The position numbers and the translations under genes are program-made. Positions 1 to 64,000 of a stretch of 64,000 nucleotides of DNA are shown piece after piece; position 1 is the stretch's first letter, and every line of letters begins with the position of its first letter. This DNA is from Paracoccaceae bacterium (lineage in GTDB: Bacteria > Pseudomonadota > Alphaproteobacteria > Rhodobacterales > Rhodobacteraceae). The notes under the pieces were generated by a model. That model was not told where the DNA came from, searched no databases, and saw only the letters and a program-made list of their open reading frames with translations. The DNA is taken from positions 62,001-126,000 of the forward strand of contig JANSYF010000001.1 of the NCBI GenBank assembly GCA_024742575.1, read 5' to 3'.

Positions 1-399
1 CTAGAAATCACCGAAGCCTCTGCGATGCTGGTTCCGGAATTGGTGGTGCAAGCGATGCGCGATTTGCAAAAGCTGGGCATCAGTTTTGCGCTTGATGATT
101 TCGGCGCGGGGTATACCGCACTGCGTTACTTGCGGGAATTCCAGTTCGATATCCTCAAGATAGACGGCCAGTTTATTCGGGGCATTGCAACCGACCCGGA
201 CAACCAAGTTCTATCTCGTGCAATCATCGCCATCGCGCAGCAATTCGACATGTTCACCGTGGCTGAATTTGTCGAATCCGCACCTGATGCCCACATGCTG
301 GGCCAATTGGGTGTCGACTTTCTTCAAGGATATTATTTTGGAGCGCCGACGGTCTCTCCTCCTTGGCAACCAATCAGAACCAGTGACGCAGTACATTGA
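1..399 (+). CDS. EAL-domain c-di-GMP phosphodiesterase, C-terminal part (cut by window edge)
   Basis: The reading frame is open from base 1, so this is the last 132 residues of a longer protein whose start lies outside the window. It matches the second half of an EAL domain, which hydrolyses cyclic di-GMP. Visible conserved elements are an ITE segment at residues 3-5, the metal-binding DDFGAG at 32-37, an LKID segment near 53-56 and a terminal LQGYYFG. The usual EGVE segment reads EFVE here, keeping the glutamate but with a bulky residue in second position. Acidic and lysine residues expected for catalysis are present in the visible part, so activity is plausible. Any sensor or GGDEF domain would be upstream and cannot be seen. 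Confidence 0.85.
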   Translation, partial: LEITEASAMLVPELVVQAMRDLQKLGISFALDDFGAGYTALRYLREFQFDILKIDGQFIRGIATDPDNQVLSRAIIAIAQQFDMFTVAEFVESAPDAHMLGQLGVDFLQGYYFGAPTVSPPWQPIRTSDAVH

Positions 400-543
400 A
401 CCAATTTGCCCAACGCAACCGCATGCCATGACCCTAGGTCAACGCCGCCATGCGCAATTGGCCTGAGACACCCTGTCCGGTATGCGAAGGTCCACCGTTG
501 CTTTAGGACGGCGTGTGAATAGGTCTAGGGCCACAGGCGCACT

Positions 544-554
544 TGCGCAATAAT
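544..554 (+). promoter_or_regulatory. motif shared by phaA and phaB upstream regions
   Basis: TGCGCAATAAT occurs here, 44 bases before the phaA start, and again at 1853-1863, 65 bases before phaB. At the phaB copy it is followed by GTTGCGTCA, making a near inverted repeat TGCGCAA-TAATG-TTGCG. A regulator of the PhaR type is a candidate ligand, but that is inference. Confidence 0.4.
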
Positions 555-598
555 CTCTGTGGAATCACTCTTGGACCATGACTTTGGTGGAGGGACAA

Positions 599-1774
599 AT
601 GACCAACGTCGTTATAGCATCCGCCGCTCGGACAGCCGTTGGCTCGTTCGGCGGTTCTTTCGCAAACACACCCGCACATGATCTGGGCACTGCCGTTCTA
701 AACGCACTGATCAAACGGGCAGGTATCGAGAAAGAGGCCGTTTCCGAGACGATCCTCGGTCAAGTTTTGACCGCGGCGCAGGGTCAAAACCCGGCGCGTC
801 AGGCACATATCAATGCCGGGCTGCCGCAGGAAAGTGCCGCCTGGAGCATCAACCAGGTTTGTGGTTCGGGCTTGCGCGCTGTGGCACTGGGTGCACAGCA
901 CATCATGTTGGGCGATGCTGATGTCGTCTGCGCCGGTGGTCAGGAAAACATGTCCATGTCGCCCCATGCCGCAAACCTGCGTCAGGGCACCAAGATGGGC
1001 GATATGAAATATATCGACACCATGATCCGCGACGGTCTGTGGGACGCATTCAACGGCTACCACATGGGCCAGACGGCTGAAAACGTCGCTGAGAAGTGGC
1101 AGATCAGCCGCGAACAACAGGACGAATTCGCTGTTGCCTCGCAGAACAAGGCCGAGGCGGCCCAGAAAGCGGGCAAGTTCGACGACGAAGTGATCGCATA
1201 CACCATCAAGACCCGTAAGGGTGACATCGTGGTCGACAAAGACGAATACATCCGTCACGGCGCGACAATGGAAGCGATGCAGAAACTACGCCCGGCCTTT
1301 ACCAAGGACGGTTCGGTCACTGCCGCAAATGCCTCGGGCCTGAACGACGGCGCGGCGGGCGTTCTTCTGATGAGCGAAGAAAACGCAAAGAAGCGCGGCA
1401 TCACGCCGATGGCCCGCATCGCGTCTTACGCAACTGCTGGTCTTGACCCATCGATCATGGGCGTCGGCCCGATCTATGCGTCGCGCAAGGCGCTGGACAA
1501 AGCGGGTTGGTCAGTTGGCGATCTTGACCTCGTTGAAGCGAACGAAGCCTTCGCTGCACAAGCCTGTGCCGTGAACAAAGATATGGGCTGGGATCCGGCA
1601 ATCGTGAACGTGAACGGCGGCGCAATTGCCATCGGGCACCCGATCGGCGCATCTGGTGCCCGCGTGCTGAACACGCTGCTGTTCGAAATGCAGCGTCGCG
1701 ATGCCAAGAAAGGCCTCGCCACACTTTGCATCGGTGGCGGTATGGGCGTCGCCCTCTGCGTAGAGCGCGGATAA
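599..1774 (+). CDS. phaA: acetyl-CoA C-acetyltransferase (beta-ketothiolase)
   Basis: This 391-residue thiolase condenses two acetyl-CoA to acetoacetyl-CoA, the first step of polyhydroxybutyrate synthesis. The nucleophilic cysteine is Cys88 in NQVCGSG, the catalytic histidine lies in the [10 protein letters not shown] motif near residue 350, and the second cysteine is in CIGGGMG near the C-terminus. The length is typical of biosynthetic thiolases. I chose the ATG at 599 because GGAGGG at 588-593 sits just upstream and the protein then begins [15 protein letters not shown] as in the family; an in-frame ATG at 578 would add seven unusual residues. phaB follows after a hairpin terminator, so the two genes may be separate transcripts that share an upstream motif. 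Confidence 0.96.
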
Positions 1775-1799
1775 CCTTTCGCGGATTGCACGAATATCA

Positions 1800-1825
1800 G
1801 GGGCGCTGCGAGCGCCCCTTTTTTG
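1800..1825 (+). terminator. rho-independent terminator after phaA
   Basis: A GGGGCGCT / AGCGCCCC stem with a very short loop is followed by a run of six T. It lies 26 bases after the phaA stop codon and before phaB. Confidence 0.85.
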
Positions 1826-1852
1826 TGGCTCCCCCACAAAGCAAACAATCTC

Positions 1853-1872
1853 TGCGCAATAATGTTGCGTCA
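1853..1872 (+). promoter_or_regulatory. near-palindromic motif upstream of phaB
   Basis: This is the second copy of the 11-base motif found before phaA. Here it extends into an imperfect inverted repeat with arms TGCGCAA and TTGCG-CA. Its position 56-76 bases before the phaB start codon fits an operator. The factor is unknown. Confidence 0.4.
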
Positions 1873-1928
1873 TTAAGATCAAATCTATAACAACCTTACC
1901 AAGCCAGAACACCCAAGAGGAGACAACC

Positions 1929-2651
1929 ATGGCACGTGTAGCACTCGTCACCGGCGGCAGCCGCGGAATCGGTGAAGCCATTTCAAAGACGCTCAAGGCC
2001 GAAGGCTATGAAGTCGCCGCGACCTATGCCGGCAACGATGAGAAGGCCGCCGCTTTTACCGAAGCGACCGGTATCAAAACCTACAAGTGGAACGTGGCCG
2101 ATTACGACGCGTCCAAAGCGGGTATCGCACAAGTCGAAGCCGATCTGGGCCCAATTGACGTGGTTGTCGCAAACGCGGGCATCACCCGCGATGCGCCGTT
2201 CCACAAGATGACCCCCGAAGCGTGGAAAGAGGTGATCGACACCAACCTGACCGGCGTGTTCAACACCGTGCACCCCGTTTGGCCCGGCATGCGCGAGCGC
2301 AAGTTCGGCCGCGTGATCGTGATTTCCTCGATCAACGGTCAGAAAGGCCAGTTCGGCCAGGTGAACTACGCCGCAACCAAGGCGGGCGATCTGGGCATCG
2401 TCAAGTCATTGGCACAGGAAGGCGCGCGCGCAGGGATCACTGCAAATGCGATCTGCCCGGGCTACATCGCCACCGAAATGGTCATGGCGATCCCCGAAGA
2501 GGTGCGCCAGAAGATCGTCGCAGGCATCCCTGCTGGCCGTCTGGGCGAGCCTGAAGAAATCGCGCGCTGCGTTGCCTTCCTTGCGTCCGAACAGTCGGGC
2601 TTCATCAACGGTTCGACCATTTCGGCCAACGGCGCGCAATTCTTCGTCTGA
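1929..2651 (+). CDS. phaB: acetoacetyl-CoA reductase
   Basis: This 240-residue short-chain dehydrogenase reduces acetoacetyl-CoA to (R)-3-hydroxybutyryl-CoA with NADPH, supplying monomer for polyhydroxybutyrate synthase. It has the N-terminal GGSRGIG cofactor motif at residues 11-17, an NAG motif near 82, and the catalytic Ser...Tyr-x3-Lys set as ISSINGQ and YAATKAG around 135-155. AGAGGAG at about 1915-1921 is a strong ribosome site for the ATG. The gene follows phaA in the same direction and is closed by its own terminator. No polymerase gene phaC is in the window. Confidence 0.96.
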   Translation: MARVALVTGGSRGIGEAISKTLKAEGYEVAATYAGNDEKAAAFTEATGIKTYKWNVADYDASKAGIAQVEADLGPIDVVVANAGITRDAPFHKMTPEAWKEVIDTNLTGVFNTVHPVWPGMRERKFGRVIVISSINGQKGQFGQVNYAATKAGDLGIVKSLAQEGARAGITANAICPGYIATEMVMAIPEEVRQKIVAGIPAGRLGEPEEIARCVAFLASEQSGFINGSTISANGAQFFV

Positions 2652-2672
2652 TCCGCGCGTTCAGTTTTTCGG

Positions 2673-2705
2673 AAAGGCCCGCCTGTTGCGCGGGCCTTTT
2701 CTTTT
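2673..2705 (+). terminator. rho-independent terminator after phaB
   Basis: AAGGCCCGC pairs with GCGCGGGCCTT around a CTGTT loop, followed by TTCTTTT. It lies about 20 bases after the phaB stop. Confidence 0.85.
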
Positions 2706-2730
2706 GCCGCTGGGCGGATTAGCGGAAGGC

Positions 2731-3594
2731 ATGACCCGAACCACCGCCACAGCCATTGGATTTGTCGCCGTCCTGCTTTGGGCGCTTTTGGCGTTGTTCA
2801 CTGCTGGGTCGGCTCCAGTGCCACCGTTTCTGCTGAATGCGCTGACATTTGCCATTGGCGGGGCAGTAGGCGTGATGTGGGTTTTGATACGCGGGCGGGC
2901 TTCGGTGCTGCGCCTGGTGCCTTGGCAAGTCTATGCCTTCGGAACAGCCGGATTGTTCGGCTATCACGCACTGTATTATTCCGCGTTGCGCTTGGCCCCC
3001 CCTGCCGAGGCAGGATTGATCGCTTATCTGTGGCCTTTGTTCATCGTTCTGTTTTCCGGGCTGTTGCCGGGTGAGCAATTGCGCGCGGGGCATATCATCG
3101 GCGCGCTGGTGTCCTTTGCCGGGGCGGCGCTGATTGTATTGCGAAATGGTTTCAGCTTTGAGGCGTCGGCCACACCCGGCCTGATCCTTGCCGGGTTTTG
3201 CGCCCTGACATGGAGCAGTTATTCGGTTCTGTCCCGACGCCTAGGCACAACCCCGACCGAAGCGGTGGCGGTGTTTTGCGTGTTGACGGCCCTTCTGTCT
3301 GTACCCGCGCATCTGGCGTTCGAAACAACGGTCTGGCCAGATAGCGGGTTCGGCTGGCTTTCGGTTGTTGCGCTTGGATTTGGTCCTGTGGGGCTCGCGT
3401 TCTACGTCTGGGACATCGGGGTCAAACGCGGAGATATTCAATTGTTGGGTGTGGCAAGCTATGCTGCGCCGCTTTTGTCGACCGTGGTTCTGATCGCTGC
3501 GGGATTTGCACAGGCATCGTGGCAACTCGTGGCCGCAGCGCTGCTGATTACCGTAGGCGCGGGCATTGCCGCATTGGCATCACGCCGCGCGTAA
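2731..3594 (+). CDS. DMT-superfamily (EamA) transporter
   Basis: The product is a 287-residue, strongly hydrophobic protein with about ten predicted membrane spans, arranged as two EamA repeats. The N-terminal MTRTTAT...LLWALLALFT and the LAPPAEAGLIAYLWPLF stretch resemble the YddG branch, which exports aromatic amino acids, but substrate cannot be read from sequence. I chose ATG 2731, after the phaB terminator, because upstream in-frame codons run back through phaB in a different frame and encode no membrane segment. The ribosome site is weak (GCGGAAGG just upstream). Confidence 0.85.
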   Translation: MTRTTATAIGFVAVLLWALLALFTAGSAPVPPFLLNALTFAIGGAVGVMWVLIRGRASVLRLVPWQVYAFGTAGLFGYHALYYSALRLAPPAEAGLIAYLWPLFIVLFSGLLPGEQLRAGHIIGALVSFAGAALIVLRNGFSFEASATPGLILAGFCALTWSSYSVLSRRLGTTPTEAVAVFCVLTALLSVPAHLAFETTVWPDSGFGWLSVVALGFGPVGLAFYVWDIGVKRGDIQLLGVASYAAPLLSTVVLIAAGFAQASWQLVAAALLITVGAGIAALASRRA

Positions 3595-3697
3595 GTGCGA
3601 AAACGCACAAATTTGGCGCGCAAACCGGTATTTATGTGCGTAAAATTACAGCTAGGTAGTATCCCAACAGAAAACCTGGATTTTTGGGAGAACCGAC

Positions 3698-4630
3698 ATG
3701 ATCAACCAGATCAATGGACTGCATCACGTGACCTCGATCGCGAGTGGAGCACAATCAAACAACGATTTCTTCACCAAGACACTGGGTTTGCGCCGGATTA
3801 AGAAAACGGTGAACTTTGACGCCCCTGAAGTTTATCATCTGTACTACGGCGACGAGGCCGGGACACCCGGCACCGTGATGACCTATTTCCCGTTCCCGAA
3901 TGCGCGGCGCGGTCGGCCCGGTACAGGTGAGGTGGGGATCACCGGCTTTGCCGTCCCCAAAGGTAGCCTGCCCTATTGGCAGGAACGTCTGGCGACGTTT
4001 GATATAAAGAACATGCAGACAGAGACAACGTTCGGCGAAAACCGTCTACGCTTTAATGGGCCGGATGGCGACGGGTTTGTTCTCGTCGAAACTGATGACG
4101 ACGCCCGCGATCCGTGGACAAATAACGGTGTTCCCTCGGATGCCGCCATTCGCGGCTTCCACAGCGCCGACATGCGCTTGCGCGATGCGGCGGCCAGCGC
4201 CGAATTGCTAACATACATGGGATATGAAGAACTAGATCGACAGGACAGCGTGACCCGCTTTCACGTCCCCGGCGGCAATGAGGCCAACGTCATCGATATC
4301 ACGCAGGTCAACGCGCCCAGCGCGGATCAGGGGGCTGGATCGGTCCACCATATCGCGTTTTCTGTCGATAACCGGGAAAAGCAGCTCGAGGTACGCAATG
4401 CACTGATGGACACAGGGTATCAAGTGACGCCAGTGATCGACCGCGATTATTTCTACGCAATCTACTTTCGCACGCCGGGCGGTGTGTTGTTCGAAGTGGC
4501 AACCAACGAACCGGGCTTTGACCGCGACGAGGATACAGCGCACCTTGGAGAGGCGCTTAAGCTTCCGACACAGCATGAACACCTGCGTCAGGTGCTTGAA
4601 GAAAAGTATCTGGAGCCGATCATTGACTGA
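3698..4630 (+). CDS. VOC-family ring-cleaving dioxygenase (MhqO/LinE-like)
   Basis: This 310-residue protein has two tandem vicinal-oxygen-chelate modules. Metal-binding positions look intact: a histidine in LHHVTS near residue 10, one in VHHIAFSV near 216 and a glutamate in VLFEVATNEPG near 266, the His-His-Glu set of extradiol-type enzymes. Family members cleave hydroquinones or catechols and are often linked to quinone stress. GGGAGAACCGAC precedes the ATG. The next gene, an esterase, overlaps it by 8 bases, the same pairing seen for mhqO/mhqD in Bacillus. Substrate is inferred, not shown. Confidence 0.85.
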   Translation: MINQINGLHHVTSIASGAQSNNDFFTKTLGLRRIKKTVNFDAPEVYHLYYGDEAGTPGTVMTYFPFPNARRGRPGTGEVGITGFAVPKGSLPYWQERLATFDIKNMQTETTFGENRLRFNGPDGDGFVLVETDDDARDPWTNNGVPSDAAIRGFHSADMRLRDAAASAELLTYMGYEELDRQDSVTRFHVPGGNEANVIDITQVNAPSADQGAGSVHHIAFSVDNREKQLEVRNALMDTGYQVTPVIDRDYFYAIYFRTPGGVLFEVATNEPGFDRDEDTAHLGEALKLPTQHEHLRQVLEEKYLEPIID

Positions 4631-5219
4631 CTACATTCTACGCGAGACCAAGGGCACGCCCGGCGCGCCCTTGGTTTTCACCTTCCACGGTACGGGTGGT
4701 GACGAAACACAGTTTCATGGTCTGGCCGAACAGCTTTGGCCGGGGGCGCATGTGGTGTCGCCGCGCGGGGACGTTTCGGAACACGGCATGGCACGTTATT
4801 TTCGCCGCACCGGCGAGGGTGTCTACGACATGGGCGATCTAGCCAATCGGCGCGCAGCGATGGCGGAATTCATTAGAAACAAGATCGCCGAAATAGGTGC
4901 TTCGCGCGTGATCGCACTGGGGTATTCCAACGGTGCGAACATCGCGGCGGCGGTGGCGTTCGAAAATTCTGATCTCTTCACTGATGTGATTGCCATGCAC
5001 CCACTGATCCCTTGGACACCGGACCCGCAGCCCGGACTTGCGAACACACGCTGGCTGATCACAGCCGGGGAACGTGACCCGATTTGCCCTGCTCCGCTGA
5101 CAAAGGCTCTGGTTGAATATCTGCGCGCGCAGGGCAGCAAAGTGATCGAACACTGGCACCCCGGCGGACATGAACTGGTGCAATCCGAACTGTCTGCAAT
5201 CCAGTCAAACATGCCCTGA
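4623..5219 (+). CDS. alpha/beta hydrolase, phospholipase/carboxylesterase family (MhqD-like)
   Basis: This is a 198-residue alpha/beta hydrolase. The oxyanion-hole segment FTFHGTGGDE is near the N-terminus, the nucleophile is the serine of GYSNGAN near residue 101, an aspartate follows in GERDPICP, and the histidine is in HPGGHEL near the C-terminus. No ATG fits the family start; TTG at 4623 overlaps the upstream stop and yields the expected beginning LTDYILRETKG. The overlap implies translational coupling with the dioxygenase, and together they suggest handling of an aromatic or quinone compound. Confidence 0.8.
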   Translation: MTDYILRETKGTPGAPLVFTFHGTGGDETQFHGLAEQLWPGAHVVSPRGDVSEHGMARYFRRTGEGVYDMGDLANRRAAMAEFIRNKIAEIGASRVIALGYSNGANIAAAVAFENSDLFTDVIAMHPLIPWTPDPQPGLANTRWLITAGERDPICPAPLTKALVEYLRAQGSKVIEHWHPGGHELVQSELSAIQSNMP

Positions 5220-5225
5220 ACTAAA

Positions 5226-5257
5226 AACGCCCTCGGCCAAAATGGCGCGAGGGCGTT
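5226..5257. terminator. hairpin terminator between convergent genes
   Basis: AACGCCCTC pairs with GAGGGCGTT around a 14-base loop region. It lies just after the hydrolase stop and just beyond the end of the small minus-strand gene, so it can serve both. Confidence 0.75.
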
Positions 5258-5285
5258 CAATCTTCGAACTTCACTTCTTTAACCA

Positions 5286-5390
5286 TCAGCGAAAGAAGGC
5301 CCGGAATAAGCTGCGCATCATTGCGCCGCGGGCTTCGTGGGCAGCGCGGATTGCGTCGCGGTGACGGGTGTCCTTGGGGTGTTCATACAT
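5286..5390 (-). CDS. small basic protein, 34 residues, unknown
   Basis: A 34-residue frame reads MYEHPKDTRHRDAIR...MMRSLFRAFFR, rich in arginine and histidine with an amphipathic, aromatic C-terminal end. It begins at the ATG in CATAACAATG and ends 29 bases before a terminator-like hairpin, which supports it being a transcribed unit. It lies divergent to the LysR gene with an AT-rich region between. I do not recognise the family and offer no function. Confidence 0.45.
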   Translation of the reverse strand: MYEHPKDTRHRDAIRAAHEARGAMMRSLFRAFFR

Positions 5391-5498
5391 TGTTATGTCT
5401 CACTTCTGTATTATTTAACTGTTCTAAATATGAGCGCTTATCCTAAAAGCTACAAACGAGACTTTTCACCACTTCAGTTAAATTATACTTATGTGAAG

Positions 5499-6437
5499 AT
5501 GAGTGATCGATTACCCCCTCTTACGGCGCTACGCGCCTTTGACGCTGCCGCGCGCCACATGTCATTTGCGAAAGCTGCCGCCGAGCTGCACGTGACGCCT
5601 GCGGCACTGTCTTTTCAGATCAAGTCGCTGGAAGAGCATCTGGGCACGCCGGTGTTCCGTCGCTTGAACCGCGCCGTCGAACTCACCCCCCAGGGCGTGA
5701 CCCTCCAATCTGGCGTGCAAGAAGGGTTCGACCTGATCCTATCCGCGTGGCGATCAGCTCGGCGACAGGCCCAATCCAACATCCTGACCGTGACCGCAGG
5801 TCCGGCCTTTACGGCCAAGGTGCTGGCGCCGCGCCTGTTCGAATTCGCGCAGGCGCATCCGGATATCGATCTGCGCTTCTCGGCCAGTTTGCGTCTGGTC
5901 GATTTTGTTCGTGACGACATCGATGCCGCAGTTCGATTTGGCTATGGACCAGACGAAGGGCTCTATTCCCGTGTGCTGATGCGGGACTGGTTCGCACCAA
6001 TGATGACGCCTGCAATGGCGAATGTGTACGACACGCCCGAAAAACTGTGCAGCGCACCGTTGATCTTTGACGATAGCGTAGATTTCCTGCGGCCACGCGC
6101 CGATTGGGCGCAGTGGTTTCGGGCAAATGGAATCACGCCGCCGAAGATGACAGGTTCACATTTCAGCCATGCCGACCACGCCGTTGATGCAGCTCTTTCT
6201 GGCGGTGGCGTCGTCATGGCCCGCAGCACATTGGCAGCCGGGGCACTGAACGACGGGCAACTGGTGGCACCCTTCGACATCGCCTTGTCAACTGACGCAC
6301 ATTTCCGCTTTGTCTGCCCATTGGGTCAGGAAAGAAAACCGCAGGTCGCGGCGTTTTCCGATTGGCTTGATGAAAAGATCGGCGCGTTGGTGGCGCAACT
6401 ACCAGAAAAGCGGCTGATCCCTGTGGACCAGATATGA
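5499..6437 (+). CDS. LysR-family transcriptional regulator (GcvA-like)
   Basis: The protein has 312 residues. Residues 1-65 form the winged helix-turn-helix, with LTALRAFDAAARHMSF, the recognition stretch AAAELHVTPAALS and FRRLNRAVELTPQG typical of the GcvA/AmpR branch. The rest is a periplasmic-binding-like effector domain. I chose ATG 5499 (MSDRLPPLTALRAF) because it gives the family N-terminus; the upstream extension is AT-rich and not protein-like. The 5391-5498 upstream stretch is notably AT-rich and probably carries its promoter and the one for the divergent small gene. The regulated genes are unknown. Confidence 0.88.
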   Translation: MSDRLPPLTALRAFDAAARHMSFAKAAAELHVTPAALSFQIKSLEEHLGTPVFRRLNRAVELTPQGVTLQSGVQEGFDLILSAWRSARRQAQSNILTVTAGPAFTAKVLAPRLFEFAQAHPDIDLRFSASLRLVDFVRDDIDAAVRFGYGPDEGLYSRVLMRDWFAPMMTPAMANVYDTPEKLCSAPLIFDDSVDFLRPRADWAQWFRANGITPPKMTGSHFSHADHAVDAALSGGGVVMARSTLAAGALNDGQLVAPFDIALSTDAHFRFVCPLGQERKPQVAAFSDWLDEKIGALVAQLPEKRLIPVDQI

Positions 6438-6440
6438 AAA

Positions 6441-6462
6441 AGCCCGGGGGGAGACCCGGGCT
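6441..6462. terminator. hairpin terminator after LysR gene
   Basis: AGCCCGGG pairs with CCCGGGCT around GGGAGA, three bases after the LysR stop, followed by GTTAGAATTT. It also lies just beyond the stop of the minus-strand YdcH gene, so it is probably shared. Confidence 0.75.
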
Positions 6463-6470
6463 GTTAGAAT

Positions 6471-6632
6471 TTAGGACAGTCGTTCGATTTCTTCTTTAAT
6501 TCGGAGTTTCTGCTTTTTAAGCGACGCGATCATCAGGTCGTCGGTACCTGGTGCGCGTTGGGCCTGTTCGACCTCTTCAGACAGGGTTTGGTGCTTTCGC
6601 TTCAGTTCCTGAAGATGTGAAGTCAAGCTCAT
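6471..6632 (-). CDS. YdcH family protein (DUF465)
   Basis: This 53-residue protein begins MSLTSHLQELKRKHQTL and is a short, highly charged helical hairpin, as in the DUF465/YdcH family common in alphaproteobacteria. The two helices are separated near residues 27-31 by APGTDD, and the second half carries the KKQKLRIKEEIERL segment typical of the family. AGGAGGAC-like purines directly precede the start. The function of this family is not established. It stands alone between the LysR gene and the methyltransferase gene. Confidence 0.85.
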   Translation of the reverse strand: MSLTSHLQELKRKHQTLSEEVEQAQRAPGTDDLMIASLKKQKLRIKEEIERLS

Positions 6633-6713
6633 GAAGTCCTCCTGTGACTGATTGGATCTTCAGTCGATCACAGTTTTACAAATCTGTCACGCTGCACGCG
6701 CATGGTTGGTGAA

Positions 6714-7520
6714 TTATGGCTCAATGCGACGCGCTACGCGGCGGTTTTGAACCGGAAACGGCAGGCTGTGGGCCGAGCGCAATACTTTCGATACCACGTC
6801 TGTGTACGAATCGGCATCCTTTTGATGGCTTTCGCCGCGATGCAGCACCAAAGCCGGGTGAGATACGAAAGCGCCACGCCGTTCCTTACGCCCCCGCAGA
6901 AGCACAAGGCGTGCGGGACGCGTGCTGCGCGGGTGGATCGGCCAAAGCTCTATTGCACCCAAGCTGGCGAAAAACGCGCTCATGAGTTCGGGCAGACGAT
7001 CCGCACGTTGAATAAAGGTTGCGACACCGCCAGGCTTGAGCCGTTTTGACGCGACACTGACCCATTTTTCCAGAGGAAGCGCACCGGACCGGGAAACGGC
7101 ACGTTCCTGCGATTGCGCTGCAACTGCGCGAAAATCTTCGAAATACGGTGGGTTAGCAATCACATGGTCGTAACGTTCGGATTTAACGGCAAGCGGCAGG
7201 TCGGAAAGATCGGCACAATACACCGTCCCAGCCAAGCCGTTTTCGTCCAGATTGCGTTGCGCCAAATCGGCATAGGCGGGTTGCATTTCCACGCCTGTGC
7301 AAGTGATCCCTTGAACACGCGTCGCCAGACAGGCCAAAGCCGCGCCACCGCCACAGCCAAGTTCCAGCACAGTTTCCCCGGCTTCTGCTGGGATGGAAGC
7401 TGCCAACAAAACAGGATCAACGCCGGCACGGTATCCGTCTTTCGGTTGCCAAAGCTTGACCGCCCCGCCCAGAAAATCATCGCGAGTCAGTTCGTCCCCC
7501 GCAAAGGGGTCAGCCCTCAA
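6714..7520 (-). CDS. tRNA1(Val) A37 N6-methyltransferase-like protein (TrmN6/YfiC)
   Basis: This is an S-adenosylmethionine-dependent methyltransferase. The cofactor loop is ELGCGGGAALACL, preceded by the YRAGVDPVLLAASIP segment characteristic of the YfiC group. NPPYFE is the N6-adenine target motif. The start is uncertain: no ATG is suitable and three in-frame alternatives exist, GTG 7547, GTG 7529 and TTG 7520. I give TTG 7520 because the protein then begins RADPFAGDELTRDDFLGG, close to the family start, and overlaps the upstream DUF2007 stop slightly. Length is about 268 residues. It is co-directional with the DUF2007 gene and likely co-translated. Confidence 0.82.
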   Translation of the reverse strand: MRADPFAGDELTRDDFLGGAVKLWQPKDGYRAGVDPVLLAASIPAEAGETVLELGCGGGAALACLATRVQGITCTGVEMQPAYADLAQRNLDENGLAGTVYCADLSDLPLAVKSERYDHVIANPPYFEDFRAVAAQSQERAVSRSGALPLEKWVSVASKRLKPGGVATFIQRADRLPELMSAFFASLGAIELWPIHPRSTRPARLVLLRGRKERRGAFVSHPALVLHRGESHQKDADSYTDVVSKVLRSAHSLPFPVQNRRVARRIEP

Positions 7521-7725
7521 ACTTGACACCGTATTCGCGCAAGACACGTCTTGCGTCGTCGATCTCGTCGCTTCGAACCATTAGGCGCCGGGGCAAAATA
7601 CCGATAGACCCTTCGAGGATGCTCATGTTTACGTCCAATTCAAAGCTGTCTATACCCTCGTCCTCAAGTACGGCTCGGGCAAGCGGTATCAGTGTGATGT
7701 CATTGGTGCGCAAAAGCTCTTCCAT
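7510..7725 (-). CDS. DUF2007 family protein
   Basis: The 71-residue product begins MEELLRTNDITLIPLARAVLEDEGID and ends VLREYGVKFEG. This matches the DUF2007 'putative signal transducing protein' family, a small ferredoxin-like fold. The pattern of a receptor-like N-terminus, a central LPRRLMVRSDE strand and a terminal helix is clear. It is divergent from the prenyl synthase gene, with 56 bases between starts, and overlaps the downstream methyltransferase. Its biological role is unknown. Confidence 0.82.
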   Translation of the reverse strand: MEELLRTNDITLIPLARAVLEDEGIDSFELDVNMSILEGSIGILPRRLMVRSDEIDDARRVLREYGVKFEG

Positions 7726-7781
7726 GACTTAGATGTAGGAACACCCGGCCCGCTTTGTCGAGCCTTCCTAAAGGAATGGTG

Positions 7782-8780
7782 ATGATGTTGGATAAACAAA
7801 GTCAAAAACCGCATGATCGATTGGCAGAAGTTTTGGCCGATGATTTGGCCGAGGTGAATACCCTGATCCGCACGCGGATGGCGTCGGAACACGCGCCGCG
7901 CATTCCTGAGGTTACCGCGCATCTGGTCGAGGCCGGGGGCAAACGCCTGCGCCCAATGCTGACGCTCGCAGCGGCACGGATGTGCGGCTACGAGGGCGAC
8001 AACCATGTGAAGTTGGCCGCTACCGTAGAATTTATCCACACTGCGACGCTGCTCCATGACGACGTGGTGGACGAAAGCGAAAAGCGACGGGGACGACCAA
8101 CGGCGAACCTTTTGTGGGACAACAAGTCCAGCGTGTTGGTGGGCGATTACCTGTTTGCCCGGTCGTTCCAGTTGATGACAGAGACCAACAACATCCGCGT
8201 GTTGCACATCCTGTCTGATGCTGCGGCCACTATTGCCGAAGGCGAGGTTTTGCAGATGACTGCGGCGCAGGATTTGCGCACAACCGAAGACATCTACCTG
8301 CAAGTTGTGCGTGGCAAGACCGCTGCGCTGTTTTCTGCCGCAACCGAAGTGGGCGGTGTGATTGCCGACATGAACGAGGCGCAAATCAAGGCGCTGTTCG
8401 ATTATGGTGATGCGTTGGGGATTGCGTTCCAGATTGTCGATGACCTTTTGGATTATTGGGGGTCGGATGCCACTGGCAAAAATGTGGGCGATGATTTCCG
8501 CGAACGCAAACTGACGTTGCCGGTGATCAAGGCCGTTGCGTTGGGTGACGACGCAGAGCGCGACTTCTGGAAGCGCACCATCGAGAAGGGGCGTCAGGAA
8601 GACGGCGATCTTGAGCACGCGATTGCGCTTTTGAACAAGCATGGCACGTTAGAGGCGACGCGGGCCGAAGCCAACGACTGGATCGTCAAGGCGCGTACTG
8701 CACTGGCCACGCTGCCAGAGCATCCCATCCGCGAAATGCTGGATGATCTGGCCGATTATGTCGTGGCGCGGGTTAACTGA
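7782..8780 (+). CDS. long-chain trans-polyprenyl diphosphate synthase (ubiquinone side chain)
   Basis: This 332-residue enzyme extends farnesyl diphosphate with isopentenyl diphosphate to make the quinone tail, decaprenyl in most Rhodobacterales. The first aspartate-rich motif is LLHDDVVDE, the second is DDLLDYWG, and GGKRLRPML precedes them. The size agrees with IspB/DdsA. AAGGA at 7771-7775 favours ATG 7782, with ATG 7785 equally possible; ATG 7776 is too close. It converges with ispE, which makes its C5 precursor, and the two stop codons overlap by 8 bases. Chain length cannot be assigned firmly from the sequence. Confidence 0.92.
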   Translation: MMLDKQSQKPHDRLAEVLADDLAEVNTLIRTRMASEHAPRIPEVTAHLVEAGGKRLRPMLTLAAARMCGYEGDNHVKLAATVEFIHTATLLHDDVVDESEKRRGRPTANLLWDNKSSVLVGDYLFARSFQLMTETNNIRVLHILSDAAATIAEGEVLQMTAAQDLRTTEDIYLQVVRGKTAALFSAATEVGGVIADMNEAQIKALFDYGDALGIAFQIVDDLLDYWGSDATGKNVGDDFRERKLTLPVIKAVALGDDAERDFWKRTIEKGRQEDGDLEHAIALLNKHGTLEATRAEANDWIVKARTALATLPEHPIREMLDDLADYVVARVN

Positions 8781-9675
8781 CCCTGGGCAGGGCTGCGTTA
8801 AACTGGTCGCCCAAAACACAGCCGACGACCCACCAATCGGGATGGGCGCGATAGAGCGCGCCAGTGGCTTCTTTCGCCTCGGATTCGGTTTCAAACAGCC
8901 CAAAACAGGTCGCGCCGGAGCCTGACATTCGTGCCAGACCGCAGCCGTCCTGCGCCGCCAGCACCTCAAGCACATCCGCTATGGCAGGTTGAACCGTCAC
9001 AGCGGGCGCTTCCAGATCGTTGCGCATTCCGCGAAGCCAGTCGATCAGCGCAGCCGCGTCCGCGAACGCGGGGATTTCGTCGGGCATTGGTGGATTGGTC
9101 TTGAACGTCAACGCCTTGAACACGGACGGCGTCGAGACGGGAAGGCGTGGATTGACCAGCACGGCATACAACGTTGGAAGTGGCACGGCGTCAAGCTGAT
9201 CACCGATGCCCCTTGCGCGCATGGGTTTGCAGGCAAGGCACATCGGCACATCAGCCCCAAGGCTTGAAAGCGCAGCGCGATGTTGTTTTGCGGTTTCCTC
9301 TGGTGCAGATGCCAAGGCATCCATCTGAGCGTCGTCACGCCAAACCATCCCCCGCCACGCCGCCGCCGCATCGGCGGACCCTCCACCAATTCCTGAGGCG
9401 GGCGGCAAAATCTTTTCCAACCGCAAGGCCACGCTATCGTTTTGGACCAAAGCAGCGGCTTGCAGGGCAAGATTGGCCATGTCAGCCGGGACACCCGCAG
9501 ACTCGGGGCCTTCGACCGTCAACGATAGCGCATTTCCCGATTTGATTTCCAAACGGTCGCCAACCGACGCAAATGTGACCAGCGAGTCGAGCAGATGATA
9601 CCCGTCATCGCGTTGGCCGGTCACATGCAGTGTCAGATTGATCTTCGCAGGCGCAAAGACGTTAACCGTCGTCAT
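8773..9675 (-). CDS. ispE: 4-diphosphocytidyl-2-C-methyl-D-erythritol kinase
   Basis: This GHMP kinase of 300 residues phosphorylates CDP-methylerythritol in the non-mevalonate isoprenoid pathway. The N-terminal FAPAKINLTLHV and the ATP-binding PPASGIGGGSADAAAA motif are both present, together with a C-terminal MSGSGATCFGLF motif. ATG 9675 gives the family N-terminus MTTVNVFAPAKINL. The start overlaps the end of the upstream TPR gene by 14 bases, implying coupling. An upstream in-frame extension inside the TPR gene is not conserved in character. The gene supplies precursor to the neighbouring polyprenyl synthase. Confidence 0.95.
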   Translation of the reverse strand: MTTVNVFAPAKINLTLHVTGQRDDGYHLLDSLVTFASVGDRLEIKSGNALSLTVEGPESAGVPADMANLALQAAALVQNDSVALRLEKILPPASGIGGGSADAAAAWRGMVWRDDAQMDALASAPEETAKQHRAALSSLGADVPMCLACKPMRARGIGDQLDAVPLPTLYAVLVNPRLPVSTPSVFKALTFKTNPPMPDEIPAFADAAALIDWLRGMRNDLEAPAVTVQPAIADVLEVLAAQDGCGLARMSGSGATCFGLFETESEAKEATGALYRAHPDWWVVGCVLGDQFNAALPRVS

Positions 9676-11386
9676 TCGCCACCTGCAATGGCGGCGCGCC
9701 TTCCTCGGCCAGCACCTGATCCAGCCCGACATCCAGCTTGGCGCGGATGCGCTCGGCGTTCACCTCTTCGGCAGTGCTGCCATAAACGACAAACGACAAC
9801 GCCCGACGCCATTGGAACCGCGCTTCGGTCTTGCGGCCTACAGCCCAGTAAACATCGCCCAGATGGTCGTTGACGATAGGATCAACCGGCATCAGTTCGG
9901 CGGCACGCTCCATATGACCAACTGCTTCCTCATAACGGCCAAGGCGGTAAAGCACCCACCCAAGGCTGTCGATGATATAGCCACTGTCAGGTCGCGCCGC
10001 AGCCGCGCGCTCGATCATGTCGAGCGCTTCGTCCAGCTTGATCTGTTTCTCAACCAGCGAATAACCAAGGTAGTTCAACACCTGCGGCTGTTCCGGGTTC
10101 AACTCCAACGCCGCACGGAAATCAGCTTCTGCATCGTCCCAGCGATCAAGCCGCTCATAGCCGATTGCGCGCGCATAATGCAGGAACCATTGGCTTTGGG
10201 TTTCGACCTCAAAAAGGTCAAGCGCCTGCGTATAGGCATCGACGGCTTCTTGATAGCGTTCGAGTTGGCGCATCGTATCACCCAGCGTCGAATGAACGAT
10301 GGGCTGATCCGCGTGGGTTTTAGCCAATCGTTGCAGAACTTCGACAGCCGCATCCACTTTGTCACTGTCGCGCAGGGCAGCAGCCCGTCCCAGTTCGGCG
10401 GCGTGATAGGCGGGGTGGTCTTCGGGTACTTCGGCATAAGCTTTGACGGCAAGGTCTGACTGGCCCATGTCGTCCAGCAGGCTTGCGGTCAAGAGAATGG
10501 CGTCGATGTGATCGGGGCGCAGATATTCGGCCACCCGCGTATAGAGCAGCGTGAATTCGTCATTCGCTTCGCTCGCAAGCGCGGCGGCCAGCGTATAGAA
10601 CACCTCGGCCAAACCATCGCGTGCACCGCGGATATGGGTGAACGGAATCGCATCACCAGCTTGCAGCGCGTCGCGCATCAGGCTTAGGCCGGGGTCAAGC
10701 TCTGAACCAAAGGCGGTTTCGATCAGGGTTAGGGCATCTTCGTTCCGGTCAAGCTGGCTAAGCACTTCGACATGCGCCATGACCCCGCGCCGGGTCAGTT
10801 GCATCCCGCCCGTGCCCGCATCTTCAAGGATCGCGGCAGAGCTTTCGAAATCACCAACCGAGGCCAAGGCCAACGCTTTGTGATACATCGCGAAATTGCG
10901 CAAACCTTGCTGGTTGGAAAGGTCGTCAAACTGCACAAGCGCCGCCGACATATCGCCCGTTCCAAGCTGTGACCAAGCAAGCAGCAAACCATCAACCAAC
11001 GGCCCAACGCCGAGATCATCATTCACTTGCACAATCAGCGCGTCGTAATCCTCGGCCTCGGCAAGCTGTGCGACAATCGCCATTTGTGCGACTTGGCTGC
11101 GATGCCCGTCATTGACCAACTTGGTCGCAAGGGCGGCGGCACGCTCTACATCGCCCAGCGAAATCTCGGCCAGCGCGGCCCGTTCGAGGATCACCGGATT
11201 CTCCGGGTCGAACATTACCGCTTGTCCGTAATAGGACGCGGCTGCCTGAATATCGCCTTCGAAACTGGCCTGCCGCCCGGCAAGGTAATCCCCCGCCAAA
11301 CTGTTGGCGAACGCGCCGCCGGGGGCCATCAGGCAGAGCGCCAGCGCTGCTGACCCCAGAAGCCGTTTCATGCTCGATTGCGCCAT
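9662..11386 (-). CDS. TPR-repeat protein with signal peptide
   Basis: The 574-residue product begins MAQSSMKRLLGSAALALCLMAPGGAFA, a typical signal peptide with cleavage near residue 27, so it is exported. The rest is almost entirely helical tetratricopeptide repeats. The clearest copies lie between residues 350 and 540 and contain LGDTMRQLERYQEAVDAY, LNYLGYSLVEKQIKLDEAL, SLGWVLYRLGRYEEA and LGDVYWAVGRKTEA. AAGGAGAAAGAC precedes ATG 11386. Such proteins act as periplasmic scaffolds. It overlaps ispE, but a functional link is not evident. Related proteins are widespread in Rhodobacterales. Confidence 0.88.
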   Translation of the reverse strand: MAQSSMKRLLGSAALALCLMAPGGAFANSLAGDYLAGRQASFEGDIQAAASYYGQAVMFDPENPVILERAALAEISLGDVERAAALATKLVNDGHRSQVAQMAIVAQLAEAEDYDALIVQVNDDLGVGPLVDGLLLAWSQLGTGDMSAALVQFDDLSNQQGLRNFAMYHKALALASVGDFESSAAILEDAGTGGMQLTRRGVMAHVEVLSQLDRNEDALTLIETAFGSELDPGLSLMRDALQAGDAIPFTHIRGARDGLAEVFYTLAAALASEANDEFTLLYTRVAEYLRPDHIDAILLTASLLDDMGQSDLAVKAYAEVPEDHPAYHAAELGRAAALRDSDKVDAAVEVLQRLAKTHADQPIVHSTLGDTMRQLERYQEAVDAYTQALDLFEVETQSQWFLHYARAIGYERLDRWDDAEADFRAALELNPEQPQVLNYLGYSLVEKQIKLDEALDMIERAAAARPDSGYIIDSLGWVLYRLGRYEEAVGHMERAAELMPVDPIVNDHLGDVYWAVGRKTEARFQWRRALSFVVYGSTAEEVNAERIRAKLDVGLDQVLAEEGAPPLQVANDDG

Positions 11387-11456
11387 GTCTTTCTCCTTGA
11401 AAAAGGCGAATTTGGCGAAGCGTAGCGCGGCGATCGGACACACGCAACCAACGCAA

Positions 11457-11480
11457 AAGGCCGGGCGTTGGCCCGGCCTT
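11457..11480 (-). terminator. terminator after ETF-QO gene
   Basis: AAGGCCGGGC pairs perfectly with GCCCGGCCTT around a four-base loop, 6 bases beyond the ETF-QO stop on the minus strand and followed by TT. It separates the ETF-QO transcript from the downstream TPR gene. Confidence 0.85.
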
Positions 11481-11486
11481 GTCACT

Positions 11487-13136
11487 TTACATGTTCGGGT
11501 AGTTCGGACCGTCCCCGCCTTGCGGCACTGTCCAGTTGATATTCTGGCTTGGGTCCTTGATATCGCAGGTTTTACAGTGGACACAGTTCTGAAAATTGAT
11601 GACGAATTTGTCATCACCGTTCTCGTCTTTGACGAATTCATAGACCCCCGCCGGGCAGTAACGCGCCGATGGACCACCGTATTTCGGCAAATTCACCGAA
11701 ACCGGGATCGACGCATCCTTGAGCTTTAGGTGCGCAGGCTGGCTTTCTTCGTGGTTGGTTGCCGCGAAAGACACGTTGGTCAAGCGGTCAAACGACAGTT
11801 TTCCGTCAGGTTTGGGGTAATCGATCGGTTTGAAGTTCTTTGCTTCGCCCGTCGCCTCGGCGTCGGATTTGCCGTGGCCCAGAGTGCCCAAAAGCGAAAA
11901 GCCCAACGTGTTCGTCCACATGTCGAACCCGCCGACGGTCAGCGAGGCCACCAACCCGCGCTTAGACCAGAGCGGTTTGACGTTGCGAACCTTCTTGAGA
12001 TCGGTGCCGATAGCGCCATCGCGGACATCTGTTTCATAGTCCGACAGTTCGTCAGACGCGCGACCGTCCTGAATGGCGGCATAGGCCGCCTCAGCAGCGG
12101 CTTTGCCCGACAGCATCGCGTTGTGGTTGCCCTTGATGCGCGGCACGTTGACCATACCGACCGAGCAGCCCAGCAGCGCAACACCCGGCGCGACCATCTT
12201 GGGCATCGACTGGTAACCGCCTTCGGAAATCGCGCGCGCCCCGTAAGCCACACGTTTGCCGCCCTTGAGCAGCTCTGCCACCATCGGATGGTGCTTAAAG
12301 CGCTGGAATTCCATGTAGGGGTACAGGTGCGGGTTCTCGTAATTCAGGTGCACCACAAAGCCGACATAGACCTGATTGTTGTCGAGATGGTAGATAAACG
12401 ATCCGCCACCCGCGTTGCTGCCCAGCGGCCAACCCATCGTGTGAGTGACAGAGCCTTCGCGGTGCTTATCGGGGTCAATCTCCCAGATTTCCTTCATGCC
12501 AAGGCCGAATTTCTGCGGCTCCTTGCCTTTGGACAGATCGTACTTGGCGATCACTTCCTTGGCGAGGCTACCGCGCACGCCTTCACTCAGGAACACGTAT
12601 TTGCCGTGCAGCTCCATCCCTGGCTCATAGCCCGGCCCCGGTGTGCCATCCGCGTTTTTGCCGAATTCACCGGCAACCACACCTTTGACTTCGCCGCTGT
12701 CGCCGTAGACGATTTCGGAACAAGCCATGCCAGGAAAAATCTCGACGCCCAGTTCTTCGGCCTGTTCGGCCATCCAGCGGCACACATTGCCCATCGACAC
12801 GATGTAATTGCCATGGTTGTTCATCAGCGGCGGCATTGGCCAGTTCGGAATGCGGATTTGGCCCGCTTCGCCCAGCATGTAGAAATTGTCATCCTTGACC
12901 GGCACGTTCAGCGGCGCACCCTTTTCTTTCCAGTCGGGGATCAGCGCGTCCAGACCGCAAGGATCGAGAACCGCACCTGACAGGATGTGTGCGCCCACTT
13001 CTGAGCCTTTTTCCAGAACAACGACGTTCAGTTCGGCGTCGAGTTGTTTCAGACGGATCGCGGCGGACAGGCCAGCGGGGCCTGCGCCAACGATGACAAC
13101 ATCATATTCCATCGCTTCGCGCGTGTGTTCGCTCAT
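11487..13136 (-). CDS. electron transfer flavoprotein-ubiquinone oxidoreductase
   Basis: This 549-residue inner-membrane-associated enzyme passes electrons from ETF (fatty acid and amino acid oxidation) to ubiquinone. The FAD-binding [16 protein letters not shown] is at residues 14-29. The C-terminus has the [4Fe-4S] ligands YCPAGVYE and [13 protein letters not shown]. The [11 protein letters not shown] and [12 protein letters not shown] segments are typical of the family. ATG 13136 ([12 protein letters not shown]) gives the expected start; the upstream extension is not protein-like. It is monocistronic, ending at a strong terminator. Confidence 0.95.
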
Positions 13137-13411
13137 GTCGGGTACTTTCCTGGATGTCACGTGTCGAAAACCTGATGGGTCACGTAACGTGCAGGTCAAG
13201 ATCGGTCAATTGCGACACGGCGTTACAACCCGGTTTACACAGGAATTGCAGCATTTTCGTGCGCCGCACCTTGCCGAGCCGCCGCAACACCTCTTGCGTT
13301 TCCACAACGGGTCGGGTCACTGTTGCGTCAACGCTAGTGACATGTTTAGACCGCGCCAACGTAATATGGCGCCAGAGTAATTCGCTCTGCCGACCAAGAG
13401 GGAAACTTCCC

Positions 13412-13882
13412 ATGGATAAGCTACCCATGACCCGCGCCGGACACGCCGCGCTGGAAATAGAATTGAAAACGCTCAAATCCGAAGAGCGTCCCGCCGTGAT
13501 CAAGGCGATCGCCGAAGCTCGCGAACTGGGCGACCTCAAGGAAAACGCAGAATACCATTCTGCACGGGAAAAGCAGGGTTTCATCGAAGGCCGGATCAAG
13601 GAACTGGAAGGTATCCTTAGTCTGGTCGAAGTGATCGATCCCACCAAACTGTCCGGCCATATCAAGTTTGGCGCAACCGTCACTCTGGTCGACGAAGACA
13701 CCGACGAGGAAAAGACGTGGCAGATCGTTGGCGAACACGAGGCCAATATCGAAAAAGGCCTGTTAAACATCAAATCTCCTATCGCCCGCGCGCTGATCGG
13801 CAAAGACGAAGGCGACAGTGTTGAGGTACGCACGCCGGGTGGTGACAAATCCTACGAAGTATTGAAGATCGAATACATCTGA
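13412..13882 (+). CDS. greA: transcription elongation factor GreA
   Basis: The 156-residue length is exactly that of GreA. The N-terminal coiled coil carries [15 protein letters not shown] and the tip region [15 protein letters not shown], with the acidic residues that support transcript cleavage in backtracked RNA polymerase. The C-terminal FKBP-like domain includes [11 protein letters not shown] and [16 protein letters not shown]. The start is ATG 13412, preceded by AGAGGGAAAC. The next gene starts within its stop codon. Confidence 0.95.
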
Positions 13883-14907
13883 TGGGTCGGACCCCAGCAA
13901 TGGCACAGGAAAAAAACGCTCGCCCCGGACCAAAAGCGATTCAGGCCCGCCCTGGAGAAATGACACGTGGGCTGAGCGGAATCGAAATGACTGCGGCAGC
14001 ACTCAGCGTGATCTGGCTGGTAATCTCAGCGGCGTTTTTTCTGTTTTCGGGAAATGACGGCACGGATGGCCTGCGCTTTTTGCTGACCCTGATGGTGATC
14101 TTCTTTCCCGTCGGTATGATCTGGGTCGCGGCCGTCGGGGCCCGGTCATCGCGGATCATGCGCGAGGAAAGCGCGCGTTTGCAAACCGCCATCGACGCCA
14201 TTCGCCACGCCTATATTGCCCAGAACCAAGCTGGGGGGCGGGATCAGGCACCGCATCCGTCGATCGTCAAGAAACTGGAAGAAATCGCTGACGCGCAGAA
14301 AAAGGCGGAAACAACGTTGGCGATGTTCACTTCGACCCGTGCTGCGCAGATCGCTGTGCAGGCCGGTGCGCCCGACCCTGAAACCGGCGACCAACCGGTG
14401 CTGGCCCTTGGCACTCCGGCAGAAGACCTGCAACCACCGCTCTCTAACTCCGATTTCATCCGCGCGCTGCATTTCCCCGAAACCGCCGAAGACCAAGAAG
14501 GCTTCGCAGCCCTGCGCCGTGCGCTGAAAGATCGCCCGTCTGCACAATTGGTGCAGGCAGCGCAGGACGTGCTGACCCTGCTCAGCCAAGACGGGATCTA
14601 CATGGACGATCTGCGCCCCGACATGGCACGCCCTGAGATGTGGCGACGCTTTGCCAAAGGCGAACGGGGTCGCACCATCGCTGCCTTGGGTGGCGTTCGG
14701 GACCGATCGTCCCTGGCATTGACAGCGGGCCGGATGAAGCAAGACCCAATTTTCCGAGATGCCGCGCATCACTTCCTGCGACTGTTCGACAAGGGATTTG
14801 CCCGGTTTGAAAACACCGCGTCTGACGCAGAGATTTCGGACCTCGCAGGCACCCGTACCGCGCGCGCGTTCATGCTGCTGGGCCGTGTCACAGGAACATT
14901 TGACTGA
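13882..14907 (+). CDS. conserved membrane-anchored protein of unknown function
   Basis: The protein has 341 residues. After about 30 basic residues, two adjacent hydrophobic segments (roughly 35-57 and 63-84) form a hairpin anchor, followed by a charged, helical cytoplasmic region with SARLQTAIDAIRHAY and KKLEEIADAQKKAETTL, probably coiled coil, then a helical C-terminal domain. The ATG at 13882 overlaps the greA stop by one base (TGATG), so translation is probably coupled; an internal ATG at 13900 is an alternative. I recognise it only as the sort of unknown protein conserved in Rhodobacterales. Confidence 0.7.
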   Translation: MGRTPAMAQEKNARPGPKAIQARPGEMTRGLSGIEMTAAALSVIWLVISAAFFLFSGNDGTDGLRFLLTLMVIFFPVGMIWVAAVGARSSRIMREESARLQTAIDAIRHAYIAQNQAGGRDQAPHPSIVKKLEEIADAQKKAETTLAMFTSTRAAQIAVQAGAPDPETGDQPVLALGTPAEDLQPPLSNSDFIRALHFPETAEDQEGFAALRRALKDRPSAQLVQAAQDVLTLLSQDGIYMDDLRPDMARPEMWRRFAKGERGRTIAALGGVRDRSSLALTAGRMKQDPIFRDAAHHFLRLFDKGFARFENTASDAEISDLAGTRTARAFMLLGRVTGTFD

Positions 14908-14949
14908 ACCCAATCGCGGTCACCGAATTTTAGACTTTTTACAGAGGCT

Positions 14950-14971
14950 CGATTTTTCGTACGAAAAATCG
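14950..14971. terminator. perfect 22-base palindrome between convergent genes
   Basis: CGATTTTTCGT is followed directly by its own reverse complement. It lies between the 13882-14907 gene and the end of the moeA fusion gene, 9 bases from the latter's stop. As RNA it gives a 9-bp stem with a GTAC loop and U-runs inside the stem, so it could act as a bidirectional terminator. Confidence 0.5.
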
Positions 14972-14979
14972 GATCGTGT

Positions 14980-17100
14980 TCAAAATTTGAACGACCCAAA
15001 GGGAATGTATCTGACCGAATCGCCTTGCGTCACATGCACTGCTCCGTCCGGTAATTCGACCAATCCCTCCGCCCAGCTAAGCCCGCTAATCCGCCCCGAG
15101 CCTTCGGATTTGAACACCTCGGCCTGACCATCGCGGATACGCGCCCGCAAATACTCTCGTCGTCCCGGTTTCTTGCGCTTCTCAAACGCGGCGGGAACGT
15201 TGAACCCCTGGGGCTCCATCCATCCCGCACCAGACAGCGCACCCATCGCAGGTCGAGCAAAAATCAGGGTACAAACCAACGCCGCCACCGGATTTCCGGG
15301 AAGTCCAAACACCGGCACACCCTTCCAAAGACCCAAAGCCAAGGGGCGCCCAGGTTTGAGAGCGATCCGCCATTCTTGCATTGCCCCGGTTGCACGCAAC
15401 AGAGCCGAAATATGATCTTCATCGCCGGCTGACGCGCCACCAGAAGTGAGTATCACATCCGAAAGCCCCGCCGCCGCATCCAGCGCCGCGCGCACTTCCT
15501 CTCGTTCGTCGGCCGCGCAGCCCATATCCACCGCGTCATAGCCGAAACCAGAACACAGGCTTAGTAGCATCGGGCGGTTCGCATCAAAGATCTGGCCCTC
15601 AGCAGCCAGCGCGCCCGGCTCTACAATTTCGTCGCCCGTCGAAAGCACCGCGACACGCAGCTTTTTGCACACATCGAGTCGACCATGCCCAACCGCCGCC
15701 GCTAGGGCGAGGTCTGCTGGGGTAAGCACCCGCCCCGCCTCCAGTGCGATGTCGCCATGCACCACGTCCTCTCCTGCCTTGCGCGTGTTTGCACCACGTC
15801 TTAACGGCCCGTGAAAGGCGATCTGTCCGTCGCTCGCGCGCACGTCCTCATCCAACACCACCGTATCCACACCCTTGGGCAGATCGGCACCGGTCAGCAC
15901 CCGGATCGCATGTCCCTCGGGCACAATACCTGCAAAAGGCGCACCCGCCGCCGCGCGCCCTGGAACAAGTGGTAAGGTCTGCGGCCCATCTCCGATCACG
16001 GAACCGGCAAAGCCATAGCCATCTACCGCTGTGTTTGGATGCGGCGGGTTAGACCGTTTGGCCGCCAGATCATCGGCCAGCACCCGCCCTGCCGCCTGCA
16101 TCAGTGGCACGGTCTCGGTCCCGACCACGGGCGTCATTCTATCGCGCAACAGCGCCAAGGCATCATCAACCGGCGTCCAATCCACACCGGCAGGAAGCGC
16201 AAAGCAATCGTTACGCAAAGGCGGAGGCGTAAGGGTGACCCGCTCACCCGCCGCATCAATTAAATCCTGCGTGTGCCCAGCACCCAGAATCCACGCTTCA
16301 TCATGCGCCTCCGGCCCGATATCCTTGAGCATCGCGTCCAATCGCGCTGGCAACAGCTTGGCCAAAGCCCGTGCCAAAAGTCGGACTTGTGCGGCATCCC
16401 GTATCTCTTCGTTCTGAAGCTCCTTCACCGCTGGCTCTATCAGACCTGGCCAAATTTCAACAAGCACGGTCTGCGCATCAGACCATTCCTGAAAAGGCCA
16501 AACCGCAACCCCGGCATGCCGCCGCAAACGCGCAAGCATGGGCAGGCCCATCAAAGCCTGACTTCCCACAGTCGGGTTAAAGAAGAGTTGAAAACAGGAA
16601 GACGATGCCTTGGCCGCTAGATCGCAAGCGCGGCGTTCGGCGCAGATGTCATAGGAAATCCCAGACTTACGATATGGCACATCCGGCCACGCGTCCTCAG
16701 TCGGCTTGCCCCAGAACGGCCCAGGTCCGTCAAAAAGCCTGTTTATTTCGGATGCCACATCAAAGCGGTTGTTTTCACCTGCCTCGGTGTCGGCGATCCT
16801 TACCTCCAACCAATCCCAAAACACCAGCGGGTCGTCTGACCCCGTGACTTGCCCAACGAAGCCACGTGGATAGCCGAACGGGAAATCGAACCCGATCAGG
16901 GCGCGGCGACCTGCATCAGCCTCGGCTTTGATAAAGGACGAAAGCCATGCCTCGGCCTCGATACGGGACCGGCAATAGACCGGATCATGCTCTGCGCCCT
17001 GTCGCACAACTCCGATCCAGATCGCGTCTTTTGACGGGCGCGCAGGCGCGCGTTTGCCAGCGGACCAATCAACAATCGCAATCGTGTCGAACCCCGTCAA
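14980..17100 (-). CDS. moeA: fusion of DUF429-like domain and molybdopterin molybdenumtransferase MoeA
   Basis: At 706 residues this is nearly twice the usual MoeA length. Residues about 320-706 are a complete MoeA, which inserts molybdate into adenylated molybdopterin: PHPNTAVDGYGF, LTGADLPKGVDTVV, STGDEIVEPG, TSGGASAGDEDH and GLPGNPVAALVC are all there, followed by the C-terminal domain IV. Residues 1-318 form a separate domain beginning DTIAIVDWSAGK with a later LIGFDFPFGYPRGF, resembling RNase H-fold DUF429 proteins; its role is unknown. It is last in the operon and overlaps mobB by 4 bases. I see no frameshift, so the fusion looks genuine. Confidence 0.88.
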   Translation of the reverse strand: MTGFDTIAIVDWSAGKRAPARPSKDAIWIGVVRQGAEHDPVYCRSRIEAEAWLSSFIKAEADAGRRALIGFDFPFGYPRGFVGQVTGSDDPLVFWDWLEVRIADTEAGENNRFDVASEINRLFDGPGPFWGKPTEDAWPDVPYRKSGISYDICAERRACDLAAKASSSCFQLFFNPTVGSQALMGLPMLARLRRHAGVAVWPFQEWSDAQTVLVEIWPGLIEPAVKELQNEEIRDAAQVRLLARALAKLLPARLDAMLKDIGPEAHDEAWILGAGHTQDLIDAAGERVTLTPPPLRNDCFALPAGVDWTPVDDALALLRDRMTPVVGTETVPLMQAAGRVLADDLAAKRSNPPHPNTAVDGYGFAGSVIGDGPQTLPLVPGRAAAGAPFAGIVPEGHAIRVLTGADLPKGVDTVVLDEDVRASDGQIAFHGPLRRGANTRKAGEDVVHGDIALEAGRVLTPADLALAAAVGHGRLDVCKKLRVAVLSTGDEIVEPGALAAEGQIFDANRPMLLSLCSGFGYDAVDMGCAADEREEVRAALDAAAGLSDVILTSGGASAGDEDHISALLRATGAMQEWRIALKPGRPLALGLWKGVPVFGLPGNPVAALVCTLIFARPAMGALSGAGWMEPQGFNVPAAFEKRKKPGRREYLRARIRDGQAEVFKSEGSGRISGLSWAEGLVELPDGAVHVTQGDSVRYIPFGSFKF

Positions 17101-17588
17101 AGCCCAACCTCTGACAAGACAAAATCCGCAATCGCTTTGGTGTCGTTAAGATCGAACACAGGACGATCAAGCTCCAACGGCGTATCGCTGGCAACCGCTT
17201 GAATGGTCGGATCGCCGGGCGCGATCAGGTCATTACCGGTTTCCGCACGGAATGCCTCGATCTTGGGATGGCGGTCGCGTTTGTAGCCTTCGACAAGTAC
17301 GAGGTCGACCGGCATCAATTTTGACAGCAGAGCCTCTAGTGTAGGCTCATCCTCACTACGCAACTCGTGCATCAGCGCAAAGCGGTTGCGAGAGGCCAAC
17401 AATACCTCAGTAGCGCCTGCGACCCGGTGGCGGTGGCTGTCCTTGCCGGGGTGGTCCACATCAAAGGTGTGGTGCGCGTGTTTGACCGTCGACACGGTGA
17501 ACCCCCGCCCGGTGATCTCGGTAACAAGCCGTTCCATCAACCCGGTCTTGCCCGCGTTCTTCCACCCGGTGACCCCGTAAATCCTCAT
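17097..17588 (-). CDS. mobB: molybdopterin-guanine dinucleotide biosynthesis adapter protein MobB
   Basis: This 163-residue GTP-binding protein assists guanylation of the molybdenum cofactor. The P-loop-type sequence is GWKNAGKTGLMERLV at residues 7-21, followed by STVKHAHHTFDVDHPGKDS, which is diagnostic of MobB, and VEGYKRDRHPKIE in the second half. It overlaps both neighbours by 4 bases, mobA upstream and moeA downstream, so the operon is translationally coupled. Confidence 0.94.
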   Translation of the reverse strand: MRIYGVTGWKNAGKTGLMERLVTEITGRGFTVSTVKHAHHTFDVDHPGKDSHRHRVAGATEVLLASRNRFALMHELRSEDEPTLEALLSKLMPVDLVLVEGYKRDRHPKIEAFRAETGNDLIAPGDPTIQAVASDTPLELDRPVFDLNDTKAIADFVLSEVGL

Positions 17589-18217
17589 ACCATTGCCTCT
17601 GCTGCCTGTAGGTCTTCGGGTGTGTTCACATTAAAGAACGGATCGCCGCCATCTGCCGCGAAAACCGCCTCTCGACCACCGTGTTTTTCCGTCCAGATCA
17701 CCACTTTCTTAATCCCTTCGCCCAAAGCCCCCCGCAGATCATCGCGCAGCGCGACCGGCCAGAGGCCAAAAGTCGGGTGACGGATGAGACCAGAACGGCT
17801 CATCGACTTGGTCTTTTCCTCCCCGCGCGGGGTGGCTGCCAGCACCAAGGGATGAGTCATACCCCGCGCTGTATCCTGCAAGACATCGACCAGATCGGGT
17901 GGAAAGAACGGCGTGTCGGCGGCAACGGTCACAATCGCTTCTGCACCCTGCTCCGCTGCCCAGTCGAGCCCCGCAAGAACCCCAGCCAAGGGGCCGGGAA
18001 AGCCGTCGATGCTGTCGGACAGGACAGGCAACCCAAACCCATCGAACCGCGTTGCGTCGCCATTGGCATTAAGCGCCATACCCATCACTTGCGGCTGCAA
18101 CCGATGGATCACCCGCTGCAAAAGTGTCTGCCCACCGACTTGCAACAGCGCCTTGTCGCCACCGCCCATGCGGGTCGCCAGACCACCAGCAAGGATCACT
18201 CCTAGAGGCAGACTCAT
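17585..18217 (-). CDS. mobA: molybdenum cofactor guanylyltransferase MobA
   Basis: MobA transfers GMP to molybdopterin to make the MGD form used by formate dehydrogenases and related enzymes. The 210-residue protein has the nucleotidyltransferase signature LAGGLATRMGGGDKALL at residues 10-26, then LPVLSDSIDGFPGPLAG and VTVAADTPFFPPDLV. It has 4-base overlaps with fdhD upstream and mobB downstream. The substrate could be cytidyl rather than guanyl in some homologues, but the neighbouring mobB and fdhD support guanylation. Confidence 0.93.
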   Translation of the reverse strand: MSLPLGVILAGGLATRMGGGDKALLQVGGQTLLQRVIHRLQPQVMGMALNANGDATRFDGFGLPVLSDSIDGFPGPLAGVLAGLDWAAEQGAEAIVTVAADTPFFPPDLVDVLQDTARGMTHPLVLAATPRGEEKTKSMSRSGLIRHPTFGLWPVALRDDLRGALGEGIKKVVIWTEKHGGREAVFAADGGDPFFNVNTPEDLQAAEAMV

Positions 18218-19092
18218 TCGGCGCTCTTTCTGCGGCTTTTCCGGCTTTCCTCGGGCACACTTTCGGGATCCATGTCGCGCACCAGACGGTCATCGCCCGA
18301 AAGGCAGACAAACCGCTTGCCGCGCATCCGACCGATACAGGTCAGGCCGACCTGCCGCGCAATCTCGACCCCCCATGCGGTAAATCCCGACCGCGACGCC
18401 AGCACTGGGATGCCCATCAACGCGGTCTTAATCACCATTTCCGAGGTCAACCGCCCGGTGGTGTAGAGGATCTTATCCTCCGGCCCGACGCCTTCCTGAA
18501 ACATCCAGCCTGCGATTTTATCCACCGCGTTGTGGCGGCCCACGTCTTCCATATAGACCAGCGGGCGATCCTGGTAGCAGAGCACCGTGCCATGAATGGC
18601 CCCCGCCTCAAGATATAAGGACGGCGTCGTGTTAATCTTATGCGCCAGCGCATAAAGCCATGAGGTCCGCAGCTCGACCTGCGGCAACACCACCTTGTCG
18701 AGCCCCTCCATCATGTCGCCAAAGACAGTGCCCACTGCACAGCCACTGGTGCGGGTCTTTTTCTTGACCTTCTCTTCATAGCTGGTCTGCCGCTCGGTCC
18801 GCACCACGACCACTTCAAGGTCGTCGTCATACTCGACCTTTGTGACTACATCATCGTCGCGCAGCATGCCCTGATTGCGCAGAAACCCAACCGCAAGATA
18901 CTCGGGATAATCCCCAATCGTCATCGCCGTCACGATTTCCTGCGCGTTCAGGAAAATCGTTAAGGGCCGTTCCTCGACCACGCTGATCTCGGTCTCGGCC
19001 CCGGTGTGATCGGTGCCCACCACCCGTCGGGTCAGCCGAGGCGCGCCCGGATCGGGCGCGATGAGGTAGTCCCGAAGCACGTCATCCGGCAT
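18214..19092 (-). CDS. fdhD: formate dehydrogenase accessory sulfurtransferase FdhD
   Basis: FdhD passes sulfur from IscS to the MGD cofactor of formate dehydrogenase. The 292-residue protein has the conserved NAQEIVTAMTIGDYPEYLAVGFL segment in its first third, RTSGCAVGTV with the sulfur-carrying Cys118, and GRLTSEMVIK and ASRSGFT motifs. E. coli has a Cys-x2-Cys pair; here only the first cysteine is kept, the second position being glycine. GAGGGGAG lies 8 bases before ATG 19092, which I prefer to ATG 19101, whose ribosome site would be too close. It heads the fdhD-mobA-mobB-moeA operon; no formate dehydrogenase is in the window. Confidence 0.93.
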   Translation of the reverse strand: MPDDVLRDYLIAPDPGAPRLTRRVVGTDHTGAETEISVVEERPLTIFLNAQEIVTAMTIGDYPEYLAVGFLRNQGMLRDDDVVTKVEYDDDLEVVVVRTERQTSYEEKVKKKTRTSGCAVGTVFGDMMEGLDKVVLPQVELRTSWLYALAHKINTTPSLYLEAGAIHGTVLCYQDRPLVYMEDVGRHNAVDKIAGWMFQEGVGPEDKILYTTGRLTSEMVIKTALMGIPVLASRSGFTAWGVEIARQVGLTCIGRMRGKRFVCLSGDDRLVRDMDPESVPEESRKSRRKSAE

Positions 19093-19154
19093 AGATTGCA
19101 TCTCCCCTCGTCCAAGGCTACGTCCGATCCGAACACAGCAGACGAGGCACAGTG

Positions 19155-19862
19155 ATGGCGGCAGGGACCGCAATGTCAAGCTACTGGCGGGGCCTCCGGG
19201 ATGGGCTGCCCTTTTTGGCTGTCGTCGGCCCTTTTGCCATGCTCTTTGGCGTTCTCGCCACCGAAGCCGGGCTGGCCGTGCACGAGACCATGGGCTTTTC
19301 GATCGTGGTGATCGCAGGGGCCGCCCAATTCACCGCGCTGCAACTGATCAATGAAAACGCGCCAACGCTTGTGGTGCTCGCCTCGGCATTGGCCGTCAAT
19401 CTGCGCATGGCGATGTATTCCGCGTCGATCACCCCGCATCTGGGGCCGCTGCCGCTCTGGAAGCGCGGGATCGTGGCGTATTTCCTCGTCGATCAAACCT
19501 ATGCGCAATCTATTCTCGACTTCGAAAAGAACCTGGATCAGACCACGGCCGAGAAATTCGCCTACTTCCTTGGCGTGATGACACCGATCTGCCCGCCGTG
19601 GTATCTATTCACCTTCGTCGGCGCAGTTCTGGGCGAAAGCATCCCGCCCAGCCTCGGGCTTGATTTCGCCCTTCCCATCGCCTTTCTGGCCATGGTCGGC
19701 CCCATGCTTCGTACGCCCGCGCATCGGATAGCCGCCTTGGTGTCCGTGATCCTCGCGCTGGCCTTTGCCTGGCTGCCCTACAACATGGGCCTTCTCGTCG
19801 CCGGTCTGGGCGGCATGATGGCGGGTGCACAGGCCGAACTCCGTCTGGGGGTCAAACCGTGA
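19155..19862 (+). CDS. azlC: AzlC family branched-chain amino acid exporter, large subunit
   Basis: The 235-residue integral membrane protein has the AzlC hallmarks: GLPFLAVVGPFAMLFGVLATEAGL near the N-terminus, FSIVVIAGAAQFTALQL, and NLRMAMYSASITPHL. With AzlD it forms the two-subunit exporter for branched-chain amino acids or analogues. GAGG at 19144-19147 supports ATG 19155; GTG 19152 and ATG 19173 are alternatives. Its start lies 62 bases from the divergent fdhD start, so the promoters share one short region. Confidence 0.9.
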   Translation: MAAGTAMSSYWRGLRDGLPFLAVVGPFAMLFGVLATEAGLAVHETMGFSIVVIAGAAQFTALQLINENAPTLVVLASALAVNLRMAMYSASITPHLGPLPLWKRGIVAYFLVDQTYAQSILDFEKNLDQTTAEKFAYFLGVMTPICPPWYLFTFVGAVLGESIPPSLGLDFALPIAFLAMVGPMLRTPAHRIAALVSVILALAFAWLPYNMGLLVAGLGGMMAGAQAELRLGVKP

Positions 19863-20182
19863 CCGACACGACCGAGCTTTGGACCATCATCATCGCGCTT
19901 GGACTGGGCAGCTTCGGCCTGCGTTTTGCCTTCCTCGGGCTTGTGGGCGACCGCGCGATGCCCGAATGGCTGCTGCGGCACCTGCGCTATACGGCTGTTG
20001 CCGTGATCCCGGCTCTGGTCGCGCCGCTGGTGATCTGGCCCACTTCCACCGGCGGAGAGCCGGACGCCACCCGCCTTGCTGCTGCGGTTGCGACTTTTGC
20101 TGTGGGGTATCTGACAAAGAATGTGTTTGCGGCCATGGGTGTCGGCGCGGCTGTTCTGGTGTCGCTCAGCCTGCTGTTCTGA
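19859..20182 (+). CDS. azlD: AzlD family branched-chain amino acid exporter, small subunit
   Basis: The 107-residue protein has four hydrophobic segments. LRHLRYTAVAVIPALVAPLV is the conserved AzlD segment. The GTG start overlaps the azlC stop as GTGA, showing translational coupling, and the subunits are known to work together. The gene ends 6 bases before the convergent lipoprotein gene. Confidence 0.9.
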   Translation: MTDTTELWTIIIALGLGSFGLRFAFLGLVGDRAMPEWLLRHLRYTAVAVIPALVAPLVIWPTSTGGEPDATRLAAAVATFAVGYLTKNVFAAMGVGAAVLVSLSLLF

Positions 20183-20188
20183 CGCGGG

Positions 20189-20815
20189 TCACTGACCGAA
20201 GAGCGCCTGTTCGAACTGGGCGATGGCGACCGCTTTGTCGTCGCTGTCATTCTCGAAAATCTTGGTGGTCTGCACACCGGGCAAACCTTCGAAATCATCC
20301 ATCAGACGTTTCGGAAACCAGGTCGATCCGATGCTGTCAAACCCCGGGAGCTTCCGGAGGATGGCAGAGGTGCTCAGCGCGCATTGCGCCGAGGCCACCG
20401 AACCGTTGGACGTCGCAAGGCGCAGCGCACGTTCTGCCACCTCGGGCGAGACCTCGATGGTCTGTATCACGACGTGGAAGGTTTCCCGCGCATGAGCGCG
20501 CGCGTAGAAATCCGCAACAGCGGGCGTGATGCCATAAAGAACATCACCTCGTTGCGGCACCGCGCTCAGCCGGACAGAGCCCGCTGGATCAAAGATCACC
20601 CGTTGCGATCCATTGATCATCAGGCTGGTGTGAGCCCCCTGACCGGTGCGATTGTTGATCATTGTGAACAGAGTCAGCGCGGTCGGGCCGGGATGGCGGT
20701 AAGACGCGCTGCTGATCACTTCGGGCGAGGCATCCGGGCGCAATTCCGCGCCCGCGCCGCAGCCCATCAAGGCCAACAGGGCCAGTCCGGCAAGAATGCG
20801 CGATACCATGGTCAT
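20189..20815 (-). CDS. lipoprotein, possible permuted NlpC/P60-like fold
   Basis: The 208-residue product begins with a signal sequence ending in the lipobox LMGC near residue 19, so it is probably lipid-anchored in the envelope. The mature part contains GAHTSLMI, then VIFDPAGSV, and further on SAQCALSTSAIL. A histidine first and a cysteine later in an N-cap-like helix is the order in permuted papain-like (LRAT/DUF4105-type) proteins. That fold assignment is inference. ATG 20815 and ATG 20809 are both possible. It converges with azlD and lies upstream of nothing obvious on its own strand. Confidence 0.6.
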   Translation of the reverse strand: MTMVSRILAGLALLALMGCGAGAELRPDASPEVISSASYRHPGPTALTLFTMINNRTGQGAHTSLMINGSQRVIFDPAGSVRLSAVPQRGDVLYGITPAVADFYARAHARETFHVVIQTIEVSPEVAERALRLATSNGSVASAQCALSTSAILRKLPGFDSIGSTWFPKRLMDDFEGLPGVQTTKIFENDSDDKAVAIAQFEQALFGQ

Positions 20816-20834
20816 GTCAGCCTCTTGGCAGAAG

Positions 20835-20978
20835 TCAGGAGTTGAAGATCGCGAGGAAGATCAGAACCCCGATCGAGAAGACCGCAACCCGGACAGACCA
20901 GCGGACAAAGCCATCAAAGGTCTTTTCCTGAGCGGTTGTATCCATTGTACCGTGCTTGTGTTCAGCCATTTGAGACAT
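20835..20978 (-). CDS. aa3-type cytochrome c oxidase subunit IV
   Basis: This 47-residue protein reads MSQMAEHKHGTMDT...KTFDGFVRWSVRVAVF, ending in one membrane span. That is the short bacterial subunit IV of the aa3 oxidase first seen in Paracoccus. The main oxidase genes are not in this window. It sits immediately upstream of the lipoprotein gene on the same strand, 19 bases away, so they may share a transcript. Confidence 0.88.
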   Translation of the reverse strand: MSQMAEHKHGTMDTTAQEKTFDGFVRWSVRVAVFSIGVLIFLAIFNS

Positions 20979-21055
20979 CCCTCATTATTGTTTTCGAGTC
21001 GCTACCCGATTTGCCCGACGCTGTCACCCATGCCAATCGCGCAGTGTGTCGCGGT

Positions 21056-21514
21056 CTAGGTGGATTGTTCCAATTCTGCAGCAAGTTCAAACCCGATCCG
21101 ACGCGGCACAGCGTCTTCCTTGGGGATCGGCAGCGCGCGCAGCGTCACGTTGAGCTGCGAAACGTGCTGAATCAGTTGCATCCGTCCGCCTTCTTCGTCC
21201 GATCCGTAGAAAGTCACGATATCAGGGTCAAAATAGCCCAGCCCTTCGATGCGCAGCACACCGGTGTCGTTTCCGGCAAAGCCCATCGCGACCTCGTGTT
21301 CGTTGTCCAGTTGTTCCTCGAAATTCTGGATATAGAGGATCAATCGCTCATAGGCCCATTCTGCGTCGCTTTTCTGTTTGAACGACCGCCGCATCACCAT
21401 GTCCGGCAGCGCTTGTTCTCCGCTTTCGCCGCATCCCTTGGCATGGGAATCGTATTTGCGTGGCAATGCATCGGCTTCGGCATATTCCGCCGTGGTGCGA
21501 ATGTCCTGGGCCAT
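21056..21514 (-). CDS. DUF6173 family protein
   Basis: The 152-residue soluble protein has the ERLILYIQNFEEQLDNEHEVAM, FAGNDTGVLRIEGLGYFDPDI and HVSQLNVTLRALP segments, and an RRIGFEL ending, that I associate with DUF6173, found mainly in Rhodobacterales. Its first 45 residues are variable and charged. Its start lies 10 bases after the Lrp gene stop on the same strand, so the two could be co-transcribed. No function is known to me. Confidence 0.68.
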   Translation of the reverse strand: MAQDIRTTAEYAEADALPRKYDSHAKGCGESGEQALPDMVMRRSFKQKSDAEWAYERLILYIQNFEEQLDNEHEVAMGFAGNDTGVLRIEGLGYFDPDIVTFYGSDEEGGRMQLIQHVSQLNVTLRALPIPKEDAVPRRIGFELAAELEQST

Positions 21515-21524
21515 ATCATCCCCC

Positions 21525-21989
21525 CTAGATCGGCAAGGCCGTCGTTTCCTTGATCTCTTCCATAACGAAACTGGCCGAAATATCCGAGAGCGGAATCCGC
21601 GCGATCACGCGCTTGTAGAACGAATCGTAGGCTGGAACGTCCGCCACGCGGACCCGCAACAGGTAATCCAGATCCCCTGTCATCCGATAGGCACCGACCA
21701 CCTCGGGCATGGTGCGCACCGCCTTGTGAAAGCTGTCCAGCCAATCTGCGTCATGCCGCCCGGCGCGGATCATCACCATGACTTCCAGCGGACAGCCTAG
21801 CTTGGCCGGGTTTGCCAGCGCGACACGCCCGGTGATGATTCCGGACTGCTCCATCGCCTTGATCCGCCGCCAACAGGCATTGCGTGACAGGGCAACCTGA
21901 TCGGCGATGGTTTCGACACTGAGACTGGCATCGCGTTGCAGGATGCGCAGGATTGCCTTGTCGAATTGATCCAATTCAATCGAGTTCAT
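21525..21989 (-). CDS. Lrp/AsnC family transcriptional regulator
   Basis: The 154-residue regulator begins MNSIELDQFDKAILRILQRDASLS, followed by the helix-turn-helix ETIADQVALSRNACWRRIKAME. Residues 65-145 form the RAM ligand domain, with VGAYRMTGDLDYLLRVRVADVPAYDSF. Such proteins sense amino acids and assemble as dimers to octamers. The 181-base upstream gap contains a striking series of palindromes. Its target genes are unknown; azlCD, an amino-acid exporter 1.4 kb away, is a guess only. Confidence 0.92.
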   Translation of the reverse strand: MNSIELDQFDKAILRILQRDASLSVETIADQVALSRNACWRRIKAMEQSGIITGRVALANPAKLGCPLEVMVMIRAGRHDADWLDSFHKAVRTMPEVVGAYRMTGDLDYLLRVRVADVPAYDSFYKRVIARIPLSDISASFVMEEIKETTALPI

Positions 21990-22023
21990 GAGAATTTATC
22001 CCAATCCAACCGTGTTTTGACAA

Positions 22024-22151
22024 GTAACATGTTACGCTGGGGCCGTTTCCGTCAACGGAAACGCGCGATGCGTCGACGCATCGCATTCGGCGCATCTGTT
22101 AACAGAAGGTTAAAGGGTCCGAATCGGTCCCATTGTTTCGCGCGCGAAACA
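22024..22151. repeat. cluster of five palindromes upstream of the Lrp gene
   Basis: Five inverted repeats lie within 128 bases: GTAACATGTTAC (22024-22035), GTTTCCGT-CA-ACGGAAAC (22045-22062), the perfect 20-base GCGATGCGTCGACGCATCGC (22065-22084), CTGTTAACAG (22096-22105), and TGTTTCGCGCGCGAAACA (22134-22151). The last contains GTT-N4-GC-N4-AAC, which I recall as the centromere consensus of repABC replicons, although no replication genes are here. Function is unknown. Confidence 0.7.
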
Positions 22152-22170
22152 TTCCGACACGGACGCTGAC

Positions 22171-23337
22171 CTATTCGCCGGGTGGGGTCGCCAGCCGCAC
22201 CACCGGCATAGGGTCATCCTTGGCCAGTTCCTCGAAATCGAAATTATCAAGCCGCCGCGCCCTGCGCCCCGCCTTGTCGGCGCTGATCTTGATATCTGCG
22301 ATGTCCTTCGCCGCCTGCCCGAAATGCCGGTCTAGGTTTTCCACCCGGCTGCCCAGCCGATCGACATCAGCATAAAGCAGACCCAATTCCTTGCGAATGG
22401 CCCCCGCCTGTTCCTGCATCCGCGCATCCTTGAGGATCGCCCGCATCGTGTTCAGCGTCGCCATGCAGGTCGTCGGTGACACGATCCAGACCCGCGCCGC
22501 GAACCCGTCGCGCACCACCTCGGGAAAGTTGGCGTGCAGTTCGGCATAGACTGCCTCGGACGGCAGGAACATCAAGGCGCCATCGGCGGTTTCGCCTTCG
22601 ATGATGTATTTCTCGGAAATGTCTTTGATGTGCTTTCGCAGCGAAAGCCTAAGCTGTTGCGCCGCGCGGGTCAGCTGCTCTTGCGTCTCGGAACGGCGCA
22701 GTTGCTCATAAGCCTCCAGCGGAAACTTGCTGTCGATGGCAATCGGTCCCGGCGGGTTCGGCAGGTGGATCAGACAGTCCGCCCGTTTGCCGTTCGAAAG
22801 AGTCGCCTGCAGCGTATAGCTGTCCTTGGGCAGCGCTTTGCCGACGATATCCGTCAACTGGATTTCCCCGAACGCTCCGCGCGTCTGCTTGTTCGACAGA
22901 ATGTCCTGAAGCGACAGCACATCGCCCGACAGCTTGGTGATGTTCTCCTGCGCCTTGTCGATGCTCTGGAGCCGCTGTTGCAGATCCCCCAGCGATTGCG
23001 CCGTGCGCCGGGCCGAGCCGTGCAGGTTCTCGTTCATTTGCTCCTGCACCTGCGCCAGCCGCCGTTCCATCAGTTGCAGCATCGCGGTCTGGCTTTGCGC
23101 CTGCGCCTCGGACACATGCGACAGACCGCCGGACAGCCGTTCCTGCCCGTCACTCAGGTTTTGCACCCGCTGGCCGACTTGCGCCAGTTGGTAGACCAGA
23201 GGTTCGGAAAGTTTCGCAGCGCGACGGGCCGACAAAAGCGACATGATAAGCAGCACGAAAACCAGACCACCCAATGCCAAAGCCAGCAGGATGACCGGAT
23301 CGCTCAGGTCGAGGACAAGATCACCGATCTGGATCAT
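22171..23337 (-). CDS. rmuC: DNA recombination protein RmuC homologue
   Basis: The 388-residue protein begins with one membrane segment (residues 12-34), then a long coiled coil to about residue 130, then the RmuC nuclease-fold domain with [38 protein letters not shown] and [11 protein letters not shown]. RmuC limits DNA inversions in E. coli; the nuclease activity is predicted from fold, not proven. It overlaps mutL by 4 bases, so mismatch repair and this protein are expressed together. Confidence 0.9.
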
Positions 23338-25178
23338 GTGCGGCCAAACAGTCTTTCGATGTCGCTAAGTTTCAACTCGACATAGGTGGGTCGGCCATGG
23401 TTGCACTGGCCGGAATAAGGGGTCGCTTCCATTTCCCTTAACAGAGCGTTCATCTCTTCCGCCCGCATCTGACGGCCCGAGCGGATGGAGCCGTGACAGG
23501 CGACGCGGCTGAGGATCGCCTCGATCCGGTCCTGCACCGCGCGGGCTTCACCCTGATCGTCCAGCTCGTCCAGAATGTCGCGCAGCAGGGCGTCAGCGTT
23601 GACCTCTCCCAAAATGGCGGGGGTCTCGCGGACCACCACGGCGCCATTGCCGAAAGGTTCGATGGTCAACCCCATGCGGGTCAGTTCTTCAGCAATGTCC
23701 AGAAGGCGGGCGCTGTCGCTCTCGCTCATCTCGACCACATCGGGGATCAGGAGCGCCTGCGCAGGCACACCATTCTGCGCCATCTGGGTCTTTAGCTTTT
23801 CATAGACCAGACGTTCATGTGCGGCATGTTGATCAACGATAACGATGCCATCTTCGGTCTGGGCGATGATGTAATTTTCATGTACCTGCCCCCGCGCCGC
23901 GCCCAGCGGCAGGTTTTCGCGTGGGGTCTCGTCAGCCGAGGGCGCGCGTTCCTCGACCTCGACCACGCGACCGGAATAGGTGGATTGCATGTCGGCAAAA
24001 CCCGGTGCCTGCGCTTGGTAGGCAGTCTGTTTCGCAACAAAACTCGGGCGGTCCATCTGGTAGATGCGGGGCTGGCCCTGCGGAGCCTCGGGCCGCATTG
24101 CGCCAAGCGTTGCCCCTGCAACTGTGGTCGACGCGCGATGCCCCGCTTCGGCCAACGCGTGGCGCAGGGCGGACACGATAAGACCGCGCACCAGACCGGG
24201 TTCGCGAAACCGCACTTCGGACTTCGCGGGATGCACGTTCACATCCACTTTGTGCGGATCGCAGTCGATGAACAACGCCACCGCCGGGTGGCGGTCACGG
24301 CTTAGGAAATCGGCATAGGCCCCGCGCAATGCGCCGATCAGCAACTTGTCACGAACCGGGCGACCATTGACGAAAAGGAACTGCGCGACGGCAGCTCCGC
24401 GGGAATAGGTGGGCAAACCGGCAAGACCGGTCAGGCGGATGCCGTCGCGGTCTGCGTCTATCGGCACTGCATTGTCGATGAACTCGCGGCCCATGACCTG
24501 CCCCAATCGCCCGCGCAGAGCATCAAACAGATCGCCGCTCACCGCGTCGGCGCGGAAGGTGACACGGCCCTCGCCCCCGCCCGACACATCGCGCAGGGTA
24601 AAGCTGACCGAGGGTTCGGCCATCGCAAGACGTTTGAGCACATCCGAGATAGCCTGCATTTCAGCCCGGTCAGAGCGGAGGAATTTCAGACGTGCGGGCG
24701 TGGCAAAGAACAGGTTGCGCAGAGTGACGACAGTCCCGCGCGACAAAGCAGCGGGTTTAATCGGGTCGATCTTGCCACCGGTCACCGACAGTTCGGCGGC
24801 ATCATGCCCCTCGGCCCGGCTGGTCAGCGTCAGGCGACCGACGGCCCCGAGTGAGGCCAGCGCTTCGCCGCGAAACCCGAAGCTGTGGATGTTCAGCAGG
24901 TCGGACCCGTCGATCTTGGACGTGGCGTGGCGCGCAATCGCCAGCGGCAGTTCTTCGGGTGGAATACCACAGCCGTCATCGGTGACGCGGATCAGGGTTT
25001 TGCCCCCATCAGCGATCGCCACGTCAATGCGTGTTGCCCCGGCGTCGACGGCGTTCTCAACCAATTCTTTGACGGCGGAGGCCGGACGTTCGACCACCTC
25101 ACCCGCTGCAATACGGTTGATGGCGCTTTCCTCAAGCGGTTGAATTGTGGCGCGTATGTTGGGGGCGTGGGAGTTCAT
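23334..25178 (-). CDS. mutL: DNA mismatch repair protein MutL
   Basis: The 614-residue protein has the GHKL ATPase domain at the N-terminus: [20 protein letters not shown], then [18 protein letters not shown] and [10 protein letters not shown]. The C-terminal half carries [12 protein letters not shown], matching the DQHA-x2-E-x4-E endonuclease motif, together with ACHGSIRSG and CNHGRP. It should therefore nick DNA itself, as expected for bacteria without MutH. A variable linker at about 330-420 joins the halves. It is the first gene of the mutL-rmuC pair. Confidence 0.96.
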
Positions 25179-25237
25179 GCCACGAGATGTAGCATGCGGA
25201 TCGCGATTCTTCTATGGGGTTTTGGGATGCTTTGCGG

Positions 25238-25363
25238 TCAGAAAAACTTTAAGAGAATACCCGTTGCACTGACATAAGCGGCCATCAAGACCCAGAAGCG
25301 ATACTTCATGTTCTGGTTGATTTCAGAGGTTTCAGCGATCAGCTTTGCGATTTCCGCGCGCAT
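25238..25363 (-). CDS. small single-span membrane protein, unknown
   Basis: From ATG 25363 this gives 41 residues: MRAEIAKLIAETSEINQNMKY and then a hydrophobic span ending LLKFF. No ribosome site precedes that ATG. Five codons upstream, ATT at 25378 has AAGAG six bases before it and a stop codon just beyond, and would give ITDDKMRAEIAKL, close to how I would expect such proteins to begin. An unusual ATT start is therefore possible. No function is known. Confidence 0.5.
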   Translation of the reverse strand: MRAEIAKLIAETSEINQNMKYRFWVLMAAYVSATGILLKFF

Positions 25364-25500
25364 CTTGTCGTCGGTAATAGATTACTCTTGCAGTGCCATC
25401 GAAGCGTCCCGAACAGAAATACACGCCTAGTTTAAATATAGGTGGTTCACAGAACCCTGTCGAGATTGACCCCGCCCGCCTGCGTGGTAACACAGCACAT

Positions 25501-26427
25501 ATGCTGGACATCTTCCTTCAGACAATGCCGTTTTTTGCCTTGATCGCCGTAGGTTACGGCGCGGGTAAGACCGGGTTCTTCACCGAGGAAGCGACCGCCT
25601 ACCTGACCAAGTTCGTGTTCTATTTCGCCCTGTCCGCGATGATCTTTCGCTTTTCGGCCAACCTGTCTCTGGCCGAGATTTTCGACTGGCGTATTGCTGC
25701 CGGGTATCTCTGGGGCACCGCCTTTGTCTACGGCGTTGGCATGGCGGTGGCCTTTCTGCGCGGCATGAACACCGAAACCGCCGCGTTCGAGGGTCAGGTC
25801 GCCGCGATTGGCAACACCGGCTTTCTTGGGGTGCCAATGCTGGCACTGTTGATGGGGCAAGAGGCGGTTGGGCCGATCCTGCTTGTGCTCACCATCGACC
25901 TTGTGGTGTTTTCTTCGCTGATCGTCATTCTTGTTGTTGGCTCACGCGAGGGGCGCATGTCGATGCGCATCTTCAAGACGGTCGGTGTGGGGCTTCTGAA
26001 AAACCCGATGATCGTGTCGATCGTTGCCGGGTTCATGGTGTCTGCCACTGGCGCACCAATCCCCGAACCGGTCAATCAGTTCCTGTCCATCCTTGGGGCC
26101 GCGGCGACACCCGGCGCATTGTTCGCCATCGGCGCTTCGTTGGCCAGCAAATCGGCAGAGCGGCTGAACATCGCGGGATGGTTGAGTTTCTGCAAGCTGG
26201 TGATCCATCCTGCTGCAGTGGCCCTTGGGGTCTATATCCTATTCCCGGCTGACCCCTACAAGGCGGGCGTGGTGGTAGCCGCCGCGTCCTTGCCAGTTGC
26301 GGGCAACGTGTTCATCTTGGCCCAGCATTACAAGGTGGCCCCACAACGGGTGTCTGCCGCCATCCTGATCTCGACCACGGTCAGTATCGTGACCGTGTCC
26401 TATGTGATCAGTCAGGTTCTTGTTTAG
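25501..26427 (+). CDS. AEC family transporter (auxin-efflux-carrier type)
   Basis: The product is a 308-residue membrane protein with about ten spans in two halves. MLDIFLQTMPFFALIAVGYGAGK at the N-terminus and TGFLGVPMLALLMG, ASLPVAGNVFILAQHY near the end are typical of bacterial AEC permeases, which export or import organic acids such as malate or malonate. The start ATG 25501 gives the normal N-terminus. It begins a compact run with S-formylglutathione hydrolase 13 bases on. Substrate is not determinable. Confidence 0.88.
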   Translation: MLDIFLQTMPFFALIAVGYGAGKTGFFTEEATAYLTKFVFYFALSAMIFRFSANLSLAEIFDWRIAAGYLWGTAFVYGVGMAVAFLRGMNTETAAFEGQVAAIGNTGFLGVPMLALLMGQEAVGPILLVLTIDLVVFSSLIVILVVGSREGRMSMRIFKTVGVGLLKNPMIVSIVAGFMVSATGAPIPEPVNQFLSILGAAATPGALFAIGASLASKSAERLNIAGWLSFCKLVIHPAAVALGVYILFPADPYKAGVVVAAASLPVAGNVFILAQHYKVAPQRVSAAILISTTVSIVTVSYVISQVLV

Positions 26428-26440
26428 GAGAGGGAACGCC

Positions 26441-27271
26441 ATGCAAACCGTATCAGAGAACGCCTGTTTCGGAGGGGTGCAAGGCGTCTATTCCCATGCT
26501 TCAGACGCCTGCGGCTGTGACATGACCTTTGGGCTTTACCTGCCGCCAGCGGCCAAAGACGGGCCCGTGCCGGTTCTTTGGTATCTGTCGGGGCTTACCT
26601 GCACCCATGAAAACGCGATGACCAAGGCCGCGGCGCAGGGCTTTGCCGCTGAGGCGGGCATGGCAGTGGTGTTCCCTGACACATCTCCGCGCGGCGACGG
26701 GGTGGCGGATGACGACGCCTATGATCTGGGCAAGGGCGCGGGATTCTATGTGAACGCGACGCAAGACCCTTGGGCGCCGCATTTCAAGATGTGGGATTAC
26801 GTGGCCGAGGAATTGCCTGGGCTGTTGGGGGCGGAGATTGCCATCGATCTGGATCGGCAAGCGATCACCGGACATTCGATGGGCGGGCACGGCGCTTTGA
26901 CGCTGGCGATGGCGCATCCCGGGCGGTTTGCCTCGGTGTCGGCCTTTGCGCCGATTGCCAACCCAAGCCAGAGCGACTGGGGCCGCAAGCAGTTGAGCGC
27001 CTATCTGGGCCCGGACGAAAGCACATGGGCCAAGCATGATGCGACGGTGCAGATGCTGGAGGTCGGTTTTGACGGGCCGGTGCTGGTGGATCAAGGCGCG
27101 TCGGATCAGTTCCTTGAGTTGCTGAAGCCAGAGGCATTGAGCCACGCGATGGCGGCACGACGTCAGGACGGGGTGTTCCGGATGCAAAAAGGCTACGATC
27201 ATTCGTATTTCTTTGTCTCGACCTTCATTCCCGATCACATCGCGTTTCATGCAGACGCGCTGGGGCTGTGA
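26441..27271 (+). CDS. fghA: S-formylglutathione hydrolase
   Basis: The 276-residue esterase completes glutathione-dependent formaldehyde oxidation by hydrolysing S-formylglutathione to formate. The nucleophile is the serine in [14 protein letters not shown] near residue 148; [11 protein letters not shown] is the oxyanion region; the histidine lies in [12 protein letters not shown] near the C-terminus. GGAGAGGGAACGCC precedes ATG 26441. The usual partner, S-(hydroxymethyl)glutathione dehydrogenase, is not here. The formate produced could feed a dehydrogenase needing fdhD and mobA upstream in the window; that link is inference. Confidence 0.94.
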
Positions 27272-27729
27272 CCCGGCTTTTCGTTGATGCGGACGCCTGC
27301 CCGGTCAAGGGTGAGGCCGAACGTGTTGCGACGCGGCACAAGGCGCAAATGTTTCTGGTGTCGAATGGCGGGTTGCGGATGTCCGACAATCCGTTCGTCG
27401 AGGTGGTTGTCGTGCCCGACGGGCCGGACGTGGCCGATATGTGGATCGCGGATCGCGCCAGAGCGGGCGATGTGGTGATCACTGGGGATATTCCGCTGGC
27501 TGCGCGTTGTGTCGAGAACGGCGCACGGGTGCTCAAGCACAATGGGGAGCGGCTGGATGCGCGCAATATCGGGCAGGTTCTGGCGACGCGCGATCTGATG
27601 ACGGATTTGCGCGCCGCAGATCCGTTTCGACAGGGTGGTGGCAAGCCGTTTTCCAAGGCGGATCGGTCACGGTTTCTGGATGCGCTTGAGCGCGAGATGC
27701 GGGCGGCAGCGCAGGATGTGCCGCGCTAG
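27268..27729 (+). CDS. YaiI/YqxD family protein (DUF188)
   Basis: The 153-residue protein matches DUF188, a PIN-like fold family. Conserved features are [15 protein letters not shown] at the N-terminus, [30 protein letters not shown] and a [15 protein letters not shown] ending. The acidic residues D-D...D are arranged as in metal-dependent PIN nucleases, but no activity is established. GTG 27268 overlaps the fghA stop (GTGA), implying coupling. Confidence 0.9.
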
Positions 27730-27750
27730 GACGTGATGGGAGAGACAGCG

Positions 27751-28668
27751 ATGACCACACCCGAGATCATTCCCTTTGCCGAGGGCGAGGCGGAGCTGGA
27801 CTGGATCGGTCTGACCGATGCGATTGCGGCGGGGCATGATTTGCCCACGGCTGAGATTGCAGACAGTTTTCTGTATCGGGGGACTGATACGCTATTGAAC
27901 CGGGCGGCGTGGATCGACGGGCTGGGGCTTGCCGTGAAATCCGCGACGATCTTTCCGGGCAATGCCAGTGTGGGGAAACCTGCGGTGAATGGCGGTGTGT
28001 CGGTTTATTCTGATGTGGACGGCACGCTGGCGGCGATTGTCGATTTCCATCTGGTGACCAAGTGGAAGACGGCGGGCGACAGTTTGCTTGCCGCACGTCG
28101 GTTGGCGCGAGCGGACAGTGCCATGATCCTGATCGTCGGGGCCGGAACGGTGGCGCAGTCGCTGGTCGAGGCGTATTCGGAAGCGTTTCCAAAGGCGCGG
28201 TTTCAGGTCTGGAATCGGACGGGGGCGAAGGCAGAGGAGCTTGCGAACCAGTTCGCACATGTGACGGCGGTGGACGATCTGGCTGGTGCGGTCGGACAGG
28301 CGGATATCGTCAGTTGCGCCACCATGTCGACCGAGCCAGTTCTGCACGGCGAGTGGTTGCGTCCGGGGACACATGTGGACCTGATCGGAGCATATCGTCC
28401 CGATATGCGCGAGGCGGATGATGCTGTGCTGACGCGGGGGCGGCTGTTCGTGGATTCGCGAGATACGACTGTCGGGCATATCGGCGAAATCAAGGAACCG
28501 ATTGCGCGGGGGGTTATTGCCGAGGGTGACATCGTCGCGGATTACTATGATCTGCCCGCGTTCAAACGACGGTCAGACGATGAGATCACGGTGTTCAAGA
28601 ATGGCGGCGGGGCGCATCTGGACCTGATGGTCAGTCGCTACATTCTGGATCGCTGGCAAACCCGGTAG
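27751..28668 (+). CDS. ornithine cyclodeaminase / mu-crystallin family protein
   Basis: This 305-residue NAD(P)-binding protein has LAVKSATIFPGN near residue 65, DFHLVTKWKTAGDSLLAA and the Rossmann motif LIVGAGTVAQSLVEAY around 126. Members include ornithine cyclodeaminase, alanine dehydrogenase and ketimine reductases, and the substrate is unclear here. GGGAGAG five bases before ATG 27751 decides the start. It is the last gene of the run starting at 25501. Confidence 0.85.
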   Translation: MTTPEIIPFAEGEAELDWIGLTDAIAAGHDLPTAEIADSFLYRGTDTLLNRAAWIDGLGLAVKSATIFPGNASVGKPAVNGGVSVYSDVDGTLAAIVDFHLVTKWKTAGDSLLAARRLARADSAMILIVGAGTVAQSLVEAYSEAFPKARFQVWNRTGAKAEELANQFAHVTAVDDLAGAVGQADIVSCATMSTEPVLHGEWLRPGTHVDLIGAYRPDMREADDAVLTRGRLFVDSRDTTVGHIGEIKEPIARGVIAEGDIVADYYDLPAFKRRSDDEITVFKNGGGAHLDLMVSRYILDRWQTR

Positions 28669-28685
28669 AGCTGGGGCGCGAGGCG

Positions 28686-29930
28686 TCAGACCGCGAGTGG
28701 GTTTGGCTGGCGTTTTTCGCGGATCGGCAGATGCACCAGTGCGCTAAAGGCGCCGACACCGACACCGATCCACCACACCAGCGTGTAATCGCCGTGGAGG
28801 TCGTACATCCGGCCGCCCAGCCACACGCCCATGAAGCTGCCCAACTGATGGCTGAAGAACACGATCCCATAAAGCGTACCCATGTAGCGCAACCCATAGA
28901 TGTGCGCGATCAACCCCGAGGTAAGCGGCACCGTGGCCAGCCAGAGCGAGCCCATCGCGGCCGAGAACAGGATCACCGACGTGGGTGTGATCGGGAACAT
29001 GATGAAGAGCGCCGCGATGATCGTGCGGCCCGTATAGATGCCCGCCAACAGGTATTTCTTGGACCACCGGTTGCCTGCCCAGCCTGCGGTGAGCGTGCCG
29101 ACGATGTTCATCAGCCCGATGAGGGAGATTGACAACGCCCCCAGCGCCGATGTGGTCGTGATGCCGACGGAATGAAGCATGCTGCCCGGTTGGATCGGGC
29201 CGCACAGCTCGGTCACGAAGGCGGGAAAATGCGCGGTGACGAAAGCCAGTTGATAGCCACAGCTGAAGAACCCCAGAAAGATCAGCGTGTAGGACGGATC
29301 GCGGAAAGCGCGAACAAGGATGGTGCCCATGCTTTCCTCAAGCTCGGCCCGGCTGGCAGGGGGGGTGGGTGACCGCATGAAGGGCAGCACCATCAGCACC
29401 GCAAGGATGACGGCTGCGAACCAGAGGAATACCATTTGCCAGCTCATCAGCGTCAGCATCCATTCCGCAAGCGGCGCCCCGAACACCTGCCCGCCGCTGC
29501 CCGCAGCCGTCACGATGGCAAGGCTCATGGAGCGGTTCGCGTCGGAGCTGGCGCGGCCCACGACGGCGAGGATGACGCCAAAGCCGGTGCCCGCGACCCC
29601 AAAACCCACGAGGATTTCATAGAATTGGTGCGCGGTCGGTGTGACGGCAAAGGATGACAACACCAGACCCGCAGCGTAGGTGAGCGCCCCAAGGATAATC
29701 GCCTTCCGGTCGCCGATTTTTTCGGCCAGCGCCCCGAACAGCGGTTGCCCGATCCCCCAAGCTAGGTTCTGGATTGCAATGGCGAGGGAGAATTCCGCGC
29801 GCAGCCAGCCGAATTCCTCGGCAATCGGGATCTGGAACACGCCAAAACTGGCGCGGATCGCGAAGGACACGAGGATGATGACGCACCCGCCGATGAGCAC
29901 GGGGGTGAAAATGGAGGCGCGGGCTTGCAT
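28686..29930 (-). CDS. MFS transporter
   Basis: The protein is 414 residues with twelve predicted spans. The first half holds RASFGVFQIPIAEEFGW and the loop GALAEKIGDRKAI, an MFS motif A variant. The second half, TAGWAGNRWSKKYLLAGIY, repeats it. This resembles the oxalate/formate antiporter-like branch, including monocarboxylate carriers. It lies 25 bases downstream of the NlpC/P60 gene on the same strand, so may be the end of that transcript. Substrate is not assigned. Confidence 0.88.
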   Translation of the reverse strand: MQARASIFTPVLIGGCVIILVSFAIRASFGVFQIPIAEEFGWLRAEFSLAIAIQNLAWGIGQPLFGALAEKIGDRKAIILGALTYAAGLVLSSFAVTPTAHQFYEILVGFGVAGTGFGVILAVVGRASSDANRSMSLAIVTAAGSGGQVFGAPLAEWMLTLMSWQMVFLWFAAVILAVLMVLPFMRSPTPPASRAELEESMGTILVRAFRDPSYTLIFLGFFSCGYQLAFVTAHFPAFVTELCGPIQPGSMLHSVGITTTSALGALSISLIGLMNIVGTLTAGWAGNRWSKKYLLAGIYTGRTIIAALFIMFPITPTSVILFSAAMGSLWLATVPLTSGLIAHIYGLRYMGTLYGIVFFSHQLGSFMGVWLGGRMYDLHGDYTLVWWIGVGVGAFSALVHLPIREKRQPNPLAV

Positions 29931-29955
29931 AGGAGTGCTCCGAAAGGTGGCGCGA

Positions 29956-30834
29956 TTAGACGCCTTTTCCGCCGAGCGTCAAGCGGGCATGGCGCAGGAT
30001 CGGATCGCCCTGTGCCGCAATCCGTTCGATGGCCGCCTGCAGCGGTTCATAGGTCACCGACATGGAGTGGGCGTTTGCGTGCAGCAGCGTGGAAGAGTCT
30101 GACACCCAGCCGACATGGCCTTTCCAGAACAGAAGATCGCCCCGCTGAGGTGGTGTGCCGGGATCAAGAGTTTCGCCAAGCTGCGCCATCTGCTGATCGC
30201 TGTCACCGGGACAGGCAATGCCGCAGGCATGGCAGGCGATTTGCACCAGCCCCGAGCAGTCGATGCCAAAGGCGGAGTTGCCGCCCCAGAGATAGGGCGT
30301 ACCGAGCAGGCGTTTGGCAATGGTGACGGGATCGGTCTCTATTGAATTGATCGGGGAGAGGTGAAGAGACGGCACGAACCATGCCCGCGCATACTCTTTA
30401 TTGGACCACGCAACACGCGACCATCCGTCCATGTCTCCCGCAACCACCAGTTCGGATCCCATGGACAAGGGCTTCACCTGTCCAGGTGTCTTCAGGCCTT
30501 CTGTGGATTTCGCATAAGATGTCGCTGCGGTGATCCGGTGGGTTGGTGCGGCGTCCGCTGGGTTTTCCAAATGCGAGAGCTCGATCCAGCCCGAATAGCG
30601 ATCTGCCACAGTTTCCCCGAACGCCCACCCCTCGTTTGACATGGCATGGAGCGTGATGCTCTGACCGTATAGCATCTGGCGGTCCCGCGCCCCTTTTGGT
30701 GACGCGCAGAGATCGGCGACAGGTTGAGTAATCCGCCTGACCTCTGGGGTGACCCGTTCCAGAGCCTGTTGCGCAAAGATCTGCGCGATCTCGTCTGCTG
30801 TGGCAGTAGACCAGAACGTGCGCCTGTCGGTCAT
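29956..30834 (-). CDS. NlpC/P60 (C40) family peptidase
   Basis: This 292-residue protein has SH3-like N-terminal regions and a C-terminal C40 domain. The catalytic cysteine is in NSAFGIDCSGLVQIA, the histidine in FWKGHVGWVSD, and a third polar residue in LLHANAHSMSV. It resembles dipeptidyl-peptidase VI, which cuts gamma-D-glutamyl-diaminopimelyl bonds in muropeptides. There is no signal peptide, so it is probably cytoplasmic and recycles wall peptides. Its start overlaps the end of the M17 aminopeptidase gene by 4 bases, and the two would act in sequence. Confidence 0.9.
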   Translation of the reverse strand: MTDRRTFWSTATADEIAQIFAQQALERVTPEVRRITQPVADLCASPKGARDRQMLYGQSITLHAMSNEGWAFGETVADRYSGWIELSHLENPADAAPTHRITAATSYAKSTEGLKTPGQVKPLSMGSELVVAGDMDGWSRVAWSNKEYARAWFVPSLHLSPINSIETDPVTIAKRLLGTPYLWGGNSAFGIDCSGLVQIACHACGIACPGDSDQQMAQLGETLDPGTPPQRGDLLFWKGHVGWVSDSSTLLHANAHSMSVTYEPLQAAIERIAAQGDPILRHARLTLGGKGV

Positions 30835-32216
30835 AGGTCCATCATATCCGGCAAGGCCGCAAAGAGCGCGCGCGCACCTTGCAGCGCGCCGCCTTTCGGT
30901 CGGCCCGGCGCGGGGCTGGGCTGCCAGCCATAGATGTCGAAGTGGATGTAGCGGTCGTGTTCGCTGACGAACCTACGTAGGAAAAGGGCTGCGGTAATGG
31001 AGCCAGCGAACCCACCTTTGGGCGCGTTGTCGAGATCCGCAATGCCGGGTTCGATTATCGCCTCGTAGGGGTCATGGAACGGCATGCGCCAGACTGGATC
31101 GGCCATACGTCGTGCCGACAGGTCAAGCGAGGTCGCCGCGACATCATCGTCGGTGTAATAGGGCGCAATGTCAGGGCCGACGGCGACGCGCGCCGCGCCG
31201 GTCAGAGTTGCCATCGACACGATCAGATTCGGCTCTCCCTCGGACGCCAGTGTCAAGGCATCGGCCAACACCAGACGGCCTTCGGCATCGGTATTGTTGA
31301 TTTCGACAGTAAGACCCTTGCGTGAGGTCAGGATGTCCTGCGGTCGGAAGCTGTTACCGCTGATAGAGTTTTCGACCGCCGGGATCAGGACGCGGAGACG
31401 CACTTCAAGACCCGAAGCCATGATCATGTGGGCCAAGCCCAGCACGTTTGCTGCGCCGCCCATGTCTTTTTTCATCAAGCCCATAGAACTACCCGGCTTG
31501 ATGTTGAGACCGCCCGTATCGAAACAGACGCCTTTGCCGACGAGCGTGATTTTGGGCCCACTATTGCCCCAACTCATGTCGATCAATCGCGGCGCGCGGT
31601 CAGAGGCCCGGCCCACCGTGTGGATCATCGGGAAATTGTCTTTAAGCAGCGCGTCGCCAGTGATGACGGTGATCTTGGCTTTATGCTCTTCCGCCAAGCC
31701 CCGGGCTGCAGACTCAAGATCTGCTGGTCCCATATCAGATGCTGGGGTGTTGATCAGATCACGGGTAAGAAATTCCGCTTCGGCCAAGATGGACACACGA
31801 TCAGCATCTACGCCTTCGGGCGTGACGAGCGTTGGGTGCTGCATGGCGTTGTCGCGGTAACGGGTGAATCCGTAACTGGCCAAGAGCCAACCCAGCGCTT
31901 CTTGTTCGAGTTGATCAGCGTCAACACCGCTGTCGATGCGATATGTGCCCGGAGCGAGTTTTGACAGGGCTGCCGCCAGTGGAAATCGGTCGCGTTTGCG
32001 GGTGGCACGCGTTCCGTAGCCGACCAAGGCCATCTCGGGATGGCCCGCTTCATCGGGGATCATCAATGCTGATCCGATACCGCCCTTGAAAGCGCTCGCT
32101 TCGACCCACGTGCGAATGCGATCACTTTGCTGAGCCGCCCAGAGCGCGACATCCTCGCTGCCCAGAACGTGAATTGGCAAAGCTTTAGTGCCCGCAGGCG
32201 CGAGTGCGACGGTCAT
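30831..32216 (-). CDS. M17 leucyl aminopeptidase family protein
   Basis: The 461-residue metallopeptidase removes N-terminal amino acids from peptides. The signature NTDAEGRLVLADALT is present, with metal ligands in GKGVCFDTGGLNIKPG and MKKDMGGAANVLG. The size suits PepB-type enzymes. The start is ATG 32216 (MTVALAPAGTKALP), with GAGAAAGGG just upstream. It is translationally coupled to the NlpC/P60 gene downstream. The HPt-like gene ends 59 bases before it on the same strand. Confidence 0.93.
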   Translation of the reverse strand: MTVALAPAGTKALPIHVLGSEDVALWAAQQSDRIRTWVEASAFKGGIGSALMIPDEAGHPEMALVGYGTRATRKRDRFPLAAALSKLAPGTYRIDSGVDADQLEQEALGWLLASYGFTRYRDNAMQHPTLVTPEGVDADRVSILAEAEFLTRDLINTPASDMGPADLESAARGLAEEHKAKITVITGDALLKDNFPMIHTVGRASDRAPRLIDMSWGNSGPKITLVGKGVCFDTGGLNIKPGSSMGLMKKDMGGAANVLGLAHMIMASGLEVRLRVLIPAVENSISGNSFRPQDILTSRKGLTVEINNTDAEGRLVLADALTLASEGEPNLIVSMATLTGAARVAVGPDIAPYYTDDDVAATSLDLSARRMADPVWRMPFHDPYEAIIEPGIADLDNAPKGGFAGSITAALFLRRFVSEHDRYIHFDIYGWQPSPAPGRPKGGALQGARALFAALPDMMDL

Positions 32217-32275
32217 GATGATCCCTTTCTCCGATGGTGCGAGGGTACGCCCTTGCACACGCGCTGCAAGCGGAA

Positions 32276-32659
32276 TCAGAGGGATAGATCGTTGCCCAAA
32301 TCTGCAAAAGACATGGCCATTTCGCCCCAGCGCAAAAACCGGCATAGCGTCGCCGCAAGCGCGACCGGATCCGACTGATCGATGCAAATCATCACATCGC
32401 GACCAATATGAGCCAATCCGGATAAACCGATCTGATCGGCAATCGGTATGACAGCATGAACCGATTTGCGTAGAGTCGGATGGTTCCCTGCAGCGTAGTC
32501 ATTGCGAATCTGTACGAAGCGCGCTGCAATATCTTCGAGCGCTCGACACAGGATGTTTTCTGCAACGGACTGACCCAGATCACGGCTCAGGCGGTGCAGC
32601 GTGTCTTCGTCGAAATATGCCGTATCGCACGGATGCAAAACCGAGATCTTCTGCATCAT
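32276..32659 (-). CDS. HPt-like protein, divergent
   Basis: The 127-residue helical protein has LRKSVHAVIPIADQIGLSGLA around residues 63-82. The placement of His68 in a helix followed by a glycine-containing turn recalls the phosphoacceptor segment of histidine phosphotransfer domains, which normally read HxLKGS. The lysine-glycine part is replaced by VIPIAD, so it is divergent and function is uncertain. AGGATTATTA precedes the start. No kinase or response regulator is nearby. Confidence 0.5.
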   Translation of the reverse strand: MMQKISVLHPCDTAYFDEDTLHRLSRDLGQSVAENILCRALEDIAARFVQIRNDYAAGNHPTLRKSVHAVIPIADQIGLSGLAHIGRDVMICIDQSDPVALAATLCRFLRWGEMAMSFADLGNDLSL

Positions 32660-32804
32660 TAATAATCCTTTCTCACCCCGACCTGATGCTCTCTATCGCA
32701 GAGCCGCCTTTCGAATTGGTAAGCCCGCGACTGTTTTTCTCTCGAATTCCGATTAATTTCGACGTATCCCGCTTGGAACGAAGACCCTAGAGGCGGAGGA
32801 TTTC

Positions 32805-33455
32805 ATGAACGCCGCGAAGCCGCTGCCAGCGTATCTCATCCAACGGTATCAAGGCTGGAAGGCCACGACCTATTCGGACAACCGCGCTTGGTACAAGCGT
32901 CTGGCGACCGAAGGGCAACGCCCCCGAGCGATGGTGATTTCCTGCTGTGACAGCCGTGTGCATGTCACGTCGATCTTCGGTGCGGATCAGGGCGAATTCT
33001 TTATCCACCGCAACATCGCGAACCTTGTTCCGCCTTACGAACCTGATGGTGATCACCATGGCACGTCAGCCGCTGTAGAGTATGCGGTCACAGCTTTGAA
33101 CGTCGCACATCTGATTGTGCTGGGTCATTCGCAATGCGGTGGGGTGCAAGGTTGCCTTGATATGTGTTCTGGCAACGCGCCGCATCTTGAGGAGCAGTCA
33201 AGTTTTGTCGGCCGTTGGATGGATATCCTGCGGCCCGGCTATGAGCGTGTCAAAGCGATGAACACCCCCGAAGGTCAGGTGCGGGCGCTGGAAAAAGAAG
33301 CGGTAATCGTGTCACTTGAGAATTTGATGACGTTCCCGTTCATCCGGGAGGCTGTCGAGCAGAATCTGCTGACACTGCACGGCCTTTGGACTGACATCGG
33401 CGAAGGTGGTTTGGAGTATTTCGAACCCAAGAGCAGGGACTTTCACCCAGTCTGA
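32805..33455 (+). CDS. beta-class carbonic anhydrase
   Basis: The 216-residue zinc enzyme interconverts carbon dioxide and bicarbonate. Ligands are visible as SCCDSRV (Cys and Asp), and GHSQCGGVQ (His and Cys), with NIANLVPP between. TAGAGGCGGAGGATTTC provides a strong ribosome site for ATG 32805. It is divergent from the HPt-like gene with 145 bases between starts. Confidence 0.95.
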   Translation: MNAAKPLPAYLIQRYQGWKATTYSDNRAWYKRLATEGQRPRAMVISCCDSRVHVTSIFGADQGEFFIHRNIANLVPPYEPDGDHHGTSAAVEYAVTALNVAHLIVLGHSQCGGVQGCLDMCSGNAPHLEEQSSFVGRWMDILRPGYERVKAMNTPEGQVRALEKEAVIVSLENLMTFPFIREAVEQNLLTLHGLWTDIGEGGLEYFEPKSRDFHPV

Positions 33456-33782
33456 TCAGTTCTGAAGCGTCGCCTTTACACCGCTACAATCCGTGCGCAG
33501 CTTGGGTCGTCCCAAACGTTCTGCAAGCCGCGCCAGCGGCGACCCGATCATTGATCCTGTGCAGATCGGTTTGCCCGTCTCATCGGCCAGAACCAGATGC
33601 CCGTTCCGAAAGGTGATCGCGTAGCCCTTTGACGCTAGTCGGCTGCACAGGTCACCCCAACTTGTTGCGCGTTCGAAATGGGGCAGGAGAACCGTTCGCA
33701 GAAGCATCGCGGATTCACTGTCCAAAGGCAGTGGCATGCCGGAGGAAGACTCGGCGGGAAATGGAACAGATTGTACGGCCAT
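33456..33782 (-). CDS. small protein of unknown function, possible relaxase-like segment
   Basis: The 108-residue product starts at ATG 33782, preceded by GAAGGT with 7 bases spacing; its frame runs on upstream without a stop, but that region lacks protein-like composition. The central part, WGDLCSRLASKGYAITFRNGHL followed by a strand and SPLARLAERLG, has the helix-strand-strand-helix pattern of the linker region in some mobilisation relaxases. I cannot assign a function. The stop abuts the carbonic anhydrase stop (adjacent bases 33455/33456). Confidence 0.55.
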   Translation of the reverse strand: MAVQSVPFPAESSSGMPLPLDSESAMLLRTVLLPHFERATSWGDLCSRLASKGYAITFRNGHLVLADETGKPICTGSMIGSPLARLAERLGRPKLRTDCSGVKATLQN

Positions 33783-33979
33783 GGGAGTACCTTCACTATT
33801 TCCTAACACGTTAAAAAGGGTGCGATCCAAATGCGGCAAGAATGGGGCAGCCAAAAGAACCGCCCTATTGTGTGAAAAACACGCAACAGAGCGTTCGATT
33901 TCGTGATTACTATTTATGCATTCAGAACGCTGTTGCAGGCTTTTGCCAGACGATGATTTGAAAAACTCAGTTGGCTGGG

Positions 33980-34744
33980 TCACTGAACTGCTGCGTAGTT
34001 TCGCGCTGGAACACTTTTGAGCGGCGTGTTGAACCGGAGGATCGGAATACCACCAAGTTCTTCCATTTGTCGTCGAAATTTTCGCGGCTTTCCATTGATC
34101 AGATTTTGTACCAATAGCGCCAGAGCACCTTGTTCTTTTAGCCGTGCAGCAACGTTGTGATCGGTTTCAGGCATGATGTAATGCGAAATTCCGGGCGCTT
34201 TTGGAAACCGCAGGGCATGGGCCAACTCTCGCTGTTCGTCACCGTGGAAAATGAAATACTTGGTGGCTTTGGGCCGCAGGGCTTCGACTTTCGGAAAATG
34301 AAATGTGTTTATCTGTTTACGAAAGTAGAACCAACGATCCTCTTCGGGCACTTCATCGACATGCACAGAATATTGCGGCGTAAATGCAATCACGCGTTCA
34401 AAATCGAAAAACCGAGATAGGTGAAGCGCCATTGTGCCGCCCATCGAATTGCCGATAGCGATCACCCGTTCGGCGTTCACGTGTTCCACGACTGCCCGGA
34501 TGCAATACAAGATCTGATCCGCCATGCCATCGCCATTGAGCCAGCTTCGCGACGTGTCACTGACAAACAGCACATGGTTCTGACGGCCTGCAGAAGCGAT
34601 ACCGGGAAATTCGGGCGGGGGTTCGATATTTCTTTTGTTGCCGACCCCAGAAAAGCTGACAACAAGATCGGCCCCATCACCTTCGAGATATCTGACCCGC
34701 AATGGACCCTTTTCGAACAGCAAGGGAATCTCAGTTTCAGACAT
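33980..34744 (-). CDS. alpha/beta-hydrolase-fold protein, unknown substrate
   Basis: The 254-residue protein has the nucleophile motif GNSMGG near residue 100, with a FSGVGNKR segment in place of the usual HG oxyanion motif, a late FIFHGDEQ containing a likely acidic residue, and PETDHNVAARL supplying histidine. That makes an intact Ser-Asp-His set probable. I chose ATG 34744 (MSETEIP) with a weak GCGGGTCGG ribosome site; 34771 is an alternative. Similar proteins occur near polysaccharide genes, but none is here. Confidence 0.65.
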   Translation of the reverse strand: MSETEIPLLFEKGPLRVRYLEGDGADLVVSFSGVGNKRNIEPPPEFPGIASAGRQNHVLFVSDTSRSWLNGDGMADQILYCIRAVVEHVNAERVIAIGNSMGGTMALHLSRFFDFERVIAFTPQYSVHVDEVPEEDRWFYFRKQINTFHFPKVEALRPKATKYFIFHGDEQRELAHALRFPKAPGISHYIMPETDHNVAARLKEQGALALLVQNLINGKPRKFRRQMEELGGIPILRFNTPLKSVPARNYAAVQ

Positions 34745-34900
34745 GATGCCGACCCGCTTTCCTAAATGCACAGCTAAAGATGCATACGGGGCGACCTGAC
34801 CAATTTTTAGGCAGCAATAAGGAGAATAAAGACCATTCCGTGGATCACCACGCCGTTGAGAGCGCGCGATTGCGTTTCAAAATAATGCGGGACACCTACA

Positions 34901-34935
34901 AAAAAGGCGCCGCAAAACTGCGACGCCTTTCTTTT
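34901..34935 (-). terminator. terminator downstream of asd
   Basis: AAAGGCG-C-CGCA pairs with TGCG-A-CGCCTTT with one mismatch around an AAAC loop. Minus-strand reading ends in TTTTTT. It lies 16 bases beyond the asd stop codon. Confidence 0.8.
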
Positions 34936-34950
34936 GTGGTTTTATAGGTG

Positions 34951-35973
34951 TTAGCCTTTTTTCAGGACTTCCCGGCCCAACACCTCAGCGATTTGCACTG
35001 CGTTGAGGGCTGCGCCCTTGCGCAGGTTGTCGGACACGCACCAGAGGTTAAGGCCGTTTTCGATTGTTGAGTCTTGACGGATGCGGCTGATGAAAGTCGC
35101 ATAATCACCAACACATTCGACAGGCGATACATAGCCGCCCGGTTCACGCTTATCGATGACCATGACGCCGGGCGCTTCGCGCAGGATATCGCGTGCCTCA
35201 TCTTCGTCGAGATGATCTTCGAATTCGATGTTGATCGCTTCTGAGTGACCAACGAAAACCGGCACCCGCACGCAAGTGGCCGTGACCTTGATCGACGGAT
35301 CGATGATCTTTTTTGTTTCGACCATCATCTTCCATTCTTCCTTGGTCGAACCGTCTTCCATGAAAACGTCGATCTGAGGAATTACGTTAAAAGCAATCTG
35401 CTTTTGGAACTTGGCCGGAGGCACCTCTGTCACCGGGTTGTAGACTGCCTTTGTCTGATCCCAAAGTTCGTCCATGCCCTCTTTGCCCGCGCCGGACACG
35501 GACTGATACGTGCTGACAACGACACGCTTAATACGCGCGCGATCGTGCAAGGGCTTTAGCGCGACAACCATCTGCGCGGTCGAACAATTCGGGTTCGCGA
35601 TAATGTTCTTCTTGGAATAGCCATGGATCGCATCGGCATTACATTCCGGCACAATCAAAGGGACGTCGGGATCGTAGCGGTAGAGCGACGAGTTGTCGAT
35701 CACCACACAACCTGCCTTGGCCGAGACTGGCGCGTATTTCTTGGTCGCGTCGGAGCCGATGGCGAACAGAGCGATATCCCAGCCCGTGAAATCAAACGTG
35801 TCGAGATCCTGCGTCTTCAGCGTCTTGTCGCCAAAGCTGACCTCCGTGCCAAGCGACCGGCGCGACGCAAGCACGGCGATCTCATCAACAGGGAACTGGC
35901 GCTCGGCCAGGATGTTCAGCATTTCGCGGCCCACGTTACCGGTGGCGCCTGCAACGACGACTCTGTAGCCCAT
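34951..35973 (-). CDS. asd: aspartate-semialdehyde dehydrogenase
   Basis: This NADPH enzyme makes aspartate semialdehyde for lysine, threonine and methionine synthesis. The 340-residue protein has the cofactor motif VAGATGNVGREML at residues 6-18, the active cysteine in NPNCSTAQMV, and YQSVSGAGKEGM. AGGAGAGCCAAATGG gives a ribosome site. It is monocistronic, with a terminator just beyond. dapD and dapE, which act later in lysine and diaminopimelate synthesis, lie 5-12 kb away. Confidence 0.96.
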   Translation of the reverse strand: MGYRVVVAGATGNVGREMLNILAERQFPVDEIAVLASRRSLGTEVSFGDKTLKTQDLDTFDFTGWDIALFAIGSDATKKYAPVSAKAGCVVIDNSSLYRYDPDVPLIVPECNADAIHGYSKKNIIANPNCSTAQMVVALKPLHDRARIKRVVVSTYQSVSGAGKEGMDELWDQTKAVYNPVTEVPPAKFQKQIAFNVIPQIDVFMEDGSTKEEWKMMVETKKIIDPSIKVTATCVRVPVFVGHSEAINIEFEDHLDEDEARDILREAPGVMVIDKREPGGYVSPVECVGDYATFISRIRQDSTIENGLNLWCVSDNLRKGAALNAVQIAEVLGREVLKKG

Positions 35974-36226
35974 TTGGCTCTCCTTTCACTTGCCAGCGTC
36001 CGGTGTCGTGTCCGGCTGCTGGACTGAGCGTGGCTCATACAGGACTTGCTGCGCATGCGAAAGGGTGTTGCGCAGAGCGTTTGCCGCAGGTCTTTTAGGC
36101 GTGCTTTTTCGAGCGATTGATCGGACTGGTCCGGCGCGACTGCACGCTTTCTTGCGAAATTCCTTGTCGGATCCCAGCCAGAGGCGTACGCTGTCTGGCA
36201 TTTAAGCACGAACCTTTTTTGGTCAA

Positions 36227-38290
36227 ATGTCACATTCAGATACACACCTCATTCTCGTGGTTCACGGGATTGGCGAACAATCCTGTGGTGAAACCGTCGA
36301 TCAAGTTGTTGCTGGCGCAATAGCCCGGCATCCGTCGCGCCCTGCCTCTGATCTGGCCGAAGCACCAATAACGGTGCAATCCTCGCACCTTACGCTCACC
36401 GAACAGGATTTCACGGAAAGCAGCGACGATCCGGTTCGCCCGGTGTTCGACTGTCATACCCACACGTTGGAACCAGCGGGGGATGGTCAGCAGCGCGCCG
36501 TCTTTGCAGAGGTCCACTGGTCTGATCTGTCCCCCGCGCCAAAAGGGGCCATTTCAACGATTCTCGATCTTCTCAAGCTGATTCTCGGGCTTGGTTATGT
36601 CGCCATGGACAATGTCGAGAACACCAAGATGTCTTTGTTCGACCGGGGTCTGGTGCATCTGTTCAACTGGGTGTTCTACGGCGGAATCGCGGTCATCAAC
36701 GCCATGCTGTTGGTGGGAACAATCCTTGTTCTGGGCCATGAATACCTGCCTGGTGTCGGTTACCTGTCGGTTCTGGTGGCGAATGCCGGGTTGGGTGTCG
36801 GGTTGTGGGCCTATTTGAAACATATCGGGGCCAGGAGCCCGCGGTTTCTTGTGACCGTGTTCCGGCGGGGGGTGCTCGTCTGGTCTGGGCTTGCGGCGCT
36901 GCTGCTTGCCTTTAGCGTGTTTGCGGCCGACGCGGTGCGGGCACAGTTTCAGTCGATCTTTGCGTCCCTTCCCGAAACGCTTACGGCGCAAAGCAAGGGA
37001 TGCGCAGCGTTCGCCGCCCTGCCCGAGGCGAACGGCAATACGGTGCCGGTCGCGCAGGATTTCGGGATCGACAGTCTGTCCTGTTTCATCGAGGTGAACA
37101 TCTTTGCGATGGGGTTGCTTTGGGTGTTTGCCGCACTGTTGGTCGTGGTGTCTCTGGTTGGTTTCAGGGACACGCCCAAGCGCATCATCTACCCGTCAGT
37201 CTGTGGTGCGATGCTGATGTTCTGGTCGGTGTTCACGACGGGCTTTTGGCTCGTATTGCAACAGCTTCTGGGTCAGTTCGACCGGACACACGAAAATTGT
37301 GCATCACTGGTTGCATCGCTTGGGGATGCGCCGTCCCTTGCCCAGATGACCAGTGATGGGCAAACCGCCTTTGGTCTGCTCTGCTTGCACATGGAGCAGG
37401 CGGTAGGAACCCTGGCGATATCGGTGGCTTTCATGTTGCTGACCATCGCAGCCGCTGTGCTGGCCTATGTCGTCGGTGCGCGGGTGATTGTGAACATCTG
37501 GGTTCGGCTGATCCTCGTGATCTTTCCCGTGGCGCTGGTTCTTATCCTGATCCTTGGTGGCGACATCACCGGAAATTCGCAAGACGCCAACCCCTTTGCG
37601 CCGTTTCGCACACTATCAATCGCCATCGCGCTGGGGGCGGAGTTGTTGATCTACAATTTCAATGAAACGGTTGCGGCAGCACTGGGTGTGGCGCGGGATG
37701 TGATCGTGTATCTGGTCCGGGCCGAATGCAAATGGACGGTGCCAGCGGGCGAACGCGAAGGGAATTACCCCCGCCGTGCACTGATCGAAGCGCGGTTCGA
37801 CCGGGTGTTCCTGTTCATGCTGAACGCGCTGGCCCCCGACCGGATCACAGTGATCAGCCATTCGCAGGGAACTGTGGTTGCCGCGCGGTCCCTGCAGCGT
37901 TTGATGCCGGGGCTGACTGCATCTGACCCGACGCTGCCTGGGCGGATTCGGCTGATCACGATGGGATCACCGATTTCGCACATCTACGAGGAATATTTCC
38001 CCGAGAATTATCCGCTGACGCGCAGGGACATTTCGGAAGACTTGGTCTGGCACAATCTTTGCCGGACGAAGGACTATGTCGGTCAGACGATCGGCACGAC
38101 GGGCATCCCACCGGGCAATGACCTTTGTGTCGGGGACGGTGGTCACAGCCACTATTTCACCGATCAGCGCGTTTGGACGCTGCTGTGGGAACGGGTCGGG
38201 TTTCGGCTGTTCTCGACGCCGCCGGGGATGGCCGCGGTCAGCGGCCGGGAATATCCGACCGGGCTGGCGCAGGATCCCAATTCTCGATGA
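36227..38290 (+). CDS. large membrane protein with hydrolase-like ends, unknown
   Basis: The 687-residue protein opens with LILVVHGIGEQ (residues 8-18), an oxyanion-type HG motif. Around residues 105-475 it carries about nine hydrophobic spans. It ends with a lipase-like part: nucleophile Ser546 in ISHSQGT, then MGSPISHIY and a possible catalytic histidine at 640 or 642 in GGHSHYFTD. This suggests an alpha/beta hydrolase split by a membrane domain. Ribosome site is weak. Its end overlaps the end of the LOG-family gene by 53 bases on the opposite strand. I do not recognise a named family. Confidence 0.7.
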   Translation: MSHSDTHLILVVHGIGEQSCGETVDQVVAGAIARHPSRPASDLAEAPITVQSSHLTLTEQDFTESSDDPVRPVFDCHTHTLEPAGDGQQRAVFAEVHWSDLSPAPKGAISTILDLLKLILGLGYVAMDNVENTKMSLFDRGLVHLFNWVFYGGIAVINAMLLVGTILVLGHEYLPGVGYLSVLVANAGLGVGLWAYLKHIGARSPRFLVTVFRRGVLVWSGLAALLLAFSVFAADAVRAQFQSIFASLPETLTAQSKGCAAFAALPEANGNTVPVAQDFGIDSLSCFIEVNIFAMGLLWVFAALLVVVSLVGFRDTPKRIIYPSVCGAMLMFWSVFTTGFWLVLQQLLGQFDRTHENCASLVASLGDAPSLAQMTSDGQTAFGLLCLHMEQAVGTLAISVAFMLLTIAAAVLAYVVGARVIVNIWVRLILVIFPVALVLILILGGDITGNSQDANPFAPFRTLSIAIALGAELLIYNFNETVAAALGVARDVIVYLVRAECKWTVPAGEREGNYPRRALIEARFDRVFLFMLNALAPDRITVISHSQGTVVAARSLQRLMPGLTASDPTLPGRIRLITMGSPISHIYEEYFPENYPLTRRDISEDLVWHNLCRTKDYVGQTIGTTGIPPGNDLCVGDGGHSHYFTDQRVWTLLWERVGFRLFSTPPGMAAVSGREYPTGLAQDPNSR

Positions 38291-39086
38291 TCTCGGCTGC
38301 CTCTTCAGCGGTTTCGACAAACCGGAACAGATCAAGGTCTTCCGGGCTGATCGTTCCAGCATCGGCCAGCGCATCCCAGTTGATGATCTTTTCCCAGAAC
38401 GCGCGACCAAACAGCAGGAATGGCACGCGCTGCATGCGGCCCGTCTGAATCAGGGTCAGGGATTCGAACATTTCGTCCAAGGTACCGAACCCACCGGGAA
38501 AGACGCAGATCGCGCGGGCGCGCATGAGGAAGTGCATCTTGCGGATCGCGAAATAGTGAAAGTTGAAGCAAAGTTCGGGCGTGACGTATTCGTTCGGCGC
38601 CTGTTCATGCGGCAGCACGATATTCAGGCCAATGGATTTGCCCCCCTCTTCGGCCGCACCGCGATTGCCTGCTTCCATCACACCCGGACCACCGCCGGTG
38701 ACCACGACAAATTCGCGGCCTTTGCTGTCGTTGGACTTGCGGGTCATCAGGCGAGCAAAACTGCGCGCCTCGTCGTAGAAATGCGACAGGTCGGCCAGCG
38801 TTTTGGTGCGCGCCTTGTCGGCCTCTGACGGACGCGGGATGCGAGCGCCGCCAAACAAAACGATGGTGCTTTCGATCTGATGTTCGTCCAGCATGAGTTG
38901 CGGCTTAAGCAATTCAAGCTGCAACCGGACCGGACGCAGTTCCTCGCGGCACAGGAAATCTTCGTCAGCAAAGGCCAACCGATAGGCAGGCGAGCGCGTC
39001 TGCGCTGTGTCCGGAACATGGCTTGCCGTGCTGCGGTCAAGGCCAGCATCGCGGAACGGGCTGTTGCGTTGATCTTTCATGAGCAT
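38238..39086 (-). CDS. LOG family protein (TIGR00730-like, lysine-decarboxylase fold)
   Basis: The 282-residue protein has the defining PGGFGTLDEMFE motif near residue 194 and GGGPGVMEAGNRGA near 127, the nucleotide-binding core of LOG enzymes. Characterised members are cytokinin riboside 5'-monophosphate phosphoribohydrolases or nucleotide hydrolases, not lysine decarboxylases. The N-terminal 80 residues are an extension typical of longer members. AAGGAACCC supports ATG 39086, with 39080 possible. Its 3' end overlaps the convergent membrane hydrolase gene by 53 bases. Confidence 0.88.
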   Translation of the reverse strand: MLMKDQRNSPFRDAGLDRSTASHVPDTAQTRSPAYRLAFADEDFLCREELRPVRLQLELLKPQLMLDEHQIESTIVLFGGARIPRPSEADKARTKTLADLSHFYDEARSFARLMTRKSNDSKGREFVVVTGGGPGVMEAGNRGAAEEGGKSIGLNIVLPHEQAPNEYVTPELCFNFHYFAIRKMHFLMRARAICVFPGGFGTLDEMFESLTLIQTGRMQRVPFLLFGRAFWEKIINWDALADAGTISPEDLDLFRFVETAEEAAEIIENWDPAPARSDIPGR

Positions 39087-39152
39087 GGGTTCCTTGTTCG
39101 CTTGCGCTTAGACCTATAGCGTCCGGGCCAAAGTGACCAGAGAGGCGAAGCG

Positions 39153-40076
39153 ATGGATTGGCAGACCGAGATCACAGCGGCGCAAGAGCGGATCGCCGGA
39201 CACATCGTGCCAACACCGACGCTGCAAACCAGCGCCTTTGGTCAGGATGTCGCGCTCAAGCTGGAGCAGATGCAGCACACCGGCAGCTTTAAGCCACGCG
39301 GTGCCTTCAACACGCTGCTGGCATCGGACGTTCCTAAAGCCGGGGTCGTCGCGGCCTCGGGCGGCAACCATGGGGCTGCGGTGGCATTTGCGGCACAGAA
39401 ACTGGGGCATCGCGCGCGAATTTTCGTCCCCGAAATCGCCGGACCCTCCAAGATCGAGCTGATCAAACGTACCGGAGCAGAGCTGACCGTGGTGCCCGGC
39501 GAATATGCCAACGCATTGGAACTGGCCGAGCGTGAAGCTTTGGAAAGTGGCGCGATGCAAATCCACGCTTACGACGCGCCCCTGACAGTCGTTGGTCAAG
39601 GCACGGTGATGCTGGAATGGGAACAGCAAGGGCTGGACGCGGACACGGTGTTGATCGCCGTGGGCGGTGGTGGCCTGATCGCAGGCGCGTTGGCCTGGCT
39701 TGGCGATCGTCGCAAGGTGGTGGCGGTCGAGCCAATGACCTCTTGTGCTTTGCATGCGGCGTTGGACGCTGGTGCGCCGATGGATGTGCCTGTGTCCGGT
39801 GTTGCAGCAAATGCGCTGGGTGCACGGCGGATTGGGGGTATCTGTTTCGATCTGGCCACATCGGCGAGTGTGCAAAGTGTGCTCGTATCAGACAGTGCCA
39901 TCATCGACGCGCAGGCCGCGCTATGGCAGGCGCATCGGCAATTGGTGGAACCGGCTGGGGCCACCGCCTTGGCTGCACTAATGTCCGGAACCTACACCCC
40001 CGCTGAAGGAGAGCGTGTGGCAGTTCTGGTTTGCGGCGGGAATATCGCGCCAGAGCCGGAAATTGCGCTGCGTTGA
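39153..40076 (+). CDS. threonine/serine dehydratase family, PLP-dependent
   Basis: This 307-residue fold-type II enzyme resembles catabolic threonine dehydratase or serine racemase. The PLP-binding lysine is in GSFKPRGAFNTL near residue 48, followed by AASGGNHGAAVAFAA and the phosphate-binding glycine-rich AVGGGGLIAG near 170. It lacks a C-terminal ACT regulatory domain, unlike biosynthetic IlvA, so it is likely not isoleucine-regulated. The exact substrate is not certain. Confidence 0.87.
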   Translation: MDWQTEITAAQERIAGHIVPTPTLQTSAFGQDVALKLEQMQHTGSFKPRGAFNTLLASDVPKAGVVAASGGNHGAAVAFAAQKLGHRARIFVPEIAGPSKIELIKRTGAELTVVPGEYANALELAEREALESGAMQIHAYDAPLTVVGQGTVMLEWEQQGLDADTVLIAVGGGGLIAGALAWLGDRRKVVAVEPMTSCALHAALDAGAPMDVPVSGVAANALGARRIGGICFDLATSASVQSVLVSDSAIIDAQAALWQAHRQLVEPAGATALAALMSGTYTPAEGERVAVLVCGGNIAPEPEIALR

Positions 40077-40089
40077 TCCGAAACGCCTA

Positions 40090-41163
40090 TCAGCTGGGTG
40101 ACAAAAGGCAGTACCTCACCATGCGGTAATTGCTTTGATACCCCTGTCGTTCCGTGCTCGAATTCGGAGAGGGAATACCGAAGAAATAGGCGCGATGATA
40201 CTCTTTGGATGGATCGGCCAGCCACTCTGTCAACATGTCCGTGTCTCGCATGCAAGCAGCGCTGTTCTTGCTCATCCCCATCCAGACACCGCCTGATGGA
40301 TCAATAGCATCAAAGTGATGCAAACCCGACCCCGACGCTTTGTTCGTCACCAGCACCCAGTGATCCCCGAGTGACTTGTCGGAATGCTTGTCCTTGTAAT
40401 CGACATGAGCAGCAACGACGCCGCCTGCCGCGATATGGCCCTCGGCGTGGTCTGTCGGGTTCGCTGGCAAGGGCTGATCCCATCTTCCTGCGCCAAATCG
40501 CTCGATGCTCATCCCCAGCAAGGGTGCTAGGATAAACGGATTCAGACCGCCCGACGAATAGCACGTGTTGTCCTTCGCGATTTTGTTGGCATGGATCGGT
40601 GTCAGGTCTTTGGCCAACACGCCCTTGGGCCAGGATGACGTAGGCCGCCCAATTCCCGTTGCGGCCATTGTCATCACGCACAGAAAGCACCCTTCCTGTG
40701 AGATCGTCACATCCTTGCCATCGCGCTGATAGCCTAGTTTTTCCGACTTGTACGCTCCCTGATTGTACGCCTTGAAACCCGCATTTCCCAGCGCGTCCCT
40801 GATCGGGTCCATGACAGGACCAGAATCCACCGGGTTGATGTTGCCGGGGCCAACTGCGCCGGTGAGCGCCGTCCACGTCTTTCCCCGAGGGTCGACTCGC
40901 CCATCGCATTTGTCGAATGCCCATCGCATGATTTTATATTGAAACTGCACCACCGCGCTGCCGGTGATTGCGGAGGAGGTCGGATCCGGGTCCGGCATCA
41001 GTGAAAACCCGTCCGCCGTCAAAAGGCCAGCGTTCGCGCATTCCTCGCGGAATCGGGGGTCGCCATATATATGCATGTCGAGAAGAAACCGGACTTCTTT
41101 GAGGTCGGTCGGAAGATTTATTCCGCCCAGGCCGACAGAACATGTCAAATGCACCATGCTCAT
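40090..41163 (-). CDS. peptidoglycan-binding plus C39-like cysteine peptidase protein
   Basis: The 357-residue protein has CSVGLGGINLPTDLKEVRFLL at residues 8-28 and DGRVDPRGKTWTAL at 87-100, the start and end of a peptidoglycan-binding domain of the kind found in secreted wall-active effectors. The second half resembles C39-type peptidases: Gln156 and Cys159 in SQEGCFLC, His268 in GDHWVLVT and Asp288 in FDAIDPSGG. No signal peptide is visible. GGAG 9 bases before ATG 41163 gives the start; the frame extends upstream through antisense dapD but that part is not protein-like. No obvious immunity gene adjoins it. Confidence 0.62.
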   Translation of the reverse strand: MSMVHLTCSVGLGGINLPTDLKEVRFLLDMHIYGDPRFREECANAGLLTADGFSLMPDPDPTSSAITGSAVVQFQYKIMRWAFDKCDGRVDPRGKTWTALTGAVGPGNINPVDSGPVMDPIRDALGNAGFKAYNQGAYKSEKLGYQRDGKDVTISQEGCFLCVMTMAATGIGRPTSSWPKGVLAKDLTPIHANKIAKDNTCYSSGGLNPFILAPLLGMSIERFGAGRWDQPLPANPTDHAEGHIAAGGVVAAHVDYKDKHSDKSLGDHWVLVTNKASGSGLHHFDAIDPSGGVWMGMSKNSAACMRDTDMLTEWLADPSKEYHRAYFFGIPSPNSSTERQGYQSNYRMVRYCLLSPS

Positions 41164-41356
41164 CAGTGCGTCTCCAAATTGGTTATTTGAAAAATGCTTA
41201 AATTGCGTCTTAAGACTAACGCCGCTTTGAAACCGCGCAAGCATTTCCTGATGCCAAACTGTCCTGTTGAACGCTTCCTCTACGGACAAAAACGCGTCGT
41301 TGCCCCCAGCCGTACGATTGCGTAAGGAGCAGCGACCGAACAGCGAGGAGGCCATC

Positions 41357-42184
41357 ATGGACATCACCAGCCTGGAAACAGCCATCGAAGCCGCGTGGGA
41401 CGCGCGCGATACGATCACACCGTCAACGGGCGGCGAAACCCGCGAGGCGATTGAAGACACCCTTAACGCTCTGGACAGTGGATCGCTGCGGGTTGCGGAA
41501 AAGCAGGATGATGGCAGCTGGCATGTGAACCAGTGGGCCAAGAAAGCCGTACTGCTGGGCTTCCGCATTAAAGATATGGAACAGCAGGCCGGCGGACCAC
41601 AGGGCGCTGGCTGGTGGGATAAGGTCGATAGCAAATTCAAAGGCTGGGGCGACGACCAGTGGCGCGCAGCGGGCTTCCGCGCCGTGCCCAACTGTGTGGT
41701 ACGCAAATCGGCCTACATCGCGCCAGGTGTGGTGCTAATGCCATCCTTTGTGAACCTTGGTGCTTATGTCGACGAAGGCACGATGGTCGACACTTGGGCA
41801 ACCGTTGGGTCTTGCGCACAGATCGGCAAGAACGTGCACTTGTCCGGTGGCGTTGGGATTGGCGGCGTGCTTGAACCGATGCAGGCGGGGCCGACCATCA
41901 TCGAAGACAACTGCTTTATCGGCGCCCGCTCCGAAGTGGTCGAAGGCTGCATCGTGCGCGAAGGCTCGGTTCTGGGCATGGGCGTGTTTATCGGTCAATC
42001 GACCAAGATCGTCGACCGCGAAACGGGCGAAGTGATGTATGGCGAAGTACCGCCCTATTCGGTGGTCGTGGCAGGGTCGATGCCATCAAAGAACGGCATC
42101 AACCTGTATTGCGCGGTGATCGTAAAGCGGGTGGACGAACGGACACGCTCCAAGACCGGCATCAACGAGCTGCTGCGCGATTGA
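41357..42184 (+). CDS. dapD: tetrahydrodipicolinate N-succinyltransferase
   Basis: DapD transfers succinyl from succinyl-CoA to tetrahydrodipicolinate in lysine and diaminopimelate synthesis. The 275-residue protein has a helical N-terminal domain and a left-handed beta-helix of hexapeptide repeats, seen as [19 protein letters not shown] and [29 protein letters not shown] precedes ATG 41357. An upstream in-frame extension is not conserved in character. dapE, two steps later, is at 45987. Confidence 0.96.
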
Positions 42185-42187
42185 TCT

Positions 42188-42210
42188 CGGGCGCGCGTAC
42201 GAGCACGCGC
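42188..42210. terminator. possible hairpin between dapD and rhodanese gene
   Basis: GGCGCGCGT and ACGCGCC form an imperfect stem with a two-base bulge around CGAGC, directly after the dapD stop and before the convergent rhodanese gene. It is followed by TTACGCCTTTTT. Confidence 0.45.
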
Positions 42211-42211
42211 C

Positions 42212-42607
42212 TTACGCCTTTTTGGCGGGCTTCTCACCAACCGGGCCGCCCGCCTTTTTCCAGCCACCAAACCCATCGGTGATGTGGCTGACGTTTTCCA
42301 AGCCCATCTCTTGGGCGACTTTCGCCGACAACGCAGATCGCCAGCCCGAGGCGCAGTAGAACACAAACCGATTGCCGGTTTGAAACTGCGGCTTGGCATA
42401 GGGACTTGCGGGGTCGATCCAAAACTCCAGCATACCGCGTGGGCAGTGAAACGCACCGGGAATCATGCCTTCACGCTCCAACTCGCGGGGATCGCGCAGA
42501 TCGACAAAGGTGACGTCGTCGTGACCATGTAGTCCCATCACTTCGGATGCAGGCGCGTGATCGACCACCTCGTTTGCTGCTGCCACCATGTCTTTGACGG
42601 ATTTCAT
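42212..42607 (-). CDS. rhodanese-like domain protein
   Basis: This 131-residue single-domain rhodanese has VTFVDLRDPRELEREGMIPGAFHCPRG in its first half and the persulfide cysteine in VFYCASGWRSA near residue 98. Such proteins carry sulfane sulfur from an unknown donor. The start is ATG 42607 with AGGGAGGGACG before it, which decides against a longer upstream frame. It stands between dapD and an unknown gene, with no obvious link to them. Confidence 0.88.
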   Translation of the reverse strand: MKSVKDMVAAANEVVDHAPASEVMGLHGHDDVTFVDLRDPRELEREGMIPGAFHCPRGMLEFWIDPASPYAKPQFQTGNRFVFYCASGWRSALSAKVAQEMGLENVSHITDGFGGWKKAGGPVGEKPAKKA

Positions 42608-42721
42608 ATCGTCCCTCCCTATTTGCAGCGCAGTATGCTCAGCAACACGTCGGCAACAACCCTCGACGCGAGATAGGTTTCGTGGCACATGCGAAGCGCA
42701 TCCCAGCACACAGGCCACAGA

Positions 42722-43072
42722 ATGAGCGATACCCCTAAGAAGCCGAAAAAGCCGCACGCTGTTTACACCCTCTTGGTCGAGGTCGGTCGGAAGTCCGGCG
42801 ATGGCCTACCCAAAGGGGCCACCGGGGCGGCGCTGATGTGCTATGCCTCCGGCGTAGATGAGGCCGAGGCAGTGCGCGAAACCGTGGCGATTCTGAAACA
42901 GGCGGATATGGCGCCATTGGATGTGACCGGCTACGGCACGTTAGAGGATCGCAAAGAACAGGGCCAAGAGATCGAGTCCGATGAAATCGAGTTGATGCAA
43001 AAAGCGTTGGATGAAAACTCGGTGATCGTTGCACAGGTCACGCCCTATTACGGCGATCAAAACCGCGATTAA
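42722..43072 (+). CDS. conserved protein of unknown function, 116 residues
   Basis: The soluble protein begins MSDTPKKPKKPHAVYTLLVEVG and has an alternating strand-helix layout: ATGAALMCYASGVDEAEAVRETVAILKQADM, then GTLEDRKEQGQEIESDEIELM and a last strand NSVIVAQVTPYYG. That pattern suits a small ferredoxin-like fold. It ends 4 bases into the convergent Hint-like gene. I do not recognise a named family. The ribosome site is poor. Confidence 0.68.
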   Translation: MSDTPKKPKKPHAVYTLLVEVGRKSGDGLPKGATGAALMCYASGVDEAEAVRETVAILKQADMAPLDVTGYGTLEDRKEQGQEIESDEIELMQKALDENSVIVAQVTPYYGDQNRD

Positions 43073-44148
43073 GCGGCGCGCGCCTCGGCAAGTGTGATCG
43101 CTTCGAAGGACCGCAAAACCTGATAGCCGGCGCGGTGATGCTCCGGCAGAATTGCACGCGACAGATCGCTGAGGACTGACGCCGAACACAGCGCCTTATC
43201 GCGCCTCATCCGGCCAATGTAGAGCGTTTCCAGCGCGGCATCCGGTATTCGAACAGCGTCATGATGTGGCAATAGAACTTGGTGGTACGTGACGAAGCGT
43301 GGTGCAGGTTCGAAATGTCCCGCATAACCGTTGACGAGCGCTGACGCCGGGATCAGCACTTGTTCGCGGCCAAACAGATATTCGACCTCGGGGCCACTGA
43401 CCAAAAGGCGCTGATGTCGCGACACCACCACATCCTGCGTCAGGCCGAAATACGGCGCGCGCAGTCGCACGGGTCGAAAGGACCCAAGGCTGGGTACCTC
43501 GCGCGAGGTTGCGTGAAGCACCGGTACCAGTTTTCCATTGGCTGATCGGACCACGTCACCCGTTTGAAGGGTTGTCGCAAGACGCATGCCCTGCGCAGTT
43601 TCGATCGGGACCGAAGGGGACAACGTCGGCATCGGCCCCACTGGTTCGATATCGGTTGACAGCGCTACGAAGATTACATCGGGGTCGATGTCTGTAAGAC
43701 CCTTGGGGCACGCCAGGGCCACAAGATCAGTGAGCATAGGCGCATGTTTTATGGCGAAGTGCCGGATCAAGACATGCTCGGTTTCGGGGCGCGCAACGAC
43801 CAGTCGACCCAATTGCTTTTGCACATCCCAACTGATCGTGACCTGTAGCGTATCCGTGCGCGCCTCGAGGCCCCGCTCGACCACCTCGTGGACGACATCG
43901 TCGCCTTGGGCAATCACCAGCACGACGCTGCCATGAGGTGTAGACATAAGCGAGAAACTCGACACGGATGTGCCTTCGCGCTTGTAGCTAAGTAGTCTTT
44001 GCGGACGACCATCCGGTGACAACCGTGTTTCCAGAACGATTGACCCAGACGGCGCACAGGCCCGTGGCCGACGGTCGAGGATGTTCTCGACCTCTTCACG
44101 CACCCAAGCACTGCGTGTTTCGCAATCAAACAGGGCAAACCAACTCAT
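43069..44148 (-). CDS. Hint-like (Hint_2-type) protein lacking the catalytic cysteine
   Basis: The 359-residue protein has an N-terminal part with no recognised fold (residues 1-185) and a C-terminal part resembling Hint_2: MRLATTLQTGDVVRSANGKLVPV, RLRAPYFG, DVVVSRHQRLLVSGPEVEYLFG and HQVLLPHHDAV. The position that should hold the self-splicing cysteine reads PIETAQG, so autocatalysis is unlikely. Its start overlaps the end of the larger Hint gene by 4 bases (ATGA), so it is translated with it, perhaps as an accessory protein. Function is unknown. Confidence 0.68.
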   Translation of the reverse strand: MSWFALFDCETRSAWVREEVENILDRRPRACAPSGSIVLETRLSPDGRPQRLLSYKREGTSVSSFSLMSTPHGSVVLVIAQGDDVVHEVVERGLEARTDTLQVTISWDVQKQLGRLVVARPETEHVLIRHFAIKHAPMLTDLVALACPKGLTDIDPDVIFVALSTDIEPVGPMPTLSPSVPIETAQGMRLATTLQTGDVVRSANGKLVPVLHATSREVPSLGSFRPVRLRAPYFGLTQDVVVSRHQRLLVSGPEVEYLFGREQVLIPASALVNGYAGHFEPAPRFVTYHQVLLPHHDAVRIPDAALETLYIGRMRRDKALCSASVLSDLSRAILPEHHRAGYQVLRSFEAITLAEARAA

Positions 44149-45716
44149 GCAGCCACCCCAAACAGCATCTGGGCTTCATGCTTTTTAAGAATCTGGCGGG
44201 CTGCCGTTCCGTAGCCTTCGCCAGTCTCAGGATCGAGTTCGGGAAACAACCCGACGATCTCTTCGATGATGTCCTCTTCAAAGGCGTCCAGCGTTTGTGG
44301 GCCGGGTAAAAAGCTTTCGGTCGCCAGACCGTTGGACAGGATGATCTCGTGCTGATCAAACAGGAGATGCACATAAGTTACCGTGCCACCTTCGATGGTT
44401 TTTACGGTGCCGCCGTTGACCAAGTGCTTGGCTGCGACCAACACTTCGGGTGTTCCGAAAACAAGGTCTGCCAAGGGATCACGCACCAGAATGCGATGCT
44501 GGGGCGACAGCATCAAAGCGCCATGATTGCCAAAAGCTTTTGCGGCCACACGCACAGGCGCATACGCGCCCACGGCGGCAACTGTTCGCTGCCCGCTCCA
44601 GCGTAACGGCTGCAATCCATGGTCCATCGTCCAGACCCGTATTCCCGGGGTTAGATCTTCGACGCGGCGCGCACCCAGCTCGGTTTCAATCAATGTCCCC
44701 GCCACAAAACAGGGAACCGTCGCTATAGTGACAAAGCCCGTGTCCGCTTCACCGTTCGCGCTTTCAATACCATAGGTAAAGTTAACAGTTTCGAAGTCAG
44801 AATCTGAAGTAACGGACAAGGTGCCATCCGCGTTCAGAGTAACTACCTGCCCGGTGCCCAACGTGACGCTGTCGCCTGCGCTCACGGCGATACCGTTGAT
44901 ATGGGTGATGAACATCACGCCGCCGGTCAGGTTGATGTCATTGTCCAAGACGTCCAGCACCTTGGTCCGGTTCGTGTACATGCTCACGAGGTCGGATCGT
45001 GCCACGAGCTCGGTCTGGACCGAGTCTCCGGCGATCAGCAGGTTGGAATCGTAGCTGGAGTCGGCAACATCCGCGATCCCGATACGGATTGAATTCACTT
45101 CGTCCGGATTGACCAACATGGTCATGGTCAGGGTGACGGTAAAGCCATCCATCTCAGTGTTATAATCGTCGCCCGTATTGTCCTTGAAAAGGTTGATATT
45201 CGCAGTCGTGTTAAGGTTCGCGGGGTCAACGTCCCCGTCGCCGGCAACGATGTCGACCTGTTGACCATTGATCCAAACGCCTACGAAATCCTGATAGATC
45301 GAGTTCGTGAATTCGGGATATTCTTCAGACGAAAACACAAAGCGCATCGTCATCACTTCGTTTTCTGGAATGAAATCGATATCGAGGTAAGTCGCGTCGT
45401 AGGTGTTGTTCCCGGCGGCGGTATTAAAATCCGGGTTGTTATTTTCCCCGCTGTTGCCTGTTGTCGTTGACGCGCTTCGGTTGGGATCGCCACTGTTTTG
45501 TGTGAATGCCCTGACCTGGCCGGTGGACAGGATGACCCCTGTATCCGACGGTGTGACACCCGGTGCTAAAGTATCGCCGTTGCTGTAGATCGCGGAAGCC
45601 CGGCTGTCACCGCTATAGCTGGCACCCACGACCGAAACACCCGACCCAAAGATCGCGTTGGCCATCGCAATCGCGTTGGCACCTGTGTTGTATGAAAGCT
45701 CCGCGCCTGTCGCCAT
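44145..45716 (-). CDS. choice-of-anchor L and Hint domain protein
   Basis: The 523-residue protein has an N-terminal choice-of-anchor L domain (about 1-235, with ILSTGQV, DATYLDIDFIPEN, MTMRFVFSSEEYPEFT and DFVGVWINGQ), a short VCBS-like Ig-fold segment (about 240-330, VTLNADGTLSVTSD) and a Hint domain. Cys336 in PCFVAGTLIETELG is the expected nucleophile, followed by LSPQHRILVRD and VTYVHLLFDQHEIILSNG. Proteins of this type are extracellular and often type I secreted, but no secretion genes or RTX repeats are here. It is co-translated with the downstream Hint-like gene. Confidence 0.85.
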   Translation of the reverse strand: MATGAELSYNTGANAIAMANAIFGSGVSVVGASYSGDSRASAIYSNGDTLAPGVTPSDTGVILSTGQVRAFTQNSGDPNRSASTTTGNSGENNNPDFNTAAGNNTYDATYLDIDFIPENEVMTMRFVFSSEEYPEFTNSIYQDFVGVWINGQQVDIVAGDGDVDPANLNTTANINLFKDNTGDDYNTEMDGFTVTLTMTMLVNPDEVNSIRIGIADVADSSYDSNLLIAGDSVQTELVARSDLVSMYTNRTKVLDVLDNDINLTGGVMFITHINGIAVSAGDSVTLGTGQVVTLNADGTLSVTSDSDFETVNFTYGIESANGEADTGFVTIATVPCFVAGTLIETELGARRVEDLTPGIRVWTMDHGLQPLRWSGQRTVAAVGAYAPVRVAAKAFGNHGALMLSPQHRILVRDPLADLVFGTPEVLVAAKHLVNGGTVKTIEGGTVTYVHLLFDQHEIILSNGLATESFLPGPQTLDAFEEDIIEEIVGLFPELDPETGEGYGTAARQILKKHEAQMLFGVAA

Positions 45717-45986
45717 TTTTGCCTCAAAAGGCCCAAGGCACTTGTTCAGACGCGGTTACCTCACAGCCGGTGTGTTCACCGTGCCGTGCCACTGACTGTT
45801 TACTGCTCCGCCTCGAGCCATTTTATCTTTATTGCTTGATAGTTAATACGAAAGATATCCAAGTGTCATCCTTTCGATAGCATGCGCATCAAGACGTGCG
45901 TTGGCATTTGAGTCCTTTTCGCCACATTTGCCTCTACCTAAGGTTGGCGTTAGCCAAGGCGAGACACGAAGCAGAAGGCAGAAGCG

Positions 45987-47135
45987 ATGACGCAGACCGA
46001 TCCTATTGAGTTAACCGCAGCGCTTGTTCGTTGCCCATCTGTCACGCCAGAAGAAGGTGGTGCGCTGATACTGTTGCAAGACTTGCTTGAGCGCGCAGGG
46101 TTTGTTTGCACCCGAGTTGATCGCGGCGAAGTGTCAAACCTGTTTGCCCGCTGGGGGGGCAAGGGTCATGCCCGGACGTTCGGGTTCAACGGCCACACCG
46201 ATGTGGTTCCATTGGGCAATCCTGACGCTTGGTCGATGCCTCCATTTGGGGCTGAGATCAAAGACGGTATGATGTACGGGCGCGGATCGACCGACATGAA
46301 ATCGGGTGTCGCCGCCTTTGCTGCAGCTGCGGTGGATTTTGTCCAGAATACGCCCCCAGACGGCGCGGTGATCCTGACTATTACAGGCGACGAGGAGGGC
46401 GATGCGATTGACGGCACGATGGCGTTGCTCGACTGGATGGAAACCCATGATGAGCAGATGAGCGTCTGTCTGGTTGGGGAACCCACCAGCCCGGATCACA
46501 TGGGTCAGATGATGAAAATCGGGCGGCGCGGGTCCATGAACGCGTGGTTCACGGTGACCGGCAAGCAGGGTCATTCCGCGTATCCGCACCGCGCCCTGAA
46601 CCCGATGCCCGCAATGGCGCGATTGATGGATCGGCTTGCCTCGCACGAGTTGGATCAGGGGACCGACCATTTCGATGCATCGACGCTGGCGGTGGTGACC
46701 ATCGACACAGGCAATGCGGCCACGAATGTGATCCCCGCCGAAACACGGGCCTGCATCAACATCCGGTTCAACGACATCCATACGGGTGAGGGCCTGTCCT
46801 ACTGGCTACGCGACGAGGCGGCCAAGGTGGATGCCGAATTCGGCACCAAGACCGAGGTGAAGATCAAGATCTCTGGCGAAGCGTTCCTGACCCCGCCGGG
46901 GCCGCTGTCCGATTTGGTGGCCAAAGCTGTCGAGGCGGAAACGGGTGTCACGCCAGAGCTGTCTACGACCGGCGGCACATCGGATGCGCGGTTCGTCAAG
47001 AACCATTGCCCTGTGGTGGAATTCGGCCTTGTCGGCAAGACGATGCACGCCGTCGATGAACGGGTCGAGGTGGCGCAGATCGTACAGCTTAAGGCGATCT
47101 ATGCCCGCATCCTTCAGGATTATTTTGCGCAATGA
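45987..47135 (+). CDS. dapE: succinyl-diaminopimelate desuccinylase
   Basis: This M20 metalloenzyme of 382 residues removes succinate to give LL-diaminopimelate. Metal-binding motifs are [12 protein letters not shown] near residue 68 and [13 protein letters not shown] near 133; [10 protein letters not shown] and GGTSDARF complete the signature. The start ATG 45987 has AAGGCAGAAGCG upstream. A GNAT gene overlaps its stop by 4 bases. The 270 bases before it are AT-rich and presumably hold promoters for this gene and the divergent Hint operon. Confidence 0.96.
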
Positions 47136-47560
47136 GCGTGACCGTCTCAAAGGTCGCGGACCCGGCCGACTGTTATGCGATCCGGTATGTGGTGTTCGTT
47201 GAAGGGCAGAACGTTCCTGTAGAATTGGAGCGTGACGATCTGGACGCCACTGCGATTCACTTGCTGGCAACAGATAACGGCGCGCCAGTTGGCGCGGCCC
47301 GGATCGTGCTGAAGGGCGATACCGGCAAGATCGGTCGCGTCTGTGTTCTGAAACAAGCGCGCGGCACTGGCCTTGGCGCCGCATTGATCCGCGAAGCTCT
47401 GGAAATCCTGCACGACACACCCGGCATCACCCGCGCCGCACTGGGCGCGCAGATTGCCGCTTTGGGGTTCTATGAGAAGCTGGGGTTCACCGCCTATGGC
47501 GAAGTGTTCGATGATGCCGGGATTGACCATCGCATGATGGAACTGCGCTTGGACACCTGA
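47132..47560 (+). CDS. GNAT family N-acetyltransferase (ElaA-like)
   Basis: The 142-residue protein has [20 protein letters not shown] near the N-terminus and the acetyl-CoA binding stretch [18 protein letters not shown] around residue 70. The [25 protein letters not shown] end is typical of the ElaA/YitI branch. Its start overlaps the dapE stop as ATGA, so it is coupled. Substrate unknown. Confidence 0.9.
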
Positions 47561-47608
47561 CGCGACTTTCGCCATGACGCGCCACATCGCGCGTGCTACC
47601 TGAGTCCT

Positions 47609-49897
47609 ATGAGCAAACTGCCGACAAAGGCGGACATCCTCGAATGGATCGCCGCCAACCCGACACTCACCGCGAAACGCGACATTGCCAAGGCTTTTGG
47701 CATCAAAGGCGCTGCGCGGATCGACCTCAAACGCCTGCTGAAAGAGCTGGAGGCTGAAGGTCATCTTGAGAAACGCAAGAAGACGTACCGCGACCCGGAT
47801 CGTTTGCCACCCGTAAGCGTGTTGCAGGTGAAGGCGCCCACGCCAGATGGCGACCTCTATGCACGCGCGTTGGAATGGCATGGTGAAGGTGTGGAGCCAA
47901 TCATCCTTGTGATCCCGCGCGCCTCTGATCCCGCTTTGGGTGAAGGCGACCGTATTCTGGCGCGCCTACAGGTCGTGCATGAGGAAGATCACAATTACGA
48001 GGCCCGCCTGATCCGGCGCATCGGGTCGAACCCGCGCAAGGTGGTGGGTATCTTTGCCAAATCCTCGGAAGGCGGGCGGATCAAAGCGATCGACAAAGGG
48101 TCGGACAAGGAATGGGTGGTCGCCCCAGATGCCACTGGCGGGGCCAAGGACGGCGAGTTGGTCGAGGCAGAACAGGCCGGACCGGCAGGACGCATGGGCT
48201 TGCCCCGTGCACGCATCACCGAAAGGCTGGGCGACCCTTCCGCCCCTCGCGCGGTGTCTCTGATCGCTATCCACCAGCACGGCATTCCCGACAGTTTCCC
48301 CGACGACGTGATCGCCGAAGCGGACGCAATGAAGCCGGCGGGCCTTTCGGGCCGGACCGACATGCGGGACATGCCGCTGATCACCATCGACCCGGTGGAT
48401 GCGCGTGACCGCGACGATGCGTGTCTTGCGTACCCTGACGATGATCCGAAGAACGAAGGCGGTCACGTGATCTGGGTCGCCATCGCAGATGTGTCCCATT
48501 ACGTGACATCGGGATCAGCGCTTGACCAAGAGGCACGCAAGCGCGGCAATTCCAGCTATTTCCCCGACCGCGTGGTGCCAATGCTGCCCGACCGCTTATC
48601 TGGTGATCTGTGTTCGCTGCACGAAGGCGTGCCGCGCGCCTGTGTGGCGGTGCGCATGGTGATTGACGCCCATGGCAACAAGATAAGCCACAGCTTTCAG
48701 CGCGGGCTGATGCGGTCGGTCGCATCGCTGGATTATCGCACGGTGCAAGAGGCGATGGACGGTACGCCGAACGATAAGACAGAACCGCTGCTGGACGACG
48801 TGATCCGCCCGCTATATGCGGCCTACCACGCTTTGACTGAAGCGCGGAATCGGCGTCAGCCACTTAACCTTGATCTGCCCGAGCGAAAGATCATTCTTGC
48901 CGAAGACGGTAAGGTGCAGTCGGTCAATTTCGCGGACAGGCTGGATGCGCACAAGCTGATCGAAGAATTCATGGTGCTGGCCAATGTCTGCGCCGCTGAA
49001 ACGCTGATCGCCAAGCGCACGCCGCTTCTGTTCCGCGTGCACGAAGAGCCTCCGCCCGAAAAGATGGAGTCCTTGCGCGAAACCGCCGAGGCGGCAGGGC
49101 TGACGCTGGCCAAGGGGCAAGTCCTCAAAACCGCCCAACTCAACCGCCTGCTGAACGATGCCGCCGGATCGGAAGAAGCAGAATTGATCAACTTGGCCAC
49201 GCTGCGGTCAATGACGCAGGCTTACTACAACCCGGAGAATTTTGGCCATTTCGGACTCGCGCTACAGAACTACGCGCATTTCACCTCGCCGATCCGGCGC
49301 TATTCCGACCTGATTGTGCACCGCGCGCTGATCAAGGCGCATGGCTGGGGCGATGACGGTCTGACACCCGAGGATATCGAGCGACTGGAAGCCACCGCGC
49401 AGCACATCAGCGACACGGAACGTCGGTCGATGATGGCCGAACGGGATACAACAGACCGCTATCTGGCGGCGTTCCTGTCTGATCGCATCGGTGCGGAATT
49501 CGCCGGGCGTATCAGCGGCATCGCGCGGTTCGGCGTGTTCGTCAAGCTGGACGAGACAGGCGCTGACGGGCTTATCCCGATCCGGTCCTTGGGCAACGAA
49601 TATTTCCATTTCGATGCTGATGCCGGAACGCTGATGGGGTCCGACACTGGTGTGATGATTGGCCTGGGTCAGCGCGTGACCGTCAAACTGGTCGAAGCCG
49701 CGCCAGTGACCGGGGGCATCGCGCTTGAACTACTGACCTTGCAGGATGCAGAACTACCTGGCGGCTCCGGCAAGGGCCGAATGGGGCGCGGGACACGCCC
49801 CAAGGGCAAGGGTGGGCCAAAACGCAAAGTGGCCAAGGCCAAGAAGAAAGACGCCAAGACCAAGCGCAAGGTCACGCGGCAGCGGCGGAACGGGTGA
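47609..49897 (+). CDS. rnr: ribonuclease R
   Basis: This 762-residue 3'-5' exoribonuclease degrades structured RNA. An N-terminal winged-helix part (about 1-60) is followed by cold-shock domains, the RNB catalytic domain with DPVDARDRDDACLAY (metal-binding aspartates) near residue 260, LFRVHEEPPPEKM, and HFTSPIRRYSDLIVHRAL near 550, an S1 domain near 640-710 and a lysine-rich tail. The tail overlaps the end of the convergent GST gene by 26 bases. It begins 48 bases after the GNAT gene and may share its transcript. Confidence 0.95.
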   Translation: MSKLPTKADILEWIAANPTLTAKRDIAKAFGIKGAARIDLKRLLKELEAEGHLEKRKKTYRDPDRLPPVSVLQVKAPTPDGDLYARALEWHGEGVEPIILVIPRASDPALGEGDRILARLQVVHEEDHNYEARLIRRIGSNPRKVVGIFAKSSEGGRIKAIDKGSDKEWVVAPDATGGAKDGELVEAEQAGPAGRMGLPRARITERLGDPSAPRAVSLIAIHQHGIPDSFPDDVIAEADAMKPAGLSGRTDMRDMPLITIDPVDARDRDDACLAYPDDDPKNEGGHVIWVAIADVSHYVTSGSALDQEARKRGNSSYFPDRVVPMLPDRLSGDLCSLHEGVPRACVAVRMVIDAHGNKISHSFQRGLMRSVASLDYRTVQEAMDGTPNDKTEPLLDDVIRPLYAAYHALTEARNRRQPLNLDLPERKIILAEDGKVQSVNFADRLDAHKLIEEFMVLANVCAAETLIAKRTPLLFRVHEEPPPEKMESLRETAEAAGLTLAKGQVLKTAQLNRLLNDAAGSEEAELINLATLRSMTQAYYNPENFGHFGLALQNYAHFTSPIRRYSDLIVHRALIKAHGWGDDGLTPEDIERLEATAQHISDTERRSMMAERDTTDRYLAAFLSDRIGAEFAGRISGIARFGVFVKLDETGADGLIPIRSLGNEYFHFDADAGTLMGSDTGVMIGLGQRVTVKLVEAAPVTGGIALELLTLQDAELPGGSGKGRMGRGTRPKGKGGPKRKVAKAKKKDAKTKRKVTRQRRNG

Positions 49898-50594
49898 TTT
49901 TGGGATAAAGCGCGGCGCGGCCACGCTGGATATATCCCATCAGTGTTTCGTTCCCTCGCACCGCCCGCCGGATCGCAGTATCGGCGGGCAAACTAGCAAG
50001 CATGCTAAGGACCGGAACGGCAATCGTGTCGGGTGCGGTGGGATGGTCGGCCAAAAGGAACCGCTTGTCCCACAGCATGTCGGTCAGGCAATCAAGGTCG
50101 GGCGTTAGGCATTGAATCCGTTGGTCTTCGGTCATCCGGGCAAAACCCTGCCCTTTCAGGCTGTTTCGCACCTGCCGCCGCACCATGTTGGCTATGAATG
50201 GGCGCATCGGTGACGGAATACTGCCAAAGGCAACGGGCACCAGTTTGGCCCAGCAGCGATCATCCAACCACCGATCATGCGCAACAGCGACGCGCAGGTG
50301 TTCTTCGACCATTCGAATGATCGCGTGACCCAGCACCCGGTCCTTGGATGACAATCCGGGATAGAAATCCGCACCACGCTTCTCCAGATAGGTCTGGATG
50401 AACCCACTTTCCGGGATCACCCCTTCGGGTGTGCGGAGCGCAGGTAAACGGCCAATCGGGGCCTCGGACGGCGTGTTTGCGTATTCGGGTCGCCAGGCTT
50501 CGCCTGACATGTCCAGTTGGATCATGGATTTCACGCAGAACGGGCTGAGGCTCGGTTCGTCGAAGCCTTCGGGATAGGTGATGAGTGTGAGCAT
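49872..50594 (-). CDS. glutathione S-transferase family protein
   Basis: The 240-residue protein has a thioredoxin-like N-terminal domain, LTLITYPEGFDEPSLSPFCVKSM with a serine-cysteine in the position of the catalytic residue, then IGRLPALRTPEGVIPESGFIQTYLE, the cis-proline and glutathione-contacting Glu-Ser region. The rest is a helical GST C-terminal domain. ATG 50594 has GAGGCACAT upstream. It is divergent from the WYL-domain regulator, 82 bases between starts, which suggests regulation by it. Confidence 0.86.
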   Translation of the reverse strand: MLTLITYPEGFDEPSLSPFCVKSMIQLDMSGEAWRPEYANTPSEAPIGRLPALRTPEGVIPESGFIQTYLEKRGADFYPGLSSKDRVLGHAIIRMVEEHLRVAVAHDRWLDDRCWAKLVPVAFGSIPSPMRPFIANMVRRQVRNSLKGQGFARMTEDQRIQCLTPDLDCLTDMLWDKRFLLADHPTAPDTIAVPVLSMLASLPADTAIRRAVRGNETLMGYIQRGRAALYPKITRSAAAA

Positions 50595-50676
50595 ATGTGC
50601 CTCCAAGTCGGTGCTGCGTCTTGAGTATCGCGCGGTACTGTCAGTTTCTGTCAGTAACATGTAGAAAGCTCAGAAC

Positions 50677-51384
50677 ATGAGCCGCACCCATCGCCTGTTT
50701 CAATTGATGCAAGCCCTGCGCAGTCTGCCCGCCCCGGCGACAGCGGCGCAATTGGCTGATGCGACCAACGTGTCTCCGCGCACGCTCTACCGCGACATCG
50801 ACACGTTGCGCGAACTTGGCGCTGTGATCGACGGGGAAACGGGTTTTGGTTACACTCTGATCGAGGACGCGCATCTGCCGCCGCTGGGGTTCAAGGATGA
50901 CGAGCTTGAGGCATTGGTGCTGGGTCTGCGCGAAGTGGCCGCTGTGGGTGACCCGGCATTGGCCGAGGCGGCTCGATCTGCTCTCGTTAAATTGCGGGCG
51001 CGGTTGCCGGAAAGCCAGGCGCATCGCTTGCGCCATTCAGTTTTGGTTGCGCATCGTTTCCATCCGCCCGCCCTGCCCGCAATTGATTCAGGCACTTTGC
51101 GCGAGGCCTGTTGGGACGAACGGATTGTCAGCTTTGCCTATACAGATAAAAACGGCGCATCGACGCAACGCGAAGTCAAACCGCTGAGCATCATGTTGTT
51201 CGATCAATCGCATTGTCTCTTGGCATGGTGCCTCAAGCGCGATGATTACCGGGCGTTCCGGCTAGACCGGATGTCAGACTTGACCGTGACTGGCCGTTCC
51301 TTCCGGCCAGAGCGGGTTCCACTGCTCAAGATTTATCTCGAAAACCTCAATGAGGCGGCAGGAGACCGCTTGGTCCGCTTTTGA
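50677..51384 (+). CDS. HTH and WYL-domain transcriptional regulator
   Basis: The 235-residue protein starts MSRTHRLFQLMQALRSLP, a DeoR-like helix-turn-helix with ATNVSPRTLYRDIDTLRELGAVID as the recognition part, and a C-terminal WYL domain with VSFAYTDKNG and HCLLAWCLKRDDYRAFRLDRM. WYL proteins bind ligands, sometimes nucleic acids, and regulate stress genes. It is divergent from the GST gene and probably controls it; that is inference. Confidence 0.9.
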   Translation: MSRTHRLFQLMQALRSLPAPATAAQLADATNVSPRTLYRDIDTLRELGAVIDGETGFGYTLIEDAHLPPLGFKDDELEALVLGLREVAAVGDPALAEAARSALVKLRARLPESQAHRLRHSVLVAHRFHPPALPAIDSGTLREACWDERIVSFAYTDKNGASTQREVKPLSIMLFDQSHCLLAWCLKRDDYRAFRLDRMSDLTVTGRSFRPERVPLLKIYLENLNEAAGDRLVRF

Positions 51385-51461
51385 TCCCTTCGCAAAAAGC
51401 ACGAGTCGCGTTAGGATTGAAAAAAGCCCGGTAAACGGACACGAGCAGCAGGGGTTAAGAC

Positions 51462-52805
51462 ATGCGTTATCAGGTGATCGCCGCAGTTCTGGCAATGATA
51501 GGGTCTGCGGTACAGGCCCAGACAGTTGACGAAACCACCCGCCCGGTCAGCCGATCTGGCGCGGACAGCGAAGTCAGCCGCAGCGCCGTATCTCTGGTAT
51601 CTGTCACCGCACCACGCAATTCCCTGCGCCCGGCCTTGCGGCCTGCGGTAACGGCGAAACCCGAAATGCTGGTGCCCGCGGCCGCGCAATCCGGGTTTCA
51701 AGATTGGATTAAGGGCTTCCGCACCCGTGCTCTGCGTAAAGGCATCTCGGACACAGTGTTCGATCGCGCCTTCAATGGCGTGCAATACGACGCCGACGTG
51801 ATCCGCCGCGACCGCAACCAGTCGGAATTCACTAAGACGATCTGGGATTACCTCGACAGTGCCGCGTCTGACGCGCGGGTCAACAATGGCAAGGCGGCGC
51901 TGCGCAAACACGGCGCGTTGCTGGACCGGATTGAGGCGCAGTACGGCGTCGACAAGGATATTGTCGTCGCGATCTGGGGGCTTGAGAGCGCCTATGGCAC
52001 TTTCCGAGGCTCGAACCCGGTAATCGGGTCGCTAGCCACCCTCGCCTATGACGCGCGGCGCAGCGATTTCTTCGAAGAACAACTGATCCAAGCGCTGAAG
52101 ATCCTGCAAAGCGGTGATGTGACTCTGCCCAACTTCAAAGGCAGTTGGGCCGGGGCAATGGGACACACCCAGTTCATCCCGACCTCGTACCAATCGCTTG
52201 CGGTGGATTTCGACGGCGATGGCAAGCGCGACATCTGGTCGGACGATCCCGCAGACGCGCTGGCGTCAACCGCGAATTACCTTGCAAAGAACGGCTGGAT
52301 CAAAGGCGCCCCTTGGGGCGTCGAGGTGCGCATCCCGCAGGGCTTTGACTACACGCTGGCGAACCGTGACATCAAACGCATGCCGTCGGAGTGGGCGCGG
52401 ATCGGGGTTGTGGATCTGGAGGGTAAAGCAGTCCCGGACCATGGGTCTGCGTCTGTCCTCTTACCAGCAGGGGCCAAGGGGGCCGCCTTTCTGATCTTCA
52501 AGAATTTCGACGTGATCGAAACATACAACACCGCCGACGCCTACGTGATCGGCGTGGGTCACCTGAGCGACCGCATCACAGGCGCGGGGCCAATCCGGTC
52601 AGACTGGCCCCGCGAGGACCGTGCGCTGACATTTGACGAACGGATTGAGATGCAGAGACTGCTGACGGCCAAGGGGTTCAACACCAAGAAGATCGACGGC
52701 AAGATCGGCCCGTTGACCATCAACGCGGTGCGCATGTTCCAGACATCGATTGGCGATATTCCGGATGGGTATGCCTCTTTGAACATCCTCAAGAAGCTGC
52801 GTTAG
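51462..52805 (+). CDS. lytic murein transglycosylase with PG-binding domain
   Basis: The 447-residue periplasmic enzyme cleaves peptidoglycan glycan strands. Residues 1-20 are a signal peptide ending AVQAQ. The catalytic glutamate is in VAIWGLESAYGTFRG near residue 176, typical of the MltB/SLT_2 group, followed by MGHTQFIPTSYQSLAVDFDGDGKRDIW. Residues 390-447 form a peptidoglycan-binding domain, KGFNTKKIDGKIGPLTINAVRMFQ. An unusual low-complexity proline/arginine stretch lies at 25-65 before the catalytic domain. Confidence 0.93.
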   Translation: MRYQVIAAVLAMIGSAVQAQTVDETTRPVSRSGADSEVSRSAVSLVSVTAPRNSLRPALRPAVTAKPEMLVPAAAQSGFQDWIKGFRTRALRKGISDTVFDRAFNGVQYDADVIRRDRNQSEFTKTIWDYLDSAASDARVNNGKAALRKHGALLDRIEAQYGVDKDIVVAIWGLESAYGTFRGSNPVIGSLATLAYDARRSDFFEEQLIQALKILQSGDVTLPNFKGSWAGAMGHTQFIPTSYQSLAVDFDGDGKRDIWSDDPADALASTANYLAKNGWIKGAPWGVEVRIPQGFDYTLANRDIKRMPSEWARIGVVDLEGKAVPDHGSASVLLPAGAKGAAFLIFKNFDVIETYNTADAYVIGVGHLSDRITGAGPIRSDWPREDRALTFDERIEMQRLLTAKGFNTKKIDGKIGPLTINAVRMFQTSIGDIPDGYASLNILKKLR

Positions 52806-52862
52806 GGTACGAACCGAGGCGGTGATAAATCCACCGTGCCCCTTCGGCGAAAGGCCCGACCT

Positions 52863-53639
52863 ATGCCAACAACCCTGATCGTTCTCGCGCATCCTGAGCG
52901 GCGATCGTTTAATGGCGCGTGGGCAGATGCCACCGAGGCGGCTGTGCGCGCGCAAGGCGACTCGGTTCTGCGGTCTGACCTGTGTCAGATGGGGTTCGAC
53001 GCAGTGGAACGCGCTGCACACTATGGGGACTGGCCCGAGGAAGCGCCCTTTGACCCACTCAAGGCGCAGGAAGGAGCGACCGGTGCCGGGTCAACTCCGA
53101 AAGACGTGCGGGCAGAGGTCGACAAGATCAGGGAAGCCGACCGGATGGTCCTGCACTTCCCACTTTGGTGGTTCGCGCCGCCCGCAATCCTCAAGGGCTG
53201 GTTCGACCGCGCATTTCAACATGGTGTGCTGCATGATGTCGACAAACGGTTCGACACGGGCATGTCCCGGGGCAAGCAGGCGCTTATGTGCGTGACGACC
53301 GGTTCGACTGCCACCGAGAGCGCGCACAATGGCAAGGAAGGTGACATCAACCTTCTGCTTTGGCCCGCTGCCTATACCCTGCGCTATCTGGGTTTCGATG
53401 TTCTGGAGCCTGTCGTGGTGCATGGTGTGCATGGCTATCACCGGGGCGACCGCGAAACGCAGCTGGTCGACCGTTTGACTGCCACTCTGAACGCGCAGAA
53501 AGATATCATCGGCGGGTTTTCCACGCGTCCCAGACTGCGTTTCAATGCTGATGACGATTTCGACGAGACAGGTCAATTGCGCAGCGACAGGCCCTCTGTC
53601 ACACCATTTATTCGTCACAAGGCCACGTTTGACGAATAG
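52863..53639 (+). CDS. NAD(P)H-dependent oxidoreductase, flavodoxin-like fold
   Basis: The 258-residue protein has MPTTLIVLAHPERRSFNGAW at the N-terminus, then ADRMVLHFPLWWFAPPAILKGWFDRAF, the FMN-binding stretch typical of the MdaB/NQO1/KefF quinone reductase family, and VTTGSTATESAHNG. Such enzymes use two-electron reduction of quinones and may protect against them. ATG 52863 gives the family N-terminus; the upstream frame is not conserved. It lies 57 bases after the transglycosylase gene. Confidence 0.88.
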   Translation: MPTTLIVLAHPERRSFNGAWADATEAAVRAQGDSVLRSDLCQMGFDAVERAAHYGDWPEEAPFDPLKAQEGATGAGSTPKDVRAEVDKIREADRMVLHFPLWWFAPPAILKGWFDRAFQHGVLHDVDKRFDTGMSRGKQALMCVTTGSTATESAHNGKEGDINLLLWPAAYTLRYLGFDVLEPVVVHGVHGYHRGDRETQLVDRLTATLNAQKDIIGGFSTRPRLRFNADDDFDETGQLRSDRPSVTPFIRHKATFDE

Positions 53640-53699
53640 ACTGTTTGTGCAAGGCGCAGCGTGGGCCTAAAGGGCGTTGAACCTGGTGGGAGAGCGCCC

Positions 53700-54476
53700 T
53701 TGATCTTGAACATCGACGTACATCTGGAATACCAGCTTTCCGGACCCACTGACCTGCTGCTGCAAATCGAGGCCGCACATCTGCCGGATCAACCTGTCCG
53801 CAATGCACATATCAGCTTTTCCGATGTCACCGATTTCGCCCGCGTGACTGCAGACGAGAGTGTGGGCGACCGCATTTGGTTGCGAGCCGACGGTCTTTTT
53901 CGATGCGATTACCGTGCAGAGGTCCAGATCGACCGCGCCTCTGTGGATCTAAACCTGATTGACGCAATGGCCCCGCATCGGTTGCCCGGTGACACGGTGC
54001 GATATCTGATGCCATCCCGCTACTGTCCCTCGGACGAGTTTCAGACCTTCGTTGCGGCCGAGTTTGGGCACCTTTCAGGCGGCGCACAGATCACCGCGAT
54101 GCGCGATTGGATTGAACGGTCGTTCCAGTATGTGCCCGGCGTCAGCAACGCCCAGACCACCGCCTTGGACAGCTTTGTGCAGCGACAGGGCATCTGCCGT
54201 GATTATGCGCATGTGCTGGTGACATTGGCCCGTGCTGCGACGATCCCCGCGCGCTTTGCCAGCGTCTTTGCGCCTGGTGTGACTCCACCTGATTTCCATG
54301 CGGTGGCAGAGGTGTATCTGGACGGGGGCTGGCACCTTGTCGATGCAACTGGCATGGCGTCATCCGCTGACATTGCACGCATCGGTGTCGGTGCGGATGC
54401 CGCCAACGTGGCGTTTCTCAACATCTTTGGTCAGGCGGAGTTTGTTGCGCAACGCGTGTCAGTTGTTCACGCCTAA
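53700..54476 (+). CDS. transglutaminase-like domain protein
   Basis: This protein of 258 residues has a beta-rich N-terminal region and a transglutaminase-like domain. The active cysteine is in QGICRDYAHVLVTLAR near residue 171, the histidine in PPDFHAVAEVYLDGG and the aspartate in WHLVDATGMA. The domain is usually a cysteine protease in bacteria. I chose TTG 53700, since GGGAG lies 8 bases before it; a GTG at 53661 would add 13 residues. It follows the flavodoxin-like gene on the same strand. Confidence 0.85.
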   Translation: MILNIDVHLEYQLSGPTDLLLQIEAAHLPDQPVRNAHISFSDVTDFARVTADESVGDRIWLRADGLFRCDYRAEVQIDRASVDLNLIDAMAPHRLPGDTVRYLMPSRYCPSDEFQTFVAAEFGHLSGGAQITAMRDWIERSFQYVPGVSNAQTTALDSFVQRQGICRDYAHVLVTLARAATIPARFASVFAPGVTPPDFHAVAEVYLDGGWHLVDATGMASSADIARIGVGADAANVAFLNIFGQAEFVAQRVSVVHA

Positions 54477-54479
54477 CGC

Positions 54480-54959
54480 CTAGTCTTCCTGACACCCCTC
54501 TCCCCGAAAACAGGACAGCGCCTTCTGTTCTAGTTCGACGGTCGGAGTGACGTAGGTCATGACGGGGCATGGGCTGATCTGCATCACCCATTGCCGCTCC
54601 TCCTGTTTGAGAAAGACCAAATGGTCGCCTTTCTCCGCTCCACCGCACCAAGGGCCAAGACAAGAAACCCGCAAGGTTATATCGCGTTTGAACCGTTTTG
54701 TGAAACCATCCCGCGTCATGGAATGACCATCCAACCAGCCCGGGATATCGACGCTATGCCGTTTGCGGGATGCTTGCTGATCCGTACGGTCAGGCAGTTC
54801 CGCTTCGTCGAAGAACAAATCGCCCTTCACAATGATATAGGTGTCGTCTGACTGTGCCGCAGTTTGGTAGTCGCGTTCAATGTCCGGGGCCCTGCAACTT
54901 AACGCGAAAGCTGGTTGTGCCAGTGCGATCAACCCTGCAAGAACAAGGCCCAATCGCAT
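54480..54959 (-). CDS. small secreted or periplasmic protein, unknown
   Basis: The 159-residue product starts [22 protein letters not shown], a clean signal peptide. The mature part has several cysteines (near 22, 100, 106, 131, 149 and 155), suggesting disulfides, and strands such as DTYIIVKGDLFFD and GDHLVFLKQEERQWVM that suggest a beta-barrel like a TIMP or OB-fold. Its start overlaps the rppH stop by one base (TGATG), so it is coupled to rppH. I do not recognise a family. Confidence 0.65.
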   Translation of the reverse strand: MRLGLVLAGLIALAQPAFALSCRAPDIERDYQTAAQSDDTYIIVKGDLFFDEAELPDRTDQQASRKRHSVDIPGWLDGHSMTRDGFTKRFKRDITLRVSCLGPWCGGAEKGDHLVFLKQEERQWVMQISPCPVMTYVTPTVELEQKALSCFRGEGCQED

Positions 54960-55441
54960 CAAAGGTGGTCCTTGAACGCAGCCAGTACCCGTTCATACAC
55001 ATGCCGCTTGAACGGAACGATGTTGTTAATGAGCAGATCCGGCGCCATCCACTGCCAGCGGCTGAATTCCTGATGCTCGGTGGCAATATCCACTTGGTCG
55101 TCGGTGCCCTTGAACCGCATCAGGAACCATTTCTGCTCCTGCCCGCGATAGCGCCCCTTCCAGAGTTTGCCGACAAGATCATGCGGCAAATCGTAGGGAA
55201 TCCAATCCTTCGTCTCGGCCTCAATTTTGACCAGAGAGGACAGAACCCCTGTTTCTTCCCACAACTCACGCAGCGCGGCATCGCGCGGGGTTTCGCCCTT
55301 GTCCACACCACCCTGTGGCATCTGCCATGCCGGACCAGGATTATCGAGACGCTGGCCGACAAAGACATTGCCGTCCCGGTTTATAAGCATCACGCCAACG
55401 CAAGAGCGATACGGTAGCTTGGCGATCTCTTCGGGGGTCAT
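54959..55441 (-). CDS. rppH: RNA pyrophosphohydrolase RppH
   Basis: This 160-residue Nudix hydrolase removes pyrophosphate from 5' triphosphate RNA ends, triggering decay. The Nudix box is [23 protein letters not shown] at residues 45-67, and [22 protein letters not shown] precedes it. It lies 54 bases after ctpA with an inverted repeat between, and is coupled to the small secreted protein downstream. The same gene order, ctpA with rppH, is common in alphaproteobacteria. Confidence 0.93.
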
Positions 55442-55460
55442 CTTGGGGCCTTTGCAATGG

Positions 55461-55488
55461 TGCGGCGCAGGACAACCCCGCGCCGCAA
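55461..55488. repeat. inverted repeat between rppH and ctpA
   Basis: TGCGGCGC-AG-G pairs with C-CC-GCGCCGCA around ACAA, giving a stem of about nine pairs. No T-run follows on either strand, so it is more likely a processing or attenuating hairpin than a strong terminator. Confidence 0.4.
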
Positions 55489-55495
55489 TAGGTTC

Positions 55496-56839
55496 TTAGT
55501 CGTTCGACGGCTGAAGCGCGGTCAGACCCTTGAGAATGTCGATGGCATAGGCCAGTTGGTAATCCTCTTCGCGCAGCGCAGCGGCGGCTTCGGCCTTGGC
55601 GCGGTCGGCTTCGATCTGTTGAACCTCGTCCTCGCTCAGACTGTCATTGTCGAGGCTGCCACGCAGATCGGCTTCGGAACGGTTGAAGACGTTTGTCTCT
55701 TCCTCTTCCTCGGCGGTCGCTTCGGCGGGGCGACGCGGCTGTGCAACAACGATGTCAGGCGACACACCCAGTGCTTGGATCGAACGGCCCGACGGCGTGT
55801 AGTAGCGCGCTGTGGTCAGACGCATCGCGCCATCGCCCCGCAGCGGCATGACTGTCTGGACCGACCCTTTGCCAAAGGACTTGGTACCGACGACGATGGC
55901 ACGGCGGTGATCTTGAAGCGCACCAGCGACAATCTCGGACGCAGAAGCAGAACCACCATTGATCAAAACGACAATCGGTTTGCCCTGTGCCAAGTCGCCC
56001 GGCGTCGCATTATAGCGATCACCATCTTCGGGGTTGCGGCCCCGGGTGCTGACGATCTCGCCTTTTTCAAGGAACGCATCACTGACCCGGATCGCCTGAT
56101 TAAGAAGACCACCGGGGTTGTTGCGCAAATCAAGCACGATGCCTTCGACATTGTCGATGCCATTCGCGGCTTCAATCTGTTCGGCCAGTCCTTCTTCTAG
56201 GTTTGAATAGGTCTGATCGTTGAACGTGGTCACGCGCAAAACAACAGTTTCGCCCTGAAGTCGGGTACGAACGGCGGTCAATTTAATTGTATCACGGATG
56301 ATAGACACATCGAACGGTTCGGCCTCGCCCTCGCGCACGACGGTGATGATGATCTCGGACCCAACAGGGCCACGCATCATGTCGACCGCTGAATCAAGAG
56401 TCAGACCAAGAACCGACGCACCATCCACATGGGTGATAAAGTCTCCCGCCTCGATCCCAGCCTCATCGGCAGGTGTACCGTCGATTGGCGATACGACCTT
56501 CACAAAACCTTCCTCTTGCGTGACTTCGATGCCCAGACCACCGAATTCGCCGCGCGTCTGAACACGCATGTCGGCGGCATCGTCCGGCGACAGGTAACTG
56601 GAATGCGGATCAAGTGAGGTCAACATGCCGTCAATGGCCGCTTCGATCAGATCACCAGCATCCACTTCTTCCACGTATTGCGCGCGAATACGCTCGAAAA
56701 TGTCCCCGAACAGGTCAAGCTGTTCATACACATTTGTGGTGCGGGCGCTTTCCTGCGCGACCAGCGGACCCACGAATTGCGTCGTGGCCACAATGCCTGC
56801 AAGTGTGCCGCCCATGGCCGCCATGACTACTTTTTTCAT
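55496..56839 (-). CDS. ctpA: S41 family C-terminal processing peptidase
   Basis: The 447-residue periplasmic protease has a signal or anchor segment (residues 5-27), a PDZ domain (about 95-175, with GLGIEVTQEEGFVKVVSPIDG) and the S41 catalytic core. The nucleophile is Ser in NGGSASASEIVAGAL near residue 310; Lys in GTKSFGKGSVQT near 335 completes the dyad. The tail, rich in acidic residues, is variable. It overlaps envC upstream by 4 bases. In other bacteria such proteases degrade cell-wall hydrolases. Confidence 0.94.
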   Translation of the reverse strand: MKKVVMAAMGGTLAGIVATTQFVGPLVAQESARTTNVYEQLDLFGDIFERIRAQYVEEVDAGDLIEAAIDGMLTSLDPHSSYLSPDDAADMRVQTRGEFGGLGIEVTQEEGFVKVVSPIDGTPADEAGIEAGDFITHVDGASVLGLTLDSAVDMMRGPVGSEIIITVVREGEAEPFDVSIIRDTIKLTAVRTRLQGETVVLRVTTFNDQTYSNLEEGLAEQIEAANGIDNVEGIVLDLRNNPGGLLNQAIRVSDAFLEKGEIVSTRGRNPEDGDRYNATPGDLAQGKPIVVLINGGSASASEIVAGALQDHRRAIVVGTKSFGKGSVQTVMPLRGDGAMRLTTARYYTPSGRSIQALGVSPDIVVAQPRRPAEATAEEEEETNVFNRSEADLRGSLDNDSLSEDEVQQIEADRAKAEAAAALREEDYQLAYAIDILKGLTALQPSND

Positions 56840-57966
56840 TCGGTCCTTCCCTTATCCTCTGTGAACCACCCAAGGGGGTCCTCTGGCGTATCGCCCAATC
56901 TGACTTCTATATAGAGCGTTTCGGACAGCGCTTCGCCAGCCCTTTCACCGGATGGTGATTGAATATCGTCAGTTTCTCCTGCTGGACCGCCCATTAATCC
57001 GACTGGGCTGCCTTCAGGAAGCACTTGACCGGTGTCACCAAAGACGGTGTCTAGACCCGCGAACACGAACAGGATATCGGGTTCGGGCTCAAGAATACTG
57101 ACAAGTCCATAGTCCAGCAGCGGCCCCCGGTAACGGATCGTCGCTGCTGCCGGTGTCGTCACAAGCGCGCGAGGTCGGGTCGCGACAAGGACACCCGGTC
57201 GCGTAACACCCGCCGCATCGGTTTCGCCAGCACGGCGCAAGATTTCACCGGAAACCGGCAGCGGCAAACGGCCCTTGCGGTTGCTGGCGGCGGGCAAATC
57301 CAAATCTGCCTCGTTCTCGGAGATTTGGCTCAACCCGGCTGCAAACCCGTCCAGCGTTTCCGATGCTGCGATCAGCAGCGCCGTCTTGACGGGGTCTTCG
57401 GTGAACTTGCGCGGCAAGTCGGTGCGCTCAGCCATCGCCTGGCTCAACGCGGTGCGGGCAGCCTGAATGTCTGCCAGACCTGTCTGCAATGTGTTCGCAG
57501 CATCCTGCTGCAATTGGCGCAGAGCGGTTGCCTCTTCCACATCAACGCGCAAGTCTGACGCGGCAGCCGTGAGCGCAGGCGTGACAGAGGCCATCAACAA
57601 CCCTGCCCGTGCCGCACCGATAGGCCCATCGGGATGGACAAAATTCTGCGGCCCTGCATCCGGACCAATCGCGGACAGCGCGGCAAGCAAGCGTGTCACC
57701 TCGGCATCGCGCGCATCAAGATCACGTCGCAATTCGGTTTCACGGATCGACGCGGCCCGCAGCCCGTCGCGCATCGCGGCCAATCCTGTCTCGAATGCCT
57801 GCACAGCCTCGGTCAGGGCCCGCACCCGGTCTCGGGCCGAGTCGGCCGCATCCAGCTTAGTCGTCGCATCTTCTAGCCGCGCCATCGCATCACGCGCCGC
57901 TTCGGCCGGGGTTTGGGCCGAAAGCGGTACGCCGATCAGGCAAAGGAAAAGCGCAAGATGCCTCAT
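56836..57966 (-). CDS. envC: EnvC-like murein hydrolase activator, degenerate M23 domain
   Basis: The 376-residue protein has a signal peptide (MRHLALFLCLIGVPLSAQ), long coiled coils between about 20 and 230, and a C-terminal LytM-like domain with GPLLDYGLVSILEP and LPEGSPVGLMGGP. The zinc ligands of an active M23 peptidase (H-x3-D and HxH) are not present, as in EnvC, which activates amidases rather than cutting peptidoglycan itself. It has 4-base overlaps with gpmI and ctpA. A partner amidase is not in the window. Confidence 0.82.
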   Translation of the reverse strand: MRHLALFLCLIGVPLSAQTPAEAARDAMARLEDATTKLDAADSARDRVRALTEAVQAFETGLAAMRDGLRAASIRETELRRDLDARDAEVTRLLAALSAIGPDAGPQNFVHPDGPIGAARAGLLMASVTPALTAAASDLRVDVEEATALRQLQQDAANTLQTGLADIQAARTALSQAMAERTDLPRKFTEDPVKTALLIAASETLDGFAAGLSQISENEADLDLPAASNRKGRLPLPVSGEILRRAGETDAAGVTRPGVLVATRPRALVTTPAAATIRYRGPLLDYGLVSILEPEPDILFVFAGLDTVFGDTGQVLPEGSPVGLMGGPAGETDDIQSPSGERAGEALSETLYIEVRLGDTPEDPLGWFTEDKGRTE

Positions 57967-59480
57967 GTGCGGATCAGGCTTTTTCCAGTCATCTCGTCAG
58001 GTTGTGGCAGACCCATGAGCGACAGCAAGGTCGGCGCGAGGTCGGCCAATCGCCCATCAGCAAGTTTGGCCCCATCAGGTCCGCCATAAAGCACAACAGG
58101 CACAAGATTTGTTGTATGCGCTGTGTGCGGTCCACCCGTTTCGGGATCGACCATGGTTTCGCAATTGCCATGATCGGCGGTAACGATCATCGCGCCACCC
58201 ACCTTTTCGACGGCGGCAAGCACCTTGCCCAGCCCGGCATCCACAGCTTTGCAAGCCTTGATCGCGGCATCCAGATCACCAGTGTGCCCCACCATATCTG
58301 GGTTGGCATAATTGGTGACGATCAGGTCATATCCCGCCTCGACAGCGGCGACGAATCTATCTGTCACTTCGTCAGCAGACATCTCTGGCTGCATATCATA
58401 GGTCGCCACATTCGGGCTTTTAGGCATGAAGCGGTCTTCGCCCTCTTCCGGCGTTTCCTGCCCACCGTTCAGAAAGAAGGTCACATGCGGGTACTTTTCT
58501 GTCTCTGCCAGCCGGAACTGTTTGCGACCGTGCTTGGCAACCCATTCGCCAAGTGTGTTCTTGATTTCCTGCTTGGGATAGGCGGTCGTCATGTAGGCAT
58601 TGTGCGCCTTGGAATAGTTCACCATGCCCAGAAGACCGGATAGATCAGACGTGTCACGGGTGAAGCCGTCAAAGTCAGGATCACCAATCGCAGCAAGGAT
58701 TTCGCGCGCACGGTCGGCGCGGAAATTAAGACAGAAGAACCCATCACCTTTACTCAGACCGCTGTAGTCACCGATCACGCAGGGTTCGATGAATTCGTCG
58801 TTCTGGTCTTTGGCATAGGCGCCCGAAACGGCTTGAACTGGCGTGTCTGCACCATTCCCCTGCCCCAGGATCATCGCGTTATAAGCCCGTTCAACCCGAT
58901 CCCAACGGGTGTCCCGGTCCATCGCGAAGTAGCGCCCGATCACAGTGCCGATTGATGCGTTTTGGGGCAGGCTATCGACCAGATCAGCGACGAACCCCTT
59001 GGCCGAGGTCGGCGCCACATCGCGCCCATCGGTGATCGCGTGCATCACAACCTCTACGCCCTGATCCGTCAAAGCCTTCACCGCCGCCTTGATATGGCTG
59101 ATATGCCCATGCACCCCGCCATCCGAGACCACACCCATGATGTGCGCCCGACCGCCTGCGTCTTTGACGGCATTGGCAAACTCAAGGATCGCAGTGTTCT
59201 CAAAAAAGCTACCGTCTTCGATGGCAAGGTCGATCTGGCCAAGGTCCATAGCCACCACGCGGCCTGCACCGATATTGGTGTGCCCCACCTCGGAATTGCC
59301 CATCTGGCCGCTGGGCAAGCCAACATCGGGGCCATGGGTGATCAGCGTCGCATGCGGGCAGGTCGCCATGAGGTGATCCATCGTTGGCGTGTTGGCCAGT
59401 TTCGGCGCGTTCGCGGTCGGATCGTCACGCAGCCCCCAGCCGTCGAGGATGGTCAGAACGACAGGTTTCGGGGTGGTCAT
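57963..59480 (-). CDS. gpmI: 2,3-bisphosphoglycerate-independent phosphoglycerate mutase
   Basis: The 505-residue glycolytic enzyme interconverts 3- and 2-phosphoglycerate using manganese. VLTILDGWGLRDDP at the N-terminus gives one metal site, and the phosphoserine is in QMGNSEVGHTNIGAGR near residue 62. The C-terminal part holds NYANPDMVGHTGD and TADHGNCETM. ATG 59480 (MTTPKPVVLTILDGWG) decides the start; a long upstream frame passes through a hairpin repeat and is not coding. It begins the gpmI-envC-ctpA-rppH operon. Confidence 0.95.
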   Translation of the reverse strand: MTTPKPVVLTILDGWGLRDDPTANAPKLANTPTMDHLMATCPHATLITHGPDVGLPSGQMGNSEVGHTNIGAGRVVAMDLGQIDLAIEDGSFFENTAILEFANAVKDAGGRAHIMGVVSDGGVHGHISHIKAAVKALTDQGVEVVMHAITDGRDVAPTSAKGFVADLVDSLPQNASIGTVIGRYFAMDRDTRWDRVERAYNAMILGQGNGADTPVQAVSGAYAKDQNDEFIEPCVIGDYSGLSKGDGFFCLNFRADRAREILAAIGDPDFDGFTRDTSDLSGLLGMVNYSKAHNAYMTTAYPKQEIKNTLGEWVAKHGRKQFRLAETEKYPHVTFFLNGGQETPEEGEDRFMPKSPNVATYDMQPEMSADEVTDRFVAAVEAGYDLIVTNYANPDMVGHTGDLDAAIKACKAVDAGLGKVLAAVEKVGGAMIVTADHGNCETMVDPETGGPHTAHTTNLVPVVLYGGPDGAKLADGRLADLAPTLLSLMGLPQPDEMTGKSLIRT

Positions 59481-59563
59481 ATGCGGTGTCCTCTGGTCGG
59501 CACGGTCTTGCGCGCGGTGTAGCAGAGGTGATGTCGGATGTGGAGAGGGCGCTTGTGCCGTTT

Positions 59564-59610
59564 GATCGAACCGCGCACGCGGTTCGATCCGCTGGGGGCT
59601 CTGCCCCCAG
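59564..59610. repeat. intergenic double-hairpin repeat
   Basis: Two hairpins lie in tandem: GATCGAACCGC / GCGGTTCGATC around GCAC (59564-59589), and CTGGGGGC / GCCCCCAG around TCT (59592-59610). They are followed by ACCCCCGGCATATTTTGAAAAAGA. I recall sequences of this type as frequent between genes in Roseobacter genomes. It is the only copy I noticed in the window. Confidence 0.65.
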
Positions 59611-59651
59611 ACCCCCGGCATATTTTGAAAAAGAAGAAGATCAGAGGCCTG

Positions 59652-60257
59652 TCACTGGAACATCCGCCACCCGGCCAGCCACCGTGTCAGGGTCGTGATC
59701 GCACAGAGCCCGGCGAACGTGTAAGCGAGCCATGGAAACGCCGCTGGAAACATGCACATAGCGACGAAGAGCGCGATTGTCTCCGTGCCTTCGGTCAGAC
59801 CGCCGAGGTAGTAGATGCCCTTGGTCGGGTAGTCTGCGGACGTGATCCCGCGTTTTTCGGCGATGATCGAAAAGGCCAGAAAACTCGATCCCGTGCCGAT
59901 GAAACTACAGATCAGCACGGCAGCCGGCAGCGCATTTGTGCTTGGGTCGTGCAACGCAAAGCCGAGCGGGAACAGCCCGTAGAACATAAAGTCCAGCGCG
60001 ATATCCAGGTACGCACCGCGATCGGTGGGCTGGGTCAGCCGCGCCATCGCGCCGTCCAGACCGTCCGCCAGTCGGTTCAGCACAAGGCACACCAGTGCCA
60101 GACCGAAGAGACCCAGCGAAACGGCCAAGACACCGGCAAGGCCAATTCCAAAGCCCACCAAAGTGATCTGATCCGCGCCGATCCCCCGCGCGACAAGCGC
60201 CCGCGCCGGACGGTCGATGGCGCGTTTGACAAACGGCAGTATGGCAGCGTCGATCAT
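59652..60257 (-). CDS. CDP-alcohol phosphatidyltransferase family protein
   Basis: The 201-residue membrane protein has the family motif as DGLDGAMARL-x6-G-AYLDIALD near residues 66-90, binding metal and CDP-alcohol. Hydrophobic segments at both sides give about five spans. The N-terminus holds IDRPARALVARGIGADQITLVGFG. The family makes phospholipid head groups; the substrate is not clear. It reads toward the double-hairpin repeat and is divergent from the ABC importer operon. Confidence 0.85.
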   Translation of the reverse strand: MIDAAILPFVKRAIDRPARALVARGIGADQITLVGFGIGLAGVLAVSLGLFGLALVCLVLNRLADGLDGAMARLTQPTDRGAYLDIALDFMFYGLFPLGFALHDPSTNALPAAVLICSFIGTGSSFLAFSIIAEKRGITSADYPTKGIYYLGGLTEGTETIALFVAMCMFPAAFPWLAYTFAGLCAITTLTRWLAGWRMFQ

Positions 60258-60417
60258 CTGTCAGCCTCGCAAAACAGGTCGGAAACCGCCATAGCGGGCC
60301 AATCCTTGGGCGTACACTGAAATCTTGCACACCTGTTTGTCATTTGACCGGAACAGGGTAGTGCTGGTTTTAACGCACGAGACCGGGGCATCCGCCTCCA
60401 AGATCAGGACATGACAT

Positions 60418-61623
60418 ATGCGCACTCTGCTTGCCGCCACCCTCGCCACCGCTACCGCTTTTGCGGCCCATGCCGACCCCGATCCGTCGAACTGGGAGGC
60501 TGTCACAGACGAGGCGCGCGGGCAGACGGTTTACTGGAACGCATGGGGCGGGTCCGACACGATTAACAGCTTCATCGCGTGGATCGGCGACCGGGTGAAC
60601 GAAGACTACGGAGTGACGCTGGAGCATGTGAAGCTGTCTGACACCGCCGACGCGGTCAGCCGCGTATTGGCGGAAAAGACAGCAGGCAAAGACGAGGGTG
60701 GCGCCGTCGACATGATCTGGATCAACGGCGAAAACTTTGCCGCAATGAAGCGTCAGGACCTGTTGTTCGGACCATGGGTTGAACAGACCCCAAGCTGGGC
60801 GAATGTGGATGTGGCGGGCAAACCGGCGGTGATTTCCGACTTCACCGTGCCGACCGATGGGCTTGAGGCACCGTGGGGCATGGCGCAGGTGGTGTTCTAC
60901 TATGACACCGCCCAGCTTGAGACACCGCCCACGACGATGGAGGCGCTGGCCGCCTATGCCGCCGCCAATCCGGGTCGCTTTACCTATCCGCAGCCACCGA
61001 ATTTCCTGGGGTCCACTTTCCTGAAGCAAGCGTTGATCGAATTCGTGCCGGACGCGTCAGTTCTGCAATCGCCTGTCGACGAGGCGGATTACGATGCAAC
61101 GACTGCTTCGTTTTGGGCCTTCCTTGATGGTTTGACGCCTACGCTCTGGCGGTCGGGCCGCGCCTATCCGCAGAACGAGTCGCGGCAGATCCAATTGATG
61201 GCTGATGGCGAGATTGACCTCGCAATCAGCTTCAACCCCAACGAGGCCAGCAATGCGATTGCCAACGGCCAGTTGCAGAACTCGGTGCGCAGCTTTGTGA
61301 TGGACGCAGGGTCCATCGGCAATGCCAGCTTTGTCGCGATTCCCTACAACGCCAACGCCAAAGCGGGTGCAATGGTCGTGGCGAATTTCATGATGTCCCC
61401 CGAGGCGCAGGCGATGATGCAAGATCCCGAGGTTTGGGGTCTGGGCACGGTTCTTGATCTCGCAGAACTGTCGGGCGAAGACCGCGCGCGGTTTGATGCG
61501 CTGGAACTGGGCATCGCCACGCTGCCCCCGTCAGAGCTGGGCACAACCCTATCAGAGCCGCATCCAAGCTGGATGGTCAAGCTTGAGGAAGACTGGACCG
61601 AGCGGTACGGCGTCGCGCAATAG
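60418..61623 (+). CDS. ynjB: ABC transporter substrate-binding protein, YnjB-like
   Basis: The 401-residue periplasmic binding protein has a signal peptide (residues 1-19, ending AAHA), then the AWGGSDTINSFIAWIGDRV segment and VDMIWINGENFAAM typical of YnjB, a family related to thiamine- and iron-binding proteins. AGGACATGACAT precedes the ATG. It heads a three-gene ynjBCD-type operon: the permease starts 7 bases after its stop. Substrate is not established for this family. I looked for and did not see a thiamine riboswitch upstream. Confidence 0.9.
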   Translation: MRTLLAATLATATAFAAHADPDPSNWEAVTDEARGQTVYWNAWGGSDTINSFIAWIGDRVNEDYGVTLEHVKLSDTADAVSRVLAEKTAGKDEGGAVDMIWINGENFAAMKRQDLLFGPWVEQTPSWANVDVAGKPAVISDFTVPTDGLEAPWGMAQVVFYYDTAQLETPPTTMEALAAYAAANPGRFTYPQPPNFLGSTFLKQALIEFVPDASVLQSPVDEADYDATTASFWAFLDGLTPTLWRSGRAYPQNESRQIQLMADGEIDLAISFNPNEASNAIANGQLQNSVRSFVMDAGSIGNASFVAIPYNANAKAGAMVVANFMMSPEAQAMMQDPEVWGLGTVLDLAELSGEDRARFDALELGIATLPPSELGTTLSEPHPSWMVKLEEDWTERYGVAQ

Positions 61624-61630
61624 GCGCGGT

Positions 61631-63349
61631 GTGAGCGAAAGCTGCAATACGTCCTCGGCGCGGGCCCGGTTTTTGCCATGGGCCCCCCTATTGACCCTTG
61701 CGATCATGGTTGGTCCCGTGGTGGCCGGTTTGCTGGGCACAGTCGCCCCGGCTTTTGGTTACATGCCAGCGCTCGGCGGTGACGGGATCAACCTTGACGC
61801 CTTTGTCATGCTGTTCGACTGGCCCGGCATCACTCGCGCCAGCACGTTGAGCGTCACCACCGGGATCGCATCGACAGCTCTGTCCTTGCTGCTTGTGGCC
61901 CTGATCTGCGCTGCGTGGAGCGGATCGCGTGCCTTTCGCATCATCGAACGGATGTTGTCGCCGCTGTTGTCCGTGCCCCATGCAGCAGCAGCCTTTGGCT
62001 TGGCGTTCCTGATCGCCCCGTCCGGCTGGATCGCGCGCGCCACCTCGCCTTGGTTTACCGGATGGGACAGACCGCCCGATCTGTTGATCCTGCAAGACCC
62101 CTATGGGCTGTCCTTGATTGCTGGATTGGTGGTCAAGGAAGTGCCGTTTTTGCTTTTGATGACGCTGGCGGCCCTGACGCAGATCCGCACGAAACAAGCC
62201 CGTGACACGGCTTTGGCGCTTGGCTATGCGCCTGCTACGGCGTGGTTCAAGACCGTCTTTCCGCGCATCTATGCGCAGATCAGGCTGCCCGTCTTTGCGG
62301 TGCTCGCGTTTTCCATGACCGTGGTGGATGTGTCCCTGATCCTTGGGCCGACCACGCCCCCAACGCTGGCGGTTCAGATCCTGCGCTGGATGAACGACCC
62401 CGACCTATCGCAACGCTTTCTCGGGTCAGCCGCCGCCGTATGGCAACTCACCTTGGTGATCGGCGCATTAATCCTGTGGCGCTTGGGTGAAATCGGAGTT
62501 GGTCATCTGGGACGCCGTTGGGTGGCGTCGGGAAGCCGGGGCGGTGCCACACGCAGTTTCAAAGCGGTGTCCCTGACCGCCGCGATTCTGAGCGCCAGCG
62601 CCATCGTATTCGGCATTCTGGGACTGTTGGTGTGGTCCTTTGCCGGGCTTTGGAGCTTTCCGGATCTGCTGCCGGGTGCGTTTACGGCCAAGACATGGAT
62701 GCGCCATGCGATGAACCTATGGCCCATTATCACAGAAACCCTGATCATCGCGTCGGTTGCAACCTTGGTCGCCTTGTTGCTGACCATCGCCTGTCTTGAA
62801 GCCGAAGAACGCCACGGGTTGCGGCCCGGCAGCCGGGCGCTTTGGTTGCTCTACGTCCCTTTGATCGTTCCTCAGATCGCCTTTCTGACAGGTTTGCAGA
62901 CGCTGGCGATCTACACAGGCATCGACGGCAACCGCACGGCAGTGATCGCGATTCATGTCATCTTCGTGCTGCCTTATGTGTTTCTGTCGCTGGCCGATCC
63001 GTTCCGCGCATGGGACGCGCGGTATGGCCATGTGGCGCGCGCCCTTGGCGCGAATTGCGACGGCGTGCTGTGGCGGGTACGTCTGCCGATGCTGCTGCGA
63101 CCGATCCTCACTGCCGCTGCCGTGGGCTTTGCCGTGTCGATCGGGCAATTCTTGCCGACCCTGCTTGCCGGGGCGGGACGGGTACAAACGCTCACGACCG
63201 AAGCGGTCGCACTGGCCTCTGGGGGTGACCGACGGGTGATTTCGGTTTATGCGCTCAGCCAGACCGCGCTAGCGCTCTTGCCGTTTGCGCTTGCATTGTT
63301 CGTTCCCGCCATTGTCTGGCGTAATCGCAAGGGGCTGCGTCATGCCTGA
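61631..63349 (+). CDS. ynjC: ABC transporter permease, YnjC-like (fused two-half)
   Basis: The 572-residue permease has about twelve spans in two similar halves, each with the inner-membrane EAA-type loop: ARDTALALGYAPATAWFKTVFPRI in the first and GHVARALGANCDGVLWRVRLPML in the second. This double permease is the ThiP/YnjC arrangement. No ATG fits; GTG 61631 starts 7 bases after ynjB with a weak AGGCGCGG site. It overlaps ynjD by 8 bases, so the importer is co-translated. Confidence 0.88.
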   Translation: MSESCNTSSARARFLPWAPLLTLAIMVGPVVAGLLGTVAPAFGYMPALGGDGINLDAFVMLFDWPGITRASTLSVTTGIASTALSLLLVALICAAWSGSRAFRIIERMLSPLLSVPHAAAAFGLAFLIAPSGWIARATSPWFTGWDRPPDLLILQDPYGLSLIAGLVVKEVPFLLLMTLAALTQIRTKQARDTALALGYAPATAWFKTVFPRIYAQIRLPVFAVLAFSMTVVDVSLILGPTTPPTLAVQILRWMNDPDLSQRFLGSAAAVWQLTLVIGALILWRLGEIGVGHLGRRWVASGSRGGATRSFKAVSLTAAILSASAIVFGILGLLVWSFAGLWSFPDLLPGAFTAKTWMRHAMNLWPIITETLIIASVATLVALLLTIACLEAEERHGLRPGSRALWLLYVPLIVPQIAFLTGLQTLAIYTGIDGNRTAVIAIHVIFVLPYVFLSLADPFRAWDARYGHVARALGANCDGVLWRVRLPMLLRPILTAAAVGFAVSIGQFLPTLLAGAGRVQTLTTEAVALASGGDRRVISVYALSQTALALLPFALALFVPAIVWRNRKGLRHA

Positions 63350-63980
63350 ACCCGGACTGACCCTTGAGCGTGTAACAATCCACCGAGGCGGACGCGCACT
63401 GGTCGAAATCTCTGGTCATGTCGCCCCCGGTGAGGTGTTGACCGTGATGGGCCCAAGCGGGTCGGGTAAATCAACTTTGTTATCCTACATCATCGGCACG
63501 CTTGACCCGGCGTTTGATGCCAAGGGGCGGGTTGTTCTGAACGACACCGACATCACCGACCTCGCGCCAGAGCAACGGCACGTTGGCATTCTGTTTCAGG
63601 ACGAATTGCTGTTCCCGCATCTGTCGGTTGGGGAAAACCTTGCCTTTGGGTTGCGCGCTTCGATCAGGTGCCGGGTCGAACGAGGTCGTCAGATCGACGC
63701 CGCTTTGGACGATATCGGTCTTGGCGGGTTTTGTGACCGTGACCCGGAAACGCTTTCAGGCGGTCAGAAAGCGCGTGTCGCCCTGATGCGGATGCTGCTC
63801 TCGGGGCCGAAGGCGCTTTTGCTGGACGAACCGTTCTCGCGGCTAGATACGGAGCGTCGCGATCAGGTGCGTTCTTTGGTGTTTGATCAGGCGCGCGCAA
63901 AGGGGTTGCCCGTGCTACTGGTTACACATGACCATACCGATGCCGAAGCCGCGGGCGGCCGCGTTCACAGATTGGACTAG
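63342..63980 (+). CDS. ynjD: ABC transporter ATP-binding protein, YnjD-like
   Basis: The 212-residue ATPase has Walker A (MGPSGSGKSTLL near residue 36), the Q-loop in FQDELLFPHLSV, the signature LSGGQKAR, and Walker B ALLLDEPFS with the switch histidine in VTHDHTDAE. It starts with ATG 63342 inside the end of the permease gene. The size and spacing match YnjD. It ends 20 bases before the window ends. Confidence 0.92.
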   Translation: MPEPGLTLERVTIHRGGRALVEISGHVAPGEVLTVMGPSGSGKSTLLSYIIGTLDPAFDAKGRVVLNDTDITDLAPEQRHVGILFQDELLFPHLSVGENLAFGLRASIRCRVERGRQIDAALDDIGLGGFCDRDPETLSGGQKARVALMRMLLSGPKALLLDEPFSRLDTERRDQVRSLVFDQARAKGLPVLLVTHDHTDAEAAGGRVHRLD

Positions 63981-64000
63981 GCAGGCCTATTTACCTTCCG

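Follow-up and report, generated by a model that had tools for sequence, protein, structure and literature searches.

ParABS systems are normally regarded as private to their own replicon. Noc, by comparison, combines a ParB-family specificity with many binding sites dispersed over the chromosome. The parts of the literature available to us give the parS of repABC plasmids a broad consensus, GTTN4GCN4AAC, and a narrower one, GTTNNCNGCNGNNAAC (PMC9040568), and describe crtS of Vibrio cholerae as a single replication-control site (PMC13342612). In the literature we searched, there was no report of a plasmid ParB at chromosomal sites or of RepA-type centromeres, and neither the 18-mer described here nor its 14-bp core appeared. 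Here we describe a Marivita locus whose parS-like core is, judging from comparative sequence data, probably one of about 10–14 dispersed, mostly chromosomal sites for the ParB of RepA-type plasmids. The core would have the specificity expected for the ParB of these plasmids, the 'biofilm' plasmids of Rhodobacterales with an RPA initiator.

The locus is a 181-bp gap between rmuC and an lrp-like gene, within a 64-kb window (the whole stretch of DNA that was analysed). A sequence-only reading had called five palindromes upstream of the Lrp gene. All five are present. The gap holds four perfect palindrome centres of at least 12 bp, whereas 300 approximate dinucleotide shuffles averaged 0.11 and never exceeded 2. 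The palindromes are real, yet they do not form a single unit (Table 1). CTGTTAACAG (22096–22105) overlaps TTAACAGAAGGTTAA and is part of the TTAA-N7-TTAA box, not a separate element; GTAACATGTTAC was found in only two (L001 and L002) of 12 aligned Marivita lrp loci. Searched against its own 3.49-Mb assembly, the gap proved to be composed of two dispersed repeat families, A (about 22098–22153; 11 loci) and B (about 22041–22084; 13 loci), with both counts including the window and obtained by grouping 30 match rows. Family B pairs a hairpin GTTTCCG-N-CGGAAAC with a second, adjoining one, GATGCGTCGACGCATC. Copies differ in the stem of the first, the order of the two goes either way, and the second hairpin, like several of the first, is centred on GTCGAC. 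We infer that family B is a REP-like element, and that the 20-bp palindrome and its neighbour are one REP-like two-hairpin repeat. For positions 21900–22300, Rfam returned zero matches and a sigma-70 promoter scan found no promoter. The window also contains azlC and azlD (19152–20182), genes for an exporter of branched-chain amino acids, which lie close to the Lrp-family gene and are a plausible target of its product.

Table 1. Features in and around the gap between rmuC and the lrp-like gene (window coordinates)
Feature	Position	Strand	Evidence or remark
Lrp/AsnC-family regulator gene, 154 aa	21525–21989	-	PF01037, 5e-21
GTAACATGTTAC, 12-bp palindrome	22024–22035	.	Unconserved; probably unrelated to the other parts
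REP-like repeat, hairpin 1, CGTTTCCGT-CA-ACGGAAACG	22044–22063	.	Dispersed family
REP-like repeat, hairpin 2, GCGATGCGTCGACGCATCGC	22065–22084	.	Dispersed family; perfect 20-bp palindrome
TTAA-N7-TTAA box TTAACAGAAGGTTAA (CtrA-type full site by motif)	22099–22113	.	Edge 20 bp from core
Inner flank module GGTCCG-AAT-CGGTCC, imperfect inverted repeat	22116–22130	.	Also found at other Marivita sites, both chromosomal and plasmid
parS-like core TGTTTCGCGCGCGAAACA, 18 bp	22134–22151	.	Dispersed copies; same core beside RepA-type parAB
rmuC, 3' end adjoining core	22171–23337	-	PF02646, 7e-64

The core belongs to family A. Eleven dispersed sites in its own assembly fit TGTTTCGC-RY-GCGAAACA, nine of them exact copies and two with AC at the centre; the outer 16 bases are nearly invariant, and variation falls on the central dinucleotide. 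The exact 18-mer occurs in all 17 Marivita genomes, in 3–15 copies each, with none for the reversed-sequence control. Allowing up to two mismatches in five of these genomes yields 62 places, all varying in the central two bases only, while the reversed control at two mismatches gives one place, in G007. When 83 sites from eight genomes were grouped by their flanking DNA (with exact 18-mers as the only input for seven of the eight), they fell into 13 groups that are each common to 3–8 genomes, one plasmid group and four single-site groups. Because these sites had been found through the motif itself, the lrp loci were re-tested without motif selection, using 12 Marivita loci picked by their Lrp protein (a close orthologue is encoded in 12 of the 17 genomes). 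The core lies within 1.2 kb in all 12, with the outer 16 bases intact in 11 and a single change in the other, and is absent from the two nearest non-Marivita lrp loci. In an ungapped comparison of the lrp loci, the two outer halves of the core show pairwise identities of 1.00 and 0.98; the values fall to 0.82 and 0.51 over the neighbouring 25 bp and to about 0.39 farther out. A cluster arisen by chance, which the sequence-only reading had considered, is thus refuted for the core by orthologous regions and genome-wide frequency alike.

Along the chromosome the sites are widely spread. The main contigs of G115 and G189 begin at a gene read as dnaA, and the sites span 69–3400 kb of 3654 kb in the first and 680–3299 kb of 3309 kb in the second. 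By eye, site strand relative to replication follows no pattern in G115, G189 or Dinoroseobacter (D.) shibae, and in the last the GC skew, sampled in 20 stretches of 12 kb, was too noisy for origin or terminus to be located.

Several other genera have the core next to genes for ParA and ParB, at times in clusters. On the named plasmids that carry it, the modules are RepA-type, with an RPA initiator (PF10134), a ParA ATPase and a ParB with a weak PF02195 match, and polysaccharide genes are often present as well. The core was found exactly (centre ignored) near parB in 15 of 18 RepA-type plasmid stretches. Of the 18, 17 have an annotated initiator protein A; the class of the remaining one, R. litoralis pRLO149_63, was assigned from its ParB. 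The exceptions to the exact core are R. faecimaris with one mismatch, T. gelatinovora with two and pRLO149_63 with a more distant variant. No exact core occurs in eight stretches of other types (three RepB-type, four DnaA-like and one RepABC); both sets were hand-picked from match lists, and some type labels of the eight are our own. Sulfitobacter sp. D7 p4SUD7 and D. shibae pDSHI02, both with RPA (PF10134), carry the same core as the window site. On RepA-type plasmids it sits beside parAB, a position from which it would be a functional parS, whereas the window family consists of single copies dispersed among chromosomal genes. The window core is not located at a replication or partition module, and tblastn with RepA-type ParA, ParB and RepA produced no match at E ≤ 1e-3, either in the window or at the 10 other site loci of the same assembly.

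These plasmids bear on two suggestions of the sequence-only reading, a partition-like site and a fit to a repABC-type centromere. The first gains support from the RepA-type plasmid core, but the class is not repABC. The core resembles repABC parS in spacing and in the outer GTT/AAC and fits the broad consensus; the narrower one, as it stands in the available part of the source, is not shared and fails at positions 6 and 11. A match to RepB (PF07506) is present in 12 of the 17 Marivita genomes and absent from the window's own genome, G000 (incomplete), and from G001, G004, G006 and G016, all of which have sites. A repABC site was rejected: the core departs from the narrower published consensus, and no RepB was found in its own genome.

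Several other arrangements of the core or of similar sites were noted. In Leisingera caerulea, a RepA plasmid carries a 58-bp perfect palindrome made up of the core and GGTCCG arms (L341, 6820–6877). A 664-kb contig of G031, possibly an integrated plasmid or chromid, carries a RepA-type parB with five cores packed into about 500 bp (L396, 5002–5502). In Tritonibacter horizontis a pair of elements, separated by 41 bp, lies in a stretch with parA and parB matches as well (L240, 2634–2692). On a RepB-type plasmid, GGTTTCGC-RY-GCGAAACC, with GGTTTC ends, occurs four times around parAB (L406, 2492–5159). It is the core with a changed outer base pair, which suggests how specificity may differ between plasmid types. 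Near parAB, DnaA-like plasmids (L408–L410) repeat palindromes with CCCCGCGGGG at the centre, which may be a parS of their own.

Plasmid and chromosomal sites also vary together. In seven genomes with a RepA-type ParB, in which the core was enumerated with any centre, the commonest centre beside parB is the commonest elsewhere in the genome in all seven cases (1 in 210 by permutation): GC in G006 (8/11), G132 (8/8) and G031 (4/5), AT in G008 (6/9) and D. shibae (7/14), and AC in G115 (10/10) and G189 (10/10). Some points weigh on the other side. AT accounts for only half of the 14 chromosomal centres of D. shibae, the others being four AC/GT and three GC, and part of the contigs scored as elsewhere in G132 may be of plasmid origin (C2 carries a further ParB relative). 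The plasmid stretch of G015 has one GC site and one AC site; for this genome and for G010 the search covered the exact 18-mer alone, and both are outside the count of seven. Chromosomal flanks vary between lineages, and the plasmid sites of G189 lack the chromosomal flank.

A common core, its place beside plasmid parAB, orthologous conservation and centre co-variation are the observations behind our assignment to RepA-type ParB, together with shared flanks in two lineages (D. shibae and Marivita) and a CtrA-type box at a fixed distance. Mechanistically, a RepA-type ParB would bind the chromosomal cores and load there as on the plasmid. Such loading would tie the plasmid ParA/ParB machinery to the nucleoid, with plasmid–chromosome co-segregation or a Noc-like spatial role as the outcome, and CtrA on the adjoining box could modulate the action of ParB. 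Put at its broadest, the proposal is that several Roseobacter lineages have recruited the partition protein of a widespread biofilm plasmid to conserved, CtrA-gated, centromere-like chromosomal sites, so that plasmid machinery organises or co-segregates the chromosome and the sites co-evolve. This extension is possible but somewhat doubtful, and we offer it tentatively.

Of 82 Marivita sites, 41 have a TTAA-N7-TTAA box no more than 60 bp away (42 boxes in all), a count that leaves out the window site, which is also boxed, and in which orthologous sites are non-independent. From box edge to core, the distance is exactly 20 bp for 26 of the 42 boxes and exactly 22 bp for nine. As background, the flanking DNA, coding sequence included, has 11 boxes in 496 kb. 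The box in the gap is the only one in the 64-kb window. For D. shibae, the available part of PMC4046655 takes TTAA-N7-TTAAC as the CtrA consensus; in the window the base after TTAA-N7-TTAA is A instead of the consensus C, and the assignment to a CtrA-type full site is one of motif. With a CtrA-type box and a parS-like core at one locus, the earlier notion of a multi-protein binding region looks partly right, again by motif.

A box kept at a fixed distance from the core speaks for a chromosomal regulator and raises an alternative in which the chromosomal sites are read by a chromosomal protein, perhaps with CtrA, while RepA-type plasmids use the same or a converged sequence. A full-length RepA-type ParB was found at E < 1e-140 in six of the 17 Marivita genomes, and G002 has two weaker relatives. 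In 10 of the 17, sites persist and a full-length RepA-type ParB was not found. The absence says little for the window's own assembly (87% complete), because its chromosomal ParB and canonical parS are missing too, but G007, another of the ten, is listed as 100% complete, which leaves room for a separate chromosomal reader. Against such a reader, a ParB_N scan of 10 Marivita genomes revealed no protein besides chromosomal ParB that looks common. The core does not fit the chromosomal parS motif, TGTTTCACGTGAAACA clustered near parB; in 15 of the 17 genomes canonical parS, a different 16-mer, forms a separate cluster of 2–3 copies packed into about 2 kb. Nor is co-variation of plasmid and chromosomal centres expected if a chromosomal protein reads the sites, and we consider this explanation unlikely.

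The flanks raise a different question, namely whether the core is simply part of a dispersed repeat, MITE- or REP-like or plasmid debris, that was copied around and kept as hairpin DNA or RNA with no role for a protein. At most Marivita sites, imperfect inverted repeats, GGTC[CA]G...C[GT]GACC, border the core on one side or on both. Their fifth-position pair is complementary in 116 of 131 framed modules, compared with 83 in shuffles, while complementarity of the other two variable arm pairs is not above shuffles. Marivita plasmid sites carry the same GGTC modules as chromosomal ones. D. shibae has 14 chromosomal sites and one plasmid site; the pDSHI02 site shares tens of flank bases with the chromosomal elements, and a flank word recurs in 14 of 14. 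The extended flank held in common in D. shibae, the inverted-repeat modules with their one co-varying pair and the REP-like family alongside would all suit a repeat. Yet the core stays constant while the flanks change between lineages, its outer bases being 98–100% identical at the lrp loci where flanks fall to about 39% beyond 25 bp in the ungapped comparison, and its variation within two mismatches is limited to the centre. A repeat without a reader is therefore very unlikely to account for the sites.

Extra parS copies cause incompatibility, and chromosomal cores could accordingly be decoys that destabilise incoming RepA-type plasmids, as their persistence in plasmid-negative genomes would allow. 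The distribution across genera speaks against this. The core, with any centre, is present in 42 of the 198 genera sampled, with at least nine copies in seven, and a RepA-type ParB matches at E ≤ 1e-90 in 52 of the 198. The core is found in 35 of these 52 genera and in 7 of the 146 others (Fisher p = 3e-19), and all six non-Marivita genomes with at least nine sites fall among the 52, so that sites and RepA-type ParB occur together in 6 of 6 without mutual exclusion. We give the decoy explanation very little credence. Seventeen of the 52 genera have no core at all, which means that ParB alone does not predict the core and that many relatives of RepA-type ParB must use other sites.

Gene context completes the picture. 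Of the 13 Marivita site positions, 12 lie outside mechanically called ORFs and, by the same ORFs, five are divergent, four convergent and four tandem, a mixture that, with the mostly intergenic placement, argues against promoter-by-promoter control. Across six genera, 18 of 62 sites lie inside such an ORF, although many of these ORFs are probably spurious. In four genomes (L391, L204, L254 and L083), a position common across genera places the core in frame within a putative dihydroorotase gene or close to its start, where it encodes ..FR[AT]RNI.... At the window locus the constant neighbour is rmuC, which adjoins the core in all eight Marivita loci tested. The proposal that the palindromes are autoregulatory operators of Lrp, or a transcription terminator, has in its favour their location upstream of lrp and two terminator-like matches against 0.5 expected, but it carries almost no weight, because the core accompanies rmuC and not lrp, staying in place where open frames of 73 aa, or of 75 and 283 aa, separate lrp from it (L011 and L012) and where the 6-kb stretch has no lrp (L169 in G015 and L180 in G014), and because the 13 positions are so mixed in orientation.

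If the assignment to RepA-type ParB is right, a protein that segregates plasmids also serves the chromosome, plasmid carriage could alter how the nucleoid is organised or how the cell cycle runs, and CtrA may be connected to that protein. How chromids and Noc-like systems arose would then become testable in a laboratory model, D. shibae. Among described systems, crtS is alike, going by its description in the part of the source available, in being a primary-chromosome sequence linked to a secondary replicon, and differs in that it is one site controlling replication whereas the cores are multiple and dispersed. With Noc, the core set has in common both a ParB-family specificity and dispersed chromosomal sites; what distinguishes it is that its candidate reader is a plasmid ParB and that its sites number only 10–14.
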